DNA from: Halarcobacter ebronensis | Lineage (GTDB): Bacteria; Campylobacterota; Campylobacteria; Campylobacterales; Arcobacteraceae | Assembly: GCF_013201825.1 (NCBI RefSeq) | Contig: NZ_CP053836.1 | Location: forward strand, 1,798,001 to 1,862,000 | Direction: 5' to 3' | Length of the DNA stretch: 64,000 bases | Part shown: in pieces, positions 1-64,000 of the stretch | Numbering within the stretch: position 1 is the first letter of the stretch | How the letters are laid out: each line of letters opens with the position of its first letter | Made by a program: the position numbers and the translations under genes | The notes under the pieces: generated by a model | The model's database searches: none | Told to the model about the DNA's origin: nothing | The model's input: only the letters and a program-made list of their open reading frames with translations

Positions 1-1170
1 TATGTTTGTTCCTTCAAAAACTTTTAATCTCTTATCTGCAAGTTTTTCAAGCTCTAAACCTTTAGTTATTTTTTCATAATCAACTTTAACTAAAGCTTTT
101 GCTTCTTCATATTCTAATGTTTTTGGTAAAATTTTGTTTAAAACTTTTACAATAACAAATTTATCATTGTTAAAAAATGGTTTAAGAACATCTCCAGGTA
201 CTGAATTTATAACCTCTTGGTTGTTCTCTTCTGGAAATGCTAATTCTGATTGTTTTATATTTTCAGTTGAAACAAATTTAAGTTCACCTTTTTTTAATTG
301 AAGGTACTTTTTAAGTGCAACTTTTTTTGTCTCTTTCTCATTTAAAGATTTGATAATATCATCTTTAGCTTCTTCTAAAGATTTAATTTTTCCATCCTCT
401 TTTATAAATTCAGTTTTGAATTTATTGTAGTGATCTTCAATCTCTTCATTTGAAAAACTGTTTGAAACTAAAGGGATCTCATCAATTTGAAGTTCAAATG
501 ATGTTTCTGATTTATAGTTATTTTTATTTATTTCCCAATATTTTTTCAAATCTTCATCACTATATTTTAAATCTATATCATTTTGGCTTAGAATCTCAAT
601 ATTTATATTATCTTTTGAAAAGAAAAGTCTGTTTAATGCTTCAATTTCACTTTTTTGTGCATCTACTTTAAATATTTTCTCAACTTTTTGTAATAAGATA
701 TCTCTTTTTAATGATGCTTCAAATACTATTGGTGTTGTTCTATTTTGATGTAGAACTTTGATATAAGTATCTTTATCAAATTTTCCATCTTTTATAAATC
801 CTGGGATTTTTACAAGCTCTTTTGCAACTTCATCATCTGTTACACCCAAACCAATCTCATCTGCAAAAGATAAAATAAGATTTTTTTGAATAGCAGTATT
901 GTATGCAACCTCTTTTAGTTTCAATTTATCAGCCATCTCTTGATTAAATTGTTGCCCAAAAACTCTTGAATATTGGTCATATAATGAAGAGTATTCTCTT
1001 TGATATTCTTCTACTGAAACTTCTCTATCACCTACAACAGCAACAACTCCACCTTTTGAACCATAGTTGTAAGATCCCCATCCCACAAATCCTGCTCCAA
1101 CAAAGGCTATTGTACTTATCCAAATAGTTATTACAAGCCATTTTTTATGTCTTTGCATCCAAGTAATCAT
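1..1170 (-). CDS. PpiD/SurA-like periplasmic folding factor, C-terminus outside window
   Basis: Reads from an ATG at 1170 down to base 1 without a stop (390 codons), so the C-terminus lies outside the window. The N-terminus has a short basic segment (MITWMQRHKK), one membrane anchor of about 20 residues, then a SurA_N-like helical region. That is the PpiD arrangement: an inner-membrane anchor holding a periplasmic chaperone/peptidyl-prolyl isomerase that helps outer-membrane proteins fold. An AGAGGA ribosome binding site lies 9 bases upstream of this ATG; a nearer ATG at 1176 is in another frame. It follows recD2 by 49 bases on the same strand. The isomerase domain cannot be confirmed because the end is missing. 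Confidence 0.8.
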   Translation of the reverse strand, partial: MITWMQRHKKWLVITIWISTIAFVGAGFVGWGSYNYGSKGGVVAVVGDREVSVEEYQREYSSLYDQYSRVFGQQFNQEMADKLKLKEVAYNTAIQKNLILSFADEIGLGVTDDEVAKELVKIPGFIKDGKFDKDTYIKVLHQNRTTPIVFEASLKRDILLQKVEKIFKVDAQKSEIEALNRLFFSKDNINIEILSQNDIDLKYSDEDLKKYWEINKNNYKSETSFELQIDEIPLVSNSFSNEEIEDHYNKFKTEFIKEDGKIKSLEEAKDDIIKSLNEKETKKVALKKYLQLKKGELKFVSTENIKQSELAFPEENNQEVINSVPGDVLKPFFNNDKFVIVKVLNKILPKTLEYEEAKALVKVDYEKITKGLELEKLADKRLKVFEGTNI

Positions 1171-1219
1171 AAAACATTATCCTCTATTAAATTTCGGATA
1201 TAATACTCAATAGTTGCTT

Positions 1220-3535
1220 TTAAATAGGTAAAGAGTTATTATTTTTATGCAATAAAAGGTCATTTATCACTGATTCCCTTTTAGTAGTTTCTATTTTTTT
1301 GCAAGCACTTTTAAATGCATCCTCTTCTCCAACAATAAAACACATCTTCTTAGCTCTTGTAATTGCTGTGTATAGAAGTTTGGTATTATGCATTATATAG
1401 TGAGAAAAACTCATTGGAATAAGTGCATTTTCATACTCCATTCCTTGAGTTTTATGAATCGTTAAACAATAAGCAAGAGATAAAAGAGAATTTAAGTCTT
1501 CAAAATCATAAAAAACAACCATATCATCATTGGGATATAAAACTATAGTTTGACTCTCATCAAAATCAAGTTTTATTATAAGACCTAATTGACCATTAAA
1601 AACCCTTTTTTCAAGATATTCTGTTGAATTTGATTTATACATTTGCATTGTTTGAGCTTTCATATTTTCATTTTTTATATGAATCACTTTATCACTCATT
1701 TTAAACTCATAAAGTTTTGTTTTATAACCTTTACCTTTTGTATGATTAAAAAGTGTTTGAAGTTGTATATTTATATTTTCAACGCCCAAAGGACCAGCTT
1801 TCATAGGAGTGATCACTTGAAAAAGAGTTAAAGCTTTTGAGATATCTTTTGCTTTAATATTGTCATAATATTTTTGTATATATGAAGTTGAAATATTAAG
1901 TATTGTATTTAAAATATTTTCACTTATTTGAGCTCTTATTCCTGAAAATTCACTCTGATTAAGAGAGTTTTTTACAGCATAATAGTTATTAATTGAGACA
2001 TTTATAAATGAAAAGTCTTCATACTCTTTAGAGTATTCAGGGATATTCCCTTCTCTAATTTCATTTGCAATTACAGCTATTGCTTGATTCTCATTTTGTC
2101 TATAAATTTTTGTCAGTTTACAAATAGGAGCCAACTCATATTTTATTGAATCTTCCAAAATATTTCCAGCTCCAATTGCAGGAAGTTGCCCATCATCACC
2201 TACAATTATAAAAACTGTGTCATGTGAAATTTTTTTTACTAGATTATAAAACATAACAGAGTTTACCATAGAGGCTTCATCAAGAAGTATTACTTTATGT
2301 GGAAAGAAATCTTTATCTTCATGTTTTACAAACAAAGATTGTATTGTTGAACTATTGTATCCTGTTGTATCAGAGATTCTTTGACTTGCAATTCCACTTA
2401 AAGCAATTGTAATAATATCATCATAAGATACTATCTCCTCAAGAAGTTCCAATATTGCCCTGCTTGATGTTGATTTACCAGTTCCAGCATAACCTATTAG
2501 AAAAAGGGTTTTATTCCCTTCATTTATTATCTCTACTGCTCTTTTTTGCTCTTCACTTAAAGTAAAACCTAAACTAATCTCTCTTTTTTCTATATATTCA
2601 CTAAAATTTGCAACTATTTTTCTATTTTTTTCATCTTTTCTTCTTTGAAAAAAATCCAATATTTTTCTCTCTGCATTATATAAAATTGAAGGAGATAATC
2701 TATTCTCTCTTGTTACATAAATCTCTTGTTGAACAAGCATTTTTGTAATTGCATTTTCATACAAAAGCTCTTCATTTTCAAAGTGTAAAGACTCATTTAG
2801 AAGTTTATATAGATGAAATCTATCAATAGAGGAGTTTCCATTGTTATCGCAAAACTCCCTTAAAGTATAGTTTATACAAGCACTAATTCTAAACTCTGAT
2901 TTTAAATCAATACCCAAAACCTTTGCAATCTCATCAGCTCTTTTAAAACCAATACCTTTTATATCAATCAAAATATAAGGATTATTTTTAATCTTTTCAA
3001 TTAGATTTTCAACTTCACTAAAATGTGAGTAGATTTTATTAATAAGATTTGAAGTAACACCAAATTTAGAAAGAAAAGTACCAAGTTCCCTTAAGTGTTT
3101 AAATCGATTCCAAGAGCTAACAATTTTTTCAAGTTTTTTCTCTTTTATTCCCTTAAACTGCAAGAGTTCATTAGGTTTCTCATTTAAGATTTCAATTAGT
3201 TCATCTTCACTATATTTTTCTAAAAGTTCATGGGCAAATTTATTGCCAATACCTTTTACAATTTTTGTTAAAAAAAAGAAAATTTCAGCCTCTTTTAGCT
3301 CTAATGTTTGAAATTGAAACTGCACTCCATACTTTTTATGGGTAATCCAATCTCCTCTTAAAATTATCTCTTCACCAACAATCTTCTCAATATCCGTATC
3401 AAAGTATGTTCCACAAATTTTTTGATTATTCTCTAAAACAGCAATAATATATTTAGTCTCTTCATTTTTATAAAGAACTTTTTTAATCACTCCACTTAAA
3501 TTAAAAAGTCTCTCTTCTTGGTTATTTGTCTCCAT
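1220..3535 (-). CDS. recD2: RecD2-type superfamily 1B DNA helicase
   Basis: 771 residues. The N-terminal OB-like region is followed by helix-hairpin-helix segments (KGIG near 94 and 193) and then a helicase core with Walker A GYAGTGKST at 348-356 and Walker B LLDEAS. The C-terminal AITRAKK motif is typical of RecD-family helicases. The long N-terminus without RecB or RecC partners nearby marks it as RecD2, a 5'-3' helicase involved in repair, rather than the RecBCD subunit. Its ATG shares one base with the stop of the upstream small gene (TAATG), so the two are translationally coupled. About the usual RecD2 length, with no missing motif seen. Confidence 0.88.
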   Translation of the reverse strand: METNNQEERLFNLSGVIKKVLYKNEETKYIIAVLENNQKICGTYFDTDIEKIVGEEIILRGDWITHKKYGVQFQFQTLELKEAEIFFFLTKIVKGIGNKFAHELLEKYSEDELIEILNEKPNELLQFKGIKEKKLEKIVSSWNRFKHLRELGTFLSKFGVTSNLINKIYSHFSEVENLIEKIKNNPYILIDIKGIGFKRADEIAKVLGIDLKSEFRISACINYTLREFCDNNGNSSIDRFHLYKLLNESLHFENEELLYENAITKMLVQQEIYVTRENRLSPSILYNAERKILDFFQRRKDEKNRKIVANFSEYIEKREISLGFTLSEEQKRAVEIINEGNKTLFLIGYAGTGKSTSSRAILELLEEIVSYDDIITIALSGIASQRISDTTGYNSSTIQSLFVKHEDKDFFPHKVILLDEASMVNSVMFYNLVKKISHDTVFIIVGDDGQLPAIGAGNILEDSIKYELAPICKLTKIYRQNENQAIAVIANEIREGNIPEYSKEYEDFSFINVSINNYYAVKNSLNQSEFSGIRAQISENILNTILNISTSYIQKYYDNIKAKDISKALTLFQVITPMKAGPLGVENINIQLQTLFNHTKGKGYKTKLYEFKMSDKVIHIKNENMKAQTMQMYKSNSTEYLEKRVFNGQLGLIIKLDFDESQTIVLYPNDDMVVFYDFEDLNSLLSLAYCLTIHKTQGMEYENALIPMSFSHYIMHNTKLLYTAITRAKKMCFIVGEEDAFKSACKKIETTKRESVINDLLLHKNNNSLPI

Positions 3536-3888
3536 TAATAACCATCATCAAACTTTGAGTTTTTATGTTTATCTTTTTTATAACTATTTCTATTTTTCTC
3601 TTTTTGAAGAAGATTTGCCTCTTTAAGCAGCGTTGTTCTCTCATTCTCAAAATTTTCACTTGAAGTTTGCGCAATTTGCAGAGTCTTATTTATAAAAGCT
3701 ATTAATTCAGTAAAATATTTTGAGTTTAAATCTATTGCCTCTACTCTTTTTAGGTCTTCATAATTTTTAAGTGTTCTTTGTTTAAAAAGCTCTTCATCAA
3801 AATTTTCTAGTTTTAAAAGGGACACTGTTCTTGTAAAGAATTTTTCAAGAACTCTAATATATCTTATTCTTTGTTGCTTCTCATGCAT
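3535..3888 (-). CDS. Small basic protein of unknown function
   Basis: 117 residues, predicted largely helical and very rich in lysine, glutamate and asparagine, ending in a basic tail (KKDKHKNSK). I do not recognise the family. It starts two bases after the arsC stop and its own stop overlaps the recD2 start, so it is made from the same transcript and coupled to recD2. That position would suit a helicase partner, but no motif supports this. The real-gene call rests on the tight coupling and the absence of a competing frame. Confidence 0.75.
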   Translation of the reverse strand: MHEKQQRIRYIRVLEKFFTRTVSLLKLENFDEELFKQRTLKNYEDLKRVEAIDLNSKYFTELIAFINKTLQIAQTSSENFENERTTLLKEANLLQKEKNRNSYKKDKHKNSKFDDGY

Positions 3889-3890
3889 GA

Positions 3891-4238
3891 TTATAAAATC
3901 TTGTCAATATTTTCTAAAGGTCTTGCTATAACAGCTTTTTTTCCTTTAATAACTACTGGTCTTTCAATAAGTTTTGGGTTTTTTACCATTGCTTCAATCA
4001 ATCTATCCTCTGATGTTTCATCTTTTAGATTTAGCTCTTTGTAAATATCCTCTTTAGTTCTCATAAGCTCTTTTGCTGAAAGTCCTAAAAGTTTAAGGGT
4101 ATTTTTTATCTCCTCTTTACTTGGAGTTTCATCTAAATATTTAACTATATTTATATCAAATTTTTTATCTTCTAAATATGTTAATGCATCCCTAGATTTA
4201 CCACATCTAGGATTATGCCAAATTGTTATCTTTTCCAT
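3891..4238 (-). CDS. arsC: ArsC-family (glutaredoxin-dependent type) arsenate reductase
   Basis: 115 residues. Catalytic Cys12 sits in HNPRCGKSR, and Arg60, Arg93 and Arg106 match the three arginines that bind oxyanion in E. coli ArsC. These fit reduction of arsenate to arsenite at the expense of glutathione/glutaredoxin. Length matches the family (about 115-140). AAAGG lies 7 bases before the ATG. There is no ars operon around it: it lies between fliW and a small unknown gene, so it may be a housekeeping ArsC/YffB-like oxidoreductase rather than a dedicated resistance gene. Confidence 0.82.
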   Translation of the reverse strand: MEKITIWHNPRCGKSRDALTYLEDKKFDINIVKYLDETPSKEEIKNTLKLLGLSAKELMRTKEDIYKELNLKDETSEDRLIEAMVKNPKLIERPVVIKGKKAVIARPLENIDKIL

Positions 4239-4261
4239 CTATAACCTTTGAAAAATATATA

Positions 4262-4636
4262 TTAAAATTTTGGTAATATATTGTTTAAACTCTCTAAGCC
4301 TAGTTCTTCTAGATTTAAGTGTATTTGTCCCATTTTATTTGTTTTATTATTCATTATAATGGGAGAAAAAATATTCATCGAGGAGTTTGAGACTTCCGCT
4401 TGTAGTACAAAGATATAAAATATTGATATATCTTCAAGTCTCTCAATATCTAACTTATTTTTAAAGTCCTCAGGAAGTTCAAAAGCTAAGGATTTAAGAG
4501 CACCAAAGCTCATCAATCTTAAAGTTATACCTGTTTCAACACCAGTTATAACTGAAAAAAAATCATCTAGTTTAGATAGTTCAAACTCTTTTTCTTCCGT
4601 ACATCCGTCGATTGGTATAACTACTTCATAAACCAT
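4262..4636 (-). CDS. fliW: Flagellar assembly factor FliW
   Basis: 124 residues. The opening pattern YEVVIPIDG and the C-terminal block around NIFSPIIMNN...MGQIHLN match FliW, where the usual form is V-N-hydrophobic-AP followed by MAQ. FliW binds flagellin and also binds and antagonises the translational repressor CsrA, so flagellin synthesis follows assembly. No flagellin or csrA gene is in the window. It is first in a minus-strand operon with arsC, the unknown 117-residue gene and recD2, and is divergent from the hook-length gene fliK. Confidence 0.82.
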   Translation of the reverse strand: MVYEVVIPIDGCTEEKEFELSKLDDFFSVITGVETGITLRLMSFGALKSLAFELPEDFKNKLDIERLEDISIFYIFVLQAEVSNSSMNIFSPIIMNNKTNKMGQIHLNLEELGLESLNNILPKF

Positions 4637-4711
4637 GTATTTTCCTTTGTAACTAAAAAGATTTTACTTAAAATAGAATTTGTTGTCAATTAATAATTCG
4701 ATTTTTTATGA

Positions 4712-4717
4712 TATACT
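4712..4717 (+). promoter_or_regulatory. Candidate -10 element of fliK; message apparently leaderless
   Basis: TATACT ends 6 bases before the fliK ATG at 4724, so transcription would start at or next to the A of the ATG. No AGGA-like site precedes the ATG. I infer a leaderless or nearly leaderless message. Confidence 0.45.
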
Positions 4718-4723
4718 GCTTAA

Positions 4724-6805
4724 ATGTTAGTTTCAAATAGCAACAACTTATTGAACATACTATTGCCAAATAATAACAATGTTTTAAAAGAGGCACTAAA
4801 AAATGCAGATATGAAAACATTGGAAGAGGTTGCAAAAGGTGCAACTAGTGTTGGAGATATTTTACAAAACCTTTTTGATGACCTAAAAACAGGTACTAAA
4901 AACAACTCAAACTTAGAAAATATACTTAAAAATTCAAACCTTTTTAAAGATTTTGGAAGCTTTGCAAAATCAATCAATACGCTGCTTGAACAACTTGATC
5001 CTTCAATGGAAAAATACAGACCTCAATTGGAAAATTTTTTAAAAAACATCTCAGAGCTTGATGGAAATATGTTAAAAGAGATGATTAATAAATCTGGTGT
5101 ATTTTTGGAGTCTAAAATTTTAGAACAAACCAAAGCTGATGCAAATCAAGCTCTACCAAAAAATTTAGAGAATTTGTTAAATCAGATAAAAACTATATTA
5201 AAAGATATCCCATCACTTGAAGCAAAAAATATTACTTCAATGATAGATAAAATATTACAAAATAGTTCAAACCCTACTCAAACGTCAAATATGCTAAATA
5301 GTGAACTAAAAGCCTTAACAAGTGAACTACAAAAATTATCAAATGGTTTAAGTGACAAACAGTTATCAAATCTTAATCAATTAACCAATATATTAAAAAA
5401 TATTTCAAACAGCGGTCAATTAGTGGAATCAAAAATTGAAAATCTTAATCAAAATACACAATTAGCACAAACAACACAACAAACACAAAACCAATTGCAA
5501 CAAACATCAATACCCCAAAGTCAGCAACAAATAACTTCTTCTCAAACACCAATACCACAAAATCTGCTTTTAGAGAAACAGGATTTAATAAATAAAACAG
5601 TAGATACTCTCTTTCAATTAAGAAATGAGATTCAATCAAATAGTACAATCTCAAATAAAGAACCTATTATGAAACTAATAGATAATCTTTTGCAAAACAA
5701 TGATATTTTTTCAAAAAACAGTTCACAGATGGAAGTAAAATCAGCACTAAATCAACTAACACAACTAGGAGATTTAAAACTTCTTTCAAATCAAAATCCA
5801 GCTGTTGCCACTTTAGTTGATTCATTAAAAAACCAGATTGACTCAATATCAAATCTTGAGACAAAAGTTTTACAAAATGTGAATATTCAAAGTGACAAAC
5901 AGAGTTTAACAAGGGATATACAACAAACACTCTTTAGCTTAAAAAGTGAATTAATAAATATACCTTCATCCAATACAAGTTTTATAAATCAAATAATTGA
6001 TAAACTCCTAAATATTCAAAATCTTTTTTCTAAGATTGATATGCCTTTGGAACTACAAACTCTTCAAACTCAAAATAGTACAAATAGTTTTCCAAATAAT
6101 TTTGCAAACAACTTAAACTCTTTGATTTTGAATCTAAAAGAGAGCATTGTAAATCTATCTTCAAATCATGAAAATCTAAATTTGCAAAATAGTATTTACA
6201 AAAGTATTGATAAACTTGAAACAATTGTAAACAATTTCATTCATCATCAAACAAACACAACACCAGCTCAAACTAATCTACACAATGATATAAAAAGTGT
6301 TCTTTTACAAATGCAAATGGAGTTACAAACAAAAAGTGATTCAACTTCAAACGAGACCATGAAACAAATTGATAAAATTGTTTCCCAAATAGAGTATCAT
6401 CAACTCTACTCTATTGTCTCAAATAGCAATAGTGTTTATATCCCTTTTTTATGGGATATGTTAGAAGATGGCAATATCTCAATGAAAAAAATAGATGAAA
6501 ATAAATTCTATTGTGAAATAAATCTTTCTTTAAAAGAGTTTGGACAAACTCAACTTCTATTGGCTTTATATGACAAAAATAAATTAGATTTAACAGTATA
6601 TCTATCAAAAGAGAGCTTCAAACAAACCTTTAGAGAAAACTCTGTAAAACTAAAACAAGCGTTAAATAAAGTAAATCTAATACCTGTAAATATCAAAATT
6701 ATTGATATGCAAGAGGAGAAAGAGGAGACAAGTAAAGTTAAAAAGCAAACTGATGTATATAATCAAAACTCAAGCTTAAATATGGGAATAGATATAAGGG
6801 CATAA
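4724..6805 (+). CDS. fliK: Flagellar hook-length control protein FliK
   Basis: 693 residues. A long low-complexity N-terminal and central region, rich in Asn, Gln, Ser and Leu with a Gln/Thr-rich patch around residues 246-275, precedes a folded C-terminal block near 590-665 (EINLSLKEFGQTQLLLALYD...). The latter resembles the Flg_hook domain that contacts FlhB. The architecture is that of the FliK molecular ruler, secreted through the flagellar export gate to set hook length. The next gene, one base downstream, is flhX, an FlhB C-terminal homologue and the expected partner. No ribosome binding site is seen; see the -10 element upstream. Confidence 0.75.
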   Translation: MLVSNSNNLLNILLPNNNNVLKEALKNADMKTLEEVAKGATSVGDILQNLFDDLKTGTKNNSNLENILKNSNLFKDFGSFAKSINTLLEQLDPSMEKYRPQLENFLKNISELDGNMLKEMINKSGVFLESKILEQTKADANQALPKNLENLLNQIKTILKDIPSLEAKNITSMIDKILQNSSNPTQTSNMLNSELKALTSELQKLSNGLSDKQLSNLNQLTNILKNISNSGQLVESKIENLNQNTQLAQTTQQTQNQLQQTSIPQSQQQITSSQTPIPQNLLLEKQDLINKTVDTLFQLRNEIQSNSTISNKEPIMKLIDNLLQNNDIFSKNSSQMEVKSALNQLTQLGDLKLLSNQNPAVATLVDSLKNQIDSISNLETKVLQNVNIQSDKQSLTRDIQQTLFSLKSELINIPSSNTSFINQIIDKLLNIQNLFSKIDMPLELQTLQTQNSTNSFPNNFANNLNSLILNLKESIVNLSSNHENLNLQNSIYKSIDKLETIVNNFIHHQTNTTPAQTNLHNDIKSVLLQMQMELQTKSDSTSNETMKQIDKIVSQIEYHQLYSIVSNSNSVYIPFLWDMLEDGNISMKKIDENKFYCEINLSLKEFGQTQLLLALYDKNKLDLTVYLSKESFKQTFRENSVKLKQALNKVNLIPVNIKIIDMQEEKEETSKVKKQTDVYNQNSSLNMGIDIRA

Positions 6806-6806
6806 A

Positions 6807-7103
6807 ATGAGAGAAGAGAATAATATAAAAAAAGCTGTTGCATTAGAGTATGATATAAATGTTGATAATGCCCCTAAAATTACGGCAAAAGGTAGTGGTG
6901 AAATTGCAAAAAACATTATCAAAATTGCTCAAAAAAATGAAATCCCAATTAAAAAAGATGAAGACTTAATAGAACTTCTTTCTGCCATTGATATTGATAA
7001 AGAGATTCCTGACAGTATGTATAAAGCTGTAGCTGAAATTTTCTCTTTTATCTATGATTTGACAACTTTAGAAAGAAGAAAAAGAGAACAAGGTCAACAA
7101 TAA
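6807..7103 (+). CDS. flhX: FlhX: stand-alone homologue of the FlhB C-terminal switch domain
   Basis: 98 residues that match only the cytoplasmic end of FlhB/EscU export-switch proteins (KAVALEYD...NAPKITAKG...KEIPDSMYKAVAEI). The membrane domain and the NPTH autocleavage loop are absent. In Helicobacter the FlhX family can stand in for the cleaved FlhB C-terminal fragment, which changes the export apparatus from hook-type to filament-type cargo. Starting one base after fliK, it is clearly co-transcribed with it, consistent with an FliK-FlhB switch pair. Confidence 0.82.
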   Translation: MREENNIKKAVALEYDINVDNAPKITAKGSGEIAKNIIKIAQKNEIPIKKDEDLIELLSAIDIDKEIPDSMYKAVAEIFSFIYDLTTLERRKREQGQQ

Positions 7104-7170
7104 AACTACATTGATATTTTTGTAAGTTCACTTATAATATAATCCAACAAAAAACAGAAACTGGCACTTG

Positions 7171-7611
7171 ATGAAAACGAACAATTTAGACAATCCTTTT
7201 TTTATTGTTATGCTTTGTATTTTTTCAATAATAATTAATACACTATCATCTATTCATTTTTTTCCAATACTATTTTTAGGTGTGCTTTTTATGGCTTTTT
7301 TTACCTGCTTAAAAAAGAGGTATCACTACTCTTTAATGCTTGTAATAATAACCTTAACACTAATTGAGTTAAACAATGGATTTAAAATATTCTCTTTATC
7401 CCTTCTGTCAGCATTTATATATATTTTTATTACCCCTTATATTAAAAGAATCTTAACATTTAGCTCTCTGAATTCATATATTTATATGGCTGTGTTTTAT
7501 CTTGGCGTATATATAATGTGGTCATTTAACAATGAAGTAAATTTTCAATTAAATTATACACTTATAATAAATTTACTAATTGATTTTGTCATATTTGGAG
7601 TTTTCATTTGA
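7171..7611 (+). CDS. MreD-like membrane protein upstream of PBP2
   Basis: 146 residues with about five membrane-spanning segments and almost no soluble loops. A TTG three bases upstream is also in frame, but the ATG at 7171 is preferred. It directly precedes mrdA, with a 4-base TTGA overlap, the position usually held by mreD in the rod-shape module. Sequence similarity to MreD is too weak to see by eye, so the call relies on size, topology and context. Confidence 0.55.
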   Translation: MKTNNLDNPFFIVMLCIFSIIINTLSSIHFFPILFLGVLFMAFFTCLKKRYHYSLMLVIITLTLIELNNGFKIFSLSLLSAFIYIFITPYIKRILTFSSLNSYIYMAVFYLGVYIMWSFNNEVNFQLNYTLIINLLIDFVIFGVFI

Positions 7612-9386
7612 AAAGATTAAACCTAATATTTATATTAATTTTAATAGTATTAATTACCCTACTTTCAAGAATATATTTTTTAAGTATAAAATCAAATACC
7701 TATTATGAAGAGTTGTCAAAAAGAAACTATATTAAAAAGATTTACAAGGTACCAAATAGAGGAATTATTAAAGATAGAAATGGTGTTCCATTAGCTATGA
7801 ATAAATTGGGATTTTCAATAAATCTAAAACCCCATTTAAGGTCATATAAAAAAAGAGAAAAACTAGACGAGTTAATAACTTTAATAAATAATCATTTCTC
7901 TCAATATTCAAAAGAGGACCTTTTAAAAGAGTATATGAAGCTTGACTCAAACTATAAACATGATTTTGTAAAAATTGTGGAGTTTATTCCCTATGAAAAC
8001 TTTTTTGATAAATATACAATTTTTAACTCAAATGATGATATTGAGATAAAAGCAGAAGTAAAAAGGGTTTATCCTTATGGAGAAAATGCTTCACACATTA
8101 TAGGTTATGTTGGTAAAGCATCAAAAATAGATATTGAGAATAATGAGTTTTCAAGATATAGTGATATTATAGGTAAAAATGGTCTTGAAAAATACTACAA
8201 TGAAAAACTTCAAGGAAAACTTGGAGAAAAAATTGTAAAAGTAAATGCTTTAAATAAAGAGATAGAGACCTTAGAAGAGACAGAAGCTTTTACAGACAAT
8301 GACTTAAATATTTCAATAGATATTAGACTACAAAAATATATTCAAGAGATTTTTGGAGAAGATAGTGGTGCTGTAGTTGTAATGAATGCAAAAAATGGGG
8401 AAATACTTGCAGCTGGCTCTTATCCAGAGTTTGACAACAATATCTTTGTTGATGGAATATCAATTGATGAGTGGAACAAATTAAGAAATGATTTTAACCA
8501 CCCTTTTACAAATAAATTAATAAATGGTATCTACCCTCCTGGTTCAACAATAAAAATGGGAATAGCTCTTTCGTTTTTAGAAAATGGTATAAAACCAAAT
8601 TTTGAAGTCTATTGCAGTGGTTCTATGCAACTAGGAAAGAGAAATTTTAGATGTTGGAAACATGATGGACATGGAAGAGTTGGATTTAAACGAGCAATTA
8701 GAGAGAGTTGTGATGACTTTTTCTATAAAGGAAGCTTACAAGTTGGAATCAATAAAATCTCTGAATCTTTAAAAGAATACGGGATTGGAGTTGAGACAGG
8801 GATAGATTTAGGTAATGAATTTTATGCAACAAATCCAAATAAAGAGTGGAAACAAGAAAAATATAGACAACCATGGTATTTGGGAGATACAATAAATGCT
8901 TCAATTGGACAAGGATATATGACTGTAACTCCTATGCAAATAGCAAGATATACAGCTTTTATCGCCACAGGTAATCTTCCTAAGCCCCACTTAGCTTTTG
9001 ATGCTTATGAAGCTCCTAAAGAAATAACTTATAGACCAAGTGATTTGAAGCTTGTACAAGAAGGAATGTATGATGTTGCAAATAATCCAAATGGAACTGC
9101 TTATTACCATGTAAGAGAATCAAATATTACTTTAGCAGCAAAAACAGGAACAGCACAAGTTGTAGCAATTCCACAAGAAGAGAAAAAGAGAATGAAAGAG
9201 AGTGAGCTTAAATATTATCATAGATCTCACGCATGGCTTACAGGATATGGTCCTTATAAAGATCCTCAATATGTAGTATCTATTATTGTTGAGCATGGAG
9301 GGCATGGAGGGAGTGCAGCAGGACATGTTATGAGTAAAATATTTAATAAACTAGAAGAACTAGGATATATTAAAAATAATAAATAA
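7608..9386 (+). CDS. mrdA: Penicillin-binding protein 2, peptidoglycan transpeptidase
   Basis: 592 residues. One N-terminal membrane anchor (about 5-25) is followed by a dimerisation domain and a transpeptidase domain with the nucleophile in PPGSTIKMG, the second motif SCD, and KTGTAQ. This is the elongation-specific transpeptidase that works with RodA and MreBCD on side-wall peptidoglycan. The start is TTG, overlapping the TGA of the upstream MreD-like gene (TTGA), so translation is coupled. rodA is not in the window. Full length. Confidence 0.92.
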   Translation: MKRLNLIFILILIVLITLLSRIYFLSIKSNTYYEELSKRNYIKKIYKVPNRGIIKDRNGVPLAMNKLGFSINLKPHLRSYKKREKLDELITLINNHFSQYSKEDLLKEYMKLDSNYKHDFVKIVEFIPYENFFDKYTIFNSNDDIEIKAEVKRVYPYGENASHIIGYVGKASKIDIENNEFSRYSDIIGKNGLEKYYNEKLQGKLGEKIVKVNALNKEIETLEETEAFTDNDLNISIDIRLQKYIQEIFGEDSGAVVVMNAKNGEILAAGSYPEFDNNIFVDGISIDEWNKLRNDFNHPFTNKLINGIYPPGSTIKMGIALSFLENGIKPNFEVYCSGSMQLGKRNFRCWKHDGHGRVGFKRAIRESCDDFFYKGSLQVGINKISESLKEYGIGVETGIDLGNEFYATNPNKEWKQEKYRQPWYLGDTINASIGQGYMTVTPMQIARYTAFIATGNLPKPHLAFDAYEAPKEITYRPSDLKLVQEGMYDVANNPNGTAYYHVRESNITLAAKTGTAQVVAIPQEEKKRMKESELKYYHRSHAWLTGYGPYKDPQYVVSIIVEHGGHGGSAAGHVMSKIFNKLEELGYIKNNK

Positions 9387-9387
9387 C

Positions 9388-10254
9388 TCAAATCTTTTTG
9401 TATAAATTGAGTAATAAAAGAGTAAATATTATTGCAAAAGTTACTCTAAAAAGCACAATTACATAAGGATTTGCATTAAATATTACAAATAAAAGAGTAT
9501 CTTCAATTATTGCGTGACAAATCATCAAAAAAGTTCCAATTATAAATATATCTTTTTTGCTTAATGCGCCACTTTTTGACTCTTTTATTAAAATTCCTGC
9601 TCCATAAGTAATACCTAATATCATACCTACAAAAATAGAAAAATTTCTAGAGATATTCTTTTCAAACTTTTTAATAAAATCTCTACTTTTTATAAAGTCC
9701 ATAAAAAGTATTATTAAACTAATAAGTACAATTATTTGAAAAGTAAGATATATAGAGTCAAAAAAAGAATTTTTTAATACATCAAAAAGATTTTCATATA
9801 CTTTTCTCTCAACTACTACATTTGAAATTGTATCTACAAAGAGTTTATCAGGAATAAATGTAGCTATAAAAGCTACAACAAATCCAACTATTACTCTTAA
9901 TGAAATTGAATAAACATTTGATATACCAATTTTTTTCATTACTGCTGTTTCTACAACTAAAGAGTGACAAATTCCAAGAAAAATAGCTAAAATTGTCCAC
10001 TGTTTTGGTGTTAGTTCTAAAGGAGCTGCAAAAGCAATTGCTGCATAAATATTTAAAAACATTCCACTTATAATACTAAGTGCTGTCTCTTTAGGCAAGT
10101 CAAGTAAAGAGGTTAATGGTTCCACAAGAAAAGATATATATGACAAAATATTATAATAGTATAAAACCTCTGCTAATATATAAATTGGTATAACCAATTT
10201 TATAATTATCCAAGCACTTCTAAGAGATGAGTGTAAACTCTGTTTATAATCCAA
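9388..10254 (-). CDS. Nucleoside-recognition (Gate) domain membrane protein
   Basis: 288 residues with about eight hydrophobic segments. Two repeated halves each carry a Gate-like pattern (GMFLNIYAAIAFAAPLELT... and GMILGITYGAGILIKES...). This resembles the nucleoside-recognition/SpmA-SpmB-like membrane family, whose substrate is unknown in most bacteria. It is convergent with mrdA, one base apart, and divergent from fliP across a short A+T-rich gap. No operon partner, so no specific function is proposed. Confidence 0.65.
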   Translation of the reverse strand: MDYKQSLHSSLRSAWIIIKLVIPIYILAEVLYYYNILSYISFLVEPLTSLLDLPKETALSIISGMFLNIYAAIAFAAPLELTPKQWTILAIFLGICHSLVVETAVMKKIGISNVYSISLRVIVGFVVAFIATFIPDKLFVDTISNVVVERKVYENLFDVLKNSFFDSIYLTFQIIVLISLIILFMDFIKSRDFIKKFEKNISRNFSIFVGMILGITYGAGILIKESKSGALSKKDIFIIGTFLMICHAIIEDTLLFVIFNANPYVIVLFRVTFAIIFTLLLLNLYKKI

Positions 10255-10339
10255 AATAGCCTCTTTTTAAAAAGCGGTATTATACCATATTAATAATTCT
10301 TTGGGTATTATTTGCCTACTTTATTTAAGGATAGTATTG

Positions 10340-11071
10340 TTGAGAATTATAGTTGCTCTTTTATTCTTTACCTTCTCTTTTATGGCTGCACAAGAGCAAG
10401 CACCACTTATTAATCTTTCAGTTGCAGCGTTAGAACAACCTGCACAATTTGTAAAAACTATAAATATAGCTCTTATTTTAGTACTTTTAGTACTTGCGCC
10501 AACACTACTTTTAATGATTACAAGTTTTACAAGGCTTATTATTGTTTTCTCTTTACTTAGACAAGCAATGGGACTTCAAACAACACCACCAAATCAGATA
10601 GTTATCTCTCTTTCTCTAATTATGACAATTTTTATTATGGAACCATATGCAAAAAAATCTTGGGAAGAAGGTATTAAACCTTATATGGATGAAACAATCA
10701 ACTATCAACAGGCTTTTGAAAGAGGAGTTAAACCTTTTAAAGAGTTTATGATTAAAAATACAAGAGAAGAGGATTTGGCTCTATTTTATAGAATTAAAAA
10801 AGAGGAAAATCCAAAAAATATTGATGCGGTTCCATTAACACTACTTATGCCTTCATTTATTGTTAGTGAATTAAAAACTGCCTTTGAAATAGGTTTTCTT
10901 ATCTTCTTACCATTTTTGGTTATAGATATTATTGTTGCTTCCGTTTTAATGAGTCTAGGGATGATGATGTTACCTCCCGTAATGATATCTCTACCTATTA
11001 AGATAATATTTTTTATTATAATTGATGGTTGGGCTCTAATTATAGGGAATCTAGCCCAATCCTTTAAATAA
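10340..11071 (+). CDS. fliP: Flagellar export apparatus protein FliP
   Basis: About 243 residues from the TTG at 10340, which has AAGGA eight bases upstream and yields a clean signal peptide (MRIIVALLFFTFSFMAAQ). A longer frame beginning at 10301 would put non-signal residues in front of it. The body has FliP hallmarks: LMITSFTRLIIVFSLLRQA, the PPNQI stretch, MPSFIVSELKTAF and the C-terminal helices ending near WALI. FliP forms the core of the export gate with FliQ and FliR. It stands alone here, as flagellar genes often do in Arcobacteraceae. Confidence 0.93.
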   Translation: MRIIVALLFFTFSFMAAQEQAPLINLSVAALEQPAQFVKTINIALILVLLVLAPTLLLMITSFTRLIIVFSLLRQAMGLQTTPPNQIVISLSLIMTIFIMEPYAKKSWEEGIKPYMDETINYQQAFERGVKPFKEFMIKNTREEDLALFYRIKKEENPKNIDAVPLTLLMPSFIVSELKTAFEIGFLIFLPFLVIDIIVASVLMSLGMMMLPPVMISLPIKIIFFIIIDGWALIIGNLAQSFK

Positions 11072-11075
11072 AATA

Positions 11076-11426
11076 TTATTTAATAAACTCTATTTTGTCC
11101 TCTTTTGTAGTTATCATACATAAAAACTCATAATCTTTTCCATAACATGCTTCATAATAGTGTGATGCTCCACCTGGAATATATAAAAAATCACCCTCTT
11201 TTGCATGAAACTCTTTTCCATCAATTACAACTTTTGCTTCACCTTTTAAAACAAATTGTTGATGCTGAATCTCATTTGTATGGTTTGGCATAGAACCACC
11301 CTTTTGTAATACAATTTTTCTAACTATAAAATCTTTATCCTCTTTTGGAGTTAAAACTGCAATTTTAGCATCTACTGTATTTGGTATACACTTTTTTTCA
11401 AAATTTTCTGAATTATCACAATACAT
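11076..11426 (-). CDS. Small single-domain cupin protein
   Basis: 116 residues with a single beta-barrel cupin pattern: PNHTNEIQHQQFVLKGEAKV (motif 1, two histidines) and GDFLYIPGGASHYYE (motif 2, one histidine). These suggest a metal-binding site. Small cupins act as sensors, isomerases or dioxygenases, and nothing here decides between them. It is convergent with fliP (4-base gap) and divergent from the 33-residue membrane protein gene. Confidence 0.72.
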   Translation of the reverse strand: MYCDNSENFEKKCIPNTVDAKIAVLTPKEDKDFIVRKIVLQKGGSMPNHTNEIQHQQFVLKGEAKVVIDGKEFHAKEGDFLYIPGGASHYYEACYGKDYEFLCMITTKEDKIEFIK

Positions 11427-11489
11427 ATTTTATATCCTTTAAGTTTTTTGATATTATAACTAATAGTTTAATACCAAAAGGATAAAAGA

Positions 11490-11591
11490 ATGGAAAATCT
11501 TCAAAATGAGCTTATAGGTTTTTCAATAATTGTAGTTGTTGTGTTACTTTTAGCATACATAACTAAAAAAAAGGAAGATAATTTTAATTAA
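11490..11591 (+). CDS. Very small single-pass membrane protein (33 residues)
   Basis: ATG at 11490 with AAAGGA about eight bases upstream. The peptide begins MENLQNELIGFS, continues as one hydrophobic helix of about 16 residues (IIVVVVLLLAYI) and ends in a short basic then acidic tail. A second TAA directly follows the first. It fits between the divergent cupin gene and the efflux operon promoter, with no overlapping gene. The membrane helix and spaced binding site support a real gene; function unknown. Confidence 0.55.
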   Translation: MENLQNELIGFSIIVVVVLLLAYITKKKEDNFN

Positions 11592-11626
11592 TAATTCTAA
11601 TTGAAGAAAAATTAATAAAATTGGTG

Positions 11627-11632
11627 TATAAT
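11627..11632 (+). promoter_or_regulatory. Candidate -10 element for the efflux operon
   Basis: TATAAT, preceded by TG, about 30 bases before the ATG of the TolC-like gene, in a T-rich upstream context with no clear -35. This is the usual promoter form in Campylobacterota. Confidence 0.55.
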
Positions 11633-11661
11633 CCCTTATAAATTACCTTATAGGATAGTAT

Positions 11662-13014
11662 ATGCATAAATTTATCTTATATTTATTATTATTTAATTCT
11701 TATGTTTTTTCAATTACAATTGATTATAAAACTGCACTAAAACTAACTCTTGAAAACAATAAACAACTGCAAGAACAAAAGCTTGAAATTGAGAGTTCAA
11801 AACTTGATGTAAAAAAAGTACAATCTTTCTCTTATGGAAAACTTGAACTTAAACATGAAGCAAGTAGAACAAACCACGCAGGTTATGTTTTTAATAGTAA
11901 ACTTTCATCAAGAGAAGCTTCATTTAAAGACTTTGGTTTCTCTCAAATGTCCCAAGGGCTTAATACCCAACCAACAGATTTAAACTATCCAGAAGATAGA
12001 AACAATTTTAATACAAAAATGACCTATGAGATTCCACTTTTTACAGGTTTTAAACTACAAACCCAAGAAGATATGATGAAGATTGCCCAAAAAGCTCAAG
12101 AGTTAAAACTTACTTTAGATGAAAAATCTTTAGAATTTGAGCTTTTAAACGCTTATAATGGTGCAGTTGTGGCAAAGGAATTTATAAAAGCAACACAAAA
12201 AGCAAAAGAGGTAGCTACTCTTTTTGTAGAATCAGCGAATGCTTTTTATAATGAAGGATTAGTTACTAAAATTGATAAAAAGCAAGCACAAGTTCATGAA
12301 TTAAATATCAAAAGCAGACTAACAGAAGCAAAAAATAGATTTGATATTGCAATTGCCTACTTGAAATTTTTAACTTCAAATGAGAATATTGATGATGTAA
12401 AAGATTTAGAGATTATAGAGATAGAGAATAAAGATTTGAAAAACTCTATAAATGAAGCTATTTCAAATAGAGATGATTTAAAGATTTTAAAAGAACAAGA
12501 AAAAAGTATGAAAAAGAATATTGAACTATCTAACTCTTCATACTATCCAAGTATCTACTCATATGTAGAGTATGGATACAATGATAATCAAATGAACTTT
12601 GATAGCAATAAAGATTATTATATGGGGCTTTTAGGAGTTAAATATACCCTTTTTGATGATACTAGAAGTGTAGAGAAACAAAAGAGTCAAATAGCTCTAA
12701 ATAAGACTGTTTTGGGACTTAATCAACTAAAAGATTCTATTAAATTGGAAGTTGAAAAAGCAACCTTGGAATTAAAAGCAAAGAAAAGAGCTTTTAAAGA
12801 GAAAAAAGAGGCTAAAGAGCTTGCAAATGAAGTTTTAGAACAATCAAAACTGATGTATAAAAATCAACTAATTGCAATGACAGAACTTCTAAAACAAGAG
12901 GCTATTTTTAGGGAAAATGAAGCCTCTTTTATTATGGCAAATTATGAGCTGTCACTAGCTTTAGCAAAGATTAATCTGGCAAGAGGACAAAGTTTAAAAG
13001 AGGACAAAAATTAA
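11662..13014 (+). CDS. TolC-family outer-membrane efflux channel
   Basis: 450 residues: a signal peptide (MHKFILYLLLFNSYVFS) and then two repeats of long amphipathic helices separated by beta-strand segments, as in TolC and other outer membrane efflux proteins. It is first in a four-gene operon with a membrane-fusion adaptor (directly adjacent) and a two-piece RND pump, so it should form the outer-membrane duct of that tripartite pump. Length is normal for the family. Confidence 0.87.
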   Translation: MHKFILYLLLFNSYVFSITIDYKTALKLTLENNKQLQEQKLEIESSKLDVKKVQSFSYGKLELKHEASRTNHAGYVFNSKLSSREASFKDFGFSQMSQGLNTQPTDLNYPEDRNNFNTKMTYEIPLFTGFKLQTQEDMMKIAQKAQELKLTLDEKSLEFELLNAYNGAVVAKEFIKATQKAKEVATLFVESANAFYNEGLVTKIDKKQAQVHELNIKSRLTEAKNRFDIAIAYLKFLTSNENIDDVKDLEIIEIENKDLKNSINEAISNRDDLKILKEQEKSMKKNIELSNSSYYPSIYSYVEYGYNDNQMNFDSNKDYYMGLLGVKYTLFDDTRSVEKQKSQIALNKTVLGLNQLKDSIKLEVEKATLELKAKKRAFKEKKEAKELANEVLEQSKLMYKNQLIAMTELLKQEAIFRENEASFIMANYELSLALAKINLARGQSLKEDKN

Positions 13015-13782
13015 ATGAAAAAACTATTTATAATAATATCAATTTTAGTTGTATCAATAACAAATCTATTTTCAATTGAGTTAAGTGGTACAGTGATCTC
13101 AGACAATGAAAAGATAATAAGTAGCAGATATATGGGTTTTATAAAAAAAGTTTATGTACATGAGGGAGATTTTGTAAAAAAAGGTCAACTTCTTTATGAG
13201 ATAGACTCTTCAAATATTGATAGTAATAAACAAGAGGCACTTTTAAACCTTCAAATTCAAGAAAATAATCTAAATAATGTAAAAACCAATTATGAAAGAT
13301 ATAAAAGACTTTATGAAAAGGATTTAGTACCTAAATATGACTTGGAGCAGTTGGAATTAAAACTTAAAAATATAGAGAATATGATCTCTATTGCAAAAGC
13401 TAAATTAAAAGAGGTAAATTTTCAATATAAATACCTAAAAATAACTGCACCAAATAATGGTCTAATTATTAAAAAGAGTATTAAAAGTGGTGAAATGGCA
13501 ATGCCAACATCTCCTGCCATTATTCTTTCAGATTTAGATAGTCTTAAAATCAAAACAGAGATAAATGAGAGCAATTTAGGAAAAATAAAAATAGGTCAAG
13601 AGGTTAATATTTTAATTGAGTCAATAGGATTAAAAACAAAAGGAAAGATTGAATCAATAATTCCAAATATACAAAATATGACTCACTCTTTTTCTGTAAA
13701 AATATCTTTTGACAAAATGAATAAAAAACTATATCCAGGTATGTATAGTAAAATCTATTTTGAGTTAAGTAACAATGAATAA
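13015..13782 (+). CDS. Efflux RND periplasmic adaptor (membrane-fusion protein)
   Basis: 255 residues. Signal peptide, a lipoyl-like half (VYVHEGDFVKKGQLLYEID), a coiled-coil hairpin (about 70-130), the second lipoyl half (APNNGLIIKKSIKSGE), then a beta-barrel domain. It is shorter than typical 350-400-residue adaptors and lacks most of the membrane-proximal domain, as in compact adaptors of this group. It abuts the TolC-like gene and overlaps the pump gene by 8 bases. Confidence 0.86.
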   Translation: MKKLFIIISILVVSITNLFSIELSGTVISDNEKIISSRYMGFIKKVYVHEGDFVKKGQLLYEIDSSNIDSNKQEALLNLQIQENNLNNVKTNYERYKRLYEKDLVPKYDLEQLELKLKNIENMISIAKAKLKEVNFQYKYLKITAPNNGLIIKKSIKSGEMAMPTSPAIILSDLDSLKIKTEINESNLGKIKIGQEVNILIESIGLKTKGKIESIIPNIQNMTHSFSVKISFDKMNKKLYPGMYSKIYFELSNNE

Positions 13783-15304
13783 TCAACTAAATATAGCAGG
13801 AAAACTTGCAAAAACTTTTATAGAGCACCCTCTTACTTTTATTTTAAGTCTCTTTATTTTGATGCTTGGACTTATCTCATTGGAGTTTATGCCAAGGGAA
13901 GAGAATCCTCAGATAAAAGTTAGTGGAGGTTCTGTTATTGTTGCTCTTCCAGGAGCTAGACCAGATGAGATAAAAAAAGTTATTATAGAACCTTTAGAGA
14001 AAAAAATTAGAGAGATAAAAGGAGTTGAACATATTTTCTCCTATGCTAAAGACTCTCTTGGAATTGTACAAGTTCAATACTATATTGGAGAGGATAAAGA
14101 GGAGTCAAATTTAAAACTTTATGACCAAGTAATGAGAAATATGGATATTATGCCAAAAGGTGCCCTTTTGCCAATTGTAAAAACTATGGATATAGATACA
14201 GATATTCCAATTGCAACAATTGCTTTTTTTACAAAAGAGGACAACCTCTCTCAAACAAAACTTTATAATGAAGTAAGCAAAATTGCCTATGAAATAAATA
14301 AGATAGATAAAGTTGCATTAGTTGATTTAAAAGGCGAAAAGAAAGATCAATACAATATTGAAGTTGATTCAAATAAGATTTCAGCCTATAATCTATCTTT
14401 AGGACAAATTGCAAACCAAATTAAAGCGCTATCTCTTACAACTCCAAATATAAACTCAGATAACAGAGAAAATAGTCTAACAGTTTTAAGTATTAAAAAT
14501 GCCATTGAATCAAAAAAAGATTTGGAAAATATCATAATCTCATATAATTTTGGTATTCCTGTATATCTAAAAGATATTGCAACTATTACCAGAGGATATG
14601 ACATTCAAAATAAAAAAGAGGCATATCTATATACAAAAGATAACAACGATGGTATTGAACAAATAACCCTAATGGTATCAAAACTAAAAGGCGCAAACTC
14701 AGTTACGATAAATGAAGATATATTTTCATATATAGATTCAATAAAAGAGTCATTAGAGAAAAAAGGCATAAAATATATTATTACAAGAGATGATGGATAT
14801 ACAGCAAATAATGCAGTTAACTCTTTGGTTCAAAATCTGCTAATCTCGATTGTTATTATTGCCATACTTCTTATCTTTTCACTAGGATTAAAAGAGGCAA
14901 TGATAGTATCTTTACTTGTTCCTATGATTCTATCCCTTACACTTTTTGTAGGGTTTCTAATGGAAGAGACTATAAATAGAATTACACTCTTTGCATTAAT
15001 AGTTAGCCTTGGAATGTTAGTTGATGCAGCAATTATTGTTATTGAAAATATTGTAAGACATAGAAAAGAAGATGGTGGGAAAAGTGATTTAAAAACTATT
15101 TCTATAAATGCTACAAATGAGATTGGAAATGCCACAAATATAGCTACTGTTGCAATTATAATGACCTTTTTACCTATGTTTTTTGTTGGCGGTATGATGG
15201 GGCAATTTATGCACCCTCTTCCTGTTTTTGTTCCTATTGCTTTAATAGTGTCATTAATAGTTGCTTATGTCTTTACACCATATTTAGTTAAAAAATTTTT
15301 ATAG
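13775..15304 (+). CDS. RND efflux pump, N-terminal half ending at an in-frame TAG
   Basis: 509 residues: transmembrane helix 1, the first periplasmic porter domain, and helices 2-6, with the proton-relay region as LVDAAIIVIEN (the usual second Asp is Ala). A normal RND pump is about 1,030 residues. This frame stops at TAG (15302-15304) exactly at the hinge between the two halves, and the downstream half continues in the same frame after GGA CAA AAA. Either one codon has mutated to amber or this lineage carries a split pump. See the next gene and the finding on this TAG. Confidence 0.85.
   Translation: MNNQLNIAGKLAKTFIEHPLTFILSLFILMLGLISLEFMPREENPQIKVSGGSVIVALPGARPDEIKKVIIEPLEKKIREIKGVEHIFSYAKDSLGIVQVQYYIGEDKEESNLKLYDQVMRNMDIMPKGALLPIVKTMDIDTDIPIATIAFFTKEDNLSQTKLYNEVSKIAYEINKIDKVALVDLKGEKKDQYNIEVDSNKISAYNLSLGQIANQIKALSLTTPNINSDNRENSLTVLSIKNAIESKKDLENIIISYNFGIPVYLKDIATITRGYDIQNKKEAYLYTKDNNDGIEQITLMVSKLKGANSVTINEDIFSYIDSIKESLEKKGIKYIITRDDGYTANNAVNSLVQNLLISIVIIAILLIFSLGLKEAMIVSLLVPMILSLTLFVGFLMEETINRITLFALIVSLGMLVDAAIIVIENIVRHRKEDGGKSDLKTISINATNEIGNATNIATVAIIMTFLPMFFVGGMMGQFMHPLPVFVPIALIVSLIVAYVFTPYLVKKFL
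15302..15304 (+). other. In-frame amber codon at the hinge of the RND pump
   Basis: The frame reads TTT TTA TAG GGA CAA AAA ATG. From 13775 to 15314 is 513 whole codons, so the two halves are in register and separated only by this TAG and three sense codons. The same bases (AGGGA at 15303-15307) form a ribosome binding site 6 bases before the second ATG. Confidence 0.9.
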
Positions 15305-15313
15305 GGACAAAAA

Positions 15314-16975
15314 ATGAAATTAGAAAAATTTATTTATGAAATAATTCAAAACCCTAAAAAATCCCTAATGGTATATACTATTACACTTGGATTGTTTATC
15401 TTAAGTGTGGCAACCTTCCCAACCCAAATAGTAAAAGCAAAAATGCTTCCAAGTAAAGACTCTGATACTTTTTCAGTCTATGTTGATTTAAAAGATGGTT
15501 CATCAGTTGAACAAACAAAAGAGGTAACTTCTTGTATATCAAAAAAACTTATTGCAAAAGATTTAGTAACTAATATCTCAGTTTTTATAGCAGAGGGACA
15601 ACCCCTTGATTTTGCAGCTTTAGTTAAACAAAGTGCTTTAAAAGACAAACAGTCACAAGCTGAGATAATGGTAAATATAAAAAAAGAGAAAAACAGAGAT
15701 ATAAGTAGTTATAACTTTGTTAGCTCAATTAGAGATGAACTTCAAGAGTGTTCAAAATATGAAGCAAATATAAAACTTATTGAACTGCCTGCAGGACCGC
15801 CTGTATTAGCTTCTATTGTCGCAGAAATTTATGGAGGCAAATCATTTGAAAGCAGACGAGAGTTTGCAAAAAAAGTAGCGAAAGTTTTAGAAAAACAGAA
15901 AACTTTAGTTGATATTGATGTGATGGCTGATGATAGTTATGATAAATTTGAAATCTCTTTAGATAATAATAAAATTATCAAAAGTGGACTTTCATTAGAA
16001 CAAGTTAAAAATATTGTTTATCTTGCCTATGAAGGTATGATTTTATCTGTTGTAAATGAAGCAGATTCCCAAAGTCAGGTACCAATCTTTTTAAGACTAG
16101 ACAATCAAAGAGTTTTTGACTCAAATAAAAAAGAGGATATTATAAATAAATTATCAACTCTAAAACTAATAAACAAAGATGGTTTTACAGTTCCTCTAAC
16201 GGAGTTAATTGAAGTAAAAAAAATAAAAAAAGAACCAACTCTTACCTCTAAAAACTTAGAACCGATGATAAATGTCATAGCTGAAACAAATAAAGATAGT
16301 CAAATCTATCCCCTACTTGATGCCAGAGATGATTTTTTAAATGGTTTTGATAAAGATTATGAAGTTACTAAAACAGATATGTTAAATCTAAATTTTTTAG
16401 ATAAAAAAACAGGAGAAAGATTTAGTTTAATTTGGGATGGAGAATTAAAAGTTACCATTGATACTTTTATTGATTTAGGTGGAGCTTTTATTATAGCTCT
16501 TGTATTAATCTTTTTTTTAATGGTAGTTTATTATAAAAATTTTGCTCTTTCATGGGGAATAGTTCTTTCAAGTTTTATCTCTATTATTGGAGTTATTTTT
16601 GCCCATATAATTATGGATATACTAACCACAGACACTTTTTATCTAACAGCAACTTCACTTATTGGATTTATTGGATTAATTGGTATTAATTCAAGGAATT
16701 CAACACTAATAATAGATTTTACAAAACAGTTAGTTGAGGAGAGAGGTTTTAGTATAAATGAAGCCATAGCAAAAGCAACTGCAACAAGATCAAAACCTAT
16801 TATATTAACTGTTCTAACAATGGTATTTGCTTCATCTTTATTAGCAACTGATGCAGTATTTGGAGGACTTGGAGTTGCTCTTATTGGAGGGACACTTATG
16901 TCATATATTGTATCAATGTTTTTTGTTCCAGTGATAATAAAAAATCATATATCAAAAATAATAGCACAGAGATAA
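15314..16975 (+). CDS. RND efflux pump, C-terminal half
   Basis: 553 residues: helix 7 near the N-terminus (LMVYTITLGLFILSVATFP), the second porter domain, and helices 8-12, with the relay residue position reading INSRNSTLIIDF. Together with the preceding 509 residues it makes a full-length RND pump. The ATG has AGGGA at 6 bases, so separate translation is plausible. Both halves look intact, with no further stops, which argues against long-standing decay. Substrate cannot be told; the operon has no metal-specific marker. Confidence 0.85.
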   Translation: MKLEKFIYEIIQNPKKSLMVYTITLGLFILSVATFPTQIVKAKMLPSKDSDTFSVYVDLKDGSSVEQTKEVTSCISKKLIAKDLVTNISVFIAEGQPLDFAALVKQSALKDKQSQAEIMVNIKKEKNRDISSYNFVSSIRDELQECSKYEANIKLIELPAGPPVLASIVAEIYGGKSFESRREFAKKVAKVLEKQKTLVDIDVMADDSYDKFEISLDNNKIIKSGLSLEQVKNIVYLAYEGMILSVVNEADSQSQVPIFLRLDNQRVFDSNKKEDIINKLSTLKLINKDGFTVPLTELIEVKKIKKEPTLTSKNLEPMINVIAETNKDSQIYPLLDARDDFLNGFDKDYEVTKTDMLNLNFLDKKTGERFSLIWDGELKVTIDTFIDLGGAFIIALVLIFFLMVVYYKNFALSWGIVLSSFISIIGVIFAHIIMDILTTDTFYLTATSLIGFIGLIGINSRNSTLIIDFTKQLVEERGFSINEAIAKATATRSKPIILTVLTMVFASSLLATDAVFGGLGVALIGGTLMSYIVSMFFVPVIIKNHISKIIAQR

Positions 16976-16977
16976 AA

Positions 16978-17006
16978 AAAGGTTACCTAAATAAAAGGTA
17001 ACCTTT
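16978..17006. terminator. Bidirectional terminator between the RND operon and the acetyltransferase
   Basis: An 11-base perfect stem (AAAGGTTACCT at 16978-16988 with AGGTAACCTTT at 16996-17006) and a 7-base loop, flanked by A-rich and T-rich runs. It overlaps the stop of the minus-strand gene and serves both convergent transcripts. Confidence 0.85.
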
Positions 17007-17466
17007 ATAAGTCATAAACCATTGCAACTTCGTCACAAATGGGAAAATGTTTACACCTAATACAATCAGCCCAAATTTTATGTTCAGGGATTTTATCTTT
17101 CTCTATTTCATAAAATCCAATACTCTCAAAAAAACCTTTTTGATAAGTAAGAGAAAGAAGTTGTTGAAGACCAAGTTTTCTTCCCTCATTAATACAGGCT
17201 TCAACTAGCTTTTTACCTAATTTAAGACCTCTATACTCTTTTGAGACAACTAAACTTCTAACTTCTGATAATCTTGGAGAATGCACATGCAAAGCAACAA
17301 AACCTGCAATTTTACCATCAACTTCAACAACAGTGTATGATCTAATAGTAGTTGCCATCTCATCTTCAGTTCTAAGTAGAATAACACCCTTCTCTACCTC
17401 TTCTTGAACTAACTTTTGCATTGCTTCAATGTTTGTTACATTAGGTTTAAAAAAATTAATTTCCAA
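17005..17466 (-). CDS. ArgA-like short N-acetyltransferase (possible N-acetylglutamate synthase)
   Basis: 153 residues with a GNAT fold: VRSLVVSKEYRGLKLGKKLVE carries the acetyl-CoA loop, followed by GFFESIGFYEI. A C-terminal cysteine cluster (CIRCKHFPIC) resembles that in the short ArgA-type acetyltransferases that replace full-length N-acetylglutamate synthase in many bacteria. That would supply the first step of arginine synthesis. It overlaps engB by 11 bases at the end of a long minus-strand run. Substrate is inferred from family resemblance only. Confidence 0.72.
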   Translation of the reverse strand: MEINFFKPNVTNIEAMQKLVQEEVEKGVILLRTEDEMATTIRSYTVVEVDGKIAGFVALHVHSPRLSEVRSLVVSKEYRGLKLGKKLVEACINEGRKLGLQQLLSLTYQKGFFESIGFYEIEKDKIPEHKIWADCIRCKHFPICDEVAMVYDL

Positions 17467-18058
17467 ATAGATATCCTGTTATAGCATTTTGTAACTGTTC
17501 TAAACCTCTTTTTTTAAGGTTTGAGATAAATATACCCTTTGGGTATGCTCTTTTTAATTTCTGTAATTCACTTTGATTTAGTTTATCAATTTTAGTAAAG
17601 GCATGAATAATTATCTGATCCCCTCTTTTTATTGATTCCAAAAACTCATCAACATTTTTATCAATATCAAGTTCTGGATGTCTAGCATCAATCAAATGAA
17701 CAAAAATCTGCAAGTTTGCTCTTTGTTCTAAATAACCTGTCAGATTTTTATTCCACTCTTTTTTAAGACTTTTTGATACCTTAGCATATCCAAATCCTGG
17801 CAAATCTACAAATCTTGTATATACATAAGGAAGCTCTTCATTCTCAGTTTTAAACTTTATATCAAAATAGTTAATCAACTGTGTTTTACCTGGAGTTGAA
17901 GAGGATTTTGCCAAACCTTTTCTATTTGTTAAAGTATTTAACAGAGATGATTTACCAACATTACTTCTACCTAGAAAAGCTACCTCTGCCATATCTGGAC
18001 TTGGTGAATCCACAATACTTTGTGCAGAGGTTAAAAATTTTGCATCAACTATTTTCAT
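17456..18058 (-). CDS. engB: Ribosome biogenesis GTPase EngB (YihA/YsxC)
   Basis: 200 residues with G1 GRSNVGKSS, G3 DLPGFGYA and G4 TKIDK. EngB is a small TRAFAC-class GTPase needed for assembly of the large ribosomal subunit. The start shares its last base with the end of lptA. It lies in the lptC-lptA-engB order seen in other Campylobacterota. Confidence 0.93.
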   Translation of the reverse strand: MKIVDAKFLTSAQSIVDSPSPDMAEVAFLGRSNVGKSSLLNTLTNRKGLAKSSSTPGKTQLINYFDIKFKTENEELPYVYTRFVDLPGFGYAKVSKSLKKEWNKNLTGYLEQRANLQIFVHLIDARHPELDIDKNVDEFLESIKRGDQIIIHAFTKIDKLNQSELQKLKRAYPKGIFISNLKKRGLEQLQNAITGYLFGN

Positions 18059-18564
18059 TATTTGTTTTTATCACTCTCATTAGCACTATTTTTACTTTCA
18101 ATATTAATAATAAATCTAACTGGTTTTTGTTCATTTCCACTTACTTTAGCATTTCCAGTTAATTCATTAATAAATATTTTTTCACCCAATAACTCTCTTT
18201 GTTCAGTAAGCTCTTTTATATGTCCATTTCCAATAACTGTATACTCTTGAGTATTAGGATTATATATTACTTTATCACCCTTACCTTTGTAGATTTTGCC
18301 ATTTGAGTGTATCTCAAAATCAACATTTCCAGTAGCTACATATTTTAAAGGCTCTTTTGCTTTACCTTTGCTATTTGGTTTCATAAAAATTTCTAATTTT
18401 TTAGAGTTTAATTTATCATTTACTTTTTTTAACTTTACATTTCCTGTAAAAATGGTTACACCAGTTGCATCGTCTGTTTCAAAGTTGTTAGAATCAATTA
18501 TAAGTTTTTCCGAGTCTGCAAAAAGCATAGTCGCAAAAAGAATAGATGCTAAAATAAATTTCAT
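18058..18564 (-). CDS. lptA: LptA, periplasmic lipopolysaccharide transport protein
   Basis: 168 residues from the ATG at 18564, which has AAGGA 8 bases upstream and yields a signal peptide (MKFILASILFATMLFA); a longer frame to 18600 is less likely. The mature part is a beta-jellyroll OstA-like domain (DATGVTIFTGNVKLKK...LNSKKLEIF...) that bridges LPS across the periplasm between LptC and LptD. It lies just after lptC in a kdsC-lptC-lptA operon. Confidence 0.88.
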   Translation of the reverse strand: MKFILASILFATMLFADSEKLIIDSNNFETDDATGVTIFTGNVKLKKVNDKLNSKKLEIFMKPNSKGKAKEPLKYVATGNVDFEIHSNGKIYKGKGDKVIYNPNTQEYTVIGNGHIKELTEQRELLGEKIFINELTGNAKVSGNEQKPVRFIINIESKNSANESDKNK

Positions 18565-18568
18565 AATA

Positions 18569-19105
18569 TCAATTTCCTTTTTTTTGTATTTCAATTTCAA
18601 AATGGGTATCTAAAGATTCCATATAATATTTGTTCAAATCCAAATATACACTTTTACCTTTTATATAATGGTTAAAATATGTCCCTTCAAATGGCAAAGT
18701 ATTTGTAGCAATCTTAGTTTTGGAATTATACAATAATTCATCAGTGTTTAAAGTTACATAGTTATTTCTTGTAAATTTTACATCATTTAAAAATTTAAAC
18801 TCATCCCCTCTTCTTATTATCATATCAGCCAAAAGAGTATCAGTAATCTTTTTATTATCTTTATCAAGACTTTTTAACATCAAAGAGCTGTCATTCATCA
18901 CATCTCTATCTGTATATCTAATTGCCTTTTTACTAAAGATTATTCTATTTAAACTATCTGTATTTAACGTGTACATAGTTGAATCAATAAAAATTAAAAG
19001 TGGTAAATCTTTATCTTTATTGTTATTAGCTCTTTTATTAGCTGGTATAAAATAGGCTATTACTGTTATTATAAAGAGTGCACTTACAAAGATTCTTACA
19101 GCCAT
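18569..19105 (-). CDS. lptC: LptC, LPS export system bitopic protein
   Basis: 178 residues: one N-terminal membrane helix (IFVSALFIITVIAYFIP), then a single jellyroll-type domain. LptC hands LPS from the LptBFG transporter to LptA. Sequence conservation is low, as usual for LptC, so the call combines topology, size and position: the start overlaps kdsC by 10 bases and lptA follows. Confidence 0.82.
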   Translation of the reverse strand: MAVRIFVSALFIITVIAYFIPANKRANNNKDKDLPLLIFIDSTMYTLNTDSLNRIIFSKKAIRYTDRDVMNDSSLMLKSLDKDNKKITDTLLADMIIRRGDEFKFLNDVKFTRNNYVTLNTDELLYNSKTKIATNTLPFEGTYFNHYIKGKSVYLDLNKYYMESLDTHFEIEIQKKGN

Positions 19106-19593
19106 ACTCTAATAAATTCCTCTTCTAATCCATCTTCTTTTACAATATACTCTATCATCTCTCTAACTGCACCATGTCCGCCAGAGGCTTCACAAACTAT
19201 ATTTGCAATATTTTTAACATATTTTGAACCACCAGCAGGAACAAAAGATAGACCAACTTTTTTTAACATCTTATAGTCATTTAAGTCATCACCAATAGCA
19301 GCAACTTGATTCCAAGAGAGTCCCTCTTTCTTAATAATCTCTTCTAAAACTGCATATTTATCTTTAATCCCTTGATGAAGATGAGTTATTGCCAAATCTT
19401 TACCTCTTTGTTCAACAATTTTAGAGGTTCTTCCTGTAATTATGGCAGCTTTTTTTCCCATTCTTTTTGTCCAAGTTGCAATTGCTAAACCATCAGCAAC
19501 ATTAAATGTTTTTATCTCATCTCCACTATTTGTATAAGTAATTCCACCATCAGTTAATGTTCCATCAACATCAAGAACAATTAATTCAATCAT
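19096..19593 (-). CDS. kdsC: 3-deoxy-D-manno-octulosonate 8-phosphate phosphatase KdsC
   Basis: 165 residues, a cap-less HAD phosphatase: motif I DVDGTLTDG, motif II TGRTS, and motif IV GDDLNDYKML. KdsC dephosphorylates KDO 8-phosphate to KDO for the LPS inner core. Its ATG overlaps the hisB stop (ATGA) and its end overlaps lptC, tying LPS sugar synthesis to LPS transport. Confidence 0.9.
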   Translation of the reverse strand: MIELIVLDVDGTLTDGGITYTNSGDEIKTFNVADGLAIATWTKRMGKKAAIITGRTSKIVEQRGKDLAITHLHQGIKDKYAVLEEIIKKEGLSWNQVAAIGDDLNDYKMLKKVGLSFVPAGGSKYVKNIANIVCEASGGHGAVREMIEYIVKEDGLEEEFIRVWL

Positions 19594-20162
19594 AGAACAC
19601 CTTTTGTACTAGGTACTCCAAGTTTAGTGTTTTCAACCAAAGCTCTTCTTAACGCCACAGCAAAGGCTTTAAAACTAGCTTCTAATATATGATGTTTATT
19701 TCTTCCTCTATCATTGATTATATGACAGGTAACTCCAGAATTCATAACTAAAGCATTAAAAAACTCTTCTGCAAGTTCAACATCAAACTCTCCAACTTTT
19801 CCACTAATATTTACTTCATAAACCAAAAAAGGTCTATTTGATAAATCTAAAGCACAAGTTGTTGCTGCTTCATCCATAACTACTGTTGCATTACCATATC
19901 TTTCAACATTTTTAATAGGGAAAATCTCTTCTTTTAAAGCTTTACCTAAAACAATTCCACAATCTTCTACGCTATGGTGAGCATCAATATGTAAATCACC
20001 TTTACAATTTAACTCAATATCAATTCCACTATGTTTTGATAAAGCTTCTAACATATGATCAAAAAAACCAATTCCAGTATCTATTTTAGAACTTCCTGTT
20101 CCTTGAATATCAACTCTACAACTAATATTTGTCTCTTTTGTCTCTCTTTTTAACTCAGTCAT
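19590..20162 (-). CDS. hisB: Imidazoleglycerol-phosphate dehydratase HisB
   Basis: 190 residues, the monofunctional form without a histidinol phosphatase domain. It has two metal-binding histidine clusters, FFDHMLEAL and DAHHSVED, and later RGRNKHHILEASFKA. It catalyses dehydration of imidazole glycerol phosphate in histidine synthesis. It sits between rlpA and kdsC, as in related genomes, rather than in a his operon. Confidence 0.95.
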   Translation of the reverse strand: MTELKRETKETNISCRVDIQGTGSSKIDTGIGFFDHMLEALSKHSGIDIELNCKGDLHIDAHHSVEDCGIVLGKALKEEIFPIKNVERYGNATVVMDEAATTCALDLSNRPFLVYEVNISGKVGEFDVELAEEFFNALVMNSGVTCHIINDRGRNKHHILEASFKAFAVALRRALVENTKLGVPSTKGVL

Positions 20163-20172
20163 ATTCTCTATC

Positions 20173-20973
20173 CTATTCAGCTATTATCATTGCACTATTT
20201 AAACCATTTTTGTCTTTGAAATCTTTAGCTTCCTCTTCAGATCTAAATCCAGCTACCCAAACTCTATTGATTGGTTCATCTAGATAAATTCCCTCTTTGA
20301 TTATAACACTATAACCTCGTTCAAGTGCAACTTCAAATTTCTCTTTTGTAATTTTAGCACCTTCATATCTTCTAAATGCACCAACTTGTACAAAATATTT
20401 TCCAACTGTTGCAGTCTCTTCTTTTTCTGCTTTTGTTTGAGCAATTTTTGCATGGAAACCAAGAACTGTAATTTTAACATTTGCAGTACCTCTTCCCACC
20501 ATATCAACTTCATGGGCTGCTTTATTTGAAAGGTCAATTATTCTTCCGCTTACAAAAGGTCCTCTATCATTAACTCTTACAATTGTTGATTTACCATTGT
20601 CAAGGTTTTCAACTTTAACCATTGTATTCATAGGCAGAGTTTTATGGGCAGCTGTCATTGCATACATATTATAAATCTCACCATTTGAAGTTCTTTTTGC
20701 ATGAAAATTTGGTCCATACCAAGAAGCAATTCCTCTTTGCTCATCTCCAACTTTAGCTAATGTTGGATAGTACCATTTTCCTGCGATTTGATAAGGTCTC
20801 ATAGTTGCCCTATGCATTGCCTCAGAATTTCTTATCTCTTGTTTTGGAATAGCTTTATACTCTCCACTATTTCCATAGCTATAATTTGTACTTTTAGTAG
20901 AACATCCACTATATAAAAAAACAGAAATTACAATAAAAGATAAAGATAAAACTTTTTTTCTATCTAATAACAA
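20173..20973 (-). CDS. rlpA: RlpA-type septal ring lytic transglycosylase, SPOR domain
   Basis: 266 residues: lipoprotein signal with the lipobox Cys in YSGCST, a double-psi beta-barrel domain ([22 protein letters not shown]...[10 protein letters not shown]), and a C-terminal SPOR domain ([11 protein letters not shown]). RlpA cleaves denuded glycan strands at the septum. The start is TTG, overlapping the mltD end by 14 bases, with GGGGAT before it. Functional linkage to the adjacent transglycosylase gene is natural. Confidence 0.9.
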
Positions 20974-22360
20974 TTTTATCCCCTATTTTTAAAAACGTTG
21001 TTTTTAAATTATTGTCTTTCATAATCTTTTTAACATCCATATTATATTTTTTTGCAATTGAAGATAATGAGTCTCCAATTTTAACTATATAATTTTTTGC
21101 TTTTGTATCATTATAAGTATTAAATTCAACTTTACCAACCATATCTTTTGGTATTGGTAATACAATTTTTTGCTTAAGAGCTAAAAAACTTGTTTTTAGT
21201 TTGTTATACTCTTTTATTAAACTTACTGGAACTTTATATCTTCTTGAAATTGCATACAAAGTATCACCAGTTTTTACAATATGAATTGCATATTTGGTAT
21301 CTTCAATAGAGCTGCTATTTTGATTAAACATAGTCAATTTATTATATGGAATATTTATTGTATAACTCTTTTCCATAGGAGGAATAATAGATTGTTTAAT
21401 ATGCTTATTTAAACTTAATAATTCTTCATATGACATATCCATAACTTTTGCAATATTTTTTAGATGTAAGCCACCTTTTACAGGAACAGTAGCAATAGTT
21501 TTTGCTATACCCATATTTAAAATATGTGAGTTTTCATCAAATTTCATAAAATTTTGTGAATTTATCATCCCTAATGCAACGATTTTTCTAATATATCTTC
21601 TACTTTCCTGGGGTAAATACTCTCTATTTACTTGTGATTGTTCCCTTAAAAGATATTCCAATTCTGGATCAATATTATATTTTTTAACTTCATTATATAT
21701 CTCTTTTAGTTGAGAAAATTTTGCTCTTCTTGTTTGATAAGCTCTGATTACAGCTCTATAAGCTCTAATTTTGTCATCATTCTTCATATCTGGATTTTTT
21801 TGTACATACAAATCTAACATTGCTCTTGTAAGAGCTTCAACAACTCTTCCTTCACCACAATTGTATGCAATTGCCGCTAGATACCATTTACCAAATCTAT
21901 TGTGTAAAGCTTTTAAATATTTAGCTGCAGCTCTAGTTGATTTTACTAAATCCATTCTCTCATCAACATATGTATTTACTTTTAAACCGTATCTTCTTCC
22001 TGTTTCATACATAAATTGCCAAAGTCCAGTTGCTCTTGCATTAGATCTTGCATCAATTGTAAAGTTTGATTCAGCCATTGCCATATAGATAAAAGCATCA
22101 GGAATTCCCTCTTCTTTTAAAATCTCTTTTATTCTTGGCAAAAAGATAGAAGCATCATTAAATTTTTGAATATAGTGCTCTACGTTGATTTTGCTTTGTA
22201 GTTGAGAATAGACTACTTGTAATCTATAATCAGTAATATACGTGGGGTCTATATCAAGTGATTCTAAAACTTCGATGTCTCTTTGTGAAAAATTTGAACC
22301 GGTTAATGTTGCGTTTAGATAAACTGAAAGTGAAAAAAGTAGTACTAAAAATCTCTTCAA
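20960..22360 (-). CDS. mltD: MltD-type lytic murein transglycosylase with LysM repeats
   Basis: 466 residues: signal peptide ([17 protein letters not shown]), an SLT domain with the catalytic Glu in AMAESNF and the GLWQFM motif, then LysM modules near 345-390 ([16 protein letters not shown]) and 425-466 ([16 protein letters not shown]). It cuts peptidoglycan to 1,6-anhydro products and binds glycan through LysM. It lies between tatD and rlpA on the same strand. Confidence 0.9.
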
Positions 22361-22396
22361 ATTATATCCTATTTGTTAAAATAGGTAATATTTTAG

Positions 22397-23185
22397 CTAA
22401 ATAATATTAGAAAACTGCTTAAATAGGGTTTTCGCATTATTTGTGGTAAGGTTTTCAATCTCTTCTTGGGATAAATTTAGAAGTTCTGCCATCTTTTGAG
22501 CTACAAAAATAGTGTAATAGGGTTCATTCCTTTTCCCTCTGTGAGGATGTGGAGTTAAGTATGGACCATCAGTCTCTATAATCAATTTTTCAAGGGGAAT
22601 TTTTGGTAAAATCTCCACAAGTTTTCTTGCATTTTTAAAAGTTAATACTCCACCAATCCCAAAATAAAAATTATCTTCAGCTAAAGAGAGTAAATGTTCA
22701 CTTGCATTATAGCAGTGTAAAACTCCCCCAACCTCTTTTGCACCATACTTTTCTAAAATCTGTTTAGAGTCATTTGATGCCTCTCTAATATGAACAATCA
22801 ATGGTTTTTTGACTTTTTTTGCAAACTCAATTTGAGCAATAAAAACCTCTTTTTGTTTCTTTATATTTTCTTCTTTTTCTTTTTCATCTTCGGGAAGTCT
22901 ATAGTAGTCAAGTCCACACTCACCAATTGCAATACATTTTGGATGAGTAACAAACTCTTGCATTATTTTTTCATCATATTTATCAATATCATAAGGATGG
23001 ATTCCAACAGAAAAAAATATTTGTTCATATTTTTCTGCAAGTTTTATAGCCTGAGGCAAATCTTTAAAATCTGCTCCAGGTATTAAAAAGCCTTTAATAT
23101 TATGTTCTAAGGCTCTTTGTATTACTTCATCAATATCTTCATAATATTGTTCGTTGTCTAAGTGACAATGGGTGTCTATTATTAT
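22397..23185 (-). CDS. tatD: TatD-family metal-dependent DNase, apparent AUA start
   Basis: Metal ligands: the N-terminal DTHCHLD (HxH), GECGLD, IVHIRE, LHCY and ETDGPYLTP, full TatD set. The HxH motif lies upstream of the first ATG, GTG or TTG in frame (a TTG at 23059). Between the in-frame TGA (23201-23203) and that motif the codons are AAA AAG GTT TTT ATC ATA ATA ATA, with no standard start. An AAAAAAGG site ends 8 bases before the ATA at 23183-23185, which overlaps the TAA of the upstream gene as ATAA. I place the start there, giving 262 residues. TatD enzymes are 3'-5' exonucleases/DNases linked to DNA repair and quality control. Confidence 0.85.
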   Translation of the reverse strand: MIIDTHCHLDNEQYYEDIDEVIQRALEHNIKGFLIPGADFKDLPQAIKLAEKYEQIFFSVGIHPYDIDKYDEKIMQEFVTHPKCIAIGECGLDYYRLPEDEKEKEENIKKQKEVFIAQIEFAKKVKKPLIVHIREASNDSKQILEKYGAKEVGGVLHCYNASEHLLSLAEDNFYFGIGGVLTFKNARKLVEILPKIPLEKLIIETDGPYLTPHPHRGKRNEPYYTIFVAQKMAELLNLSQEEIENLTTNNAKTLFKQFSNII

Positions 23186-23487
23186 GATAAAAACCTTTTT
23201 TCAATAATATTGATTAACTCATTAATATCGCCAAGGTCATCAACTTTTATCCATGAGTCAATACCAAAATTTTTGAAAGCATCATAATCACTCTCATCTT
23301 CTAAAATTGCAATTGTTGCAAATTTTTCAGCGCAAGCTTCATGTTTGTTCTCTTCAAAATCAAAAATAGAGTTAATGTCTAAAATTGCAATTTGAGCATC
23401 ACCTGTGCTTCCACTTTGAAAGTGTTCTATTGTATGCTTAGAATCAATAATACCATCATTTATATCACAAAAAGTTACGATCTTCAT
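23182..23487 (-). CDS. Small protein of unknown function, possibly receiver-like
   Basis: 101 residues, acidic, with an alternating strand/helix pattern (KIVTFCD, AQIAILDIN, FATIAILED) like a small alpha/beta receiver-type fold, but without clear phosphoacceptor residues. GGGAG lies 7 bases upstream of the ATG. Its stop overlaps the inferred tatD start. Part of the hslU to tatD minus-strand run. I do not recognise a named family. Confidence 0.7.
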   Translation of the reverse strand: MKIVTFCDINDGIIDSKHTIEHFQSGSTGDAQIAILDINSIFDFEENKHEACAEKFATIAILEDESDYDAFKNFGIDSWIKVDDLGDINELINIIEKRFLS

Positions 23488-23557
23488 TGCTTATCTCCCA
23501 AGGTGTTTGATAAATTCTAGCAAAATAAAAATAATAGTAGTGTTAAAATAAACCCTA

Positions 23558-24886
23558 TTATAAAATATATCTTGCTGTATCCTCATTTTCTATAATCTCA
23601 TCAAGCTTCTCTTCAACTAGTTCTTTAGTAATAATAACTTTTTCTCCAGCCTTTTCATCTGCTTCAAAAGATATATCTTCTATCACTTTTTCAATAACTG
23701 TATGAAGTCTTCTTGCTCCAATATCTTCTGTCTTTTCATTTGCAGACACAGAATATTTTGCAAAGGCTCTTATGGCTTCATCAGTAAACTCCAACTCAAC
23801 ATCTTCTACTTTTAAGAGTGCCTGATATTGTCTTAAAAGAGAATTTTTAGTATTTGTTAAAATTTTATATAAAGCTTCTTCATCTAAATTGTCCAATTCT
23901 ACTCTTAAAGGAAACCTTCCTTGAAGCTCTGGAAGTAAATCAGAAGGTTTAGAAACATGAAATGCTCCAGCAGCTATAAAAAGAACATGGTCTGTTTTTA
24001 CTTGACCAAATTTTGTATGAACTATACTTCCTTCAACAATTGGAAGTAGATCCCTTTGAACACCCTCTTTACTTGGGTCTTGATTTTGGCTTTTTGAACT
24101 TGTTGCAATTTTATCAATCTCATCAAGGAAGATAATCCCTCCATTTTCAGCTCTTTTAATCGCTTCTATTTTAATTGCCTCTTTATCAAGAAGTTTATCA
24201 CTTGCAACCTCTTTTAAAAGAATTTTTGCATCTTTTATGGTTACTTCTTTTTTTATCTTCTCTTTATTTAAGCCACCAAGCATTTTATTAAGGCTCTCTT
24301 GCATAGAGGTCATATCCATAGGAATTGAAGAATCAATAATCTCTACATGGGTTTTTTTAGGAACTTCAATCTCTATTTTTCTTTCGTCAAGCTCACCATT
24401 TAAAAGTTTCTCTTCCATTTTGTTGTAAGTTTTTATAAAAGACTCTTTTGCACTCTGTGTTGCTCCCTCAGGAAGAGATGGAACAAGAATTTCAATAATC
24501 TGTCTATTTACTTCACCATCAATTTTATCTTTTATTTTATCTTCAAACTCTCTTGTTACTAGATTTATTGATTCATAAACTAAATCTCTAATCATAGACT
24601 CAACATCTCGACCAACAAAACCTACTTCCGTATATTTTGAAGCTTCAACTTTAATAAATGGTAGACCCATCATTTTTGCAAGTCTTCTAGCAATCTCTGT
24701 TTTACCAACTCCAGTACTACCAATCATAAGAATATTTTTTGGCATAATCTCTTCTCTTAGTTCTGGACCTACATTCATTCTTCTGTATCTATTTCTCAAA
24801 GCAAGGGCAATTGTTTTTTTGGCACTATCTTGCCCAATTATATAATCATCTAAATACTTAACAATTTGCTTTGGTGTTAATTCCAT
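23558..24886 (-). CDS. hslU: HslU, ATPase subunit of the HslUV protease
   Basis: 442 residues: Walker A GSTGVGKTE, Walker B IIFLDEIDKIA, the GYVG-type pore loop as GFVGRDV, an inserted I-domain (about 130-230) and the C-terminal ARYIL tail that docks on HslV. HslU unfolds substrates for the HslV chamber. It starts 6 bases after hslV. Confidence 0.96.
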   Translation of the reverse strand: MELTPKQIVKYLDDYIIGQDSAKKTIALALRNRYRRMNVGPELREEIMPKNILMIGSTGVGKTEIARRLAKMMGLPFIKVEASKYTEVGFVGRDVESMIRDLVYESINLVTREFEDKIKDKIDGEVNRQIIEILVPSLPEGATQSAKESFIKTYNKMEEKLLNGELDERKIEIEVPKKTHVEIIDSSIPMDMTSMQESLNKMLGGLNKEKIKKEVTIKDAKILLKEVASDKLLDKEAIKIEAIKRAENGGIIFLDEIDKIATSSKSQNQDPSKEGVQRDLLPIVEGSIVHTKFGQVKTDHVLFIAAGAFHVSKPSDLLPELQGRFPLRVELDNLDEEALYKILTNTKNSLLRQYQALLKVEDVELEFTDEAIRAFAKYSVSANEKTEDIGARRLHTVIEKVIEDISFEADEKAGEKVIITKELVEEKLDEIIENEDTARYIL

Positions 24887-24892
24887 GCTATT

Positions 24893-25429
24893 TTAATCCT
24901 CTATCTCTAATATTTTAATATTTTGATTTGTATATATACATAATTCACCTGCAATCATTAAAGACTCTTTTACTAAATCTACAGGTTTTAAGTTTGAGTG
25001 TTTAGCTAAAGCTCTTGCGGCAGAAATAGCAAAATTCCCACCACTTCCTATTGAAGCAATACTTCCATCTTCTGGCTCAACTACGTCACCAGTACCTGAA
25101 AGAATAAAAATATGATTTTTATTTAAAACTATCATCATAGCTTCAAGACGTCTTAAAACTTTATCTTTTCTCCACTCTTTTGAAAAAGCAACAACTGCTT
25201 TAAGCAAATCACCTTTACAAGATTCTAAATGTCCTTCAAACATATCAAATAGATTAAAAGCATCTGCTGTACTTCCTGCAAAACCTGCTAAAATTTGATC
25301 TTTATAAAGTCTTCTAATTTTTGTGGCATTCCCTTTTAAAACTGCATTACCAAAAGTAACTTGACCATCTCCACCAATTACAGCTTGTCCTTGCCCTTTA
25401 TAGGCAAGTATCGTAGTTGCTTCAAACAT
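24893..25429 (-). CDS. hslV: HslV, proteolytic subunit of the HslUV protease
   Basis: 178 residues, proteasome beta-type fold. The catalytic N-terminal threonine is the first Thr of TTILAY at residue 5, so a four-residue MFEA propeptide must be removed, unlike the E. coli enzyme where only Met is lost. GGDGQVTFG and [13 protein letters not shown] are conserved. The ATG shares a base with the stop of rplI, giving the operon rplI-hslV-hslU. Confidence 0.95.
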
Positions 25430-25878
25430 TATTCAACTCCGATAATGTCAACTTTTAAATTTGCATGTACAGAGTGACCTAATTTACAATCAACTTCTAC
25501 AATTCCCACTGATTTTATTTTATCTTTTAGAGTAATTGCTTTTTTATCTACTTCGATTCCAAATTGTTCTTGTAAGGCTTCACTAATCTCTTTACTTGTA
25601 ACTGAACCTATTAAATGTCCATTTGCACCAACTTTATGTGAAATAGTAAGTTTTGTTGAATCTAATTTTTGAGCTAACTCTTTTGCTTGGGCAATCTCTT
25701 TAGCCTCTTGCTCTGCTTTTATTCTTTGTTCCTCTTTATAATTATCAAGTACCTCTTGTGTGGCATGAAGAGCAAAACCTTTTGCAATTAAAAAATTTTT
25801 ACCATATCCATCTTTTACCTCTTTTACTTCACCAGCTTTACCAGTACCTTTTACCTCTTTAATCAATAAAACTTTCAT
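25429..25878 (-). CDS. rplI: Large ribosomal subunit protein bL9
   Basis: 149 residues: the conserved N-terminal signature ([29 protein letters not shown] region), the long connecting helix around 45-75 rich in Ala, Glu and Lys, and a C-terminal rRNA-binding domain. First gene of the hslVU operon. Confidence 0.97.
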
Positions 25879-26019
25879 TATATCTCCAATTTTTAAAAGT
25901 TGAATATTTTACTATAAACTATTTGAAGCAAGTATTAAGGTAGTGTTTTACTTATTTTTTAAAACTAATTATTTTAATCAAACAAAAAATTAACAATATA
26001 TTCTTAAAATTATCGTAAC

Positions 26020-26103
26020 GGTCATTTTAATACAAAAAGAACTTTTAAAATATCAGTCTCCTCCTACTAATTTTCTGATAGTTAGAATTTCTTTAAAATG
26101 ACC
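26020..26103. ncRNA. Long stem-loop between rplI and the MFS gene; terminator or small RNA
   Basis: Perfect 11-base outer arms (GGTCATTTTAA at 26020-26030; TTAAAATGACC at 26093-26103), an imperfect middle stem, and a 6-base inner stem (TATCAG at 26051-26056 with CTGATA at 26075-26080) close an 18-base loop. The loop is C/U-rich on the plus strand (TCTCCTCCT) and reads AGGAGGAGA on the minus strand. It begins 3 bases after the MFS stop. It could terminate that transcript, or act as a small RNA or protein-binding hairpin. Confidence 0.5.
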
Positions 26104-26106
26104 CTT

Positions 26107-27420
26107 TTAATCTTCTACTTCAGGCAATTTAAGCGCTAAATATATTCCTAAAAGACCAATAAGTGATAAAAACAAAATTATTCCAGCAACACCTAAAGAG
26201 GTATTTAAAGTTCCAATAAATCCACTAAAAAGAAGAATTATTCCTATTAAAGTATTACTAACAGCCACATAATCAGTTCTTTTATTACCTTCAGCCAAAT
26301 CAACTAAATAGGTTTTCCTTCCAATTCTAATCCCTTCATAACCAATACTAAGGAAAAAATAAAAAAGAGGCATAATCCAAATTACTGATAGCAAACTACT
26401 AAACAGCAAATCCATAAAAAAGATTAAAAATCCAAAAACAGTACATATACTTGCGCCAATTATCATAACTTTTCTACTTGAAACATCTGAAAATTTTCCC
26501 CAAATAGGAGCAGAAAGAAGAGAAGCCATTCCACTTGAGAGAATAAACATTCCAAGAAGATAACTATTTGAACCAAGATGTTTTTGAGCTAAAACAACAT
26601 AAAAAGGTGCGCTTAAAACTGAACACAAAAATAGTGCTCTTGTTATTACAAAAAGTCTAAAAGGTTTATCTGTTTTTAAAATTGAGAGTTTTTTAAAGGC
26701 AACTACAGCTGCATTACCTCCTCCTTCAGTCTCCCCTTCATATTCAACGATTTTACTATAAACAATTCCAGCAAGAAGCCAAAAAATACCTGCAAAAGTC
26801 AATAAAACCCCAAAATTTGAAGGAGAAAAAGGTTTCTCTCCATTTATAATAAAATATCCACCAAGAAGTACAACTAATACTCCAGCCACACTTCCTGACC
26901 AACCATTTAATGCTCCTCTTCTTGTTTTAGGAATAGTTTTTCCTACTACATCTTTTGCGGCAACTGAACTTAGACCTCTTGCCAAACTAAAGATAACAAG
27001 CAATAAAATTATCATATATCCTGCCATAATGCCTTCTAGTGTAAATGCAACTACACCTATTCCTATCATTGAAAATGCTTGAAGAAAAGCTCCAAGAACC
27101 CAAACATTTTTCCTTATGGGCATTTTTCTAATATATGCTGCAATTATAAGCTGAGGAAGTAATGAACCAGATTCGCGGATAGGAACCAAAAAAGCTATAA
27201 GATATAAAGGAACATTTAAACTTTGCATAATCCAAGGTAAAACAACTTTAGTATTTGATACTGAATCTGCTAACTTATTAAAAAAGTAACTTATTATGGT
27301 AAGTAGAAAATTTCCTGGAACAACTTTACAAGCTTTTTCATCTATAGCTTTACAAACTCTTGCATCTTCTTCATCAACAAGTTTTTCATAGATTGAGTCA
27401 ATCTTAGATTTAGAGGACAT
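26107..27420 (-). CDS. Major facilitator superfamily transporter
   Basis: 437 residues with about twelve membrane helices in two halves, joined by a loop near 230-255. The motif SRKVMIIG in the second half resembles the helix 8-9 equivalent of the MFS loop signature. No substrate-specific motif recognised. It is separated by 79 bases from the CBS-domain gene upstream and stands apart from rplI, with the long hairpin immediately after its stop. Confidence 0.85.
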   Translation of the reverse strand: MSSKSKIDSIYEKLVDEEDARVCKAIDEKACKVVPGNFLLTIISYFFNKLADSVSNTKVVLPWIMQSLNVPLYLIAFLVPIRESGSLLPQLIIAAYIRKMPIRKNVWVLGAFLQAFSMIGIGVVAFTLEGIMAGYMIILLLVIFSLARGLSSVAAKDVVGKTIPKTRRGALNGWSGSVAGVLVVLLGGYFIINGEKPFSPSNFGVLLTFAGIFWLLAGIVYSKIVEYEGETEGGGNAAVVAFKKLSILKTDKPFRLFVITRALFLCSVLSAPFYVVLAQKHLGSNSYLLGMFILSSGMASLLSAPIWGKFSDVSSRKVMIIGASICTVFGFLIFFMDLLFSSLLSVIWIMPLFYFFLSIGYEGIRIGRKTYLVDLAEGNKRTDYVAVSNTLIGIILLFSGFIGTLNTSLGVAGIILFLSLIGLLGIYLALKLPEVED

Positions 27421-27499
27421 TTATTATCCTTAGAGAATAGTTTTGGAAATTGTATTAAAAAATTGCTATTAAAACAATAGATAGTATGATTAAAATAAA

Positions 27500-28144
27500 T
27501 TATCCCCAAATTTGAAGAGGAGGAGTATTAGAAACTGCTTTTAATATATTTGCTCTTGATACAATTCCTAAAAGTTTATCATTTTGATCAACAATAGGTA
27601 TTGCTGTTAAACTAAAATCAACCATTACTTTTGCAACTCTTCTAATATCTGTTATTGGATCAGCTGTTATTACCTCTTTTAAATCAAAAGTGCCTAAAGT
27701 TTTTCTAAGAGTAGAGTTTGCAAACTCTAAATCGCCCAAAATATAATTTAAAATATCTCTTTCATTAAGCATTGCAATAACAATATTTCTTGTATCATCA
27801 ATAATAGGAATTTGCCTAATATCATTTTCAACCATTAAATCATATGCCTCTTGCAGAGTATTATTGGTTGTTAATGTTAATACATCATTTGTCATTAAAT
27901 CTTTTATATGATAGATTTCAACTTTTGTATCAATATTTGCAATACTCTTATAAACTTCTGTTGCTTCATCTATTGAAGATTCATTATAGAGTCTGTTCTT
28001 ATTTTTTGTAGATGTATGGTTTTTAGGAAGCCCCTCTTCCACATTATTTCTAATCCTTGCAATAGAATCAACTGTAGATAAAGTATAAAGATTGTCAACA
28101 GTACTTCTAAAACTCAATCCATTATTGTTGTAAATTGCAAACAT
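27500..28144 (-). CDS. Protein with two CBS domains
   Basis: 214 residues. An unrecognised N-terminal 80 residues is followed by a CBS pair (about 85-140: KDLMTNDVLTLTTNNTLQEAYDLM; 150-205: VITADPITDIRRVAKVMV). CBS pairs bind adenine nucleotides or related ligands and regulate a partner. No enzyme or transporter domain is fused. It follows the recombinase-like gene by 17 bases and is probably co-transcribed with it. Confidence 0.85.
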   Translation of the reverse strand: MFAIYNNNGLSFRSTVDNLYTLSTVDSIARIRNNVEEGLPKNHTSTKNKNRLYNESSIDEATEVYKSIANIDTKVEIYHIKDLMTNDVLTLTTNNTLQEAYDLMVENDIRQIPIIDDTRNIVIAMLNERDILNYILGDLEFANSTLRKTLGTFDLKEVITADPITDIRRVAKVMVDFSLTAIPIVDQNDKLLGIVSRANILKAVSNTPPLQIWG

Positions 28145-28161
28145 TATTTATCCTTAGGAGT

Positions 28162-28803
28162 TCAACTAGCTATATCTAGTGTATTAGGCAAATTATGTCT
28201 AATTTTTCTTTTTTTAACATAATTGTTTAATCCAATATGATTATTATAACCTAAAAGTTTAGCAATTTTTCTAACAGATAAACCTACAGCTAATAACTCT
28301 TCAATCTTGTCTCTTTGTTTATCAAATTTAGATTTTTGAATTGTTCCTTTTGGTTTACCTAAACTCTCACCATTTAATTTTTTAGCAGTAAGTGCTTCTT
28401 TTGTTCTAAGACTCATTAAATCTTTTTCCAAATTTACTGTCATTGATATAACACCAAGAATCATCTGAGTTAACATATCTTTATCATCAATTAAATCAAG
28501 ATTTTGTTTTATTACAATTATTCTAATTTTATTCGATAAAAGAAACTTCACAATTTCTAAAATCGTCTCTATTGTTCTACCAAATACATTTAAGTCATAA
28601 ACTAAAAGAGTAGAAGACTTTTCACAACTCTTTAAAAATTCCAACATATTTTTTTCATCATGGGGAGTATTTATCTCAATTTCTATCTCTTTGTAAATTG
28701 AGATGTTGTTTTTATTTTTGTAGTTTGATAAGGCTTTAACTTGAGCCTCTGTGTAACCTTCATTATTGTTATTTACTCTTACAAAACTGAATATTTTTGA
28801 CAT
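28162..28803 (-). CDS. Serine-recombinase-like DNA-binding protein lacking the catalytic serine
   Basis: 213 residues. The resolvase fold is recognisable: the N-terminal RV followed by the usual catalytic loop, FGRT near 77, the SLRTKEALTAKKLNGESLG segment of the E-helix, and a C-terminal helix-turn-helix (DKIEELLAVGLSVRKIAKLLG). The position of the nucleophile, normally the Ser of ARVS, is Asn11 (VRVNNNN). No other serine lies in that loop. I infer that the protein binds DNA but cannot cleave it. No inverted-repeat element ends are seen around it. Upstream is a palindrome near the promoter. Confidence 0.8.
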   Translation of the reverse strand: MSKIFSFVRVNNNNEGYTEAQVKALSNYKNKNNISIYKEIEIEINTPHDEKNMLEFLKSCEKSSTLLVYDLNVFGRTIETILEIVKFLLSNKIRIIVIKQNLDLIDDKDMLTQMILGVISMTVNLEKDLMSLRTKEALTAKKLNGESLGKPKGTIQKSKFDKQRDKIEELLAVGLSVRKIAKLLGYNNHIGLNNYVKKRKIRHNLPNTLDIAS

Positions 28804-28851
28804 GGCTATTCCTTTAACAAATTTATATATTATTAATATTTAACATACATT

Positions 28852-28861
28852 ATGTATACAT
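28852..28861. promoter_or_regulatory. Palindrome downstream of the candidate recombinase-like gene promoter
   Basis: ATGTATACAT, a perfect 10-base palindrome, lies between a minus-strand -10 candidate (TATAAT at 28876-28881) and the gene start at 28803. It is well placed for an operator at or near the transcription start, possibly for autoregulation by the recombinase-like protein. Confidence 0.4.
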
Positions 28862-28921
28862 TAAATATAATAAAGATTATACAAAATGATATACTTTTAA
28901 AGCTTAAAGCTTTCTTATTGG

Positions 28922-28981
28922 ATATCGCTTTTCTTTGATTTATTGGATAGTTTCTTATCCCTTTTGAAAATAAAGCGATTT
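28922..28981. repeat. Nested hairpin with a 10-base direct repeat upstream of ubiX
   Basis: Outer arms ATCGCTTT (28924-28931) and AAAGCGAT (28972-28979) enclose an inner hairpin GGATAG-TTTC-TTATCC (28945-28960). The decamer TTATTGGATA occurs at 28916-28925 and again at 28940-28949. It lies between the divergent recombinase-like gene and ubiX. Confidence 0.4.
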
Positions 28982-29026
28982 TTGGCTAATATCTATTTTT
29001 TAATAAAAGATTAAAAGGTTTTAAAA

Positions 29027-29581
29027 GTGAGATTAGTTGTAGCTATAACTGGTTCTAGCGGTGCCAAACTTGGATTAAAATTTATACAAAATCTGCCACA
29101 AGAGATTGAAGTTTTTGTAGTAGTATCAAAAAGTGCAAAAAAAGCCCTAAAAATCGAAGAAAATATTGATATAAAAAATTTATTTAAATCAAAAGAAAAT
29201 ATTAAATTCTATAAAGAGAATCAAATAGATGCGCCCATAGCTTCTGGTTCTTTTAAAACTGATAAAATGATTATCCTGCCTTGTTCCATGAATACTTTAG
29301 CAAAATGTGCTGTAGGTATATCTGATAATTTAATTACAAGAGCTTTTACAGTTATGTTAAAAGAAAAAAGAGATATAGTATTAGCTCCTAGAGAGATGCC
29401 CTTTTCAGCTATTGCTTTAGAGAATATGCATAAGTTGTCTCTATTGGGAGCTGTTATTGCTCCCCCTGTTTTAGCCTATTATTCAAAGCAAGAGAGCCTT
29501 GAAGAGATGGAGAAGTTTATGATAGGGAAATGGTTTGATATACTTAAAATAGAACATAATTTATATGAAAGATGGAATTAA
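29027..29581 (+). CDS. ubiX: UbiX-family flavin prenyltransferase
   Basis: 184 residues from a GTG with an A/G-rich site upstream. The FMN-binding TGSSGAKLG motif is at the N-terminus, with further conserved PCSMNTLAK and APREMPFS. UbiX makes the prenylated FMN cofactor for UbiD-type decarboxylases, used in ubiquinone or menaquinone-related routes. First gene of the ubiX-coaD-tmk-hisS-speA-cysE run, an order kept in other Campylobacterota. Confidence 0.92.
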   Translation: MRLVVAITGSSGAKLGLKFIQNLPQEIEVFVVVSKSAKKALKIEENIDIKNLFKSKENIKFYKENQIDAPIASGSFKTDKMIILPCSMNTLAKCAVGISDNLITRAFTVMLKEKRDIVLAPREMPFSAIALENMHKLSLLGAVIAPPVLAYYSKQESLEEMEKFMIGKWFDILKIEHNLYERWN

Positions 29582-29582
29582 T

Positions 29583-30074
29583 ATGCAAAATAATGAAAAT
29601 ATTACAACAACATATAAAAAAGCTATATATAGTGGTACTTTTGACCCTATAACAAATGGTCATATGGATATTATAAAAAGAGCTACAAATATCTTCGATG
29701 AAGTAATTATTGCAGTTGCAAAAAGTGAAACAAAGGCTCCTATGTTCAGCCATGAAAGAAGGGTTGACTTTGCAAAAGCTGCAACTGAGAATATGCCTTC
29801 TGTTAGAGTAATCGGTTTTGATACACTCCTAGTTGATTTTGCTACAAATATGGGTATAAATACAATTATTAGGGGACTTAGAGCTGTATCTGATTTTGAA
29901 TATGAACTACAAATGGGATATGCAAACTCATCAATTAATAAAAAAATAGAGACTCTTTATTTAATGCCTACATTGGAAAATGCCTTTGTCTCTTCAACAA
30001 TTGTAAGAGAAATTATTAGATTTAATGGGAAGTTTGAACACTTAGTCCCTAAAAAGGTTATAGAATGTATGTAG
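29583..30074 (+). CDS. coaD: Phosphopantetheine adenylyltransferase CoaD
   Basis: About 163 residues from the ATG at 29583, one base after the ubiX stop; an earlier in-frame ATG at 29565 lacks a ribosome binding site. The nucleotidyltransferase signature is GTFDPITNGH, with ISLR-type equivalent IIRGLRA and SSTIVRE. It converts phosphopantetheine to dephospho-CoA. Overlaps tmk by 10 bases. Confidence 0.94.
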   Translation: MQNNENITTTYKKAIYSGTFDPITNGHMDIIKRATNIFDEVIIAVAKSETKAPMFSHERRVDFAKAATENMPSVRVIGFDTLLVDFATNMGINTIIRGLRAVSDFEYELQMGYANSSINKKIETLYLMPTLENAFVSSTIVREIIRFNGKFEHLVPKKVIECM

Positions 30075-30631
30075 TTATTGAAGGAATTGATACAGCTGGA
30101 AAATCAACTCAGCTTGATATTCTTAAAAACAATCATAAAGAAGCAATTTTTACTAAAGAGCCTGGAGGAACACAACTTGGGCTAAAATTAAGAGAGATGG
30201 CTTTAAATGGTGAAGCAAAGAGTAAAGTTGCAGAGATGTTCCTATTTTTGGCTGATAGAGCTGAACATATTGAGGAAGTTATAAAGCCAAATGAAAAAAA
30301 TATGATTGTTAGTGATAGAAGTGTTATAAGTGGAATAGCCTATGCTTCAAATTTGCCCCTAGAAATAGTGATTTCTTTAAATCTTATAGCTACATCAAAT
30401 ACTTTACCAACACATGTAATTCTTCTCGAATTAACTAAAGAAGAACTTACAAAGAGACTTCAAGGGAAATCTAATGACTCTATTGAATCAAGGGGCATTG
30501 ATTACTTAATTAATATACAAAATAGAATGAAAGAGACAGTTAAAATGTTGAAATTAAACCACATATTTATTGATGCAAGTTTAAGCATCAAAGAGATTTC
30601 AGAAAAAATAGAGGATTTTATTAATGGCTAA
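30065..30631 (+). CDS. tmk: Thymidylate kinase
   Basis: 188 residues: P-loop EGIDTAGKST, the DRS motif (VSDRSVISGIAYA) and a LID-like region (EELTKRLQGK). Phosphorylates dTMP to dTDP. Slightly shorter than E. coli Tmk (213). Overlaps coaD upstream and hisS downstream by 8 bases. Confidence 0.94.
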   Translation: MYVVIEGIDTAGKSTQLDILKNNHKEAIFTKEPGGTQLGLKLREMALNGEAKSKVAEMFLFLADRAEHIEEVIKPNEKNMIVSDRSVISGIAYASNLPLEIVISLNLIATSNTLPTHVILLELTKEELTKRLQGKSNDSIESRGIDYLINIQNRMKETVKMLKLNHIFIDASLSIKEISEKIEDFING

Positions 30632-31841
30632 TATTCAAAGTCTAAGAGGAATGAATGATATTTTAGGAAACGATAGTGAACTATTTACATATTTTATTGA
30701 AAATGCATCAAAAATTGCAAAAAACTATGGATTTACCTATATTGAGACTCCTATTCTAGAAGAAACCGCACTATTTAAAAGATCAGTTGGAGAGAGTTCT
30801 GATATTGTAAATAAAGAGATGTATCAATTTATAGATAAAGGCGAAAATGATGTATGTCTAAGACCAGAAGGCACTGCAGGAGTTGTTAGAAGTTTTGTTC
30901 AAAACAAGTTTGATAGAGCTGGAGGTACATATAGATGGTACTATTATGGACCAATGTTTAGATATGAAAGACCTCAAAAAGGAAGATTAAGAGAGTTCCA
31001 CCAATTTGGCTGTGAAGTCTTTGGAATAGACTCAGTTTATGAAGATGCAAATGTTATTATGATGTTAAAAGATATTTTAGATTTCTTTAAAATTGGATTT
31101 AAATTACAACTAAATTCACTTGGTTGTCCTAAATGTATGCCAGTGTATAGAGATACTCTAGTTAAATATTTAACAAATATCAAAGAAGAACTTTGTGAAG
31201 ACTGTAATAGACGAATTGAAACAAACCCTATTAGAGTTCTTGATTGTAAAAATGAAAAATGTCAACAACTATTATACAATGCCCCAAAAATCACTTATAA
31301 TTTATGTGAAGATTGCAATAGAGATTTTGAAAAACTAAAAGAGATTTTAGATTTCAATGGTGTTGAATATGAGATTAATACTAACCTTGTTAGAGGTTTA
31401 GATTACTACTCTAAAACTGCTTTTGAATTTACTTCAAATGAGATTGGAGCTCAAAGTGCAATTGCAGGTGGGGGAAGATATGATAGACTTGTTGAATTTC
31501 TTGGGGGAAGATCAACTCCTGGAATAGGATTTGCAATTGGAATCGAAAGGTTACTTGAATTAGTTAAAATGAATCAAGAACAAAAAGATGTAATTTATCT
31601 TGGAGCATTATGTGATGATGCCCTAAATATTTTAACAAAAATTGCAACAACAAAAAGAAAAGAGTATAAAACTTTTATTGAATATACTCCAAGAGGTTTT
31701 GGAAAACATTTTAGTATTGCAGAAAAAAATGGAGCAAATATTGTTGCTTTAATTGGAGAAAATGAGATAAAAGATAGTACAATTTTTATTAAAAATTTAA
31801 CTACAAAAGAAGAAAAAACAATTAAAATTGAGGATTTTTAA
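30624..31841 (+). CDS. hisS: Histidyl-tRNA synthetase
   Basis: 405 residues with class II motifs: motif 2 around FRYERPQKGRLREFHQFG, histidine-specific motifs LVRGLDYYS and motif 3 GIGFAIGIERL. Followed by an anticodon-binding domain. Length is typical. Overlaps tmk by 8 bases; speA follows after 2 bases. Confidence 0.97.
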   Translation: MANIQSLRGMNDILGNDSELFTYFIENASKIAKNYGFTYIETPILEETALFKRSVGESSDIVNKEMYQFIDKGENDVCLRPEGTAGVVRSFVQNKFDRAGGTYRWYYYGPMFRYERPQKGRLREFHQFGCEVFGIDSVYEDANVIMMLKDILDFFKIGFKLQLNSLGCPKCMPVYRDTLVKYLTNIKEELCEDCNRRIETNPIRVLDCKNEKCQQLLYNAPKITYNLCEDCNRDFEKLKEILDFNGVEYEINTNLVRGLDYYSKTAFEFTSNEIGAQSAIAGGGRYDRLVEFLGGRSTPGIGFAIGIERLLELVKMNQEQKDVIYLGALCDDALNILTKIATTKRKEYKTFIEYTPRGFGKHFSIAEKNGANIVALIGENEIKDSTIFIKNLTTKEEKTIKIEDF

Positions 31842-31843
31842 AT

Positions 31844-33640
31844 TTGGAAAATTATGGTATTGACATCTGGGGAGATGATAACTTTATAATTGAAGGTGGA
31901 GTTGTAAAAGTAAATCACGAATCTAAACCTTCTTTGATAAAAATGGTAAAAGAGATTAGAGAGAAAGATTATAAGGGTCCTTTACTATTTAGGTTCCCTC
32001 ACTTAATTGAAAAGCAGATAAATAAACTATATACACTATATACAAATGCTATAAATGAGTATGATTACAAAGGGAAGTTCAATGCTGTTTTCCCTCTTAA
32101 AGTAAATCAACTTCCAAACTTTATCTTACCCCTTGTTAGTTTAGGTGAAGAGTATAACTATGGACTTGAAGCAGGAAGTAAAGCAGAACTCTTTTTAGCT
32201 ATGACTTATAACAAAATGGGTGCACCTATTACTGTTAATGGATTTAAAGATAAAGAGATGATTCATTTAAGTTTTATTGCCAAAAAAATGGGACACAATA
32301 TTACAATAATAATAGAAGGGTTAAATGAGCTTGAAACTATCTTAGAGGTTGAAAAAGAGACTTCATTACCTTGTCCAAATGTTGGTATTAGAGTAAGACT
32401 ATTTAACTCTGGAAGTGGAGCTTGGGCAAAATCTGGCGGGATTGATGCAAAATTTGGATTAAGTTCAACAGAAGTTTTGGAAGCTTTTGAGATGCTTGAA
32501 GAGAATAATCTAACAGATACCTTAACAATGATTCACTTCCATATTGGTTCATCAATGAACTCAATTAGACCACTAAAAAATGCGCTAAAAGAGTCAGGAC
32601 ATATCTATGCAGAACTTAAAAATTTAGGTGCAAATAAATTAAGTGCTATAAACATTGGTGGTGGATTAGCAGTTGAATATTCACAATTTCATAGAACTGC
32701 ACAATATCATCTTCAAGAGTTTGCAAATGATGTTGTATTTACACTTAAAAATATTGCAAAACAAAAAGGGGTTGAAGAGCCAAATATTTTCACAGAATCT
32801 GGAAGATTTATAAGTGCTAGTTCAACTGTATTAATTACACCAGTTTTAGAACTATTTAGTGCGGAGTATGATTCAGAACATTTAAGATTAAAAGAGCATA
32901 ATCCTCCTCTAATTGATGAGTTAAGAGAGTTATATAATGATATGAACTCAAAAACAGCATTGGAATATATGCACGATAGTATTGACCACCTTGAATCATT
33001 ATTAAAACTATTTGATCTTGGTTATATAGATTTAGAAGATAGAAGTAATGCTGAGATTTTAGCAAATCTAATTATCAAAAAAGCTATCTGGCTTTTAGAA
33101 GTTGATGATTATGAAGAGCTAAAAAGAATTGATGACAAAATACAAGAGAAATATTTAGTTAACTTCTCAATTTTCCAATCACTGCCAGATTTTTGGGGAA
33201 TTAAACAAGAGTTCCCTATAATGCCTATTACACATTTAGACAAAAATCCAACAAGAAGTGCTAGTCTTTGGGATATAACTTGTGATAGTGATGGGGAGAT
33301 TGCCTTTAATCCAGAAAAACCTCTTTATTTACATGACGTAAATCTTAAAGAAGAGGAGTATTATCTTGGGTTTTTCCATGTGGGAGCTTATCAGGATATA
33401 TTAGGAATGAGACACAATCTTTTCTCTCATCCAACAGAGATAAATGTTGTATTTGAAGATGGCGAAGTAAAACTTGAAAAAATTTTAGAGTCTCAAAAAA
33501 TTATAGATATTCTTGAAGATATTGATTATGATACAAACGAAATCAAAAAAATATTAAAAACTAATCTTGATAGAAATACATATCAAACATTAAAACAATA
33601 TCTTCATGATAATAGTTATCTAAAGACTACTTGGAGTTAA
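31844..33640 (+). CDS. speA: Biosynthetic arginine decarboxylase
   Basis: 598 residues from a TTG, 2 bases after hisS. The PLP lysine is in the FPLKVNQ motif, and the alanine-racemase-like barrel (GLEAGSKAEL, IHFHIGS) and the C-terminal decarboxylase domain (LWDITCDSDGEI) fit SpeA. It makes agmatine for polyamine synthesis. The speA-cysE pairing here matches related genomes. Confidence 0.95.
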   Translation: MENYGIDIWGDDNFIIEGGVVKVNHESKPSLIKMVKEIREKDYKGPLLFRFPHLIEKQINKLYTLYTNAINEYDYKGKFNAVFPLKVNQLPNFILPLVSLGEEYNYGLEAGSKAELFLAMTYNKMGAPITVNGFKDKEMIHLSFIAKKMGHNITIIIEGLNELETILEVEKETSLPCPNVGIRVRLFNSGSGAWAKSGGIDAKFGLSSTEVLEAFEMLEENNLTDTLTMIHFHIGSSMNSIRPLKNALKESGHIYAELKNLGANKLSAINIGGGLAVEYSQFHRTAQYHLQEFANDVVFTLKNIAKQKGVEEPNIFTESGRFISASSTVLITPVLELFSAEYDSEHLRLKEHNPPLIDELRELYNDMNSKTALEYMHDSIDHLESLLKLFDLGYIDLEDRSNAEILANLIIKKAIWLLEVDDYEELKRIDDKIQEKYLVNFSIFQSLPDFWGIKQEFPIMPITHLDKNPTRSASLWDITCDSDGEIAFNPEKPLYLHDVNLKEEEYYLGFFHVGAYQDILGMRHNLFSHPTEINVVFEDGEVKLEKILESQKIIDILEDIDYDTNEIKKILKTNLDRNTYQTLKQYLHDNSYLKTTWS

Positions 33641-33641
33641 T

Positions 33642-34418
33642 ATGAATGATGAAAATACAATAAACGAATTAATAGCAGAGATTGAGAGTGAAAATAAAAA
33701 GTTAGGTCTTTGGAATCAAATAAAAGAGGATTTTTCTGTTCCAAAACTAAATGACCCAGCACTTAACTCAACAATTGAACTATTTTTTAACTACCCTGGT
33801 GTTTGGGCAATAATAAATCATAGAATTGCCCATAGATTATATAAAAAAGGTTTTAAACTTATTTCTAGAGTAATTATGGGTTTAACTCAATTCTTTTGCC
33901 ATATGGATATTCACCCAGCAGCAACAATAGGAAGAAGAGTATTTATAGATCATGGTATTGGTGTTGTAATTGGTGAGACAACTATTATTGAAAATGATGT
34001 ACTAATCTATCAAGGTGTAACTTTAGGTGGAGTAAGTCTTAATAAAGGGAAAAGACACCCTACAATTAGAGCAAACTCAGTTATTGGAAGTGGAGCAAAA
34101 GTTTTAGGAAATATAACAGTTGGCAAAAATGGAAAAATTGGGGCAAACTCAGTTGTAATTTGTGATGTTCCAAAAAACTCTACAGCTGTTGGTGTTCCAG
34201 CAAAAGTGATAAAAAGAGATTGCAAAAATGAAAGACTTAATCATAGTGACCTTCCAGACATCAATAAAGAGATGTTTGAATATTTATTAAAAAGAGTTGC
34301 TATTCTTGAACATGCTCTAAAAGACCATGAAGGAATAGATTTAACAAATGAGGATCACGATTTGGAGTGCATCTACAAAAAGTTTATTGGTGCCATGAAC
34401 TCTATTGAAAAAGAATAA
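33642..34418 (+). CDS. cysE: Serine O-acetyltransferase
   Basis: 258 residues: an N-terminal helical domain and a left-handed beta-helix of hexapeptide repeats, with DIHPAATIG, DHGIGVVIGETT, VTLGGVSLNKGKRHP and GVPAKVI. Catalyses the first step of cysteine synthesis. Shares one base with the TSUP gene start (TAATG), so the two are coupled. Confidence 0.95.
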   Translation: MNDENTINELIAEIESENKKLGLWNQIKEDFSVPKLNDPALNSTIELFFNYPGVWAIINHRIAHRLYKKGFKLISRVIMGLTQFFCHMDIHPAATIGRRVFIDHGIGVVIGETTIIENDVLIYQGVTLGGVSLNKGKRHPTIRANSVIGSGAKVLGNITVGKNGKIGANSVVICDVPKNSTAVGVPAKVIKRDCKNERLNHSDLPDINKEMFEYLLKRVAILEHALKDHEGIDLTNEDHDLECIYKKFIGAMNSIEKE

Positions 34419-35152
34419 TGTTTTTTGAATTAGTTTTATTTGGATTAACTGCAGGATTCGTAGCTGGCTTTTTTGGTCTTGGAGGAGGAACAATCCTAAC
34501 TCCAATACTTGTTGTAGCAGGTTTTTCAATGAAAGAGGCAATCTCCATATCAATTATGCAGATGGTCTTTAGTTCAATTTATGGCTCATATCTTAATTCA
34601 AAAAAAGCTAAAGAGGTATTTAAAGAGGGGATTATTTTAGGCATTGGTGGTTCACTTGGTGGATTAATGAATAGTTTTGTTCATTCCCTTGTATCTAACC
34701 TCTTTTTACAATATCTATTTATATTTATAGTACTTTTATCTATTATTAAAATCTTTGTATCTCCTGCTGAACCTAAAGTTGCAGTAAAACAACATAACAA
34801 GGTTGTTTTGATACTTGTTGGTTTTATTGTTGGAGTAATAGCTATGAGTATAGGTGTTGGTGGAGCAATTATGCTTATACCTTTACTTGTTGGAGTTATG
34901 AAATATCCTTTAAAAACAGCTACAAGCCTTAGTCTATTTTTTGTAATTTTCTCTTCTCTTGCAGGTTTTTTCTCCCTTACAGTTACAGGACAAATGCTAT
35001 TTTATGAAGGAAGTATTATTGGTATTGCTTCTTTAATTGGTGTATTTTTTGGAATTAAAATTAAAAATAGGACAGGTGCCAAAAATTATAAAAAATCAAT
35101 TTTAATAATGAACACCCTAATATTAGGCATAATGGTTTACAAAACTATTTAA
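34418..35152 (+). CDS. TSUP (TauE/SafE) family membrane transporter
   Basis: 244 residues with about eight membrane helices in two repeats, each opening with a Gly-rich motif (GFVAGFFGLGGG and GVIAMSIGVGGA). TSUP members often export or import sulphite, sulphonates or related sulphur anions. Coupling to cysE suggests a role in sulphur metabolism, but this is contextual. Its stop overlaps the stop of the convergent AcnA-like gene (TTAA). Confidence 0.85.
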   Translation: MFFELVLFGLTAGFVAGFFGLGGGTILTPILVVAGFSMKEAISISIMQMVFSSIYGSYLNSKKAKEVFKEGIILGIGGSLGGLMNSFVHSLVSNLFLQYLFIFIVLLSIIKIFVSPAEPKVAVKQHNKVVLILVGFIVGVIAMSIGVGGAIMLIPLLVGVMKYPLKTATSLSLFFVIFSSLAGFFSLTVTGQMLFYEGSIIGIASLIGVFFGIKIKNRTGAKNYKKSILIMNTLILGIMVYKTI

Positions 35153-37680
35153 TTCTCTCCTAAAATATTTTTTAATTGATAAGATAAAACTCCTCCATTT
35201 TTGTAATACTTAACCTCATCATCACTATCTAATCTACATTTTAATTCAATTTGAATCTCTAATTCATTTTTATATATTATTGCTTTTATAATAGCACCTT
35301 TTTTTATCTCTTCACTTATTATTGAAATCTCTTCATTTCCTTTTAATTTTAAAGAGGAGATATCATCATCTATAAATTCTAATGGTAATACTCCAAGTGC
35401 TATAAGATTTAATCTATGTCTATTACAAAAAGATTTTGCAATTATTGCTTTTACACCCAAAAGTCTTATAGCTTTTGCAGCCCAATTTCTTGCACTTCCA
35501 ATACCATACTCTTTCCCTGCAAATATTACCAAAGCCCTATTCTGATTTTTAAATTTTTGTGATTTTTCAAAAATTGAGACAATCTCATTACTCTCATAAT
35601 CCATAGTAAAACTGCCCTCTTTTGAAACCATCATATTTTTAATATTTAAACTATCAAAAGCAGCTCTTACCATAAGATTTGCATCCCCTCTTCTACTTGC
35701 AAAAGTTCCATATTCAAAAGATTTAACCTCTTTGCTCTCCAAATATTTTGCAGCTTGACTATAAAGAGGAATTTGCCCTATTGGAGATATCTGTTCAGTT
35801 GCAATATTATCTCCTAATAGTGCAAGAACTCCTGCTTTTTGAATATCTATTTTCTCCAGTTTAATATCTTCAAAAATCTTTGTTGGTTGTATAAAAACCG
35901 ATTTTTCATTCCAAAAGAAAGTATCCTTTCCTTTAATATCTAAGTTCTGCCAAAACTCATTTCCTATAAATATATTTTCATAAATCTTTTTATAAAGAGT
36001 ATAATCTATCTCCTCAAGATAAGATATTACTTCTGCATCACTTGGCCATAAATCTTTTAGATATATTTTTTTATCACCTATTTCACCTATTACGTCATTA
36101 AATAGATCAAACTTCATTGTTCCAATTAAAGAGTAAATAATTACTAAAGAGGGAGACATTAAGTAGTTTGATTTTATTAAAGGATCTATTTTATCTTTAA
36201 ACTCTTCATCTCCTGATGTAACTGAGCAAACATTTAGATTATTTAGTTTTATCTCTTCTTTAGCAGTAGTCTCAAGATTATTATAATTTTCACCATTAGC
36301 ACTACAAACAAAATCAACAATATTAAAACCTAACTGCTCTAAATATTTTAGTAAATTTAATTCTTCTAAGTACTCTTTTACAACAGAACTATTTGGAGCA
36401 AAATATCGTTTTATTGAACTATCTATACTAAGAGAAAATTCAACTGCTTTTTTTGCAACCAATGCTGCATGAATCATAAGATAAGGATTAGAAGTAAGGC
36501 TACATAAAGTTATAGCTGCTAATACAATATCTGCATCTTTGAAGTTTTTACTTTGATTTATAACAGCTATATCTTTAAAAGTTTTAATATCAACCAACTC
36601 CTTAGATTTTGTTGGTCCCACAATAGTTGGCTCTAAAAAAGATAAATCAATCTCAATTATCTCATCATATTCCAACTCTTCATTGTTATAAAACAGCTGT
36701 TGCTTTTGTAAATAAGTTTTAATGATTTTCCCATAATCATTACTATTTCTTGTCTTATCAAAATAACTTATTGTTCTCTCATCTATTGCAAAGAAAGAGC
36801 ATATTGCATCATATTCTGGTGCAAGATTTGATATGGTTGATCTATCTTCCAAAGTAATATAATCTAAACTCTCACCAAAAAACTCTACAAGTTTTCCTTT
36901 TAGTTTATGCTCTTTTAACATTTTAATCAAAATTATTACCAAATCTGAAGAAGTTATTCCCTCTTTTAGTTCTCCTTTGATTTTAATTCCTACAACTTTT
37001 GGTAAATCCAAATAGATAGGTAATCCCAAAATTGCAGATTCTGCTTCTATCCCTTCTATACTTAAACCAAGAACTCCCAAAGAGTTAATCATTGTAGTGT
37101 TTGAATCAGTTCCTACAACAATTTCTGGATATAACAAAAACATATTTTCAACATTTTTTACATGAAGGATAGTTGATAAATACTCTAAATTTACTTGATG
37201 ACAAATACCAGAACCAGGAGGAACAACTCTTAAGTTTGAAAAACTACTCTCTGCCCATTTTATAAACTCGTACTTTTCAAGGTTTTGTTCAAGCTCTTCT
37301 TTCATATCAGCTTTGAAATTCAAGGTATGGTCAAGAACCAAATCAACCATAATTTGAGGATTTACTCTATTTAGATCTTTTTTTTCATTTTTTACAAAAT
37401 CTCTCATTGAGGCTAAATCAACTAATGCTGGTATTGCAGTACTATCTTGCATAATTATTCGAGAAGGATAAAAACATATTTTCTCATTGTTTCTATTTAC
37501 AAAAATATCAATAACTTTATAAAATTCATCTTCATTTTTTGCTTTTCTTAAATTAGCTTCTAAAAGAATTTTTAAAACTATTGGCAATTTTTTTAACTTA
37601 TTTGAACTATCACTTATTTTAGTAATATCATAATAATAAAACTTTTCACCCTCTATTTCAAAACTATTTATTATATTCAA
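35149..37680 (-). CDS. Degenerate AcnA-family aconitase-like protein
   Basis: 843 residues aligned along the whole AcnA fold: MQDSTAIPALVDLASMRD (78-), VDLVLDHT, GICHQVNLEY, and C-terminal LLGVKAIIAKSF. Key residues differ. The usual GTDSHT is GTDSNT (Asn194 for His). Of the three [4Fe-4S] cysteines, Cys393 and Cys459 remain but the third is Asn462 (CSAN for CxxC). The usual GSSRDW is GSARNW (729-733), and the RRGNHE motif is RRGDAN. I infer it is not a standard aconitase. Campylobacterota normally use AcnB for the TCA cycle, so this may be a paralogue with another role. Confidence 0.8.
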   Translation of the reverse strand: MNIINSFEIEGEKFYYYDITKISDSSNKLKKLPIVLKILLEANLRKAKNEDEFYKVIDIFVNRNNEKICFYPSRIIMQDSTAIPALVDLASMRDFVKNEKKDLNRVNPQIMVDLVLDHTLNFKADMKEELEQNLEKYEFIKWAESSFSNLRVVPPGSGICHQVNLEYLSTILHVKNVENMFLLYPEIVVGTDSNTTMINSLGVLGLSIEGIEAESAILGLPIYLDLPKVVGIKIKGELKEGITSSDLVIILIKMLKEHKLKGKLVEFFGESLDYITLEDRSTISNLAPEYDAICSFFAIDERTISYFDKTRNSNDYGKIIKTYLQKQQLFYNNEELEYDEIIEIDLSFLEPTIVGPTKSKELVDIKTFKDIAVINQSKNFKDADIVLAAITLCSLTSNPYLMIHAALVAKKAVEFSLSIDSSIKRYFAPNSSVVKEYLEELNLLKYLEQLGFNIVDFVCSANGENYNNLETTAKEEIKLNNLNVCSVTSGDEEFKDKIDPLIKSNYLMSPSLVIIYSLIGTMKFDLFNDVIGEIGDKKIYLKDLWPSDAEVISYLEEIDYTLYKKIYENIFIGNEFWQNLDIKGKDTFFWNEKSVFIQPTKIFEDIKLEKIDIQKAGVLALLGDNIATEQISPIGQIPLYSQAAKYLESKEVKSFEYGTFASRRGDANLMVRAAFDSLNIKNMMVSKEGSFTMDYESNEIVSIFEKSQKFKNQNRALVIFAGKEYGIGSARNWAAKAIRLLGVKAIIAKSFCNRHRLNLIALGVLPLEFIDDDISSLKLKGNEEISIISEEIKKGAIIKAIIYKNELEIQIELKCRLDSDDEVKYYKNGGVLSYQLKNILGEN

Positions 37681-37836
37681 TAGATTTTCTCTCCCTATAT
37701 CGACTATAATAAGATAGCAAATGACTTATTAAGAAATTATTATTTTTGATTATAAATGTATGAATTGTAATATAAAGATACAATTATATATAAACTACTA
37801 GCTAAAAACTTTAATAAACTATTATAAAATCTATCC

Positions 37837-37842
37837 TATAAT
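37837..37842 (+). promoter_or_regulatory. Candidate -10 element for uvrA
   Basis: TATAAT, 30 bases before the uvrA ATG, in the 192-base gap between the divergent AcnA-like and uvrA genes. The rest of the gap is A+T-rich with no other feature seen. Confidence 0.5.
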
Positions 37843-37872
37843 AACGGTTTTATTTTCTATGATGGACAACTA

Positions 37873-40683
37873 ATGAACGATACAATTAAAATATACAATG
37901 CTAAAGAGAACAACCTAAAAAATATCAACCTTGAGATACCAAAAAACAAACTTGTGGTTTTTACAGGACTTAGTGGTTCTGGAAAATCTACACTGGCTTT
38001 TGATACTCTATACGCTGAGGGACAAAGAAGATATATTGAATCACTTTCTGCTTATGCAAGACAATTCTTAGATAAAGTTGGAAAACCTGATGTTGAAAGA
38101 ATCGAAGGTTTAACTCCTGCAATTGCAATAGATCAAAAAACAACTTCAAAAAACCCAAGATCAACTGTTGGTACTATTACTGAAGTATATGACTATTTTA
38201 GACTTTTATACGCAAGAGTTGGGAAACAACACTGCCATAAATGTGGAAAACCAATATCTCAAATGAGTGTTTCAGATATTATTGAACAAGTTCTCACTCT
38301 ACCTCAAGAGGCAAAAATTGTTATTTTAGCACCATTAGTTAATAGAAAAAAGGGAACCTTTGCCGATTTGTTAGAGAGTCTTAGATCAAAAGGTTATGTA
38401 AGAGCATTAGTTGATGGAGTAATGGTTAGACTTGATGAAGATATTGAATTAGCTAAGACTCAAATGCATACTATTAAAGTTGTAATTGATAGAGTTGCTA
38501 TAAAAGATGAAAATAGAGATAGAATAGCACAAGATGTTGAAAAGGGTCTAAAAGAGAGTTTTGGAGAGCTTGAAGTAGAAGTAATGAATTTTGAAGAGCT
38601 TAACTGTGAGAAACATATTCACTACTCTGAACATATGGCTTGTTTTGATTGTAAAATCTCTTTTGAACCACTTGAACCTCTATCTTTTTCATTTAACTCA
38701 CCAAAAGGGGCTTGTCCTACTTGTGATGGTCTTGGTATTAGATATGCTCTTGATATGAAAAAAGTTATAAATGAAGAGTTGCCTTTGGAAGATGGTGCAA
38801 TTAAAATCATCTATGGATTTAATAAAGGTTACTACTTTAAAATGCTTCTTGCTTATTGTGAAGGTGCAGGTATTGATATAAAAATTCCTTTTAAAGAGTT
38901 ACCAGAACATCAACAAAAAGCTGTACTTCATGGAGGAGTTGAAGAGGCAACTTTCTTTTGGAAAAGACATAAACTAACCAGAAAATGGGAAGGTATTGTA
39001 AAAATTGCCTATGATATGATAAAAGATGAGAAAGAGATGGCTGAATTTATGACAGAAAAAGTCTGCTCTGACTGTAAAGGGAATAGATTAAAACCTTCAT
39101 CTTTAAGTGTTTTTGTTGCTAAAAAAACTATTTCTGATGTGATAAACTTACCAATTGAAGATGCTTATAACTTTTTTGCAGATGAAAGAAATTTTGAATA
39201 TTTTAATAAACAGGCAAAAATGATCTCTGCTCCTATTTTAAAAGAGATTAGAGAAAGAATATATTTCTTACATGATGTAGGACTTGGATATATTACTTTA
39301 GGAAGAGATGCAAGAACCATAAGTGGAGGAGAGGCACAAAGAATTAGAGTCGCTTCTCAAATTGGTTCTGGACTTACAGGAGTTATGTATGTTTTAGATG
39401 AACCATCAATTGGACTTCATGAAAGAGATACAAGCAAATTAATAAAAACCCTAAAAGCTTTACAAGAAAAAGGAAATAGTGTTATTGTTGTTGAACATGA
39501 CAAAGAGACAATTCAAGCTGCAGATTTTATTGTGGATATTGGTCCAAAAGCTGGAAAATATGGTGGAGAAATTGTATTTGCTGGAACCTTAGAAGAGATG
39601 AATAAAGCAAAAACATTAACAGCAAAATACTTAAATGGTGAAAAAAAGATAGATTATCCACACAATAGACCTCAAGAAGAGTTTATAGAGATACAAGATG
39701 TTAATATCAATAATATTAAAAATCTAGATGTAAAAATTCCACTTAAAAATTTGGTCTCAATTACAGGAGTATCTGGAAGTGGAAAATCTTCACTTATTCT
39801 TCAAACCCTACTTCCTGTTGCAAAAGAGCTTTTAAATCATGCAAAAAAAGTAAAAAAAGTTGATGGGGTAAGTATTGAAGGATTAGAAAAACTTGATAAA
39901 GTAATCTACCTTGATCAAAGCCCAATAGGAAGAACTCCACGAAGTAACCCCGCGACTTATACAGGATTAATGGATGAATTAAGGGTTCTATTTACAAAAA
40001 CTAAAGAGGCTCAATTAAGAGGATATAAAGTAGGAAGATTCTCTTTTAATGTAAAAGGGGGAAGATGTGAAAAATGTCAAGGGGAAGGTGAAATAAAAAT
40101 AGAGATGCACTTTTTACCAGATATTATGGTTAAATGTGATGATTGTAAAGGGAGAAGATACAATGCACAAACTTTAGAGATTTTATATAAAGGTAAAAAT
40201 ATCTCTGATGTTTTAAATATGAGTGTTGATGAAGCACTTGAATTTTTTGCAAAAGTTCCAAAAATAAAAGCAAAATTACAAACTCTATCAGATGTTGGTC
40301 TCGGGTACATAACTTTAGGACAAAATGCAGTTACCCTTTCAGGAGGAGAAGCACAAAGAATAAAACTTAGTAAAGAGCTTAGTAAAAAAGATACAGGAAA
40401 TACTCTTTATGTTCTTGATGAGCCAACAACCGGATTACACTTTGCAGATGTTGATAGACTAACAAAAGTTCTACACCATTTAGTAGAAGTTGGAAACTCT
40501 GTTTTAGTAATTGAACATAACCTTGATATTATAAAAAATTCTGACTGGATTATTGATATGGGACCAGAAGGTGGAAACAAAGGTGGTAAAATAATTGCCG
40601 AAGGAACTCCTGAAGAGTTAGCGAAAAATCATAAACAAACTGGTTCATATACAGGGTATTATCTAAAAAAAGAGATAAATTAA
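37873..40683 (+). CDS. uvrA: Excinuclease ABC subunit A
   Basis: 936 residues with two ABC ATPase modules: Walker [10 protein letters not shown] and GVSGSGKSS, signatures ISGGEAQRI and LSGGEAQRI. Zinc-binding CxxC clusters at CHKCGK, CPTCDG, CSDCKG, CEKCQG and CDDCKG. It recognises bulky DNA lesions as a dimer with UvrB. Full length. Confidence 0.98.
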   Translation: MNDTIKIYNAKENNLKNINLEIPKNKLVVFTGLSGSGKSTLAFDTLYAEGQRRYIESLSAYARQFLDKVGKPDVERIEGLTPAIAIDQKTTSKNPRSTVGTITEVYDYFRLLYARVGKQHCHKCGKPISQMSVSDIIEQVLTLPQEAKIVILAPLVNRKKGTFADLLESLRSKGYVRALVDGVMVRLDEDIELAKTQMHTIKVVIDRVAIKDENRDRIAQDVEKGLKESFGELEVEVMNFEELNCEKHIHYSEHMACFDCKISFEPLEPLSFSFNSPKGACPTCDGLGIRYALDMKKVINEELPLEDGAIKIIYGFNKGYYFKMLLAYCEGAGIDIKIPFKELPEHQQKAVLHGGVEEATFFWKRHKLTRKWEGIVKIAYDMIKDEKEMAEFMTEKVCSDCKGNRLKPSSLSVFVAKKTISDVINLPIEDAYNFFADERNFEYFNKQAKMISAPILKEIRERIYFLHDVGLGYITLGRDARTISGGEAQRIRVASQIGSGLTGVMYVLDEPSIGLHERDTSKLIKTLKALQEKGNSVIVVEHDKETIQAADFIVDIGPKAGKYGGEIVFAGTLEEMNKAKTLTAKYLNGEKKIDYPHNRPQEEFIEIQDVNINNIKNLDVKIPLKNLVSITGVSGSGKSSLILQTLLPVAKELLNHAKKVKKVDGVSIEGLEKLDKVIYLDQSPIGRTPRSNPATYTGLMDELRVLFTKTKEAQLRGYKVGRFSFNVKGGRCEKCQGEGEIKIEMHFLPDIMVKCDDCKGRRYNAQTLEILYKGKNISDVLNMSVDEALEFFAKVPKIKAKLQTLSDVGLGYITLGQNAVTLSGGEAQRIKLSKELSKKDTGNTLYVLDEPTTGLHFADVDRLTKVLHHLVEVGNSVLVIEHNLDIIKNSDWIIDMGPEGGNKGGKIIAEGTPEELAKNHKQTGSYTGYYLKKEIN

Positions 40684-40741
40684 TTAAAACTGCAGAGCTG
40701 CAAAAATAGATTATTATATTTATATAAGTAAAATGTATTAG

Positions 40742-41131
40742 TTATTCAGCAGCTCTTGCAGCTTTTTCTTCAGCCAGATAATAAGCTTTTAATCTCATCA
40801 TCTCATCTGTTGGGTATTGACTCTCAGAATCTCCTCTTATGGCTTTTACATAAAAATCTCTAGAAGAGTTATTGAATCCAAAATTCAAATTAGTTAAAAC
40901 AACCTCTTGATATGTAGGTGCATTCTTAACTGATACAGAATTTGTTTCTGAACTTTCAGAGGTTTTATCTTGCCCCTCTTCAACACCTTTTAAAAAATTA
41001 TCTTTTGCAATCTTTTTAGCTTCATCGCCATTACTTAATTTAGCAATTTCATTAGAAGGTTGCACTTGTTGTAATAACAACTCATTATTCTCTGCATATT
41101 GGTTAATTGTAGGTATTAATCCATATTCCAT
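40742..41131 (-). CDS. Protein of unknown function
   Basis: 129 residues, acidic and polar, rich in Asn, Glu and Ser in the middle, with an alanine-rich helical C-terminus (LAEEKAARAAE). No signal peptide, membrane helix or known motif. A strong ribosome binding site (AAGGAGG, 5 bases before the ATG) and a -10 (TATAAT at 41161-41166) show that it is expressed. Convergent with uvrA. I do not recognise a family. Confidence 0.7.
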   Translation of the reverse strand: MEYGLIPTINQYAENNELLLQQVQPSNEIAKLSNGDEAKKIAKDNFLKGVEEGQDKTSESSETNSVSVKNAPTYQEVVLTNLNFGFNNSSRDFYVKAIRGDSESQYPTDEMMRLKAYYLAEEKAARAAE

Positions 41132-41160
41132 AATAACCTCCTTACAACATCCTTAAACAT

Positions 41161-41166
41161 ATTATA
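41161..41166 (-). promoter_or_regulatory. Candidate -10 element for the 129-residue unknown gene
   Basis: TATAAT on the minus strand, 29 bases upstream of the ATG and in front of a perfect AAGGAGG site. Confidence 0.55.
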
Positions 41167-41254
41167 CAAAATTTTTTATTTTTTTGTCAAAAAAAAAGAT
41201 TTTTTATCTATTTTTTGCTATTATTAGCTATTATTTTTTTTTAAAGGAGTATTA

Positions 41255-41314
41255 TTGGAAGATTGTTCCCAGAGGTGCAATTTATATAAAAAGGATGGAA
41301 AATGGAATTTCTGA
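41255..41314 (+). CDS. Possible 19-residue leader peptide ahead of the CorC-like gene
   Basis: A TTG with AAGGAG 5 bases upstream opens a 19-codon frame (two Cys, basic and aromatic end) that stops 10 bases inside the CorC-like gene. A leader peptide coupling translation to that gene would explain the strong site. No homology can be claimed and it may be chance. Confidence 0.3.
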   Translation: MEDCSQRCNLYKKDGKWNF

Positions 41315-42351
41315 TATTTCTATTTATCCTTGTAATAGGCACATCGTTTTTATGTTCCGTTTTAGAATCTGTAATTTTATCATCAAATTACACTTATATT
41401 GCTGTTATTGAGCAAAAAAATCCATCTGCAGGAAAATTGTTAAAAGATCTTAAAACAGATATAGATCAGTCAATTGCTTCAATTCTTATACTTAATACAA
41501 TTGCAAACACTTTAGGTGCAACTGCAATTGGTGTTCAGGCACAAAATGTATTTGGTGGAGATAAAACATTAGTTATGGCTATATCTATTATATTAACTTT
41601 TGCAATTCTATTTTTTGCAGAGATTATTCCAAAAACAATTGGTGCAGTATATTGGAAACAGCTGGCTGTTGTTGCTGCTAGAATAATCAGAGTATGTGTA
41701 TTTATAACTTACCCTATAATTGTTATTACTCAATTTGTAACAAAAAAAATCAAAGGAAAAGAGAGTAGCGATTATCTGTCAAGAGAGGAGTTGATTCATA
41801 CAACTTTACTTAGCGAAGAAGAGGGAGTAATTGGTGACTTAGAATCAGATATTATTGAAAATACCCTAACCTTGAATGAGATTAAAATAAAAGATATTTT
41901 AACACCAAGATCAGTTATGTATGCTGTTGAAAAAAATACTGCTATTAAAGATATTCTTGAAGATAAAAGAACATACAAATTTTCAAGAGTACCTGTTTAT
42001 GAAGATTCAATAGATAATATTGTTGGAATAGTTTTAACAAAAAAACTATTTAAACAAGCAGTTAAAGATAGAAATGCAACCCTTGAATCTATTATGAAAC
42101 CTGTAGTATCTTTAAATGAAAATATTCCAGTAGGAAAAGCTTTAAATAAGTTCATCCAAAAAAGAGAACATATGTTTATTGTTTTGGATAATTATGATCA
42201 AACTGAAGGGATTATCACTTTAGAAGATTGTATTGAGACTCTTTTAGGTCTTGAAATTATGGATGAATCTGACACAACGGCAGACATGAGAAGTTTAGCC
42301 CTAAATAAAATGAAAGCAAAGAGAAGAGAAAAAGCAAGTAAAAGAGCCTAA
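41302..42351 (+). CDS. CNNM/CorC-type membrane protein with CBS pair
   Basis: 349 residues: a DUF21-like membrane domain with three or four helices (about 1-150), then a CBS pair (DILTPRSVMYAVEKN... and SIMKPVVSLNENI...), ending in a basic tail. It lacks the extra CorC C-terminal domain. The family is linked to magnesium or cobalt transport, mostly efflux, and sometimes named haemolysin-like. AAGGATGG precedes the ATG. Confidence 0.85.
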   Translation: MEFLIFLFILVIGTSFLCSVLESVILSSNYTYIAVIEQKNPSAGKLLKDLKTDIDQSIASILILNTIANTLGATAIGVQAQNVFGGDKTLVMAISIILTFAILFFAEIIPKTIGAVYWKQLAVVAARIIRVCVFITYPIIVITQFVTKKIKGKESSDYLSREELIHTTLLSEEEGVIGDLESDIIENTLTLNEIKIKDILTPRSVMYAVEKNTAIKDILEDKRTYKFSRVPVYEDSIDNIVGIVLTKKLFKQAVKDRNATLESIMKPVVSLNENIPVGKALNKFIQKREHMFIVLDNYDQTEGIITLEDCIETLLGLEIMDESDTTADMRSLALNKMKAKRREKASKRA

Positions 42352-42359
42352 AAGCTCTT
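42342..42359 (+). terminator. Terminator at the end of the CorC-like gene
   Basis: AAGAGC, a 6-base loop and GCTCTT, followed by a T-rich stretch; the stem overlaps the stop codon. Confidence 0.6.
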
Positions 42360-42454
42360 CTCTTTTATTTAACTTAATCAATAAAAAAACAAATAAGTCA
42401 AAGCTATATCTATATAAACAAATGTTAAATTCTAAAAAAATTTTAGGATAGCTT

Positions 42455-42931
42455 ATGTTAAAAGATTTTATAGATAGTTTTAAAAGCAGTGTTATATCTT
42501 CAACCGATAAAAATGGTTTCCCTTTCTCTAGTTATGCACCATTTATCAAAATTGATGGAAAGTTTTACATATATATTAGTGCAATGGCAAAGCACTATGA
42601 AAATCTAAGTATCAATTCAAAATCTACACTTTTTTTTATAGAAGATGAAAATTCAACTTCAAATATTTTTGCTAGAAAAAGAGCTTTATTACAATGTGAT
42701 GTAAAAAAACTTTTAAGAGAGACAAATGAGTTTGATATACTAATAGATGAGTTTGAAAAGAGACATGGTGAAACAGTAAAAATATTAAAAAAGATGAAAG
42801 ATTTCTCTTTCTTTGAGTTTACTCCTTTTTATGGAGAGGCAGTCTTTGGATTTGGAGAAGCTTATAATATTGGTGGAGAAAAGTTTGAAGATTTGATCCA
42901 ACGAGGGGATTTAAGGGGACATCAAAAGTAG
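42455..42931 (+). CDS. HugZ/HutZ-like haem utilisation protein (PNPOx-like fold)
   Basis: 158 residues with a split-barrel FMN/haem-binding fold (SSTDKNGFPFSSYAPFIKIDGKFYIYISAMAKHYENL region) and a C-terminal GFGEAY...GHQK tail resembling HugZ haem oxygenases of Helicobacter and Campylobacter. Such proteins help release iron from haem. It is shorter than HugZ (about 250) and lacks its N-terminal part, so function is probable rather than certain. AGGA lies 6 bases before the ATG. Confidence 0.65.
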   Translation: MLKDFIDSFKSSVISSTDKNGFPFSSYAPFIKIDGKFYIYISAMAKHYENLSINSKSTLFFIEDENSTSNIFARKRALLQCDVKKLLRETNEFDILIDEFEKRHGETVKILKKMKDFSFFEFTPFYGEAVFGFGEAYNIGGEKFEDLIQRGDLRGHQK

Positions 42932-42941
42932 AGGTAGAAGG

Positions 42942-43280
42942 TTAAAAAACCTCTACATCACTTACATCAATACCTGAGATTTTTTCCATTTTTTGTTCTA
43001 CAATATCTAAAAAGTCTTTTCGATTCTTTTCATCCATATTTGTATATAACATCTCTAAAATATATTTTATTCCATTTGCATTTATCTTCTTCACACTTGC
43101 TAAATAGTGAACAAAAGAGATTACCTTTACATCATTTATTGAGTATAGTTTTTTTGAATCAGATTTTGAGGGGAAAAGTCCTTTCTCTTCATACATTTTC
43201 AAAGTTCTAACTTTTGTTGTAAGAAGTTCTGCAATACTGCTTAATGGTAATACATCTTTATTATTATCTAATAGAGCCAA
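42942..43280 (-). CDS. MerR-family transcriptional regulator
   Basis: About 112 residues from a TTG at 43280 with AAGGA 5 bases upstream; an in-frame TTG at 43301 lies before that site and is unlikely. A MerR-type winged helix (LPLSSIAELLTTKVRTLKMYEEKGLFPSK...LYSINDVKVI) is followed by a short helical tail. There are no metal-binding cysteines. Convergent with the HugZ-like gene; effector unknown. Confidence 0.8.
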   Translation of the reverse strand: MALLDNNKDVLPLSSIAELLTTKVRTLKMYEEKGLFPSKSDSKKLYSINDVKVISFVHYLASVKKINANGIKYILEMLYTNMDEKNRKDFLDIVEQKMEKISGIDVSDVEVF

Positions 43281-43469
43281 GTCAATCCTTTTTTTGAGCA
43301 ATTATAGTAAATTTTTTATTAAAAAAATGAGATTTCTACATCGGAATAAGATTCCTATAAGATTTTTATGATATAAGTATACATTATTTTAAGTTAAATT
43401 TTTCATCATGAATGTAAAATTTTCTCCTCTAACTTAATTTTAAAAATCCATGAAAAGGTTTAATACATA

Positions 43470-44117
43470 ATGCGTCTATTATCATTAAATATTAATAAAG
43501 AAATATTAAACTATCTGATAGAGAATGAACTGTATATTTGTGATAATGTATCAGAAATTGATGATGCTATTTATCACAGTGAAGTTAGATACTATAATCT
43601 AATTTTAATTAAATATGATAATGCGAAAACATTAAAACATATTTTAAAACATATAAACCCTAGACAAACAGCAGTAATATTTATTGTAGATAATATTACA
43701 AAAGAGGAAGAGCTTGAACTTCTAAAAAAAGGAGCTTTAGATGTAATTAAAACTCCTGTTACAAATGAATTGATATTTGCTAAAATGAAGTCTATTCATA
43801 AAGAAAATTTTGAAAATGAGTATACTTTTAAAGGCAAATATATTATTAATAAAGAGGAAAAATCAATCTCTGATAATAAAAACAATAAATTAGTAATAAA
43901 CGGAAAACCCTTTAGTATTCTAGAATATTTAATTAAAAACAGACATAGACCTGCTATCTCAAAAGAGGAGATCCTAGATGTACTTTGGGATGATCCGGAA
44001 TGGGTAGTAAGAAATGTTGTTGAAGTAAATATAAATATTATTAGAAAAAGTATTCAAAATACATTTGAAGAAAACTTCATTAATACTGTTAGACACAGAG
44101 GCTATCAAATAGTTTAA
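43470..44117 (+). CDS. HsrA-like atypical OmpR-family response regulator
   Basis: 215 residues: receiver domain (about 1-115) and winged-helix output domain (KPFSILEYLIKNRHRPAISKEEILDVLW...NVVEVNINIIRK...TVRHRGYQ). The output domain closely resembles HsrA of Helicobacter and Campylobacter, an essential orphan regulator active without phosphorylation. The usual phosphoacceptor site reads LIKYDNA rather than a clear Asp pocket, fitting that group. No histidine kinase is nearby. Confidence 0.75.
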   Translation: MRLLSLNINKEILNYLIENELYICDNVSEIDDAIYHSEVRYYNLILIKYDNAKTLKHILKHINPRQTAVIFIVDNITKEEELELLKKGALDVIKTPVTNELIFAKMKSIHKENFENEYTFKGKYIINKEEKSISDNKNNKLVINGKPFSILEYLIKNRHRPAISKEEILDVLWDDPEWVVRNVVEVNINIIRKSIQNTFEENFINTVRHRGYQIV

Positions 44118-44131
44118 TCTATTATAACCAC

Positions 44132-44152
44132 AGGCAAGACTTCTTGTCTTGC
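44132..44152 (+). terminator. Hairpin after the HsrA-like gene
   Basis: GGCAAGAC-type arm paired with GTCTTGC (7 bases, 5-base loop), 16 bases after the stop, but followed by only a modest T run, so termination may be weak. Confidence 0.5.
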
Positions 44153-44293
44153 TTAAACTAATTTCCTTTTCAATTTAAATTCTCAAATTTTTTACAATCT
44201 ATTATAGATACCATAAAATCAACTACCCAGGCTATTTTATTAAAAAACACAAATCATTACTTAAGCTTAATAAAAGATTAATTTGTTATATTT

Positions 44294-44330
44294 TTACACA
44301 TATTTTGTAAATTTTTTACATATTAAATGT
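44294..44330. promoter_or_regulatory. Two dyads upstream of the ectoine operon
   Basis: TTACA-N7-TGTAA at 44294-44310 and an ACAT...ATGT dyad at 44318-44330, just upstream of the -10. Suitable as operators for a regulator of ectoine synthesis. Confidence 0.35.
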
Positions 44331-44342
44331 TAATTATCTACA

Positions 44343-44348
44343 TATATT
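44343..44348 (+). promoter_or_regulatory. -10 element of the ectoine operon
   Basis: TATATT, with T-rich repeats spaced about 10 bases apart upstream. A start of transcription around 44355 follows, which excludes the ATG at 44349 and supports the TTG at 44367 as the ectA start. Confidence 0.5.
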
Positions 44349-44366
44349 ATGACAAAAGGAGATATT

Positions 44367-44870
44367 TTGTATGAAAAAAAAATCTACATACGTAAACCTA
44401 CGAAAGAGTATTCTAAACAAGTTTTTAGATTAATTAAAGAGTGTGAAAATTTAGATTTAAATTCTGAATATTTGTATCTTTTACAAAATACACATTTCAA
44501 AGAGAGTTGTTCTATTGCAGTTTGTGAAAATAGAGTTGTTGGTTTTGTATCAGGATATAAACTTCCCAATGAACCAGAGATACTATTTATCTGGCAAGTT
44601 GCTATTAATGAAGAGTTTAGAGGGATTGGTTTAGCAAATAAACTTATCTCTAACACTCTTAAAAGAAAACTTAATAGTGGAATTACAAGAATACATACTA
44701 CTGTGTCCCCTGATAATAAATCTTCAATTAAAATGTTTACTAAACTTGCAAAAAATCTTGATACTAAAATTATTGCTAAAAAGTTTTTTAAAAAAGAGGA
44801 CTTTATAAATTCTCACGAAGAAGAAGTACTTTATGAGATAGGACCAATAAAACAAAAGGAATTAAAATGA
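44367..44870 (+). CDS. ectA: L-2,4-diaminobutyrate N-acetyltransferase EctA
   Basis: 167 residues from a TTG at 44367, 5 bases after AAGGAG; the ATG at 44349 lies before that site and before the likely transcription start. GNAT fold with the acetyl-CoA loop FRGIGLANKLI and the EctA pattern EILFIWQVAI. It acetylates diaminobutyrate, the second step of ectoine synthesis. The stop overlaps the ectB ATG (ATGA). Confidence 0.92.
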   Translation: MYEKKIYIRKPTKEYSKQVFRLIKECENLDLNSEYLYLLQNTHFKESCSIAVCENRVVGFVSGYKLPNEPEILFIWQVAINEEFRGIGLANKLISNTLKRKLNSGITRIHTTVSPDNKSSIKMFTKLAKNLDTKIIAKKFFKKEDFINSHEEEVLYEIGPIKQKELK

Positions 44871-46147
44871 GAATCTTTGAAAACTTAGAATCAGAAGTTA
44901 GAGGGTATATAAGAAGTTTCCCAACAATCTTTGAAACTTCTAAAGGTGCAATTTTAACAGATGAACAAGGCAATGAATATATTGATTTTTTTGCAGGAGC
45001 TGGAACATTAAATTATGGACACAATAATGAACATATTCAAGATGCATTAATTGAGTATCTTAAAAAAGATGGGATTGTACATGGTTTAGATATGGCAACT
45101 ACTGCAAAAAAAGAGTTTATTCAAAGTTTCAATGAGACTATTTTAAAACCAAGAAACTTAGAATATAAACTTCAATTTACTGGACCAACAGGTACTAATG
45201 CAGTTGAGACTGCATTAAAATTAGCTCGTTTAGTAAAAGGGCGAAGTAATATAGTTGCTTTTACAAATGGTTATCATGGTTTGTCTCAAGGTTCTTTGGC
45301 AGTTACAGGTAACAATGAGTATAGAGATGAGAGTTATATAAGCAGAGCAAATGCAACCTTTATGCCCTTTGATGGATATTTTGATGATATTAATACTTTA
45401 AAATATTTTAGAAAATTTTTAAATGATGGAAGTAGCGGTGTTGATTTACCAGCTGCTGTTATTCTTGAAACTATTCAAGGAGAAGGTGGTATAAATATTG
45501 CTTCTAAAGAGTGGCTTCAAGAGTTAGAGTCTATTTGTAGAGAGTATGATATTCTTTTAATAGTTGATGATATTCAAGTAGGAAATGGAAGAAGTGGAGA
45601 TTTCTTCTCTTTTGAATTTGCTGGAATAAATCCTGATATGGTAACACTATCAAAATCAATTGGTGGTGGACTTCCAATGGCATTACTACTTTTAAAACCT
45701 GATTTAGACCAATGGAAACCAGGAGAACATACTGGAACTTTTAGGGGAAACAATTTAGCTTTTGTAGCTTCAAAAGTTTGCTTAGATAACTATTGGCAAA
45801 ATGATGATTTATCAAATGCAGTATTTTATAAAGAGAAAATACTAAAAGATAAACTACAACAAATTGCAAATAAACATAAAGATGACTATACAATAGATAT
45901 ACGAGGAAGAGGACTTGTTTATGGTTTTGAAGTAAAAAATGATAAAGCAATTGCTTCTCAAATTTCAGAATACTCATTTAATGAAAATCTAATCTGCGAG
46001 ACTTGTGGAAGTGATGGACAAGTTGTAAAGTTTCTGCCTCCACTTACAATTTCTGAAGAGGATTTAAAAGAGGGATTAAACAGATTTGAAAAAGCGGTTG
46101 ACAAACTATTTGAAGATAAAAAAAATAAATTGACTAAGGAGTTTTAA
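44867..46147 (+). CDS. ectB: Diaminobutyrate-2-oxoglutarate transaminase EctB
   Basis: 426 residues, class III PLP aminotransferase: FFAGAGTLNYGH near the N-terminus, the GPTGTNAVE motif, VDDIQVGNGRSG, and the PLP lysine in LSKSIGGG. It converts aspartate semialdehyde to diaminobutyrate. Overlaps ectA and ends one base before ectC. Confidence 0.96.
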   Translation: MRIFENLESEVRGYIRSFPTIFETSKGAILTDEQGNEYIDFFAGAGTLNYGHNNEHIQDALIEYLKKDGIVHGLDMATTAKKEFIQSFNETILKPRNLEYKLQFTGPTGTNAVETALKLARLVKGRSNIVAFTNGYHGLSQGSLAVTGNNEYRDESYISRANATFMPFDGYFDDINTLKYFRKFLNDGSSGVDLPAAVILETIQGEGGINIASKEWLQELESICREYDILLIVDDIQVGNGRSGDFFSFEFAGINPDMVTLSKSIGGGLPMALLLLKPDLDQWKPGEHTGTFRGNNLAFVASKVCLDNYWQNDDLSNAVFYKEKILKDKLQQIANKHKDDYTIDIRGRGLVYGFEVKNDKAIASQISEYSFNENLICETCGSDGQVVKFLPPLTISEEDLKEGLNRFEKAVDKLFEDKKNKLTKEF

Positions 46148-46148
46148 T

Positions 46149-46538
46149 ATGATTGTAAGAGATATAAAAAATATAATAGGAACAGAAAAAGAGGTTCATG
46201 CAAAAGAGGGACAATGGAGTAGTAGAAGAATGCTTTTAAAAAGTGACAATATGGGCTTTTCTTTCCATGAAACAATTATTAAAGCAAATACAAAAACACA
46301 TATACATTATCAAAATCATTTAGAAGCTGTTTATTGTGTTAAAGGAAATGGGAAAATAGAGGATTTAAAAACAGGAGAAGTTCATGAAATATATGATGGC
46401 GTAATGTATGCATTAAACGAACATGATGACCATAATCTTTACGGAGGAAGTGAAGATATGAGACTTATTTGTGTATTTAATCCACCAATAAAAGGGAGTG
46501 AAAATCATGATGAAAACGGCGTATACCCTTTAGAATAA
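46149..46538 (+). CDS. ectC: Ectoine synthase EctC
   Basis: 129 residues, cupin fold: SFHETIIKANTKTHIHYQNH, then the EAVYCVKGNG pattern typical of EctC. Cyclises N-acetyl-diaminobutyrate to ectoine. AAGGAG precedes the ATG. No ectD follows, so hydroxyectoine is not expected from this operon. Confidence 0.95.
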   Translation: MIVRDIKNIIGTEKEVHAKEGQWSSRRMLLKSDNMGFSFHETIIKANTKTHIHYQNHLEAVYCVKGNGKIEDLKTGEVHEIYDGVMYALNEHDDHNLYGGSEDMRLICVFNPPIKGSENHDENGVYPLE

Positions 46539-46539
46539 A

Positions 46540-46845
46540 ATGAAATATCTATATATTGAAAACTACTTACTTATATCAAAAGATTCAAAACTTGAGTTTA
46601 TTAACTATATTCACTCCTTTAAAAGATTTAAAATTGAAAATCAAAAAGTTATACTCAATGACAACTCTTTAGTAGTTAAGTTAAGCAATAACTCTTCATT
46701 AAATATTGCAAAAAAAGCTATTGATTGTTTTTTTAAAGATAAAAATGAGATTCAAATATACACTATTGACGAAATGGCACTAAAAAACAAAAAAGTGGAA
46801 ATCTACAAAGATAACAAGCTAGTAAAAAGAGTAGATGCATCTTAA
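46540..46845 (+). CDS. Unknown protein encoded inside the ectoine operon
   Basis: 101 residues, basic, predicted alpha/beta, no signal peptide or membrane helix. Begins one base after ectC and ends 22 bases before the aspartokinase start, so it must be co-transcribed. I do not recognise it from other ectoine operons, where the usual extra genes are ask, ectD or ectR. It is too small for any of these. Confidence 0.72.
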   Translation: MKYLYIENYLLISKDSKLEFINYIHSFKRFKIENQKVILNDNSLVVKLSNNSSLNIAKKAIDCFFKDKNEIQIYTIDEMALKNKKVEIYKDNKLVKRVDAS

Positions 46846-46867
46846 TAAAAAAGCTAAAAGGGAAAAA

Positions 46868-48235
46868 ATGAGTATCAAAGTTTGTAAATTTGGTGGAAGT
46901 TCCGTAAAGAACTCCTCCCAAATTAAAAAGGTCCTAGATATAGTAAAAGAGGATAAAAAAAGAAGAGTAATTGTAGTATCAGCACCAGGAAGAGATGAAA
47001 TATTTGATGAAAAAATAACTGATCATTTATTAAATCTTGCAAAAGAGGGAAAACACTTTTCTGAACACCCCTACTCTATTAAAAAAAATGAGAGTTTGAA
47101 TACTATTTTAAGTAAATTTAAAACCCTATGTGATGAATTAAAAATTGATAACAAAGAGATTTTGAATGAATTAAAAGAGGATTTAGAGAACTCTACTTTA
47201 AAAGACAAAAAAAGAGAAGCTTTCTTTCTCTCAAGAGGAGAACACTACAATGCAAAAATTATATGTGAATTTTTCAAAAAGAGCGGATTAAATACCATTT
47301 TAAAACTCCCTGAGGAATTTAAATTTATACTAAATGGGAACTTTTGTGATGGTAAAATCCAAGAAGAATCATATACAAATATTCAAAATACTTTTACTTT
47401 TGAAAAAGATGAAATATTTATTGTTCCAGGATTTTATGGAATAACAAAAGAGAATGAAATTGCAGTAATGAGTAGAGGAGGCTCTGATTTATCAGGTGGA
47501 GAAATTGCTTATGCTTTAGATGCAGATATGTATGAAAACTGGACAGATACAAATGGAGTTTATGAAGTGGACCCAAGAGTTATATCTAATGCAAATGTAA
47601 TTCCAAGATTAACTTTTAAAGAGATAAGGCTTTTAAGCTCAAAAGGTTTTAATGTCTTCCACTTTAATGCAATGCTAAATTGTAAAAAAAGAAAAATACC
47701 AATAAATATTAGAAATACAAATAATCCTGCACATCAAGGAACAATGATACTAAACGAAAGAGTTCCAATGGAGAATTTAGTAGGAATAGCAAAATTAGAT
47801 AATATGGCATCTATTCATATACAAAAAAATATGTTAGCTGATGAAATAGGTTTTACAGCTGAACTACTTAAAATTTTTGAAGAGTTTAATGTAAATACTT
47901 ACCACTATCCAACAGATAAAGATGATATTGCAATTTTAGTTGATCAAGAGGATTTAAAGGGAAATATAAATAATTTAAGACGAGCTATTGAAAAAAGATT
48001 GTTTACAAATACAATTACAGTTACCTATCATCTATCAATAATAACCCTTGTTGGAATAGGATTAAAAGAGAATACTTTTACAATAGTTGATGCCATAACT
48101 GCATTAAAAAACAACAATATAAGTTTTGAAATGTTTGATTTAAGTCCGTCTAAAATATCTTTTCATATTGGAGTTTCCCAAAATATTTCAGAAGCAGCAT
48201 TAAAGACTTTATATGAACATTTAATTAAAAAATAG
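46868..48235 (+). CDS. ask: Aspartokinase of the ectoine pathway
   Basis: 455 residues from the ATG at 46868, which has AAAGGG about 6 bases upstream and gives the standard start MSIKVCKFGGSSVKN; an earlier in-frame ATG at 46835 lacks a site. Kinase motifs SRGGSDLSGGEIAYA and NWTDTNGVYEVDPR, followed by ACT-type regulatory domains. Placement after ectC indicates the specialised Ask_Ect form that supplies aspartyl phosphate to EctB. Confidence 0.9.
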   Translation: MSIKVCKFGGSSVKNSSQIKKVLDIVKEDKKRRVIVVSAPGRDEIFDEKITDHLLNLAKEGKHFSEHPYSIKKNESLNTILSKFKTLCDELKIDNKEILNELKEDLENSTLKDKKREAFFLSRGEHYNAKIICEFFKKSGLNTILKLPEEFKFILNGNFCDGKIQEESYTNIQNTFTFEKDEIFIVPGFYGITKENEIAVMSRGGSDLSGGEIAYALDADMYENWTDTNGVYEVDPRVISNANVIPRLTFKEIRLLSSKGFNVFHFNAMLNCKKRKIPINIRNTNNPAHQGTMILNERVPMENLVGIAKLDNMASIHIQKNMLADEIGFTAELLKIFEEFNVNTYHYPTDKDDIAILVDQEDLKGNINNLRRAIEKRLFTNTITVTYHLSIITLVGIGLKENTFTIVDAITALKNNNISFEMFDLSPSKISFHIGVSQNISEAALKTLYEHLIKK

Positions 48236-48254
48236 AGGAGAAATCCTCTATTTT
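48229..48254. terminator. Bidirectional terminator between ask and proX
   Basis: An 11-base perfect stem (AAAATAGAGGA at 48229-48239; TCCTCTATTTT at 48244-48254) with a GAAA loop, flanked by A and T runs and overlapping both stop codons. Confidence 0.85.
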
Positions 48255-49219
48255 ACTGCTTTTGCCTCTTTTATCCAAGATTCAACTTTTGTTTTATTAT
48301 TATCTAACCATATTTTAACGTGTCTATCAATATCTTTCTCTTTTTTCTGACCATTTGTCATAAGCATATTTTCACCACTTACATCATTTACACTAAGTTT
48401 TACAATATCAAATAATTTTGCAATATCTTTATGTTTTGTTTTAACACTGGCATTAGATACAATTTTTTGTGAATTTACAGCAAAACCATAATCAACTCCA
48501 TTTGGCAATTTTGTAGAACTTTGGTTTGGATTAGCAGATTTAGTTACTTGTAAAAATACAACATCTTTTCCTGGAACTAATTTCCCACTTACCCAATATG
48601 GAGTCCAAGTATAATATAAAATTGGTTTCCCTGTTTTATAGTTTGCAATTGTATCTGCAATAAGTGCTGAATATTCACCTTGATTATGTTCAATTGTATC
48701 TCTTAATCCAAAAGCGTCTAATTGATACTCAATAACTTTTTCACATCCCCAACCTGCATTACAACCTGTTAAATCAGCTTTTCCATCTTTATTAGTATCA
48801 AAAATTTTAGCAATTTTTGGATCTTTTAAATCATTTATATATTTAATATTATATTTTTCCGCTGTTTTTTTATCTATTAAATAACCCTGGGCACATCCTG
48901 AAATAAACTCTGAATATTTTGCAAATTTATCTTCACCCAAAGCCTCTAGTTTTCCATTATGTAAAGGATCCCAACTTGAAGCTATAAAATATACATCATC
49001 ACTTGTTGCATTATTTGCAATTGTTTGATATGCTATATCATAACTCACATCATTAGTCATCTCCACATCATATCCCATCTTTTTTAGTAATTCAACTACA
49101 ATTTTCATTTGAAAAGACTCTTCAGCTATATTTGTTTTCAAAGCTGTAATCTTTGCAGCGCTCAATCCTGTTGAAAGTAATAGTGAAACTAGTGCTCCTA
49201 ATATTATTTTTTTACTCAT
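48248..49219 (-). CDS. proX: Glycine betaine/proline ABC transporter, substrate-binding protein
   Basis: 323 residues: signal peptide ([22 protein letters not shown]), then an OpuAC-type binding domain. The Trp-rich sites (SSWDPLHNG, YYTWTPYWVSG) and the Cys pair in GCNAGWGCE resemble ProX of E. coli. Last gene of the proVWX operon; one base overlaps proW. Confidence 0.92.
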   Translation of the reverse strand: MSKKIILGALVSLLLSTGLSAAKITALKTNIAEESFQMKIVVELLKKMGYDVEMTNDVSYDIAYQTIANNATSDDVYFIASSWDPLHNGKLEALGEDKFAKYSEFISGCAQGYLIDKKTAEKYNIKYINDLKDPKIAKIFDTNKDGKADLTGCNAGWGCEKVIEYQLDAFGLRDTIEHNQGEYSALIADTIANYKTGKPILYYTWTPYWVSGKLVPGKDVVFLQVTKSANPNQSSTKLPNGVDYGFAVNSQKIVSNASVKTKHKDIAKLFDIVKLSVNDVSGENMLMTNGQKKEKDIDRHVKIWLDNNKTKVESWIKEAKAVK

Positions 49220-50241
49220 TATTTCTCCTTTTTAACTAGTTTATAAATTAATCCTGCTGGTCCCTTTTGATACCATTTTATTTTTTGACTTTTATCTCTT
49301 GTTCCCATTGCTTGTGTTAATCTATCTAAAATAACCGCCAATAAAACAATTCCTAATCCACCAACAGCTGCAAGTCCAATATCAAGTCTTCCTATTCCTC
49401 TTAAAACCATCTGCCCTAAACCGCCAACGGCAATCATTGAAGCAATAACAACCATTGATAAAGCAAGCATCAAGGTTTGATTTATTCCTGCCATAATTGT
49501 TGGCATTGCAACTGGAATTTGTACTTTAAAAAGCATCTGTCTTGAACTTGCTCCAAAAGACCTAGAGGCTTCAATCAAATCCTCTGGGACTTGTCTAATT
49601 CCTAAATTTGTTAATCTAATAAGAGGTGGCAATGCAAAAATAATAGTAACAATAACTCCAGGAACATTACCAATACCAAATAGCATTACAATAGGTATTA
49701 AATAGACAAAAGCTGGAGTTGTTTGCATTGCATCTAATATTGGTCTTAGGATACTATCAACCCTATTACTTCTTGCACTCCATATTCCAAGTGGTAATCC
49801 AATAATAACTGAGAATAGAACAGCGGTTATAACTAAAGCCAAAGTAACCATTGACTCTTCCCACGCACCAATAAAACCAATTAATAAAAAAGATAAAAAA
49901 GTACCAAAAGCCATCTTTTTTGTGGAGAATTGAAGAGCTAGAAGAACAAAAAAAGCAATAACCACATAAGGTGAAAGATATTGCAAAAAGCCTTCAATTG
50001 ACTTTAATACAAAATCAATTGGTGCCTTTGCTAAAATAAAAAAGTCTCTAAAATTCTCAACAAGCCAATTAATACCTGAGTTTGTCCAGGCATCAAAAGG
50101 AATAACTGCATTATCAAAAGGGTGTAAAATATCAAAACTTTGCGAACTATCTAAATTATCAGCTGTTGTATGTACCCAATCTACAGATGATTGTTTATCT
50201 GCTTGAGCCGTAGAAGCATTTCCCCAAGGATCATTACTCAT
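49219..50241 (-). CDS. proW: Glycine betaine/proline ABC transporter, permease
   Basis: 340 residues: a soluble N-terminus of about 70 residues, then seven or so helices with the permease coupling motif ([22 protein letters not shown]). Matches ProW. The start overlaps proV by 8 bases. Confidence 0.94.
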
Positions 50242-51439
50242 AATCTACTCCTTCATCAAATACTTTTAATAGCCTACTTTTTGAAATGGTACCTTTATAT
50301 TTACCTTCTTCATTTATTACTGCAGTAGGATATTTATGCTCTGCAATATCAGAGATAAATTCAGATATTTGAAGATTTTCATTAATAGGACTTTCATCAA
50401 TTATTGCATCATGAATTGTGCCACCTACTCTTTTTTGCTCTTTTAATGATTCTAAGGTTAGAATTCCAATATATTTACCACTCTTTTCAATAAAATATGC
50501 ATAATCATCATCAAAATCTGAGATATATTGTAAAGCAGCTTTTATCCCTGTTCCCTCTTTATTTATTATTGTTGAGCGTACTTTTTTTGCAATATGAGAT
50601 GCTGTTAAAACTGAAGTTACATCAACACCTTTAAAAAATGATTTTATATAATCATTTGCAGGATTGTTTATAATCTCTTCAGGAGTTCCAATTTGAGAAA
50701 TCTCACCATTTTGCATTATTGCTATTCTATCCCCTATTCTAATTGCTTCATCTAAATCATGTGAAATAAATACAATAGTTCTTTGGGCACTATTTTGAAG
50801 TTGCAGAAGTTCATCTTGCATCTCTGTTCTAATAAGAGGATCCAAAGCGGAAAAAGCCTCATCCATAAGCATAATATCTGGATTATTAGCTAAAGCTCTT
50901 GCAAGTCCTACACGTTGTTGCATACCTCCACTTAGCTCATCTGGATATGATAATCCATAATTTTCAAGTCCTACTTGCTTTAAAGCATCAAGAGCAGCCT
51001 CATATCTACTTTTTTTATCAACTCCACTTAACTCCAAACCAAATGAAACATTATCCAAAATATTCATATGTGGCATAAGTGCAAAAGATTGAAAAACCAT
51101 TGAAATTTTCTTTCTTCTTATCTCTATTAAATCTTTATCATTAAGATTTGTAACATCAGTTTCATCAATATATATTTTTCCAGAAGTTGGCTCAATAAGC
51201 CTATTAAGTAATCTAACTAAAGTAGATTTTCCAGAGCCTGAAAGCCCCATTATTACAAAGATTTCACCTTCGTATATTTCAAAACTAGCATCTTGAACAC
51301 CTATAGTCATACCAGTTTTCTTAAAAATTTCCTCTTTTGATTTTCCATTTTGTAGCATTTTTAAAGCTTTTTTAGGTTCTTCTCCAAAAACTTTAAATAC
51401 ATTTTTAACAACAAGTTTTTTATTTTTTTTATAATAAAT
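50234..51439 (-). CDS. proV: Glycine betaine/proline ABC transporter, ATPase ProV; apparent AUU start
   Basis: Walker [10 protein letters not shown], signature LSGGMQQR, Walker [12 protein letters not shown], and a C-terminal CBS-like pair. The first ATG (51358) would remove a segment ([21 protein letters not shown]) that clearly aligns with the ProV N-terminus of E. coli. Upstream of it, back to the in-frame TAA, there is no ATG, GTG or TTG. ATT at 51437-51439 lies 7 bases after AGGAG (51447-51451), so I place the start there, giving 401 residues, close to E. coli ProV (400). Confidence 0.85.
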
Positions 51440-51643
51440 TTTTAAACTCCTATAATTTTATTTACATATGAAATGTAATATTTTTACAACTATTATGTAT
51501 AAATTATACTTAATATAAGATAAAGTGATCTTAAATGCATCATTGTTTAAGAAAGAAAATTTGGATTTTAAAACAAAAAAATATTTATGAAATTATATGT
51601 GGTATTTAGATTATGTGGTGTGAAAAGAGATTAAAATATAAAA

Positions 51644-52291
51644 TTATTCAGTTTTATTTTCAACCTCTTTTTCTAAATCTGTTTTTGTAAGCGATGCAAT
51701 TTTTTCATCAATAAGTGAAAGTGTTCTCTCTTGTGTTTTATAAGATATTTCAGGAAGCTCTCCACCCCATAGTTTTTCAGCCTCTTCAAAACCTTTTACA
51801 ACTCCAGCTCTAACTTCTTCTAAAGCTTTAACATCATCACCTGCAAGGCCAATAACAAAAGAACTTACTCTATTTGAAGTCTCAGTAACCCCAAAAAATC
51901 CTTCATCTGAAACTAACTCTTTAGCTTCATCAGCAGTTAAGTCTGTAATTGCTTTACCTGTATATCCGATATCTGCTAAACTAAATCCATTATTTATCTC
52001 TTTACCTGAAAGGAAATCATAAATATTTTCATTATCTATAATATTTATTAAAGCCTTTTGTGTATTTGAATTCTCATAAGTAAATTCAGAACTTTTAATA
52101 TTTAGATATACCTTTAAACTCTCCATAGAGATAGAGACATTAACAGCAGAATTATGGATTTTACTTTTGTAACTTGAATCATCTATAGCACTATCTTTAG
52201 GCTGATTCTGATTTTTTGTTAACTCTTGTTCAACATTTGAATCATACGCTTTATAGTTAGCAATATTGTTATTTAACTCTAAAGATTCCAT
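51644..52291 (-). CDS. Unknown protein with a conserved-looking C-terminal domain
   Basis: 215 residues, soluble, acidic; an Asn/Ser-rich N-terminal third and a C-terminal domain (GFFGVTETSNRVSSFVIGLAGDD...GFEEAEKLWGGELPEIS). I have seen similar C-termini in proteobacterial proteins with uncertain names and assign no function. AAGGAG precedes the ATG. It stands alone between proV and the L,D-transpeptidase gene. Confidence 0.7.
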   Translation of the reverse strand: MESLELNNNIANYKAYDSNVEQELTKNQNQPKDSAIDDSSYKSKIHNSAVNVSISMESLKVYLNIKSSEFTYENSNTQKALINIIDNENIYDFLSGKEINNGFSLADIGYTGKAITDLTADEAKELVSDEGFFGVTETSNRVSSFVIGLAGDDVKALEEVRAGVVKGFEEAEKLWGGELPEISYKTQERTLSLIDEKIASLTKTDLEKEVENKTE

Positions 52292-52460
52292 AATTAACTC
52301 CTTTCATAGATATTTTCTTAATTATAATTTTACATTTCTTAAAATTTGATTAAATCAAATACCATGTAACAAAAAGGCAACCAACATAGAATGAGAACTT
52401 TTAGATTATTTTCATTATAATATTTATACATAGACCAAAATAACTAAGGATTTTGCAAGT

Positions 52461-54230
52461 ATGAATAAAATTTATGGAATTTTATTTATTTTATTTTTTT
52501 CATTTAATCTATTTGCTTCTTATTTAAAAAGTGATCAATTTAATGAAGTAGAATATAGCAACTTGCATTTAGTTTCTGCAATTGAAGAGGCATTAAAACA
52601 GAAACAAAACTTAGATATCAATAGTCGCTTATTATATAAATATTATAAAAAACATAAATTTAAACCATTTTTTACCCAATATCGTCGAATAAATAATTTA
52701 GCAGTTGGGTTGATTAATGAAATAAAAAATGATGAAGCTTTAAAATTAAATCTTTCTAAACTTCTTCCCCTAGATCAAGTTGATATAAGAACAGAACTTT
52801 TAAAAAACAATCCAACAGTTGAAAATATCATAAATTTTGATTTTCTTTTGGTCTCTGTTTATCATAAATATATGACTCTTCTTTCAAAAGGAAGTGTAAA
52901 TTGGAGTCTTTTTCAAAAAGAACTTGATGAACTAAAAGAGAAGGAAAATATCAATGCAAACTGGCAAAGATATAAGACTAAAAAAGATATTAGACTTCTG
53001 TTATACAAAGCATATGACTATAACAATATTCATATTGCTCTTGATGAAGTAAATTATACTTTTTTAAATGCAAAATTACTATCAGAAGCAATACATAACT
53101 ATGAACAAATGGCTAAAAGTGGTGGTTATATAAAAATACCAAATTTTCACAAAGCTCTTAAATTGGGAGAATACTATCCAGAAATTGGGGTAATAAGAGA
53201 GAGATTAAAACAAAACAATCTTATAACACAAAAAGATAAAGATATTGAGACAATAAACATTGACAAGAGTACCTCTTCTATTAATATAAACAATAATACT
53301 TTATTACCAATAAAAAATTCTAATGAGTTGTATGACAAAGAACTCCTTGAAGCAATTAAAAAATTTCAAAAAAACCATGGTCTTATTCCAGATGGAATTA
53401 TTGGTAAAAACACTTTAAATGCCTTAAATATGCCAATAGAAGAAAAAATTAAAAAAATGAGAATAAATCTGGAAAGAATGAGATGGCTTCCTAGAAATCT
53501 TGGAGATAAATATATTCTTGTAAATATTCCTGATTTTACAATGAAAATGTACTCAAATAAAGAAAAGATCCTTGATATGCCAATAATAGTAGGTGGTTCA
53601 AAACACCCTACTCCAATTTTTAGCCACAGAATGTCGCAAATTGTTTTAAATCCTTATTGGAGAATTCCCCAAGGGATAGTAAAAGATGAAATTATTCCAA
53701 ATTTGATAAAAAATCCAAACTATTTAGAAGAGGAAGATATAAAAATTCACGAAAATTGGGATCATGATTCAATTGAGTATGATACAAAAGAGTTTGATTG
53801 GAATATTTTTTTAAATAATAATCTTATAGGGAATGAAGAGAGTGCTCCAATGAGATTTATTCAAATTCCTGGAGACAAAAATCCTCTTGGAAAAATGAAA
53901 TTTCTATTTCCAAATCAATATTCAGTCTATTTGCATGATACTCCATTTAAAAATCTTTTTGAAAATAGTAATAGAGCACTTTCACATGGTTGTATAAGAT
54001 TATCTAATCCTAAAGATTTACTAAAAACTATCCTTTCACAAAATTCAAAAATTAGTTATGAAGAAGCAGATGAAATTTTAAAAAATAGAGATAGAGTCGA
54101 GTTTGAATTAGATAAAAAAATACCTGTTCACATTGTCTATTTAACCTCTTGGATAGATGAAGAAGGGGAATTACAGTTTAGAAATGATGTATATGGTTAT
54201 GACAAAATGCAAGAGAAGCTTCTTTTCTAA
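52461..54230 (+). CDS. L,D-transpeptidase of the YcbB/LdtD type
   Basis: 589 residues: signal peptide (MNKIYGILFILFFSFNLFA), a helical N-terminal region, a peptidoglycan-binding module near 290-320 (LLEAIKKFQKNHGLIPDGIIGKNTLNAL) and a YkuD catalytic domain ending with SHGCIRLS, nucleophile Cys511. It forms 3-3 cross-links or attaches proteins to peptidoglycan. Size and the capping insert are in line with YcbB. Convergent with the next gene, two bases apart. Confidence 0.9.
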   Translation: MNKIYGILFILFFSFNLFASYLKSDQFNEVEYSNLHLVSAIEEALKQKQNLDINSRLLYKYYKKHKFKPFFTQYRRINNLAVGLINEIKNDEALKLNLSKLLPLDQVDIRTELLKNNPTVENIINFDFLLVSVYHKYMTLLSKGSVNWSLFQKELDELKEKENINANWQRYKTKKDIRLLLYKAYDYNNIHIALDEVNYTFLNAKLLSEAIHNYEQMAKSGGYIKIPNFHKALKLGEYYPEIGVIRERLKQNNLITQKDKDIETINIDKSTSSININNNTLLPIKNSNELYDKELLEAIKKFQKNHGLIPDGIIGKNTLNALNMPIEEKIKKMRINLERMRWLPRNLGDKYILVNIPDFTMKMYSNKEKILDMPIIVGGSKHPTPIFSHRMSQIVLNPYWRIPQGIVKDEIIPNLIKNPNYLEEEDIKIHENWDHDSIEYDTKEFDWNIFLNNNLIGNEESAPMRFIQIPGDKNPLGKMKFLFPNQYSVYLHDTPFKNLFENSNRALSHGCIRLSNPKDLLKTILSQNSKISYEEADEILKNRDRVEFELDKKIPVHIVYLTSWIDEEGELQFRNDVYGYDKMQEKLLF

Positions 54231-54232
54231 AA

Positions 54233-55357
54233 CTATTTAGAAAAGTTTTTTTGTAGATTCTCTTTTAAAGCAGCTATTTGACTCTTTTGTAAGAAATACT
54301 TATCTTCAATTAGATATTTCATAAATCTAACCTCTGCATTTGTAAAACCGTCTAACTCTTTATCTCTTATTGAAGTCTCTTTTGTTGTAACTCTTACTCT
54401 TTTTAATTTTCCATTACTATTTTTAACATAAAAAACAATATCAAACTCTTTTGTATTGATTTTCTCAATTGTTACAAAAATATTCTCTATTTCATCACTA
54501 TATGAAGGAACTATATATAAAAACTCCTCAGGATTCATAAATCCTATATAAAGTTTTGTATAGATATCAAAATATAGACTCATTCTTTTTGATTTAAAGA
54601 AATTAAAATTTATAAAATATGGATTTTTAGTTCTACTTTTCTTTAATATCCAATCTAATGTTTGAAAATAGACAAACTTTTCATGCTCAATTGTATATGC
54701 CTCAATAAATTTTTTATTATCATATTTAGTACTTAAAGCTGCTTTGTCTTTGTTATAGGCAATTCTTTTTAGAAGATCATCATTCTCTATATCTTTTGTA
54801 ATCCAAATTGTACAAAAGTTAGGAAACCTTCTTAAACCAACTGTACCTTCTGTTAATACAATTAAAGCTCTAATGTGAATATTTGGGAAAAGCAATTTTA
54901 AAAGAGCATATTTTTTATCTAATCTTTTATTTAAACTAACTGTCTTTTTAGAAGTACTCATCTCAACAAAATACAAAGCATCATCTGTAAAAAAGAGAGC
55001 ATCAAATTCACTAATATCTTTATAATTTGATTTATAAACAATTTGTAAACTTCTATCTATCATAAGTCCTGTTTTATAAAACTTATCAACTCTATTTTGA
55101 TGGGGACCTTTTAAAACAAATTTTTTAATAAGATCATTTTCATTTGCATAATCAAGAAGTAACTCATAAATTATATTTTCATAAACTTCACCTTTAAAGC
55201 TATTATATGTAGCCATATTCTCCATTGAAATATCTAAATTCTCTGATTTTAAAAGTGGTTTTATATTTTTTGATGAGTATTTGTATGAAAAGAGATTTTT
55301 CTCTATTTTTGATATATCTAAACTTTTTATCTGGTCTGTGATTTTTAACTGTTGCAA
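54233..55357 (-). CDS. Unknown protein with a PD-(D/E)XK nuclease-like core
   Basis: 374 residues if it starts at the TTG at 55357; the frame extends to 55594, but a -10 (TATAAT at 55392-55397) lies inside that extension. AGGGAG precedes the TTG at an unusually long distance, so the start is uncertain. Residues 55-140 run GEVYENIIYELL...EFDALFF...ALYFVEMSTSKK, like the E...D...ExK core of Card1/DUF1887-type nucleases, though the expected Lys after Glu is Ser here (E132, K137/138). Function unknown; active-site loss is possible. Confidence 0.65.
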   Translation of the reverse strand: MQQLKITDQIKSLDISKIEKNLFSYKYSSKNIKPLLKSENLDISMENMATYNSFKGEVYENIIYELLLDYANENDLIKKFVLKGPHQNRVDKFYKTGLMIDRSLQIVYKSNYKDISEFDALFFTDDALYFVEMSTSKKTVSLNKRLDKKYALLKLLFPNIHIRALIVLTEGTVGLRRFPNFCTIWITKDIENDDLLKRIAYNKDKAALSTKYDNKKFIEAYTIEHEKFVYFQTLDWILKKSRTKNPYFINFNFFKSKRMSLYFDIYTKLYIGFMNPEEFLYIVPSYSDEIENIFVTIEKINTKEFDIVFYVKNSNGKLKRVRVTTKETSIRDKELDGFTNAEVRFMKYLIEDKYFLQKSQIAALKENLQKNFSK

Positions 55358-55391
55358 CTTATAAAACTTTATTAACTCCCTAAATTTGCTG

Positions 55392-55397
55392 ATTATA
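55392..55397 (-). promoter_or_regulatory. Candidate -10 of the PD-(D/E)XK-like gene
   Basis: TATAAT on the minus strand. It places transcription start near 55385, which rules out the first 70 or so codons of the longest frame. Confidence 0.5.
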
Positions 55398-55475
55398 CCT
55401 AAAGTATTCTGTTTTGTAAAGTATAATTTAATCAAATAAAAATATAATGTGAAATAAAGGAAATAAATATCTAAA

Positions 55476-55994
55476 ATGAAACATATAATACTTTTGATTA
55501 TTACAGTTTTTCTCTTTTTAGGATGTAGTGTTAAAAATGAAAATTTTTTGGAAAAACAAGATAAATTTAAAACAAAAACAGATGAACTATACACTTTGAT
55601 TCTCTCTATCTCAGATAAAATAGATAAAAATGAAGCCTATAGTGTTGCACAAAATAGTGTAACTTATTCTGACTACTTGGCTTTAAAATATGATGCAGTA
55701 ACGCCAGCATTATTTAACAATTTTTTAATAAATATAAATATAAAAAAAAGAGGCTTATGTTATCACTATGCAAATGATTTGCTTTTTTATCTTAAAACTA
55801 AACGCTATAAAACCTTTGACATATTAAAAGTTGTAGCAAATGAAAATGAATATTTTGAACACAACAGTCTTATAATAACCAGATACGATATAGATTTTAA
55901 AGATAGTATTATTTTAGATGCTTGGAGAAATAGTGGAGATCTTTTTTTCTCAAAGGTAAAAGATGATAAAAAATATTTTTGGGAAGTTAAATAA
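55476..55994 (+). CDS. Lipoprotein with a possible Cys-His-Asp protease triad
   Basis: 172 residues: lipobox LFLGC with lipidated Cys17, then a soluble domain carrying GLCYHYA (Cys95), FEHNS (His129) and LDAWRNSGD (Asp148) in the order and spacing of transglutaminase-like or papain-like peptidases. I do not know the family by name. Divergent from the PD-(D/E)XK-like gene. Confidence 0.7.
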   Translation: MKHIILLIITVFLFLGCSVKNENFLEKQDKFKTKTDELYTLILSISDKIDKNEAYSVAQNSVTYSDYLALKYDAVTPALFNNFLININIKKRGLCYHYANDLLFYLKTKRYKTFDILKVVANENEYFEHNSLIITRYDIDFKDSIILDAWRNSGDLFFSKVKDDKKYFWEVK

Positions 55995-56022
55995 AAAGAG
56001 AGTCTATTTTAACTCTCTTTTT
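55993..56022. terminator. Bidirectional terminator between the lipoprotein and the MFS gene
   Basis: An 11-base perfect stem (AAAAAGAGAGT; ACTCTCTTTTT) with an 8-base loop, flanked by A and T runs, overlapping the ends of both convergent genes. Confidence 0.85.
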
Positions 56023-57242
56023 AATTTTTTCACATCAATAAGCATTAAAACTGACACCACTAATGCAATTATAAAAAATGCCGCAAAAACATAAAGAGTT
56101 TGGGCATAACTTCCTGTCATATCTTTTACAATTGAGATAATAAGTGGTCCAACAAGTCCTGCTGCTGCCCAAGCAGTTAAAATATAACCATGAATTGCTC
56201 CAAGTTCTTTTGTACCAAAAATATCACCAATATAAGCTGGAATTGAAGCAAAACCTCCCCCATAACAAGTCATAATAAAGTATAAAACAAATTGAAAAAC
56301 AACTATTTGTGTAATTGAAGGTAACATATAAAAAGCAACTACTTGAGTAGCAAAAAAGATAATATAAACAACGGGTCTTGTTATAATATCTGAAATTGAA
56401 GCCCAAAGAATCCTTCCTGCTCCATTAAATATTCCCATTAATCCAACGGCAGCAGCTGCTGCAATTGCTGAAATTCCTACAACCTCTTGCAATAAAGGGG
56501 AAGCAACACCAATAATTGCTATTCCACAAGTCACATTTATAAAAAGCATAAGCCAAAGACCATAAAATCTTGGAGTCTTTAATGCCTCTTTTAGTGTTAA
56601 GTTTGCCAAATCTTTTTTAAGAGTTTTTTTACCCTCTTGTAGCTTCTTTTTAAATCTTTTTGGCATAAAATCTGCCTCAGGTTTTTGTAAATATAAGGCA
56701 GATAAAAACATTATTACAAAATAAGTGGCACCCAAAATAAAAAAAGTATTTGCAATTCCAACTGCCTCTATTAGAATTTTAATTGTAGGACCCCAAATAG
56801 CCGAAGCAAAACCAAATCCCATAATAGCCAAACCAGTAGCCATTCCTCTTTTATCAGGAAACCATTTAACCAAAGTAGAAACAGGTGAGATATATCCTAT
56901 TCCCAGTCCACAGCCACCTAAAACTCCATAAAAAAAGTATAAAAGAAGTTTTGACTCCATCAAAATTGCAAGTCCAGAACCCATGGTTCCCAAACCAAAA
57001 AATGATGCAGCTATAATTGCAGAAACTCTAGGACCATTTTTTTCAACAAATTTTCCCATAAGAGCAGCAGAGAGTCCCAAAAAAAGTATTGCTATACTAA
57101 AAGAGATAGTAACATCAGTCAAACTCCAATGTAAACTCTCTTGAATAGGCTTTACATAAACACTCCAAGCATAAACAGAACCTATGCAGATATGCACACC
57201 AACTGCCGCAAGTGCCATAAGCCAACGATTTTTCTCAACCAT
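56004..57242 (-). CDS. MFS transporter, oxalate/formate antiporter (OFA) type
   Basis: 412 residues, twelve helices. The N-terminal stretch GVHICIGSVYAWSVYVKPI and the SPVSTLVKWFPDKRGMATGLA segment are typical of the OFA subfamily, which moves monocarboxylates such as oxalate, formate or lactate. The actual substrate cannot be told. Single gene with its own terminator. Confidence 0.82.
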   Translation of the reverse strand: MVEKNRWLMALAAVGVHICIGSVYAWSVYVKPIQESLHWSLTDVTISFSIAILFLGLSAALMGKFVEKNGPRVSAIIAASFFGLGTMGSGLAILMESKLLLYFFYGVLGGCGLGIGYISPVSTLVKWFPDKRGMATGLAIMGFGFASAIWGPTIKILIEAVGIANTFFILGATYFVIMFLSALYLQKPEADFMPKRFKKKLQEGKKTLKKDLANLTLKEALKTPRFYGLWLMLFINVTCGIAIIGVASPLLQEVVGISAIAAAAAVGLMGIFNGAGRILWASISDIITRPVVYIIFFATQVVAFYMLPSITQIVVFQFVLYFIMTCYGGGFASIPAYIGDIFGTKELGAIHGYILTAWAAAGLVGPLIISIVKDMTGSYAQTLYVFAAFFIIALVVSVLMLIDVKKLKRELK

Positions 57243-57317
57243 TATTTTCCCTAATAAAAAATTAGTTGAGATTTTAACAATTTTTTTTAATATATAGATA
57301 AATTTTTATTATGTTTG

Positions 57318-57347
57318 ATATGAACTAAGAAAAATCTTAGTTCATAT
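57318..57347 (-). terminator. Terminator of sstT
   Basis: A 13-base perfect stem (57318-57330 with 57335-57347) and a 4-base loop, covering the sstT stop and followed on the minus strand by A/T-rich sequence. Confidence 0.65.
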
Positions 57348-58548
57348 TTTCATCATGGCATGCTGCTGTAAAAACAACATCAGTAGAAGAGTTTAAAGCT
57401 GTCTCCATAGAGTCTTGAATAACTCCAATAATAAATCCAGTTGCAACAACTTGCATAGCTATATCATTTGAGATTCCAAATAAAGAACAAGCCAAAGGTA
57501 TTAAAAGAATAGATCCACCAGCAACCCCAGAAGTACCACAAGCAGCCAAACTTGAGATAATACATAAAAGAAAAGCTGTTCCTAAATCAACATTTATTCC
57601 AAGAGTATTAACTGTTGCAAGAGTTAATATAGTAATAGTAATAGCAGCCCCTGCCATATTAGTAGTTGCTCCCAAAGGGATTGAAATAGAGTAAGTATCC
57701 TCATGAAGCCCTAATTTTTTACAAAGATTTAAATTAACAGGGATATTTGCTGCACTACTTCTTGTAAAAAATGCTGTAATACCACTATCTTTAATACAAG
57801 TAATTACTAAAGGGTATGGATTTTTCTTTGTTTTAAAAAAAACAATTAATGGGTTTAAAACAAAAGCAACAAAAAGCATTGTTGCAACCAATACAACTAT
57901 AAGTTTAGAGTAAGTAAGAAGTGTTTCAAAACCTGTTTTTGCAAAAGTTTCTGCAACTAATCCAAAGATACCAAAAGGTGCAAGTTTTATAATAAACTCA
58001 ACTATTTTTGTAACAGCAGATGAAAGTTCAAAAAGAATCTTTTTTGTCTCTGAAGAGGTATTATGCATAGCAAAACCAAGTGCAATAGCCCAAGCTAATA
58101 CACCAATAAAATTCCCAGTTAAAAGAGCATTCACAGGATTATCAACAACATTAAATAGTACAGTTTTTAAAACTTCAATAATACTGCTTGGTGGATTTAA
58201 AGCATCACTTCCTGATTCTAAAAAAACAAGAGTCGTAGGAAACATAAAACTTACAATTACTGCAAGCATTGCAGAAAGAAAAGTTCCTATTGCATATAAA
58301 ACAATAATAGGTTTTATTTTTGTTTCGACTCCTGGTTCTTTTGTTGCAATAGCTGAAGTAACTAAAACAAAAACTAAAATAGGTGCAATAGCTTTTAATG
58401 CTTTCACAAACAAGTCTCCTAATATAGAGACTGAAGCTGCTAAATCTTTTGAAAGCATAGAGACTATGATTCCCAATACAATACCTACAATAATTTGTAA
58501 AACCAAATTACCACGGGCATATCTTGAAACAATACTTTTTAAATTCAT
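57337..58548 (-). CDS. sstT: Serine/threonine:sodium symporter SstT
   Basis: 403 residues, glutamate-transporter-like (DAACS) fold with eight helices and two re-entrant loops. [14 protein letters not shown] is the conserved serine-rich hairpin, and [14 protein letters not shown] the NMDGT-like motif. Taking up serine fits the amino-acid-based metabolism of Campylobacterota. TAGGAT precedes the ATG. Confidence 0.92.
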
Positions 58549-58634
58549 ACTTAATCCTAATAATTAAAATTTTAAACTAAGATTTTAGCAGATGTTTTTT
58601 TAAAGTTAGTTATATATAAATTGCATAAAAATTG

Positions 58635-58865
58635 TTAATTAATGATTTTATTGATTATATATTTGTCAATAAAACAGTTTCTATCTTTTATGAATAGTTC
58701 AATACATTCCCTACAAATACAAGCTTTCATTCTAAATTCTTCTGTAATTAATTCTCTTAATTCAAGAGGAACTTTTATATGATTACACCAACAATCATTA
58801 TTTGGAATATCTGCTTGGCAACCATTTGTTTTTTTGCAGAAAGGACAAATTTTAGAATCAATCAC
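58635..58865 (-). CDS. Small cysteine-rich CWC-type protein
   Basis: 76 residues with CPFCKK, a CQAD...CWC centre and CICREC near the C-terminus, eight or so cysteines overall; this matches the cysteine-rich CWC family, presumed zinc-binding. Function unknown. The start overlaps the upstream methyltransferase end by 8 bases. Confidence 0.82.
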   Translation of the reverse strand: MIDSKICPFCKKTNGCQADIPNNDCWCNHIKVPLELRELITEEFRMKACICRECIELFIKDRNCFIDKYIINKIIN

Positions 58866-59772
58866 TCAACTTCCTTTCAAAAATCATATTTTTAAGAGCC
58901 CTATTTTCATCCTTTGAAACAAACTCATCAAGATTATCTAATCTTTTTATAAATTTAAAACTTGAAGCATTTTGTTTAAAAAGTTCTTTTATAAAATCTG
59001 CATCTAATTCAGGAGCGTTTAGACAAGATAAAATTAAACACTGCTTTGAAGCTAATTCATCCAATCTTTTTATTATCTTTTCATAATCTTTTGTCGCAGC
59101 AAAACTTCCTTTTTGAAAAGATGGCGGATCTATTATGATGATATCATAAGGAGCCTCTTTTTTTATTCTACTCCAAGATTTTAGAATATTATAGGGCATA
59201 AATTTTACTTTTTTTGTATCAAGACTGTTTAAATGATGATTTTCTCTTCCTATACTTAAAGCATTTTTTGCCATATCAACATTTACTACTTTTTTTGCCC
59301 CACCACTTAATGCAACTACAGAAAAAGCACAAGTATAAGAGAAAAGGTTTAAAACAGTTTTATCTTTTGATATCTCTTTTATATACTCTCTTCCTCTCTT
59401 CATATCAGGGAAAATTCCAATATTTCTATTATCAAAATTTATTGAATACTTTAAACCATTTTCAACTACTATCTCTTCTTTTTTCAACGCTCCAAAGATA
59501 ACTTTACAAGGTGCTTTTTCTAAATATCTTTCTTGAACGACAAAGGTTTTAAAAGCATAAGTTAGGGCAAGTTCTTCTAAGAGTTTTTCTATTTGTTCTT
59601 GAAGTTCCTTCTTCTCATAAAAACAAACAAAGAGTATTTCATCTATACAATCAACAGTTAAATATGAAAAATCCTCATAGAAGTTCCCACGCCCATGAAA
59701 AACTCTTTTAAACTCTCTAGTTCTTTTTTCAAAATTTTTTTCTATTATCTCTTTTAAATCATCTAATGTCAC
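58858..59772 (-). CDS. RlmI-like class I SAM-dependent methyltransferase
   Basis: 304 residues: an N-terminal region of about 130 residues and a Rossmann domain with the SAM loop (VLNLFSYTCAFSVVALSGGA), DIIIIDPPSF and a conserved LILSCLNAP. Similar to RlmI/RlmK-type 23S rRNA cytosine methyltransferases, but lacks the PUA domain; the target base is therefore unknown. Five bases after the MarR gene. Confidence 0.82.
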   Translation of the reverse strand: MTLDDLKEIIEKNFEKRTREFKRVFHGRGNFYEDFSYLTVDCIDEILFVCFYEKKELQEQIEKLLEELALTYAFKTFVVQERYLEKAPCKVIFGALKKEEIVVENGLKYSINFDNRNIGIFPDMKRGREYIKEISKDKTVLNLFSYTCAFSVVALSGGAKKVVNVDMAKNALSIGRENHHLNSLDTKKVKFMPYNILKSWSRIKKEAPYDIIIIDPPSFQKGSFAATKDYEKIIKRLDELASKQCLILSCLNAPELDADFIKELFKQNASSFKFIKRLDNLDEFVSKDENRALKNMIFERKLSD

Positions 59773-59777
59773 TACTC

Positions 59778-60200
59778 TTAAACCTTTGTATTTAAAATTT
59801 CAAAAATTCTTTGCTGAGTTCTTATAAAATTATTTATATCTTTTGTTCCAATTTGTGAATATAACTCTTCTTGAATACTTTGTATAAAACTATTTGCTAC
59901 AAGCATTAGGTTGTTCCCTCTTTTTGTAAATACAACAATTTTTTCTTTTTTGTTTTCTAACTGTTTTAAAATTATATAAGATGAAGATTCTAATTTCTTT
60001 AGATTTTTATGCATTGCTTGTCTTGAATAACCTAGTTTTTGAGCTAATGAACTTATTGAGATATTTTTATACTCTGCAATAAATGGGAAAATTGTTATCA
60101 AAGAGGCAGATAGATTATCAAAGCCCTCTTCTTGCAACTTCTTTAATATCAAGTCATTAAAAACTTTGCTTGTTTCTAGAGATAAAAAACATATTGACAT
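59778..60200 (-). CDS. MarR-family transcriptional regulator
   Basis: 140 residues from the ATG at 60200, with AGG 7 bases upstream; an in-frame TTG at 60218 lies before that site. A winged helix (ISISSLAQKLGYSRQAMHKNLKKLESSSYIILK...KKEKIVVFTKRG) is flanked by dimerisation helices. Divergent from a YdhR-type monooxygenase gene whose promoter carries a dyad, suggesting control of that gene. Confidence 0.88.
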   Translation of the reverse strand: MSICFLSLETSKVFNDLILKKLQEEGFDNLSASLITIFPFIAEYKNISISSLAQKLGYSRQAMHKNLKKLESSSYIILKQLENKKEKIVVFTKRGNNLMLVANSFIQSIQEELYSQIGTKDINNFIRTQQRIFEILNTKV

Positions 60201-60211
60201 TGTAAACCTAG

Positions 60212-60240
60212 TTGACAAATTTTACTGTTTTTGTTAATAT
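60212..60240 (+). promoter_or_regulatory. Monooxygenase promoter with an embedded dyad, candidate MarR operator
   Basis: -35 TTGACA (60212-60217), 17-base spacer, -10 TAATAT (60235-60240). The inverted repeat TTGACAAA (60212-60219) and TTTGTTAA (60230-60237; one mismatch, 10-base centre) covers both elements, as expected of a MarR repressor site in a divergent region. Confidence 0.55.
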
Positions 60241-60264
60241 TGCAAAAACTTTTTGGAGTATAAC

Positions 60265-60579
60265 ATGAAATTCCTTTTACAACTAGATTTTCCATATAAT
60301 GGACCATTTAATAAAGAGATGACAGAAGCAATGAACGACTTAGCAAAAGATATAGCAACTGAAAAAGGACTTATTTTTAAACTATGGACAGAGAATAAAG
60401 AGACAAATGAAGCAGGTGGAATATATGTTTTTGATAATATGGAAGATGCCAAAAGATATCTAAAAAAACATACTGAAAGATTAGAAAGTTTTGGTTTCAA
60501 AAATATTAAAGGAAAATTTTTTGAGATAAATGAAAAGTTAAGTCTTTTAAGTAAAGCCACTTTTTTAAAAAATCTATAA
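60265..60579 (+). CDS. YdhR-family small monooxygenase-like protein
   Basis: 104 residues from the ATG at 60265, with GGAG 6 bases upstream; an in-frame TTG at 60253 is less likely. A dimeric alpha-beta-barrel pattern (FLLQLDFPYNGPFNKEM...EAGGIYVFDNMEDAKRYLKKH) matches the YdhR family, with possible activity on quinones or aromatics. Predicted target of the divergent MarR protein. Confidence 0.8.
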   Translation: MKFLLQLDFPYNGPFNKEMTEAMNDLAKDIATEKGLIFKLWTENKETNEAGGIYVFDNMEDAKRYLKKHTERLESFGFKNIKGKFFEINEKLSLLSKATFLKNL

Positions 60580-60580
60580 A

Positions 60581-61060
60581 CTACTTAAACTCATACATTT
60601 TTATATCAATAATCTCATACTCAAAGTGTTGATTATTTATCTCAAACTCAAACTCCTCATTTAACTCTTTCCCTAAAAGAGCCTTTCCAAAGGGAGATTT
60701 GTTTGAGATTCTATTTTCATTTGGATTTGTTTCATAAGTACCTACTATCACATACTCTTTTTTTTCATTACTATCTAAATCTAAAAGGGTAACTTGAGAA
60801 CCAAAATTTACTTTTTTGTGGGGAATTTTTGTAGTATCAACAACAGTTGAACTGTTTATGATTTTATCTAAATATCGTAATCTTTTATCTATATTTCGTA
60901 TCATCTCTTTTGCAGAGATATATTCAGCATTTTCACTTCTATCACCAAGCTGGGCTGCAAGCTCTTTCTCTTTTACCCAATATGGTTTCTCTTTTAAAAG
61001 TTTGTTAAACTCTTTTACTATTTCTTGATATCCAAACTCTGTTATTAACTCTTTTTGCAT
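60581..61060 (-). CDS. greB: GreB-type transcript cleavage factor
   Basis: 159 residues from the ATG at 61060. The coiled-coil tip GDRSENAEY with the acidic pair, IDKRLRYLDK, and a C-terminal FKBP-like domain (SPFGKALLGK) follow the GreB/GreA plan, with the GDRSENA form closer to GreB. It rescues backtracked RNA polymerase. A TATAAT at 61066-61071 ends 5 bases before the ATG, and there is no ribosome binding site, so the message looks leaderless. Confidence 0.85.
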   Translation of the reverse strand: MQKELITEFGYQEIVKEFNKLLKEKPYWVKEKELAAQLGDRSENAEYISAKEMIRNIDKRLRYLDKIINSSTVVDTTKIPHKKVNFGSQVTLLDLDSNEKKEYVIVGTYETNPNENRISNKSPFGKALLGKELNEEFEFEINNQHFEYEIIDIKMYEFK

Positions 61061-61065
61061 ACGCA

Positions 61066-61071
61066 ATTATA
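61066..61071 (-). promoter_or_regulatory. -10 element of greB, apparently leaderless message
   Basis: TATAAT with only 5 bases between its end and the ATG. A start of transcription 6-7 bases after the -10 would fall on the ATG itself. Confidence 0.5.
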
Positions 61072-61104
61072 GAGAAAAAAGTTTGAATTGCAGGTGAAGC
61101 AGTC

Positions 61105-61668
61105 TTAAACTGCTCCCATAAGTTGTTTAGAACTCTCTCCTACAAAAGTTAACATCTCTTCATAAGTTTTTGATACTTCTTCAACATCTGCACTTGATAA
61201 CTCATCATACAAAGTTTCAATTTTTTCTTCTTGCTCTTTTAGAGCTTTCATATCACTTTTATCCAAATCAGCCAAATCTAAAAGTTCATTCCATACTGAA
61301 CTTTCATCTAGAGGGAAAGCAGTAAATTTAATTCCTTCATACTCAAAAGTACCAGATTTTTCTAAATCTGTTACATATAGTAGATATAAACCATCAGTGA
61401 AGAAAGCTTTGTATTTTTCAACCATTGGTGCTAAATCATTGAAACTATCTAATTCGCAAGCAAAAAATTTAATTGTTTCACCTTCAGTAATCATAATTAC
61501 TTGTTTTGCTTGAATTTTTGGAGGTAATTTTCTATCTGCTGATATTTGTTTCCCAGCTTCAATAATTAAAGCTCCTCTGTATCCATAAGTTCCACCACTT
61601 AAATCACCACTAAAAGATGGTTGCCATGCTAGTTCGTTCTCTCTGATAAACTCAATAGGAGTTGCCAT
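61105..61668 (-). CDS. Unknown protein, last gene of the nitrogenase-associated cluster
   Basis: 187 residues, soluble, acidic. An N-terminal beta-rich part (GDLSGGTYGYRGALIIEAG) is followed by alpha/beta and a helical C-terminus (ALKEQEEKIETLYDELSSADVEEVSKTYEEM). I do not recognise the family. It lies 72 bases after the 99-residue gene on the same strand and is probably part of that operon. Confidence 0.72.
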   Translation of the reverse strand: MATPIEFIRENELAWQPSFSGDLSGGTYGYRGALIIEAGKQISADRKLPPKIQAKQVIMITEGETIKFFACELDSFNDLAPMVEKYKAFFTDGLYLLYVTDLEKSGTFEYEGIKFTAFPLDESSVWNELLDLADLDKSDMKALKEQEEKIETLYDELSSADVEEVSKTYEEMLTFVGESSKQLMGAV

Positions 61669-61740
61669 ATTCTTTCCTTCTATTTAATATTTCCTATTGT
61701 TATGCAAAAACTATTCCCTAATAATTAAGGTAAAAATTTA

Positions 61741-62040
61741 TCAAATTTTTTTATATTTTTTAGTTACCCTTACAAAATCGTAGAAATCACTTAGCATTAG
61801 ATAACGAATTTGTATATCTTCAAATTTTTTATTAACTAACTCATGACCATCATTAAAAAGCCTTACATCTTCAACAAACTCACTAGGATATTCTAGTTTT
61901 TCCTCTTTAAGAGTTGGAAAACACTCCATAAAAGAGTAAAAAAGTTTATTAACAAGTTCTTCTTGCTCTTTTGTTGGATTTGTTAAAAATCCTTTTAGCT
62001 TTTCAAACTCTTTACAAATCTCAACTAAACAGTTGTGCAT
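61741..62040 (-). CDS. Small unknown protein in the nitrogenase-associated cluster
   Basis: 99 residues, predicted all-helical, acidic in the middle and basic at the end. No known motif; not CowN by sequence. It overlaps the end of the ArsC-like gene by 16 bases, so it is co-transcribed and translationally linked. Confidence 0.7.
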   Translation of the reverse strand: MHNCLVEICKEFEKLKGFLTNPTKEQEELVNKLFYSFMECFPTLKEEKLEYPSEFVEDVRLFNDGHELVNKKFEDIQIRYLMLSDFYDFVRVTKKYKKI

Positions 62041-62447
62041 GAATCACTACTTTGGCAAGTACCAATCTCTTTATTAGTATCAATTTCAAGATTTAATGCA
62101 AGATTCAATTTAGAAATATCAAAACCACAAATTCTAATATCATCAACTTCAATTAAAGGTCTTTTTATTAAAAGAGGCTCTTTAATCATAAGCTTAATTA
62201 ACTCATCTTTTGTGTAATTAGCTATATTTAACTCTCCACTTTTTATTTGTGGTGCAAACTGATTAATTATCTGCTCTTTTTCTAAACCATAGAAAAAAGA
62301 GTTAAGTGTTTGGGTATCCCATTTTTGAGAAAGCATTGATTTTACTTCAAAATCAACTCCGTTTGCTTTTAAAACATCTTTCTGCTTTTTATTTCCTGCG
62401 CACCCTGGTTTTTCATAAAATGTAATCTTCTTTTTAGCATAAAACAT
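62025..62447 (-). CDS. Nitrogenase-associated ArsC/Spx-like protein
   Basis: 140 residues. The opening KITFYEKPGCAGNKKQKDVL with a single Cys16, and the later NQFAPQIKSGELN and IKRPLIEV, match the nitrogenase-associated branch of the ArsC/thioredoxin-like fold, found in nif regions. Its biochemical role is unclear. A second cysteine pair lies near the C-terminus (CQSSDSC). Presence implies nif genes in this genome. Confidence 0.8.
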   Translation of the reverse strand: MFYAKKKITFYEKPGCAGNKKQKDVLKANGVDFEVKSMLSQKWDTQTLNSFFYGLEKEQIINQFAPQIKSGELNIANYTKDELIKLMIKEPLLIKRPLIEVDDIRICGFDISKLNLALNLEIDTNKEIGTCQSSDSCTTV

Positions 62448-62457
62448 CTAAAGTCCT

Positions 62458-63045
62458 TTAGTCCATATATGGTATATCTAAATTTGCATCCCTATCACTT
62501 GCTGTAAAATCAAAACTACTATCAACTATCAATTTTGTTAGGTTCTTTTCTATCACTTTTATTTGTAGTTTATGATAGTTGTTATGACTCATATTATTTT
62601 CTATTTCTACTTTATAAAACCCCAAAATTATGGGATGTATTCTGTTTTGATTCTCAATTAATTCATCTAAAAAAGATTTTAAAGATGAGATATCATACTC
62701 ATTTATCTTTGTTAATTTCCTAACTAAATTTCTTACAAATTGTTTTTGATGATACCCTTCACTCATCTCTAAAAGCTTTGATGCAGCATAAATATCAGCC
62801 TCTTGCTCTGAATAATTATAGAGATATCTAAAGTGGTCACAAACGATTTGTACATACTTAGGGTAGTGCTTTAATACAAAAACCAACTCTTTTAAATCAC
62901 CATCAATTAGAACTTGAAAAAGAGTAGCTGTACGTTTCTCTATTTTATCCCAGTGATTGCCCTCTTGCTTAAACTCACCTAAAAATCTGTCATAAGTTTC
63001 TAAATCATATTCTTCTTCCATAAAACTTGTATATGCAATATTCAT
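62458..63045 (-). CDS. Unknown protein, first gene of the nitrogenase-associated cluster
   Basis: 195 residues, predicted mostly helical, acidic, without signal peptide or membrane helix. It ends 10 bases before the ArsC-like gene. I do not recognise a family; its position next to the nitrogenase-associated gene suggests a nif accessory role, by inference only. Divergent from the aldo/keto reductase gene. Confidence 0.7.
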   Translation of the reverse strand: MNIAYTSFMEEEYDLETYDRFLGEFKQEGNHWDKIEKRTATLFQVLIDGDLKELVFVLKHYPKYVQIVCDHFRYLYNYSEQEADIYAASKLLEMSEGYHQKQFVRNLVRKLTKINEYDISSLKSFLDELIENQNRIHPIILGFYKVEIENNMSHNNYHKLQIKVIEKNLTKLIVDSSFDFTASDRDANLDIPYMD

Positions 63046-63109
63046 ACCTTGTATTGATAGTGGTATAGAATTTGTATATAATATTTTCTCATAAAAAGAA
63101 AGGTTAAAT

Positions 63110-64000
63110 ATGCTATCAAAATACTCATTTGGAACTTATAGGGTAACTTACCAAAATCCACTTCATAAAGAGGCTCTGAAATTTGCTTTGGATAATGGAA
63201 TAAAACATATTGATACTTCATCAAACTATATGTATGGTGAAGCAGAAGTTTTAATAGGACAAGTTTTAGAAAATAGAAAAAGAGAAGATTTTGTTATTGT
63301 TTCAAAAGGTGGGTATATTCAAGGTCCACTTTTAAAAAAAGTAAAAGAGGGACTTAAAGTTGATGATTTAGTAAAATATGATGAAGATTGTTTTCACTCA
63401 ATAAATCCAGATTTTATAAGTGAACAAATTGAAGCTTCATTAAAAAGACTAAACACTAGCTATATTGATGTGTATCTACTTCACAATCCAGAATATTATC
63501 TTTTAAAAGAGATAAAAGGGGGAATGACTGCTGAAGCTATGTTAGAGCATTATAATACAATGCAACAAAGAATAAAAAGAGTTTTTGCCTTACTTGAACT
63601 AAAAGCAAAAGAGGGAAAAATAAAAGCCTATGGAATTAGTTCAAACTCATTTGCCAAAAAACGTTCAGATATGCACTTTTTAGAATACAAACATTTAGTT
63701 GGTTATGCAAAAGAGATTATGGGAGATAAACACCACTTTAAAGTAATACAACTTCCAATGAATCTTTTTGAAAGAGATGGTGAAGAGTGTGCAAAATGGG
63801 CACATGAAAATGGCTTAGAAGTACAAGTAAATAGACCATTAAATGCTTTTAAAGAGAACAAAATGCTAAGGCTAGCTAGTTATGATGAGTGTATCAACTA
63901 TGAGCTTCTTTTAAATCAAGTAAAAGAGATACCAAATGAACACTTCCAAGAGGCTCTAAAAGAACTTTTAGCTATTGAAAATGAGTATAGATGGGCAGGA
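63110..64000 (+). CDS. Aldo/keto reductase, C-terminus outside window
   Basis: Opens at the ATG at 63110, with AAAGG about 7 bases upstream, and runs open for 297 codons to the window end. N-terminal FGTYR, NGIKHIDTSSNYMYGEAE with the catalytic Asp and Tyr of the family, and IDVYLLHNP around 120. Members are NADPH-dependent carbonyl reductases. Divergent from the nitrogenase-associated cluster, with a TATAAT around 63077-63082 upstream. Confidence 0.85.
   Translation, partial: MLSKYSFGTYRVTYQNPLHKEALKFALDNGIKHIDTSSNYMYGEAEVLIGQVLENRKREDFVIVSKGGYIQGPLLKKVKEGLKVDDLVKYDEDCFHSINPDFISEQIEASLKRLNTSYIDVYLLHNPEYYLLKEIKGGMTAEAMLEHYNTMQQRIKRVFALLELKAKEGKIKAYGISSNSFAKKRSDMHFLEYKHLVGYAKEIMGDKHHFKVIQLPMNLFERDGEECAKWAHENGLEVQVNRPLNAFKENKMLRLASYDECINYELLLNQVKEIPNEHFQEALKELLAIENEYRWAG

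Follow-up and report, generated by a model that had tools for sequence, protein, structure and literature searches.

The proV gene of Halarcobacter ebronensis very probably starts at an AUU codon, at positions 51439-51437 on the minus strand of the window, that is, of the whole stretch of 64,000 nucleotides that was analysed. Initiation there would be directed by an AGGAG Shine-Dalgarno (SD) sequence and would use the ordinary initiator tRNA. The near-cognate start appears to be an old feature of the lineage, and is probably a weak start retained by selection that limits expression of the proVWX operon.

Results

The proV locus and its predicted start

The ATPase of the glycine betaine/proline ABC transporter, ProV, was identified by its equivalog score (537.6 bits for NCBIfam NF007480, cut-off 444) and by the adjoining proW and proX genes. 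ProW matched NF008196 with 509.6 bits (cut-off 439) and ProX matched NF008334 with 394.7 bits (cut-off 215). proV is the first gene of an overlapping operon with the order proV-proW-proX. The features of the locus are as follows.

50234..51439, minus strand: proV coding sequence, 401 aa counted from ATT, followed by the stop
51437..51439, minus strand: predicted proV start codon ATT (AUU), read as fMet; the sole start-like in-frame codon after the SD, and ATH in relatives
51447..51451, minus strand: Shine-Dalgarno AGGAG, with a 7-nt spacer to ATT; motif kept in relatives
51356..51358, minus strand: ATG inside the frame, codon 28 counted from ATT; the position that a standard gene finder would choose, but not considered the start
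51458..51460, minus strand: in-frame TAA closing the proV frame upstream, read from the sequence
50236-50234, minus strand: proV stop TAA, ending the 401-codon frame from ATT
49219..50241, minus strand: proW, 340 aa, ATG start, 8-nt overlap with proV (NF008196)
48248..49219, minus strand: proX, 323 aa, ATG start, 1-nt overlap with proW (NF008334)

After the upstream TAA, the minus strand reads AAT TAT AGG AGT TTA AAA ATT TAT TAT AAA AAA AAT AAA AAA, and the proV frame continues beyond this region with CTT GTT GTT AAA AAT GTA TTT AAA GTT TTT GGA. The preliminary description of this DNA had noted that no standard start codon lies in frame back to the TAA, and reading of the minus-strand frame bore this out, as ATG, GTG and TTG were all absent between the TAA at 51460-51458 and the ATG at 51358. 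Its placement of ATT at 51437-51439, 7 nt after AGGAG and giving a ProV of 401 aa, was also correct in both coordinates and counts. The claim that the conserved ProV N-terminus extends upstream of the ATG at 51358 agrees with the NF007480 match, which begins at residue 8 and so takes in 20 residues ahead of the internal ATG. The best solved relative of ProV, the OpuA ATPase 7ahc, was likewise aligned from query residue 8.

The predicted near-cognate start is conserved in the ProV lineage

We gathered ProV orthologues from both whole genomes and public contigs; 35 distinct sequences were left once duplicates had been removed. All of them fall into a single clade (support 100/100) of the ProV tree, which comprises Arcobacteraceae and related Campylobacterota families. 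The codon at the start site was ATT in 19, ATC in 14, ATA in one and GTC in one, and ATG in none. In 34 of the 35 orthologues, ATT, ATC or ATA (hereafter AUH) followed an SD-like motif of the GGAG, AGGA or GGGA type at a spacing of 4-9 nt. This is the comparison of 5' regions in related genomes that had been proposed as a check, and the recurrence of the same arrangement while the codon drifts among ATT, ATC and ATA is more than would be expected by chance. Twenty of the 35 had no in-frame NTG/CTG codon between the preceding stop and the start-site codon; the stop lies directly before this codon in L045 and one codon before it in L010, L129, L138 and L139. Counted from the start-site codon, ProV was 398-404 aa long in all 35, compared with 399-400 aa in a clade whose proV genes start with ATG. 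The latter is a separate Campylobacterota ProV clade (L140-L144, 57-59% identical), in which 5/5 have ATG, with AGGAG or GGAGG-type sites 6 nt upstream.

The GTC codon was observed at the proV start site of L134 (same as L046), from the small-genome genus g8, and the relatives L132 and L133 have ATC. GTC is the same unusual codon as that of Streptomyces sigR.

The preliminary description had read an AUU start at this locus, and this reading is supported by the conserved position, the SD spacing, the protein length, the upstream in-frame stops and the non-conserved internal ATG. The lack of an NTG alternative, the SD distance and the kept codon place proV among genes with a predicted conserved near-cognate (AUH or GUC) start. 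Comparative evidence strongly supports AUU as the proV start codon in H. ebronensis.

Alternative start sites

The internal ATG at 51358 is the first NTG in the proV frame, and many relatives have ATG at this position. Translation from it would give a ProV of 374 aa, with the similarity further upstream being a relic. We consider this extremely unlikely since no SD-like motif is found near this ATG in the window, the residues preceding it are conserved in the protein and belong to that part of the ATPase fold which OpuA 7ahc covers in the alignment, and the position reads CTT in L009, L038, L121, L137 and L138. Moreover, with an internal start the upstream SD-N4-9-ATH arrangement would have no reason to persist. 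The internal ATG was rejected as the proV start because it is not conserved, is without an SD and would truncate the ATPase fold.

A second alternative is that an NTG codon or a frameshift is involved, the start being either an ATGGAG that overlaps the SD or an ATG destroyed by a sequencing error. In six orthologues (L002-L005, L011 and L118) ATGGAG does overlap the SD in frame with proV and could serve as the start there. However, the window reads ATAGGAG rather than ATGGAG at this site, ATGGAG stands in another frame than proV in L009, L010, L040 and L114, and an in-frame NTG is altogether missing ahead of the start-site codon in 20 of the 35 orthologues. The out-of-frame cases indicate that ATGGAG belongs to the SD region rather than serving as a start, and it was rejected as the proV start on account of these four relatives. 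A misleading start codon inside an SD has been demonstrated for Streptomyces sigR (PMC5472188). A sequencing error is excluded by the recurrence of the arrangement in independent genomes, and overall we regard this alternative as very unlikely.

The region upstream of proV

Two palindromes lie upstream of the proV SD.

51463..51477, minus strand: 15-bp palindrome TACATTTCATATGTA, operator-like, upstream of the proV SD
51485..51499, minus strand: second palindrome TACATAATAGTTGTA, 22 bp upstream of the first

Palindromes of 15 bp with the pattern TACAT-N5-(A/T)TGTA were found upstream of the SD in 15 of 33 proV genes of the AUH clade compared to 0.6 expected, often paired 22 bp apart; a spacing of ~22 bp was also seen in L004, L011, L114 and L119. 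TACAT-N5-ATGTA palindromes were absent from the ATG-start ProV clade. They resemble an operator and probably serve as one for some regulator, so that the weak start is probably combined with control of transcription. For a leader structure or riboswitch upstream of proV, there was no Rfam match and the predicted fold was not unusual (z ~ -0.6). A sigma-70 promoter scan of the same region gave scores no better than those of shuffled sequences.

The initiation machinery

The anticodon arm of the initiator tRNA, GTCGGGCTCATAACCCGAAGG, is intact and standard, and an altered initiator tRNA was rejected as the cause of the AUU start. IF3 aligned over nearly its full length with a solved IF3, and a degenerate IF3 was likewise rejected as the cause. 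The infC start is a conserved TTG in 12 of 12 Campylobacterales genomes (L145-L156). The preliminary description had compared proV with infC, whose AUU start is self-limiting through IF3. The likeness in the kind of start codon stands; the self-limiting loop does not carry over, as an AUH-started infC that would close the feedback was not found in the 12 genomes of the order, all of which have TTG. With a standard tRNA arm, a near-full-length IF3 and a TTG-started infC, ordinary near-cognate initiation is the simplest reading. IF3 disfavours near-cognate start codons elsewhere (PMC10158994; PMC5472188), and by analogy we infer that it would also disfavour the near-cognate start of proV.

Other probable AUH starts in the lineage

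The preliminary description had pointed to tatD as a second non-standard start within 64 kb. The tatD frame (23200-22400, minus strand) indeed has no NTG start and carries ATA at the Met position. In the window, as in most Arcobacteraceae loci read, this ATA overlaps the stop codon of the upstream gene as ATAA. The codon is ATA in the Arcobacteraceae loci read, except for ATT in L221 and L231; in other Campylobacterota, ATG (L232, L234) or GTG (L233) is found at the same place. The two non-standard starts in 64 kb turn out to reflect a lineage-wide habit.

We screened a sample of ~0.7 Mb plus the window. It comprised 385 open frames for which a sampled relative had an orthologue, a number that includes some artefacts; on inspection by eye, many flagged frames were set aside as antisense or rRNA artefacts. 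Two genes stood out.

L159:10627-12426 (G000:C1:330627-332426), minus strand: dCache histidine kinase, orthologues L293-L297
L238:17006-18718 (G000:C1:277006-278718), minus strand: EAL/GGDEF gene, relatives L298-L308

In the histidine kinase (dCache_3, HisKA, HATPase_c), AAGGA-N6 is followed by ATA or ATC in 5/5 genomes of the genus, and this AUA/AUC start is kept despite an otherwise poorly conserved N-terminus. The EAL/GGDEF gene has ATA in a single clade (G000, G010, G002 and G014) and ATG in sister species, the next six genomes read (L302-L307). Within the genus, ATA and ATG replace each other at the same SD-spaced position, a clean start-codon switch. The screen also gave two further, weaker AUH-start candidates.

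Three other frames were observed. In G002, frame a:-342458 has ATA after AAAAGGA where G000 and G012 have ATG, a possible start switch. A histidine kinase (L158:16775-17953, minus strand) reads AAGGA-TGTT-ATT-ATA without an NTG for 35 codons, and G012 has a TTG near the start. In the window, the frame at 62458-63135 (minus strand) extends upstream of an annotated-looking ATG (63045), begins VPNEYFDSI and is conserved in one relative; this may mark another start site or an overlap with an adjacent gene.

The screen suggests that AUH starts could account for ~1% of genes in the lineage, a figure from a small sample with no matched control lineage. A broader proposal, which we put forward tentatively and with some doubt, is that AUA, AUU and AUC form a regular expression-tuning class in Arcobacteraceae, perhaps ~1% of genes and including proV for stress transport, histidine kinases and EAL/GGDEF for signalling, and tatD. 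Such a class would be missed by every gene finder restricted to ATG, GTG and TTG, and may form a single regulon governed by the activity of IF3.

Probable selection for a weak start

On the ProV tree, the third base of the proV start codon changed at least 9 times among ATT, ATC and ATA and never to G, which would give ATG. Taken alone, ~9 third-base changes without a G are modest evidence and would be compatible with chance. Start switches toward AUG are far commoner than the reverse; 1 of 61,358 ancestral AUG starts became AUU, and ~4% of GUG starts changed to AUG (PMC5622118). Since one substitution makes AUG and switches to AUG are the commoner kind, long retention of AUH suggests that the weak start is favoured. 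Selection for a weak proV start is likely on this argument from codon retention.

It could instead be that proV is under no special regulation, the lineage tolerating AUH in a small fraction of genes, in which such starts are retained through drift or because a low level of expression is enough. AUH starts are shared by tatD, the histidine kinase, the EAL/GGDEF gene and probably two more genes, and loose habits of the lineage could explain part of the pattern; the TTG start of infC also counts for mere tolerance. On the other hand, a single base change would give AUG, yet the AUH start of proV persists throughout a multi-family clade, and neither IF3 nor the initiator tRNA anticodon arm has a gross defect. 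We consider mere tolerance rather unlikely.

In the mechanism that we favour, AGGAG would direct initiation 7 nt downstream at the AUU at 51439-51437, which the ordinary initiator tRNA would decode. This near-cognate start would be an old trait of the ProV lineage in Arcobacteraceae and neighbouring Campylobacterota families, in which selection probably retains a weak start that limits proV translation. Because the genes overlap, the limit would extend to proW and proX, and the weak start probably also limits the whole glycine-betaine/proline uptake operon. We infer initiation at the AUU itself, its low efficiency, the operon-wide effect and the dependence on IF3 from the sequences.

Discussion

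To our knowledge, few bacterial genes have conserved starts other than AUG, GUG and UUG, most of the cases being infC, pcnB, sigR and ccpN. infC, encoding IF3, starts with AUU, AUC or AUA, including in E. coli and Streptomyces, and pcnB starts with AUU in E. coli. Like these genes, proV appears to have a near-cognate AUH codon in place of AUG after a Shine-Dalgarno sequence, kept in relatives, but it is a different gene with a different function. Moreover, infC is TTG-started here, which gives no sign of an IF3 feedback loop resting on AUU as in E. coli. E. coli and other enterobacterial proV genes (proU operon) encode the orthologous transporter ATPase in the same proV-proW-proX order. They differ in their start codon, which was ATG at one fixed place in 70/70 gammaproteobacterial orthologues read, in contrast to the predicted AUU here.

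Further parallels are found in Streptomyces and Staphylococcus. Streptomyces sigR is a stress-response gene with a conserved non-canonical start, third-base drift between GTC and GTT and a misleading canonical codon inside the SD (PMC5472188), and one proV orthologue (L134) also has GTC. The sigR gene differs in encoding a sigma factor, in having a strong extended SD (AGGAGGTG) and in the demonstrated repression of its GTC start by IF3 (PMC5472188), whereas control of proV by IF3 is putative. In S. aureus, ccpN (AUA) and cvfC1 (AUU) have conserved near-cognate starts that give ~10% of the expression obtained with AUG when the medium is poor (PMC13009471). These genes resemble proV in the conserved AUH codon, which is regarded as a translation brake, and cvfC1 is also the first gene of an operon; they differ in relying on extended SD pairing (PMC13009471), the SD of proV being in most cases a short core of GGAG or AGGA. 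An extended SD of the S. aureus type, compensating for the weak codon, was not found in the proV orthologues, most of which have a core of 4-5 nt (GGAG, AGGA or AGGAG).

Conserved non-canonical starts are thus of a known kind, and proV is new among them within the open literature searched, where we found nothing relevant on Arcobacter proV or on AUU starts in Arcobacter. The proV case combines drift among three codons with a short SD. A lineage-wide AUH class would be more novel than proV alone.

Where gene prediction follows rules that admit only ATG, GTG and TTG, the starts it gives for proV and tatD in these genomes must be wrong, and in this lineage a small group of genes would escape such rules. 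A transporter gene that appears to have kept an AUH start over many genera, drifting to every alternative except AUG, would be a clear example in nature of a weak start being favoured by selection. Through its conserved AUH start, proV also allows the idea of an osmotic operon tuned by IF3 to be put to the test.
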